A stretch of DNA of 9,370 nt from JBHIBR01 sp046759145 [NCBI: Nitrospinota bacterium]. Its GTDB lineage: Bacteria > UBA8248. The first letter of the stretch is position 1, and each line of letters opens with the position of its first letter. The stretch covers positions 1 to 9,370 of the forward strand of contig JBHIBR010000042.1 in NCBI GenBank assembly GCA_046759145.1, read 5' to 3'. The position numbers and the translations under genes were made by a program. The notes beneath the pieces were generated by a model. The model saw only the letters and a program-made list of their open reading frames with translations. It was not told the DNA's origin and made no database searches. Of this stretch, positions 1 to 9,370 are shown one piece after another.

Positions 1-211
1 GGGAGGAGATGCGCGCGTAGAGCGGCTCCGCCGTCACCCGCCCCAGGGAGTCCCCAACGGGCACGCGCTCGATGGGGAGGTTTCCGGGCGAGCCCGCGAG
101 GGCGAGGAATCGCGCGCGGGCCTCCTCGAGGGGGGTATCCTCCAGGTAGATGGTCCGCTCGGCCTTCACCCCCGGCTCCTTGCGGATGCCGTAAAGCCTG
201 AGCTCCGCCAT
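1..211 (-). CDS. MoeA-family molybdopterin molybdenumtransferase, second paralog (5' part only)
   Basis: Seventy codons are visible before the window edge. The protein begins MAELRLYGIRKEPGVKAERT, then has an N-terminal MoeA-like stretch with LEEARARFLALAG and the motif ERVPVGDSLGRVTAEPLYAR, which matches the LeuGlyArgValLeuAlaGlu region at the start of MoeA proteins. The ATG overlaps the TGA of the upstream moeA as TGATG, so the two are probably translationally coupled. In many bacteria and archaea the second moeA of such a pair carries an extra C-terminal periplasmic-binding-protein-like domain; whether this one does cannot be seen. MoeA proteins insert molybdate (or tungstate) into adenylylated molybdopterin. 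The roughly 30-residue extension ahead of the MoeA core is unlike its neighbour. Family call is fairly secure; metal specificity and domain architecture are unknown. Confidence 0.75.
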   Translation of the reverse strand, partial: MAELRLYGIRKEPGVKAERTIYLEDTPLEEARARFLALAGSPGNLPIERVPVGDSLGRVTAEPLYARISS

Positions 212-1452
212 CAGAAGAGCCTCACCTCGACCTCCTGCCCCTCCCGCAGCCCCTCAGCCTCCAGGGGGATCACGATGTAGCCGTGGGCGCGCGTCATGGT
301 GGAGATCATGGCCGAGTTCCCCATCAGGGGCCGCGCCAGGAAGGGGGGAGCCCCCCCCTCCAGGGCCACCCGCACGAGGTCCTCCCGCCCGGGGGCGGAG
401 GGGAGATTGCGCGCCAATCGCGCCCGCACCCGGGGCCCTCCCTCGAAGGGCTCGGGCGCCAGGCCGGAGAGCGCCCGGAGGATGGGGCGGACGAACACGT
501 GGAAGATCATCAGGGCCGAGGCGGGATGGCCCGGGATGCCGAAGATGGCCTTCTCCGCCTCCCCCCGGCGCACGCGGCCGATGATGGTGGGTTTGCCCGG
601 CTTGATGGATATCCCGTGGACCAGGACGCCCGGCTCTCCCAGCGAGTTGATGGCCTGGACGGCGTAATCCCGGACGCCGAGGGAGCTCCCTCCCGAGATC
701 AGCACCGCGTCGCTCCGCTCGGCGGCCTCACCGAGGCGGGCCTTGATGAGCTCCAGGTCGTCCCGCAGGATCTCGTCCGTCCAGGGATCGCCCCCGCACT
801 CCCGCACGGCCGCGGCAAGGGAGAAGCGGTTGATGTCGCGCACCTGGCCGCGCTCGGGCTCTTCCCGGGGGTCCACGAGCTCATCCCCGGTGGGGAGGAT
901 GGCGACCCGCGGCCTGCGATGCACCTTCACCTCCACCACCCCCACGCCCGAGAGCGCCCCCACATCCTGGGGGCGAAGGCGGGTCCCCCGGGGCAGGATG
1001 ACGGCCCCCTTCTTGAGGTCGTCCCCGACGCGGAGCACGTTCTCGCCCACCGCGACTCCCCGCTTCACTTCCACCGTGCGCTCATCAACCAGCGTGGTGA
1101 ACTCCTCCATCACCACCGCGTCCGCCCCCTCGGGCATCATCCCCCCCGTGGGGATCTCGGCCGCCCGGCCCGGGGCGAGGGCGAAGGAGGGAGCCTTCCC
1201 CATCTTCACCCCCCCTTCCAGCTCGAGGTAGGCGGGCAGGCTCTCGCTCGCCCCGAAGGTATCCGAAGCGCGCACGGCATAGCCGTCCATGGTCGCGCGG
1301 GGAAAGTCAGGGAGGTCAACGGGGCTTCGGACATCCTCGGCGAGCACCCTTCCCACCGCCTCCAGGGAGGAGACGGTCTCAGCCGGCAGGGGAGAAAGGC
1401 CCCCGACGGCCTCGAGCGCCTCGGCCGGTGTGACGACCTTGAAGAACTCCAT
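211..1452 (-). CDS. moeA: Molybdopterin molybdenumtransferase MoeA
   Basis: The 413-residue protein is full length for MoeA, the cytosolic enzyme that releases AMP from adenylyl-molybdopterin while inserting molybdate to form Moco. Visible motifs in order: LPDFPRATMDGYAV (about 47-60), PTGGMMPEGADAVV (101-114), the MoCF_biosynth domain with LPTGDEL (186-192), ISGGSSLGVRDY (252-263) and KPGKP (284-288), then GIPGHPASA (305-313) leading into the C-terminal domain IV (about 335-413). I chose the ATG at 1452; a TTG codon directly before it (1455-1453) could also start the protein. The purine stretch AAGGG lies close upstream as a ribosome site. An intrinsic terminator and Moco riboswitch occupy the leader, so expression is probably turned down by the pathway end product. 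The TGA overlaps the next moeA-family start by one base. Confidence 0.95.
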   Translation of the reverse strand: MEFFKVVTPAEALEAVGGLSPLPAETVSSLEAVGRVLAEDVRSPVDLPDFPRATMDGYAVRASDTFGASESLPAYLELEGGVKMGKAPSFALAPGRAAEIPTGGMMPEGADAVVMEEFTTLVDERTVEVKRGVAVGENVLRVGDDLKKGAVILPRGTRLRPQDVGALSGVGVVEVKVHRRPRVAILPTGDELVDPREEPERGQVRDINRFSLAAAVRECGGDPWTDEILRDDLELIKARLGEAAERSDAVLISGGSSLGVRDYAVQAINSLGEPGVLVHGISIKPGKPTIIGRVRRGEAEKAIFGIPGHPASALMIFHVFVRPILRALSGLAPEPFEGGPRVRARLARNLPSAPGREDLVRVALEGGAPPFLARPLMGNSAMISTMTRAHGYIVIPLEAEGLREGQEVEVRLF

Positions 1453-1466
1453 CAACCCTTGCCCAC

Positions 1467-1500
1467 AAAAAAGGCCAGCTCCCGCATGCAGGGAGCTGGC
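1467..1500 (-). terminator. Intrinsic terminator in the moeA leader
   Basis: A perfect 10-bp stem, GCCAGCTCCC with GGGAGCTGGC, encloses a 7-nt loop. On the minus strand it is followed by one C and six T residues (1472-1467). It lies only 15 bases upstream of the moeA ATG, after the aptamer, so it acts in the leader as the off-state of the riboswitch and not as an end for moeA. It would also stop read-through from tatA. Confidence 0.9.
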
Positions 1501-1715
1501 TCAGCCGACAAGCCAGCCCTCCTTTCCAAACGCGGGAGGCTCCAACGTTTCCGTCGAAACCCTATCGGCCCCCGGCCAACGGGCCGGTGCGATGCGGCCA
1601 ATCCTTTTGAGCCCCAGTTCCGCAGGGGGGACCCTACAGAACAGGGCGCAAACGCGGGGCCGCTCGGCCCCCGGCCCTAGGCATCCGCCCGTAGGCCGCG
1701 GGGCTCGGAGGCTGG
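1467..1715 (-). promoter_or_regulatory. Moco (molybdenum cofactor) riboswitch with transcription-termination expression platform
   Basis: On the minus strand, 1542-1520 read GCCTCCCGCG, TTTGGAAAGG and A. This closely matches the conserved 3' core of the E. coli moaA leader as I remember it (GCCTCCCGTATCTGGAAAGG). As in that RNA, the final GG begins the closing helix P1: CCAGCCUCC (1715-1707) pairs with GGAGGGCUGG (1522-1513), nine pairs with one bulged G. The 3' arm of P1 can alternatively pair with GCCAGCUC (1500-1493) as an antiterminator, and that segment is also the 5' arm of the terminator just before moeA. P1 formation would therefore release the terminator, giving repression by cofactor. 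Internal hairpins are seen at 1656-1671, 1632-1646 and 1572-1587. The roughly 200-nt aptamer is longer than the E. coli one, and the 5' half is not easily aligned. Tungsten-cofactor (Tuco) sensing is an alternative. Confidence 0.78.
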
Positions 1716-1729
1716 TATCCCTTTCCCCC

Positions 1730-1759
1730 AAGCTACCACAGGACCCGGGGTGGTGTCAG
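1730..1759 (-). promoter_or_regulatory. Weak candidate promoter for the riboswitch-moeA transcript
   Basis: Minus strand CTGACA (1759-1754) and TAGCTT (1735-1730) are separated by 18 bases, which would start transcription near 1723, a few bases before P1 of the riboswitch. The -35 is a good match but the -10 is poor, and it overlaps the tatA stop codon. Read-through from the tatA promoter is an equally likely source of the transcript. Confidence 0.3.
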
Positions 1760-1959
1760 CTACCTTTTTCCTCGGGGGCCTTCTCGGCGATCTCGCCCCC
1801 CTTTTTGCTCTCCTCCTCGTCCTCCCGGATGCCCTGGCGGAAGCTCTTGATCCCCCGGGCGAGGCCCGAGCCGATCTCCGGCAGGCGCTTCGCCCCGAAG
1901 ACCAGGACGGCGATGGCCAGGATGGCGAGGAGCTCCCAGAGCCCGATGGTGGGGAACAT
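1756..1959 (-). CDS. tatA: Twin-arginine translocase subunit TatA
   Basis: A 67-residue protein starting MFPTIGLWELLAILAIAVLV. It has the TatA/TatE layout: a short periplasmic N-terminus, one transmembrane helix (about 5-20), the FGAKRLPEIGSGLARGIKSF hinge and amphipathic helix (about 21-41), and a charged Glu/Lys tail. TatA polymerises to form the channel through which folded twin-arginine precursors cross the inner membrane. I chose the ATG at 1959, preceded by GGGGAGAGGAT, over an upstream in-frame start at 2007 that would add 16 residues ahead of the conserved MFP start. TatB is unlikely because the protein is short and the Gly-Phe hinge is of TatA type (FG-KRLPE). Its neighbours make molybdenum cofactor, and many Tat substrates are Moco enzymes. 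No tatB or tatC is in the window. Confidence 0.93.
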   Translation of the reverse strand: MFPTIGLWELLAILAIAVLVFGAKRLPEIGSGLARGIKSFRQGIREDEEESKKGGEIAEKAPEEKGS

Positions 1960-2166
1960 ATCCTCTCCCCCTCTGGCGACAGACCTAGGCGGCGGCTGCC
2001 TCGGCAAACGCTCGGGCGGCGGCGCTCACGCCTTCCCCCGCCCATCCGCCACACTTTCGGGGCGATAGCGCCGAAACCCCCTCTACGGCATTATTTTACT
2101 CCCTTATGAGCCACTCTGCACCCTCGAAGCATGCATCTCGCCGCGACCGGCGCTATCATTAGGGCT
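1960..2166. promoter_or_regulatory. Divergent intergenic region between tatA and the plus-strand membrane protein
   Basis: This 207-bp gap must hold promoters for both directions. The AT-rich island at 2088-2106 contains TAAAAT on the minus strand (2098-2093), a possible tatA -10 without a clear -35. On the plus strand TATCAT (2154-2159) sits seven bases before the ATG at 2167, which would give a nearly leaderless transcript. The 10-mer GATAGCGCCG occurs at 2064-2073 and inverted at 2148-2157. A TTTCGG/CCGAAA inverted repeat spans 2055-2076. No known operator was recognised. Confidence 0.4.
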
Positions 2167-2541
2167 ATGAAAGCCCACCGACGCAGTAGGCGCGTTGGGG
2201 AACTGCCAGCCGAGCGAGGGCGCTTCTGGGTCAAGTTGGTCCTCCCCCTTGCCTTCCTCCTCCTCGTCCTCTCCCTGCCCTTTTTCCTCATCCCCGAAGA
2301 TGTGGTGGAGCGGGGGATCGTGCGTTTTCCGGGCGCCCCGGAGGCTGGCCGCACGCCGTCGCTCTTCCAGCAGTGGATGCAACTGGGGATCGCCTTCCTC
2401 TTAGTTCCCCTCCTCGTGGGAGGCTGGATGCTCTACACCATCACCCGCCACCAGAGCCGCACCTGGGCCCGGAGGTTCGGGCCAGGGAGGAGGAAAGAGC
2501 AGAAGCCCCCGCCCCCTAGCCCAGGGGCCAGGAGGGGATGA
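2167..2541 (+). CDS. Hypothetical two-transmembrane protein
   Basis: A 124-residue protein starting MKAHRRSRRVGELPAERG. It has a basic cytosolic N-terminus, a first transmembrane segment FWVKLVLPLAFLLLVLSLPF (about 20-42), a loop of about 30 residues, a second segment LGIAFLLVPLLVGGWMLYTI (about 73-92), and a basic, proline-rich tail WARRFGPGRRKEQKPPPP. I do not recognise the family. The hydrophobic pattern and positive-inside charges support a real gene, although it is the only one on this strand. The ATG at 2167 was preferred over an upstream one at 2131, because it has AGGG upstream and avoids overlap with the divergent promoter region. The last 25 codons have a near copy with its own in-frame TGA at 2931-3023, which suggests a paralog tail. 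Function unknown. Confidence 0.6.
   Translation: MKAHRRSRRVGELPAERGRFWVKLVLPLAFLLLVLSLPFFLIPEDVVERGIVRFPGAPEAGRTPSLFQQWMQLGIAFLLVPLLVGGWMLYTITRHQSRTWARRFGPGRRKEQKPPPPSPGARRG
2463..2483 (+). repeat. 21-bp direct repeat, copy 1 (hairpin-forming)
   Basis: CTGGGCCCGGAGGTTCGGGC plus a final C is identical at 2930-2950. Within it GGCCCG (2466-2471) pairs with CGGGCC (2478-2483) around a 6-nt loop. This copy codes for the WARRFGP segment of the plus-strand membrane protein. Weaker similarity continues downstream through the stop codon. Confidence 0.85.
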
Positions 2542-2570
2542 TGAGGAACTCGTCTAGATTTCCGTCACGC

Positions 2571-2786
2571 CTAGGATTTCCCCAGCGCCACGTCTTCGAG
2601 GATAACTTGCCGGAAGATTGCGGGATCCCCGAGACGCTCGACCGCATCCAGGATCTCGATGCCGGCCAGGCGCCCCTCGGCGTCGTAATCCGCCGCGATC
2701 CCCTCGGCCAGGTGCTTCGTTATGACGGTCGTTTCCTTGAAGCGTATGTAGAGGGCATCCACCTCGCGATCATATGTGATTTTCAT
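2571..2786 (-). CDS. DUF2283 domain small protein
   Basis: A 71-residue protein starting MKITYDREVDALYIRFKE, with VITKHLAEGIAADYDAEGRL and AGIEILDA. This is the typical DUF2283 pattern: a first beta strand with DxxADALYI-like residues, then a GIxxDYDxxGxxxGIEIL repeat. The ATG at 2786 has GGAGGAGGG upstream; a longer start at 2807 would add seven arginine-rich residues. Members are often found beside DUF4258 proteins and are suspected antitoxins. No DUF4258 partner is visible here, so it looks like an orphan. It lies between the two copies of the duplicated coding tail and directly downstream of a methylase-like remnant, in an accessory stretch that also holds hicBA. Function unproven. Confidence 0.82.
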   Translation of the reverse strand: MKITYDREVDALYIRFKETTVITKHLAEGIAADYDAEGRLAGIEILDAVERLGDPAIFRQVILEDVALGKS

Positions 2787-2803
2787 CGGGGCCCTCCTCC
2801 CCC

Positions 2804-2930
2804 TCATCTCGGCACCGCCAGGAGGCGCCTTTCTTCGCTGCCCTTAGGATACAGGGCCGGGAGGGCGTTGGCGAGACGGAGGAAGTCGGGGCCGCGCCCC
2901 TGATCGGCGGCGAGGAGGGGCCGAAGAGGC
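2804..2930 (-). pseudogene. 3' remnant resembling a DUF1156/COG1743 DNA methylase
   Basis: The minus strand reads LLAADQGRGPDFLRLANALP, then ALYPKGSEERRLLAVPR and a TGA at 2806-2804. From memory this resembles the C-terminal end of large adenine-specific DNA methylases of the DUF1156 type (FWRLAQALSALYPxGSEEKR). Only about 40 residues remain. The reading frame stays open up to 3094, but the residues beyond about 2930 are simply the antisense of the duplicated coding tail and do not look like methylase. No start codon or catalytic motif is present, so this is read as a truncated leftover. The family match needs a database search. Confidence 0.4.
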
Positions 2931-2950
2931 TGGGCCCGGAGGTTCGGGCC
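2930..2950 (+). repeat. 21-bp direct repeat, copy 2 (hairpin-forming)
   Basis: Identical to 2463-2483, with the same GGCCCG/CGGGCC stem (2933-2938 with 2945-2950). The left edge of identity is sharp and coincides with the end of the methylase-like remnant on the other strand, which suggests a junction. Confidence 0.85.
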
Positions 2951-3023
2951 GGGGAAGAAGAAAAAAGCCGAAGAGCCCCCCTCGGGCAATGGGCCCTCTA
3001 CCTCAGGGGCCACGTCGGGGTGA
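2931..3023 (+). pseudogene. Orphan 3' coding tail, paralog of the end of the two-TM protein gene
   Basis: In frame from 2931 this reads WARRFGPGKKKKAEEPPSGN, then GPSTSGATSG and a TGA at 3021-3023. The intact gene ends WARRFGPGRRKEQKPPPPSP, then GARRG and TGA. The first differences are synonymous or Arg to Lys, and both end with a Gly-Ala-x-x-Gly-stop pattern, so the copy seems to have diverged under coding constraint. The frame has a TGA upstream at 2901-2903 and no membrane segments, so the body of the gene is missing. The rest of the gene-free stretch 2787-3121 shows nothing recognisable. Confidence 0.5.
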
Positions 3024-3121
3024 AGGTTGGCTGGGGGCTTTTCAGCACTTCCTGATCGGAGAGCCAGGGCACACTTCCGCCCGCCTAGCCCCAAGGTGTT
3101 GGTGGTGGAAGAGCCATGCGA

Positions 3122-3364
3122 TCACCCGAATAACTTCTCCATCAATTCTTCCCGGGCAAGGTTCGCGTGGGCCGCAACATCGTGAAGGATTGCACTCAAC
3201 GTGCCCACGCGCAGAGGACCGTGCCGAGGTATAGTGATATGGTGCTCCCCGCCCCGTTGCGTCGTGAGACGGATGTGGCTCCCTGTCTGGCGGGTCACCG
3301 TATAGCCCAGCCGGGCGAGCGCGCGAGCGAGGGACTCTCCGGTGAGGTCCCGCGGGAGCTTCAA
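3122..3364 (-). CDS. hicA: HicA-family mRNA interferase toxin
   Basis: An 80-residue protein that starts at TTG and reads MKLPRDLTGESLARALARLG, YTVTRQTGSHIRL, then HHITIPRHGPLRVGTLSAIL. It has the dsRBD-like HicA fold: an N-terminal helix (about 9-20), a strand, the Gly-Ser-His motif (28-30) with the catalytic histidine, the IPRHGPL strand turn (45-51), and a C-terminal helix. HicA toxins cut mRNA and block translation. No ATG or GTG lies in frame nearby; the TTG at 3364-3362 overlaps the hicB stop as TTGA, which indicates translational coupling. The longer open frame upstream belongs to antisense of hicB and the CoA-transferase. The usual length is 60-85 residues, so it looks intact. Confidence 0.85.
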   Translation of the reverse strand: MKLPRDLTGESLARALARLGYTVTRQTGSHIRLTTQRGGEHHITIPRHGPLRVGTLSAILHDVAAHANLAREELMEKLFG

Positions 3365-3570
3365 AGGGCCATCACCTCGTCCCGCACGAAGTGAAGGCGC
3401 AAGAGTTTTGGGCGGTCCTCGGGGTTTTCGAAGTGGCAGATCACGGCGTCGCGGACGTTCTGTCGTAATTCCTCCATCGTATCCGCTTGGGTGAAAATGC
3501 TCTCCCCCAGGGCGCGGGCAGCGAAGCCACCTTCTGGGTCTTCCTCCACCAGAAACACCAATTCGGTCAT
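3361..3570 (-). CDS. hicB: HicB-like antitoxin
   Basis: A 69-residue protein beginning MTELVFLVEEDPEGGFAARA, with GESIFTQADTMEELRQNVRD and a basic end RPKLLRLHFVRDEV. The beta-beta-alpha partial RNase H fold of HicB is clear (strands about 3-9 and 14-20, helix 31-45). Close relatives are often misnamed 2-oxoisovalerate dehydrogenase in databases. It should bind and neutralise the HicA downstream. It has no C-terminal helix-turn-helix or ribbon-helix-helix, so self-regulation by DNA binding is unlikely unless through another protein. The SD-like GGGGAGGG lies upstream. The gene starts only 15 bases after the CoA-transferase stop, so it may be co-transcribed with that metabolic gene. The antitoxin-first order is the less common one. 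Confidence 0.87.
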   Translation of the reverse strand: MTELVFLVEEDPEGGFAARALGESIFTQADTMEELRQNVRDAVICHFENPEDRPKLLRLHFVRDEVMAL

Positions 3571-3585
3571 GGACTGGCCCTCCCC

Positions 3586-5046
3586 TCACACCGCCCCGCT
3601 CGCCCGGAGCCTTTCGACCTCTTCTGCGGTGTAGCCGAGCTCTTGCAGGACCTCGTCCGTGTGCTCCCCAAGGCGCGGGGGGGGCCGGGAGAAATCGGGC
3701 GAGGCTTCCGAGAAGAAGAAGGGGCTCCCCGCCATGAGGAGCGAACCCCCTTCGGGCTGAGGGACCTCGACAAAGCACTCGGGAAAGCGCGCCTTCACCT
3801 CGGCCACGTTGTTGATGGCGGTCACGGGGACGCCCTTGGGGATGAGCTCCCTCTCCCACTCCTCGGTGGTCTTCTTCTTGAAGATCTCCCCCAGGATCGA
3901 CCGGAGGTCGGCGTCGTTTCGGACGCGGTCGGCGTTCTCCCGGAAGCGGGGGTCCTCGGCGAGTTGTGGCCTTCCGAGAGCGTCCACGAGCACCCGGAAG
4001 CGGTTCGTGTTCGAGATGGCGAGGTAGATGAGGCCGTCGGCGGTGGGGAAGCCCGCGAAGGGGGCCACTACGGGGTGGGCGAGGCCTTCGGGCTTGGGGA
4101 CCTCGCCCGAGACGCTGTGGCGCACCACGGGGTTCTCCATCAGGTTGACCGTGCAGGCGAGCATGCTGATGTCCACCCGCTGGCCCCGGCCCGTCCGCTC
4201 CCGCTGGAGGAGCGCAGAGAGGACCCCGATGAGGAGGAAGAGGCCGCTTGTGATGTCCGAGATGGAGACCCCCACCCGGACGGGAGGGCCCCCCGCGGGG
4301 CCGGTGACGCTGATGAGGCCCCCGGCGGCCTGGAGGAGGGAGTCGAAGGCGGGCCGCTGGGCGTGAGGTCCCACGGGCCCGAAGCCCGAGGCGGCGGCGT
4401 AGATGAGGCGGGGGTTTACCTCCCTCAGGCGCGCGTAGCCCACCCCCAACCGGTCCATGACGCCGGGGCGGTAGTTCTCGATGAGCACATCCGCCCCCCG
4501 GACGAGGCGCACGAAGACTTCCCGCCCTTCCTCCTTTTTCAGGTCCAGGGTGAGAGAGCGCTTGCCGCGGTTCAGGCTCATGAAGTAGCTGCTCTCACCC
4601 CGGCCACCGGGCCGGAGCGGGATCGCCCGCTCTGTTGGTGCCCCCCTTCCCCAGGGGGGCTCAGAGGAGCTGGCTCCCCGCCCGGGGGCGCGTGCCCCCC
4701 GGCCACCGGGCCGGAGCGAAACCGCCTGCTCCGTTCGGGCCCCGGCACGCGAGGGGGGCTCGAAGGAACTGGCGTCACGCCCGGGGCCGCCTGGCCCCCG
4801 GCCACCGGGCCGGAGCGAATTCGCCCGCCCTGGTGGAGCCCCGGCAGGCAAGAGGGGCTCAAGGGAACTGGTTCCCCGCCCGGGGCCGCCTGGCCCCCAG
4901 AAGGGGCCGATGTCGCGGGCGTCATCGCCCGAGGGCCTCTCCACCTTCACCACATCCGCCCCGAAGGCCGCGAGGTAGAGGGAAACGATGGGACCGGCGA
5001 GGAACTGGCTTGCATCAACGACTTTGAGACCCTTCAGGTCGGCCAT
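3586..5046 (-). CDS. CaiB/BaiF class III CoA-transferase with a 99-residue repeat insertion
   Basis: A 486-residue protein that starts MADLKGLKVVDASQFLAGPI. It shows DVVKVERPSGDDARD (31-45), then after an insertion ESSYFMSLNRGKRSLTLDLK (151-170), ADVLIENYRPG (185-195), the catalytic aspartate in RPAFD (Asp235), QAAGGLISVTG, and DISMLACTVNLMENP. Such enzymes move CoA between acyl groups, as in formyl-CoA or carnitine-CoA transfer, or racemise 2-methylacyl-CoA; the substrate cannot be told. Without the insertion the length (387) is normal. The insertion, residues 52-150, is three units of 33 residues between the glycine loop and the ESxYF motif. The ATG at 5046 has no clear ribosome site and follows the DUF35 stop by 32 bases, suggesting coupling. 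A TTG at 5052 is an alternative start. Confidence 0.93.
   Translation of the reverse strand: MADLKGLKVVDASQFLAGPIVSLYLAAFGADVVKVERPSGDDARDIGPFWGPGGPGRGTSSLEPLLPAGAPPGRANSLRPGGRGPGGPGRDASSFEPPSRAGARTEQAVSLRPGGRGARAPGRGASSSEPPWGRGAPTERAIPLRPGGRGESSYFMSLNRGKRSLTLDLKKEEGREVFVRLVRGADVLIENYRPGVMDRLGVGYARLREVNPRLIYAAASGFGPVGPHAQRPAFDSLLQAAGGLISVTGPAGGPPVRVGVSISDITSGLFLLIGVLSALLQRERTGRGQRVDISMLACTVNLMENPVVRHSVSGEVPKPEGLAHPVVAPFAGFPTADGLIYLAISNTNRFRVLVDALGRPQLAEDPRFRENADRVRNDADLRSILGEIFKKKTTEEWERELIPKGVPVTAINNVAEVKARFPECFVEVPQPEGGSLLMAGSPFFFSEASPDFSRPPPRLGEHTDEVLQELGYTAEEVERLRASGAV
4597..4893 (-). repeat. Three 99-bp tandem repeats inside the CoA-transferase gene
   Basis: The plus-strand marker GGCCACCGGGCCGGAGCG occurs at 4602, 4701 and 4800, exactly 99 bases apart, giving three complete units. 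Each codes for 33 residues ending SLRPGGRG or PLRPGGRG, with an internal SSxEP motif. Unit 1 starts PGGPGRGTSS, unit 2 PGGPGRDASS and unit 3 ARAPGRGASS. Units differ by many substitutions but no length changes, so the frame is kept. Confidence 0.95.
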
Positions 5047-5078
5047 GGGCAAAGGATACTACGAAGGGGGAAAGGGCA

Positions 5079-5882
5079 CTAGCGGCGCTTGCGAGCCCCC
5101 TTCTTGGCGGCGGCCTTTCTCCTCGCGGGTGCGAGCTTCCTGCCGGGGGGTGGACGGCGTGGGCGGCGTTTTCGTGCGGGGGGACGGGCGGTCTTTTTGG
5201 TGGCTTTCTTCTTGGCAGGGGGAGCCTTGGCCCGAGGGCCAGGAGGCGCCTTGGTGCGGGGCGCGACCCGCGCGGCCTTCGCCTTCGTTCGGCGCACCGA
5301 CGGGCGAGGCGCCCGGGCGGGGCGTGCCGGAGCCCTCTTCGGCGGGGGCGCGGGCGGGGGCGCGGGCCGCTCCGGCTCGGCGGCGGCCACTGGGGGAGGT
5401 TTTCGCACCTTCACCTTGAGCCGCACCGGCCGGAACATGTAGCCGATGAGGTCGTTCCCCTCCTCATCCTCCCCCACCTTGCGCAGCACCATCTCCATGG
5501 GCGCACCCGGGCAGAGGTTCTCTTCGCTCCCTCCCCATTCGGTCAGGACAGAGTTCACCTGCAAGCCCTCGGGGAGCTGGATGATGCCCGAGGCGTGGGT
5601 CTCCTCAGCGCCGGGGACGGCGCGCGTGAGGGTGTGGCTCACCAGCTTCCCCCGGGGGCTGAGCTTGACCTCGCGGACCTGGTCGGGACTCAGGCAGAAG
5701 GGGCAGGAACCCACCTTGGGGAAGAAGTAGTCGCCGCAGCCGTCGCAGCGACTGCCGAGCAGAGTGGCTTTCCCCCGGGGGGAGGAGGGCATGGCGAACA
5801 TGTCGCGCATGAAGGGGATGGCGCGCTTCTTGGCACGCCGACCCCCTGCCGCGCCCGACGCCCTCTCGGCTCGAGAGCTCAT
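5079..5882 (-). CDS. DUF35 Zn-ribbon/OB-fold protein with a histone-H1-like tail
   Basis: A 267-residue protein. Residues 23-70 hold the zinc ribbon, SRCDGCGDYFFPKVGSCPFC (44-63), with Cys46, 49, 60 and 63. An OB-fold follows (about 70-158) with KLVSHTLTRAVPGAEETHA and IGYMFRPVRL. Such proteins normally act as non-catalytic partners of thiolases or of acyl-CoA hydratases and dehydrogenases in lipid and sterol breakdown; usual length is about 130-150. Here about 110 residues of Ala/Pro/Lys/Arg (160-267, e.g. APPAKKKATKKTARPPARKR) are added, like histone H1 or PAKKA tails, and the N-terminus also has a basic extension. The ATG at 5882 follows GAGGGGGGC. It precedes the CoA-transferase by 32 bases in a likely operon. 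The tail may bind DNA, RNA or polyphosphate; this is inference. Confidence 0.9.
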   Translation of the reverse strand: MSSRAERASGAAGGRRAKKRAIPFMRDMFAMPSSPRGKATLLGSRCDGCGDYFFPKVGSCPFCLSPDQVREVKLSPRGKLVSHTLTRAVPGAEETHASGIIQLPEGLQVNSVLTEWGGSEENLCPGAPMEMVLRKVGEDEEGNDLIGYMFRPVRLKVKVRKPPPVAAAEPERPAPPPAPPPKRAPARPARAPRPSVRRTKAKAARVAPRTKAPPGPRAKAPPAKKKATKKTARPPARKRRPRRPPPGRKLAPARRKAAAKKGARKRR

Positions 5883-6036
5883 GCCCCCCTCTTCGGCCTG
5901 GTGCCGCTCTCACGCGGGACCGGGCACCTTCGAATGGGAACCCGGCTCACTGGGACCTATCCCAGGACGGCATGGTTTTCCCCCTCCGCCCTGCCGCGGG
6001 AGCTGGAAGGAAGTGGGAGTTCTCTCCCTCGGCCGG
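5883..6036 (-). promoter_or_regulatory. Structured leader of the DUF35 operon
   Basis: About 154 nt lie between the predicted start site and the ATG. Hairpins on the minus strand: CTGGGA/TCCCAG with a 4-nt loop (5965-5950) and GGTGCC/GGCACC (5928-5900) ending close to the ribosome site. No known riboswitch class was recognised and there is no U-run terminator. It could simply be GC-rich leader. Confidence 0.35.
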
Positions 6037-6042
6037 GGGGGG

Positions 6043-6072
6043 ACGATATCAGCCGGCTCCAAAGGATGTCAA
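6043..6072 (-). promoter_or_regulatory. Sigma70-like promoter for the DUF35 / CoA-transferase operon
   Basis: Minus-strand TTGACA (6072-6067) is followed after 18 bases by TATCGT (6048-6043). The -35 is a perfect consensus and the -10 matches at four of six positions. It points at the DUF35 gene, with transcription starting near 6036. Confidence 0.6.
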
Positions 6073-6125
6073 GACGCAAGCTTGGAGGAAGCCGTGGGGA
6101 GCTGAGGGAGAAGGGAGCAGGAAAG

Positions 6126-6154
6126 GCTATAGATTGTAAATATCGCAAATTCAA
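6126..6154 (-). promoter_or_regulatory. Second, AT-rich candidate promoter upstream of the DUF35 operon
   Basis: Minus-strand TTGAAT (6154-6149), a 17-base spacer and TATAGC (6131-6126) sit in the most AT-rich patch of the window, just after the stop of the upstream gene. It could be a tandem promoter with the TTGACA site 80 bases downstream. Confidence 0.35.
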
Positions 6155-6166
6155 ATAGTTATTATG

Positions 6167-6811
6167 TCACCCGGCGCCCGCAGCCCCCTCCACCCCCCCT
6201 TTGCCCACCACCTTCATCTGGATGATGCCCACGAAGAGGTCCAGATCGTTGCGAGGGTGGGGATTTACGTTTACCACCAGATGGCTCCCATCGGGAGAGC
6301 TCGCCATGAAGTAACCATACCGCTCGTGCAGGAATGCCGCCACGAAGCGGCGAAACTCCTCAGCGGAGAATCTCGGGAACGCCCGGCCGAGGGAGAAGAG
6401 GTCAAAGCTCACCTCGACCCAACCCGGCTTGAGGGCCGCGTGGGCGATCTTGACCACCTCTCCTCCGTTTTGCACCTGGAAGGTCACGTTCGCGGGATCC
6501 CACGCCTTCTCCTTCACATCGGGAAGGGCCTCCCGCATGCGCCGGCGAAACTCCTCAAAGAGGCTCTCATCCGATGACTCCTGCCCCTCCTCCCCCGCGC
6601 CCCGCACGGCGCGGTACACAGGGCCGAAGGGCCCTCCCCCCGCCTGGTCGCGGAGGTCTTCCAGCAGCTCTACGACGCGGTTCAGCCGTCGCTTGAGCCC
6701 GTAGAGGGCGAAAGGGACGAATAGCCACAGGAAGCCGAAGAAGCCGAGGAAGACCAGGAAAATCAGGACGAGAGGGGAAGCGAGCCAATCCCCCAAGCGG
6801 TCCCAGACCAT
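6167..6811 (-). CDS. Hypothetical membrane-anchored protein downstream of hflKC
   Basis: A 214-residue protein. One transmembrane helix (about 12-37, within LASPLVLIFLVFLGFFGFLW) is followed by a basic and leucine-patterned segment, LKRRLNRVVELLEDLRDQ (39-56), likely a short coiled coil. A charged linker and a mixed alpha/beta domain (about 95-205) follow with VTFQVQNGGEVVKIAHAALK, FSAEEFRRFVAAFLHERYGY and HLVVNVNPHPRNDLDLFVGI. I do not recognise the family. The ATG at 6811 has GGGGGAGG five bases upstream and is preferred to an in-frame start at 6868. It follows hflC by 100 bases on the same strand, so it may be a membrane partner in the same transcript, but a separate weak promoter in the gap cannot be excluded. 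Confidence 0.75.
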   Translation of the reverse strand: MVWDRLGDWLASPLVLIFLVFLGFFGFLWLFVPFALYGLKRRLNRVVELLEDLRDQAGGGPFGPVYRAVRGAGEEGQESSDESLFEEFRRRMREALPDVKEKAWDPANVTFQVQNGGEVVKIAHAALKPGWVEVSFDLFSLGRAFPRFSAEEFRRFVAAFLHERYGYFMASSPDGSHLVVNVNPHPRNDLDLFVGIIQMKVVGKGGVEGAAGAG

Positions 6812-6911
6812 CGAACCTCCCCCGGCGAACGGCAGGAGAGGACTCAGCCGCCCCCCGATCCATACCACGGCTCAGGGGCGGGCTCAACGGGAATTGAAGG
6901 CGGTACTTTCT

Positions 6912-7889
6912 TCAGCGAGGAGTGAGGGCCTGGCCTTCCTTCGGGGTGGTCTTCTTCCCAGGGTTTCCCGCGGGTGGCTTAGGCTGCGCGCGGGCCGTTT
7001 GCCCCGGGCGGGCAGTGTCCAGGGGCGCCCTTCCTTCGCTCGCGCCCAGGAAGCTCAGGAACTCTGAGTCGGGCGGGAGGATGAGGGTGGTCTTATCTTT
7101 GAGCGCGGTCCGGTAGGCTTCCAGGCTCTTGAGGAATGCGTAGAATTCGGGCTCCTGGCTGAAGGCCGCGGCCGTGATCTTGATCGCCAGGGCATCCCCC
7201 TCTCCCTTGAGCTTCTGCTCTTTCTCGTACGCCTCGGCGAGGAGGATAGTGCGTTCCTTGTCCGTCTGGGAGCGGATCTTGAGCGCCTCCTCCTTGCCTT
7301 CCGAGCGGTACTGGCGGGCGATGCGCTCGCGCTCGGCCTTCATCCGCCCGTAGACGGCCTGCTCGTTCTCGCGAGGAAGGTCCGCCCGCTTGATGCGCAC
7401 ATCGACCACCTGGATGCCGTACTCCAGCGCCTTCTTGGCGCTGCGCCCGGTGACGCGCTCCATCATCTCGCCGCGCTTTTCAGAGATGATGTCGTGGAAC
7501 AGGTGGCGAGCCAGCTCCACCCGGAGCTCGCTGTAGATGATGTCGTCCAGGCGGGCCTGGGCCCCATCTTCGTTCTGCACGGTCTGGAGGAAGAGCAGGG
7601 GGGCCACAATGCGCCAACGGGAGAAATTGTCCACTATCAGCGTCTTCTTGTCCGCAGTGATGACCTCGGTGGGGTTGGAATCGTACTCGAGGATGCGCCG
7701 TTCGAATGGATGGACCTTCTCGACGAAGGGCATCCGCCAGTGAAGGCCCGGGCCCTTGACCCCGCCCACGGGCTTTCCCAACCGGGTCACCACCGCCTGC
7801 TCCCATTCGCCCACCGTGTAGAAGACGGAATTGGCCAGTATCAGCAGGAGCACGATGGCGACGACGACGCCCACCAGGGCTTTCTGCAT
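6912..7889 (-). CDS. hflC: Protease modulator HflC
   Basis: A 325-residue SPFH/Band 7 protein. An N-terminal membrane anchor (about 4-24) is followed by FYTVGEWEQAVVTRLGKPVG, the conserved PGLHWRMPFVEKVHPFERRI, the IVDNFSRWRI strand, and YGIQVVDVRIKRADLPRENE typical of HflC. A long charged helix with MKAERERIARQYRSEGKEEA (about 180-235) comes next, then EFYAFLKSLEAYRTAL and the FLSFLG end motif (about 280). With HflK it forms a membrane cage around the AAA protease FtsH and restrains degradation of membrane substrates. A disordered Pro/Lys tail of about 40 residues follows. The ATG at 7889 has GGGAG upstream and lies 6 bases after the hflK stop, so the two form an operon. Confidence 0.97.
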   Translation of the reverse strand: MQKALVGVVVAIVLLLILANSVFYTVGEWEQAVVTRLGKPVGGVKGPGLHWRMPFVEKVHPFERRILEYDSNPTEVITADKKTLIVDNFSRWRIVAPLLFLQTVQNEDGAQARLDDIIYSELRVELARHLFHDIISEKRGEMMERVTGRSAKKALEYGIQVVDVRIKRADLPRENEQAVYGRMKAERERIARQYRSEGKEEALKIRSQTDKERTILLAEAYEKEQKLKGEGDALAIKITAAAFSQEPEFYAFLKSLEAYRTALKDKTTLILPPDSEFLSFLGASEGRAPLDTARPGQTARAQPKPPAGNPGKKTTPKEGQALTPR

Positions 7890-7895
7890 CGCTCC

Positions 7896-8966
7896 CTATC
7901 TCCGCGGCGCTTGCGCAGGGGGTGCCAGCCCCCCGCCCGGGGTCCCCAAGCGGCCTGCCGCTTGGGGCGCCCCGCCCGGCGTCTTCAGGGGAAGCAAGGG
8001 GATCACCCCTCCCGAGGGACCCGATTGCAAGATGATCTTCTCCATCCCGGGGAGGATCTCCTCCATGGTCTCCAGGTAGAGGCGCTTTCGGGTGATGTCT
8101 TCGGCTTTCTGGTACTCGGCGAGCATCACATTGAAGCGCGCCGCGTCACCCTGGGCACGCCGCCGCTTCTCCTCCCGATACGCCCCGGCCTGGTTCAGGA
8201 TCTGGGCCACCCTGCCCCGGGTCTCGGGGAGGATTTGGTTGCGGTAGGCATCAGCCTCTCTGATGGTGCGCTCCTTATCCTCGAGGGCGCTTGCCACATC
8301 CTTGAACGCCTGGGAGACCGGCTTGGGCGGATGGACGTCCTGGAGCTGGACCGCCACCACCTGGAGGCCGGACTCGTAGCGGTCCAGGATCGATTGGAGA
8401 AGCCGCTTGGTCTCCTGCTGGATGACGAATTTCCCCCCCGTGAGGGCGTCATTGATGGGCTTGGAGCCGACGATCTGACGGACGGCGGCCTCGGTGGCGA
8501 CCCGAACCGTGCGGTCGGGGTTTCGGATCCGGAAGAGGTACTTGACGGGATCTTGGATCCGGTACTGGACAATGAGGTCCATGTCCACGATGTTCTCATC
8601 GCCCGTGAGCATCAAGGACTCTTCCTGCATGTCCCGGTAGCGGGCGGGCGGGCCGATATCGATGGTGCGGAAGCCCACCTCTGCGCGCTTCACCTCGGTC
8701 ACCTTGGGCGTGTAAGCGCGCGCGATGGGAAAGGGCCAGTGGTAGTTGAGGCCGGGCATGGTGGTCCTGACGTGCTTCCCGAAGCGGAGCACCACGCCCC
8801 GCTCGTCCGGCCCCACGATGTAGATGCCCATGGCGAGCCACAGGAGCACGACCAGGAGGACGATGATGCCCGCCGGGAGGCGGACGTTGGGCAGGCGGAA
8901 CTCGGGGAGGTTCCAGGAGCCTCCCCCCCGCCGACGCATCCGGAACTCGTCCCAATCCATGGGCAT
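7896..8966 (-). CDS. hflK: Protease modulator HflK
   Basis: A 356-residue SPFH/Band 7 protein. A short charged and Gly-rich N-terminus precedes one transmembrane helix (about 32-50, AGIIVLLVVLLWLAMGIYIV). Next come GPDERGVVLRFGKHVRTTMP, the MLTGDENIVDMDLIVQYRI strand, and LQDVHPPKPVSQAFKDVASA, which is diagnostic of HflK. A coiled region with EAYRNQILPETRG-like residues and RKRLYLETMEEILPG follow. It partners HflC in the FtsH-regulating complex, with its main domain outside the inner membrane. The C-terminal 40 residues are Pro/Gly/Ala rich, and their DNA holds a perfect 10-bp hairpin. The first ATG (8966) is chosen; a second ATG six bases on is possible, and neither has a strong ribosome site. 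A promoter lies about 60 bases upstream, inside the previous gene. Confidence 0.97.
   Translation of the reverse strand: MPMDWDEFRMRRRGGGSWNLPEFRLPNVRLPAGIIVLLVVLLWLAMGIYIVGPDERGVVLRFGKHVRTTMPGLNYHWPFPIARAYTPKVTEVKRAEVGFRTIDIGPPARYRDMQEESLMLTGDENIVDMDLIVQYRIQDPVKYLFRIRNPDRTVRVATEAAVRQIVGSKPINDALTGGKFVIQQETKRLLQSILDRYESGLQVVAVQLQDVHPPKPVSQAFKDVASALEDKERTIREADAYRNQILPETRGRVAQILNQAGAYREEKRRRAQGDAARFNVMLAEYQKAEDITRKRLYLETMEEILPGMEKIILQSGPSGGVIPLLPLKTPGGAPQAAGRLGTPGGGLAPPAQAPRR
7944..7967. repeat. Perfect inverted repeat inside the 3' end of hflK
   Basis: CCCCAAGCGG (7944-7953) and CCGCTTGGGG (7958-7967) form a perfect 10-bp stem with a 4-base loop. It is flanked by the direct repeat CCCCGCCCGG at 7931-7940 and 7970-7979. 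The sequence codes for the Gly/Ala/Pro tail of HflK, close to the hflK-hflC junction. No T-run follows in either direction, so it is not an intrinsic terminator. Confidence 0.85.
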
Positions 8967-8997
8967 GGAGTTTCTCGACCAAAAGGGTGAAGAACCC

Positions 8998-9019
8998 GGT
9001 CCGTCCCCTCAGCCGGACC
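8998..9019 (-). other. Small hairpin between the sugar kinase gene and hflK
   Basis: GGTCCG (8998-9003) and CGGACC (9014-9019) form a 6-bp stem with a 10-base loop. It has no T-run, so termination of the kinase transcript is doubtful. It would lie near the very 5' end of the hflKC mRNA if the promoter at 9029-9057 is used. Confidence 0.35.
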
Positions 9020-9028
9020 TACAAGACT

Positions 9029-9057
9029 AACCTAAACGCCCGGAGAGCGGGTGTCAA
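9029..9057 (-). promoter_or_regulatory. Sigma70-like promoter for hflKC
   Basis: Minus-strand TTGACA (9057-9052), a 17-base spacer and TAGGTT (9034-9029) lie within and just over the end of the sugar kinase gene. The -35 and spacing are ideal; the -10 is weak (three of six). Transcription would start near 9022, about 55 bases before the hflK ATG. Confidence 0.45.
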
Positions 9058-9370
9058 CCACTTTTCGCAAATTTTTCCCCTCCCTCTGCAAGAACCCCTC
9101 GATGGCCCCCCGCCGGGGTAGCCCCTCCTGCGCCCCCGCTCGGGCGACCGAAAGGGCGGCCGCCCCCACGGCGAAGCGGAGGGAGGAGGAGAAATCCTCC
9201 CCCTCGGCCAGCGCCACGGCGAGTGCCCCGCAGAAAGCGTCCCCCGCCCCCGTGGTGTCTCGAACCTTGACCCTGGGGGCGGGGATGTGGCCCTCCTCTT
9301 TCCCCCAGCGGTAGCAAACTCCCTCCGCCCCCAGGGTGAGGACGACCCCGCGCGGACCCAGGGCCTGAAG
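9032..9370 (-). CDS. PfkB-family carbohydrate kinase (C-terminal part)
   Basis: The last 112 residues of a ribokinase-type sugar kinase whose start is beyond the window. LGPRGVVLTLGAEGVCYRWG is the LVVTLGxxGV strand of the family. VRDTTGAGDAFCGALAVALA contains the PfkB signature 2 with the catalytic aspartate and anion-hole glycines (DTTGAGD). A helical end, SSSLRFAVGAAALSVARAGA followed by EGLP, matches the AxxxAAxxVxxxGA segment that follows in ribokinases. The enzyme transfers phosphate from ATP to a sugar or nucleoside; ribose, fructose, 2-keto-3-deoxygluconate and adenosine are all possible from this part. The end is TAG at 9034-9032, and the final codons double as the hflKC promoter. 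Confidence 0.92.
   Translation of the reverse strand, partial: LQALGPRGVVLTLGAEGVCYRWGKEEGHIPAPRVKVRDTTGAGDAFCGALAVALAEGEDFSSSLRFAVGAAALSVARAGAQEGLPRRGAIEGFLQREGKNLRKVVDTRSPGV

What the first reader, a model, noticed from the sequence alone, without database searches (positions are those of the whole stretch)
1467..1715. Moco riboswitch with three mutually exclusive helices controlling paired moeA genes
The minus strand carries the Moco core (CCTCCCG...TTTGGAAAGG), a P1 helix whose 3' arm starts in the final GG of that core, an antiterminator using the same P1 arm (1519-1512 with 1500-1493, eight pairs including one G-U) and a perfect terminator (1500-1491 with 1483-1474 plus six U) right before moeA. 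The pairing logic predicts that ligand switches the operon off by transcription termination. The motif match is from memory of the E. coli moaA leader; the helices are read directly.
Basis: partly seen in the sequence, partly recalled or inferred. Interest (0 to 1): 0.8.

Follow-up and report, generated by a model that had tools for sequence, protein, structure and literature searches.

The report
Moco riboswitch carrying an inserted repeat
A known kind of RNA switch that senses the molybdenum or tungsten cofactor sits before two cofactor-making genes, and a 99-base repeat, also found three times inside a nearby protein gene, has inserted itself into the switch's sensing part.

Summary
Rfam's Moco model RF01055 matches 1722-1503 minus (56.5 bits, cut-off 36). 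P1, the 8-pair antiterminator and the 10-pair terminator lie where described. Their sequences recur in all 10 Moco leaders found in 18 genomes of one class. Order: tatA, riboswitch, moeA, second moeA; relatives add moaA. It is a terminator-type, presumably cofactor-OFF member of a known class.

Those 10 leaders lack stem P3, the form Regulski et al. 2008 link to tungsten cofactor. In the window 99 nt are inserted at the P2/P4 junction, where P3 would stand. The insert is homologous to a 99-bp unit present three times in tandem, in frame, in the CoA-transferase gene at 4598-4898 (alignment score 39; best of 1000 shuffles 23). Eight of eight close homologues of that gene lack it. Removing 99 nt leaves a P3-less aptamer. 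A dispersed, hairpin-forming repeat has therefore entered a riboswitch aptamer.

Whether it is a tolerated hairpin, a new P3 or a disruption is open. The host genome is not held, so copy number and mobility are untested.

The parts
1503..1722 (-). Moco/Tuco riboswitch aptamer (RF01055), interrupted by the repeat
   Evidence: 56.5 bits, gathering 36, E 1.1e-11, model 1-135 of 135, 88 nt unaligned in P3
1707..1715 (-). P1 5' arm CCAGCCTCC
1513..1522 (-). P1 3' arm GGAGGGCTGG, one bulged G; overlaps the antiterminator
1667..1704 (-). P2 with its near (proximal) 3' arm; the P2 5' arm can pair instead with the far copy of that strand at 1567-1577
1574..1672 (-). 99-nt repeat unit inserted at the P2/P4 junction (P3 position); GGGGG direct repeats start at 1672 and 1573, exactly 99 apart
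1537..1562 (-). P4 with GAAA tetraloop
1521..1539 (-). conserved core CCTCCCG...TTTGGAAAGG
1493..1519 (-). antiterminator: 1519-1512 with 1500-1493
   Evidence: eight pairs, -13.8 kcal/mol as a duplex
1467..1500 (-). intrinsic terminator: 1500-1491 with 1483-1474, C, then six U
211..1452 (-). moeA (MoeA_N, MoCF_biosynth, MoeA_C)
2..211 (-). start of a second moeA (runs off the window); its ATG overlaps the stop of the first moeA
   Evidence: full-length relative with PBP_like domain
1756..2007 (-). tatA-like gene directly upstream of the leader
4598..4898 (-). three tandem copies (period 99) of the same repeat, in frame inside the CoA-transferase gene
3586..5052 (-). CoA-transferase family III gene with the 3 x 33-residue insert

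Best explanation
It is a Moco/Tuco-class riboswitch (RF01055) acting as a transcription attenuator between tatA and the moeA operon. With cofactor bound, P1 holds the GGGCTGG strand, the terminator forms and moeA is switched off. Without cofactor the strand pairs with the terminator's 5' arm and transcription reads through. Shown: motif, helices, recurrence in relatives, gene order. Inferred: ligand, direction of control, read-through from tatA. In this lineage a 99-nt GC-rich, hairpin-forming dispersed repeat has inserted into the 3' strand of P2 of an ancestrally P3-less aptamer, with GGGGG at both edges, so that it now sits as a long hairpin in the P3 position. The most likely outcome is that the aptamer still works, because a complete P2 can still form with the near strand and the conserved core and expression platform are intact.
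For: Rfam hit. RF01055 in 10 of 18 class genomes, each match followed by moeA, all 10 with P1, GCTGG/CCAGC complementarity and a terminator hairpin with U run. GCTGG is invariant in 11 of 11 while the P1 5' arm changes and keeps pairing. Terminator pair 7, read by hand, is C-G in nine leaders, U-G in G016 and U-A in the window. Ligand-free folding of growing transcripts gives P1 0.83 up to 1500, then antiterminator 0.65-1.0 from 1495 to 1467. P2-P4 linker of 3-4 nt, no P3, in 10 of 10 relatives. Insert homologous to the in-frame array: score 39 against a maximum of 23 in 1000 shuffles; same 99-nt spacing. With 99 nt removed the region folds as a P3-less aptamer, and the CoA-transferase reads IGPFWGESSYFMSLNR, as in orthologues but for one residue of length.
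Against: No ligand-binding or expression data. Secondary-structure energies favour pairing the P2 5' arm with the far strand copy by 3.3 kcal/mol once it is made (-110.1 against -106.8); that fold gives up the native upper P2, since forcing the far strand together with native upper P2 costs much more (-96.4). Of 8 aptamer-less leaders read, 7 keep a very similar terminator, so the terminator is not tied to the aptamer. The riboswitch copy is only 66-69% identical to the array copies, and two of the three array copies fold no better than shuffles (z -0.9, -0.7). No full copy was found in 21 relatives by DNA or model search, the latter scoring at most 150 candidates per genome.
Confidence: 0.72

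Rival explanations
1. The 99-nt stretch is an ordinary, native, lengthened P3, and its likeness to the CoA-transferase array is GC-rich coincidence.
For: Long extensions do occur in Moco RNAs: 5 of 112 listed matches span more than 150 nt, and G303 has a long native-looking P3.
Against: Alignment score 39 against mean 12.7 and maximum 23 in 1000 dinucleotide shuffles; the best listed match not overlapping the array scores 15. Same 99-nt spacing. No P3 in 10 of 10 class relatives.
Confidence: 0.05
2. The insertion has broken the switch: the duplicated strand lets P2 misfold, and the leader is decaying into a constitutive or dead attenuator.
For: Free folding prefers the far P2 strand. A sister group of 7 genomes has no recognisable aptamer while keeping the terminator.
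Against: Core letters are intact and RF01055 scores 56.5 bits, within the 50-67.8 of the 10 relatives. The window's antiterminator is the best paired of the 11, -20.2 against -12.2 to -13.8. While the transcript is shorter than the far copy, near-strand P2 dominates, 0.61-0.93.
Confidence: 0.22
3. The hairpin is simply the terminator of tatA; moeA has its own promoter or is read at low level, and the Moco motif is not coupled to it.
For: The leader begins 12-47 nt after the tatA stop. The terminator persists in 7 of 8 aptamer-less leaders read; the eighth, AT-rich L013, shows none by eye.
Against: The hairpin lies right before moeA and no promoter-like site was found in 1400-2150 (the scan covers sigma-70 type only). 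GCTGG/CCAGC complementarity between P1 and terminator is kept in 11 of 11 aptamer-bearing leaders.
Confidence: 0.12
4. Control is translational, by hiding the moeA start region, with the terminator secondary.
For: E. coli moaA is proposed to work through a ribosome site in P1 (PMC2408646, section 4 part 1 read).
Against: Here P1 ends about 60 nt upstream of the start codon with a complete terminator between.
Confidence: 0.05

Closest known systems
Moco RNA motif / molybdenum cofactor riboswitch, RF01055 (Regulski et al. 2008, PMC2408646: abstract, first part of section 4 and section 11 read)
   Same: Core sequence, P1, P2, P4 with GAAA loop, position upstream of Moco biosynthesis genes; that paper already describes members followed by intrinsic terminators
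   Different: A 99-nt dispersed repeat occupies the P3 position; the leader lies in a short tatA-moeA gap
P3-lacking (proposed tungsten-cofactor) subtype of the same class (PMC2408646 section 11)
   Same: All 10 leaders of class relatives lack P3, and so does the window leader once the 99 nt are taken out
   Different: The window copy now has a hairpin in the P3 position
Rickettsia palindromic elements, RPE (passages of review PMC10969869)
   Same: Short palindrome-forming repeat, inserted in frame in protein genes
   Different: No sequence relation tested; 99 rather than about 150 bp; host is a Nitrospinota/Tectomicrobia-like bacterium; only four copies seen, in one window
BOX element between two T-box riboswitches of the pneumococcal trp operon (passages of PMC3049150)
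   Same: Dispersed repeat inside a riboswitch leader that, by RNA-seq there, still appears to regulate
   Different: BOX lies between two whole riboswitches; here the repeat lies inside one aptamer

Membership tests
RF01055 Moco/Tuco riboswitch | Covariance-model score above the gathering cut-off | tested here: met
   56.5 against 36 bits
RF01055 Moco/Tuco riboswitch | GAAA tetraloop on P4 and conserved CCUCCCG / GGAAAGG junction | tested here: met
RF01055 Moco/Tuco riboswitch | Upstream of Moco biosynthesis, transport or usage genes | tested here: met
   moeA and a second moeA
RF01055 Moco/Tuco riboswitch | Expression changes with Moco or Tuco in cells | not testable with these tools
   needs a reporter assay
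Moco (P3-bearing) subtype | A short P3 stem between P2 and P4, native to the RNA | tested here: inconclusive
   A hairpin can stand there, but it is a repeat insertion; the lower-energy fold pairs the P2 5' arm beyond it
Tuco (P3-lacking) subtype | No P3 | tested here: not met
   Met by 10 of 10 relatives and by the window only after the 99 nt are removed
Tuco (P3-lacking) subtype | Organism has tungsten-enzyme genes | tested here: inconclusive
   AFOR_N in 18 of 18 class genomes, but 8 of these 18 lack an RF01055 match and E. coli also rings; the host genome is not held
MITE / palindromic repeat | Dispersed copies at unrelated places | tested here: met
   Two unrelated places, four copies, in 9.4 kb; copy number in the genome unknown
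MITE / palindromic repeat | Terminal inverted repeats | tested here: inconclusive
   Only short imperfect ones, local scores 7-10; the riboswitch copy folds better than shuffles (z -2.6), the array copies less or not (z -2.0, -0.9, -0.7)
MITE / palindromic repeat | Target-site duplication | tested here: inconclusive
   GGGG(G) at both edges in both places, but this could be part of the unit
MITE / palindromic repeat | Empty site in relatives | tested here: met
   riboswitch: 10 of 10 leaders; gene: 8 of 8 close homologues by tblastn
MITE / palindromic repeat | A transposase that moves it | not tested
   host genome not held

The most novel reading that the evidence does not exclude
A selfish palindromic repeat gave a P3-less, tungsten-cofactor-type riboswitch a P3 hairpin and thereby changed its ligand preference or set-point: a natural case of a mobile element evolving a riboswitch aptamer, together with a strand-exchange choice of P2 partner (near copy gives a P3-bearing junction, far copy a P3-less one).
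Probability: 0.1. Interest if true: 0.8.

Novelty: new variant of a known kind. Interest (0 to 1): 0.5.

Why it matters
P3 is the feature proposed to separate Moco- from Tuco-sensing RNAs; in the 2008 paper it was tested by deleting it from the E. coli RNA, which abolished regulation. Here nature has done the reverse, adding about 100 nt at the P3 site of a P3-less aptamer, with P3-less relatives at hand as controls. The same repeat sits in frame in a protein gene, so one element has entered both a structured RNA and a protein gene, which recalls the Rickettsia elements, in an uncultivated lineage. That makes the role of P3, and the tolerance of aptamers to inserted hairpins, directly testable. 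The attenuator itself is ordinary for its class.

Tried and rejected
Native lengthened P3 as explanation: rejected on the shuffle test and the 99-nt spacing. Dispersed core of the repeat in relatives: a 21-letter pattern with up to 3 mismatches gave 123 matches in 18 class genomes against 113 for the reversed control (more in 12 genomes, fewer in 4, equal in 2), none with fewer than 2 mismatches, so no clear excess. DNA searches in 21 relatives: the array gave two short partial matches, in G012 and G015, the riboswitch copy none; the G015 stretch is single-copy in G015 and absent from G012, G004 and G016, the G012 one was not followed; both are treated as chance. The covariance model found none in 21 relatives, with at most 150 of up to 8192 candidates per genome scored. 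A new aptamer in the aptamer-less group: RNAalifold on 7 leaders gave a covariation term of only -0.82, with 5 of 62 pairs changed on both sides, so not claimed. Phylum survey around G058 reached only 3 genomes; replaced by 386 relatives of G048. Literature: searches for Moco riboswitch or RNA, for riboswitch with mobile, palindromic, MITE or insertion terms and for Tectomicrobia/Nitrospinota; no listed title or abstract start reports a repeat inside a Moco aptamer, but searches listed only the top 8-20 of many papers, and the library is open-access only. Passages of PMC9495176 were seen and not used. RT-3 and HOTTIP_2 matches are below cut-off and ignored.

Full report
What is there. The minus strand from 1722 to 1503 matches Rfam RF01055 at 56.5 bits against a gathering score of 36. 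In 11 of 11 relatives' loci read, a second moeA-like start follows moeA and a MoaA-like motif follows about 2 kb later; in the one tested, L003, Pfam finds the MoaA domains Radical_SAM and Mob_synth_C.

Conservation. A protein search of a species-representative genome collection gave 40 loci with relatives of this MoeA; the closest, 69-73% identical, are metagenome assemblies, most labelled Nitrospinota, Nitrospinae or Tectomicrobia. The class around one of them holds 18 genomes. Ten of the 18 carry one RF01055 match each, and all ten are followed by moeA. In all ten plus the window, the P1 3' arm contains GCTGG and the terminator 5' arm CCAGC. The P1 5' arm changes between CCAGCC, CCACGC, CCGCGC and ACAGCC types and keeps pairing (-12.4 to -16.4 kcal/mol). 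GCTGG, which must serve two partners, never changes. The computed antiterminator duplex uses this pairing in 10 of 11; in G016 a different register scores best. Terminator pair 7, read by hand from that table, is C-G in nine, U-G in G016 and U-A in the window. G001 and G002 are nearly identical, so the independent number is smaller than eleven.

How it should work. Folding transcripts of growing length without ligand gives P1 0.83 when transcription has reached 1500, then the antiterminator (0.65 to 1.0 from 1495 to 1467, 0.79 at 1460), with terminator at most 0.21 in any length tested. So the ligand-free default is read-through, and a ligand that stabilises P1 would release the terminator. 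This equilibrium calculation ignores tertiary contacts and ligand. The leader begins only 12-47 nt after the tatA stop codon in 11 of 11, and no sigma-70-like site was found in 1400-2150. I infer that the riboswitch decides whether transcription from tatA continues into moeA. Against a tight link between aptamer and terminator: 7 of 8 aptamer-less leaders read keep a very similar terminator. Regulski et al. 2008 already describe Moco RNAs followed by intrinsic terminators (PMC2408646), and TaRTLEt reports RNA-seq evidence for termination at the E. coli moaA riboswitch (PMC12121620, passages), so the mechanism is not new.

The unexpected part. Rfam's model could not align 88 nt inside the aptamer. 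A self-comparison of the window shows that this stretch is a copy of a unit repeated three times in tandem at 4598-4898. The riboswitch copy scores 39 against the array; 1000 dinucleotide shuffles average 12.7 with a maximum of 23. The spacing is 99 in both places: the tandem array has period 99, and GGGGG runs flank the riboswitch copy at 1672 and 1573. Array copies are 78-83% identical to each other and 66-69% to the riboswitch copy. A covariance model and a profile HMM built from the four copies find those four as the only strong matches in the window, plus 2 and 3 weak opposite-strand matches that reflect the palindromic make-up; being built from them, they show completeness, not independence. 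As RNA the riboswitch copy folds better than its shuffles (z -2.6), the array copies less or not (z -2.0, -0.9 and -0.7).

Both places are insertions. In the CoA-transferase gene, eight close homologues (56-70% identical) align up to residue 51-53 and again from residue 137-152 onward with at most two residues between; the array encodes 3 x 33 residues in frame, and joining the flanks gives IGPFWGESSYFMSLNR, against relatives such as IGPFRAGESSYFMSLNR. Differences between array copies fall evenly on the three codon positions (4/8/5, 8/8/6, 6/7/10), whereas the rest of the gene against one orthologue is third-position-rich (70/70/117), so the inserted peptide seems weakly constrained. In the riboswitch, all ten relatives have only 3-4 nt between P2 and P4; removing 99 nt from the window leaves a clean P3-less aptamer, and core-to-core length falls from 182 to 83, against 88-106 in relatives.

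What it may do. P3 is the feature that separates Moco-type from proposed Tuco-type RNAs: 58 of 176 lacked it, and deleting P3 from the E. coli RNA abolished regulation (PMC2408646 section 11). The Moco RNAs found in the window's class are P3-less, and AFOR_N enzymes occur in 18 of 18 class genomes, which fits tungsten use but does not prove it: E. coli also rings, and eight of the eighteen lack an RF01055 match. The insertion leaves two copies of the strand GGCCGGGGGCC (1676-1666 and 1577-1567), so the P2 5' arm has two partners. Pairing with the near copy puts the repeat in the P3 position; pairing with the far copy places it inside P2. Energies favour the far copy by 3.3 kcal/mol once it exists (-110.1 against -106.8), at the price of the native upper P2 (far strand with native upper P2: -96.4), while the near pairing dominates (0.61-0.93) in shorter transcripts. 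I think the aptamer most likely still works, with appreciable doubt.

How unusual. In 386 relatives of another genome, 78 genomes had a match and 112 matches were listed; median span is 122 nt, 5 of 112 exceed 150 and one exceeds 200. Of three long ones examined, one has a 169-nt insert in the P2 loop, one a long P3, one smaller inserts in the P2 loop and in the last loop. Long inserts thus occur; one traceable to a dispersed repeat was not met in the searches named under Tried and rejected. Known parallels are Rickettsia palindromic elements in protein genes (PMC10969869, passages) and a pneumococcal BOX element between two T-box riboswitches (PMC3049150, passages).

Limits. No whole genome is held for the window. 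Copy number, mobility, a transposase, and any ligand response are untested.

Noticed in passing
L005, L006, L008, L009, L010, L011, L014, tatA-moeA gap: Seven class relatives without an RF01055 match keep a leader of roughly 190-270 nt with nearly the same terminator before moeA; a lost aptamer or another leader RNA. Covariation on the alignment is negligible.
   Followed up: partly
L165 1048-1336: Moco RNA with a 169-nt insert in the P2 loop; origin not examined.
   Followed up: no
window 3122-3570, minus: HicA-like toxin gene (PF07927) after a small ORF that matched no Pfam model; calling that ORF HicB-like is recall.
   Followed up: partly
window 2571-2786, minus: DUF2283 protein.
   Followed up: no
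window 6912-8966, minus: Two adjacent SPFH/Band 7 proteins, an HflC/HflK-like pair (the Hfl names are recalled).
   Followed up: no
window 2463-2496 and 2930-2963: A 34-nt direct repeat at 91% identity, unexplained.
   Followed up: no
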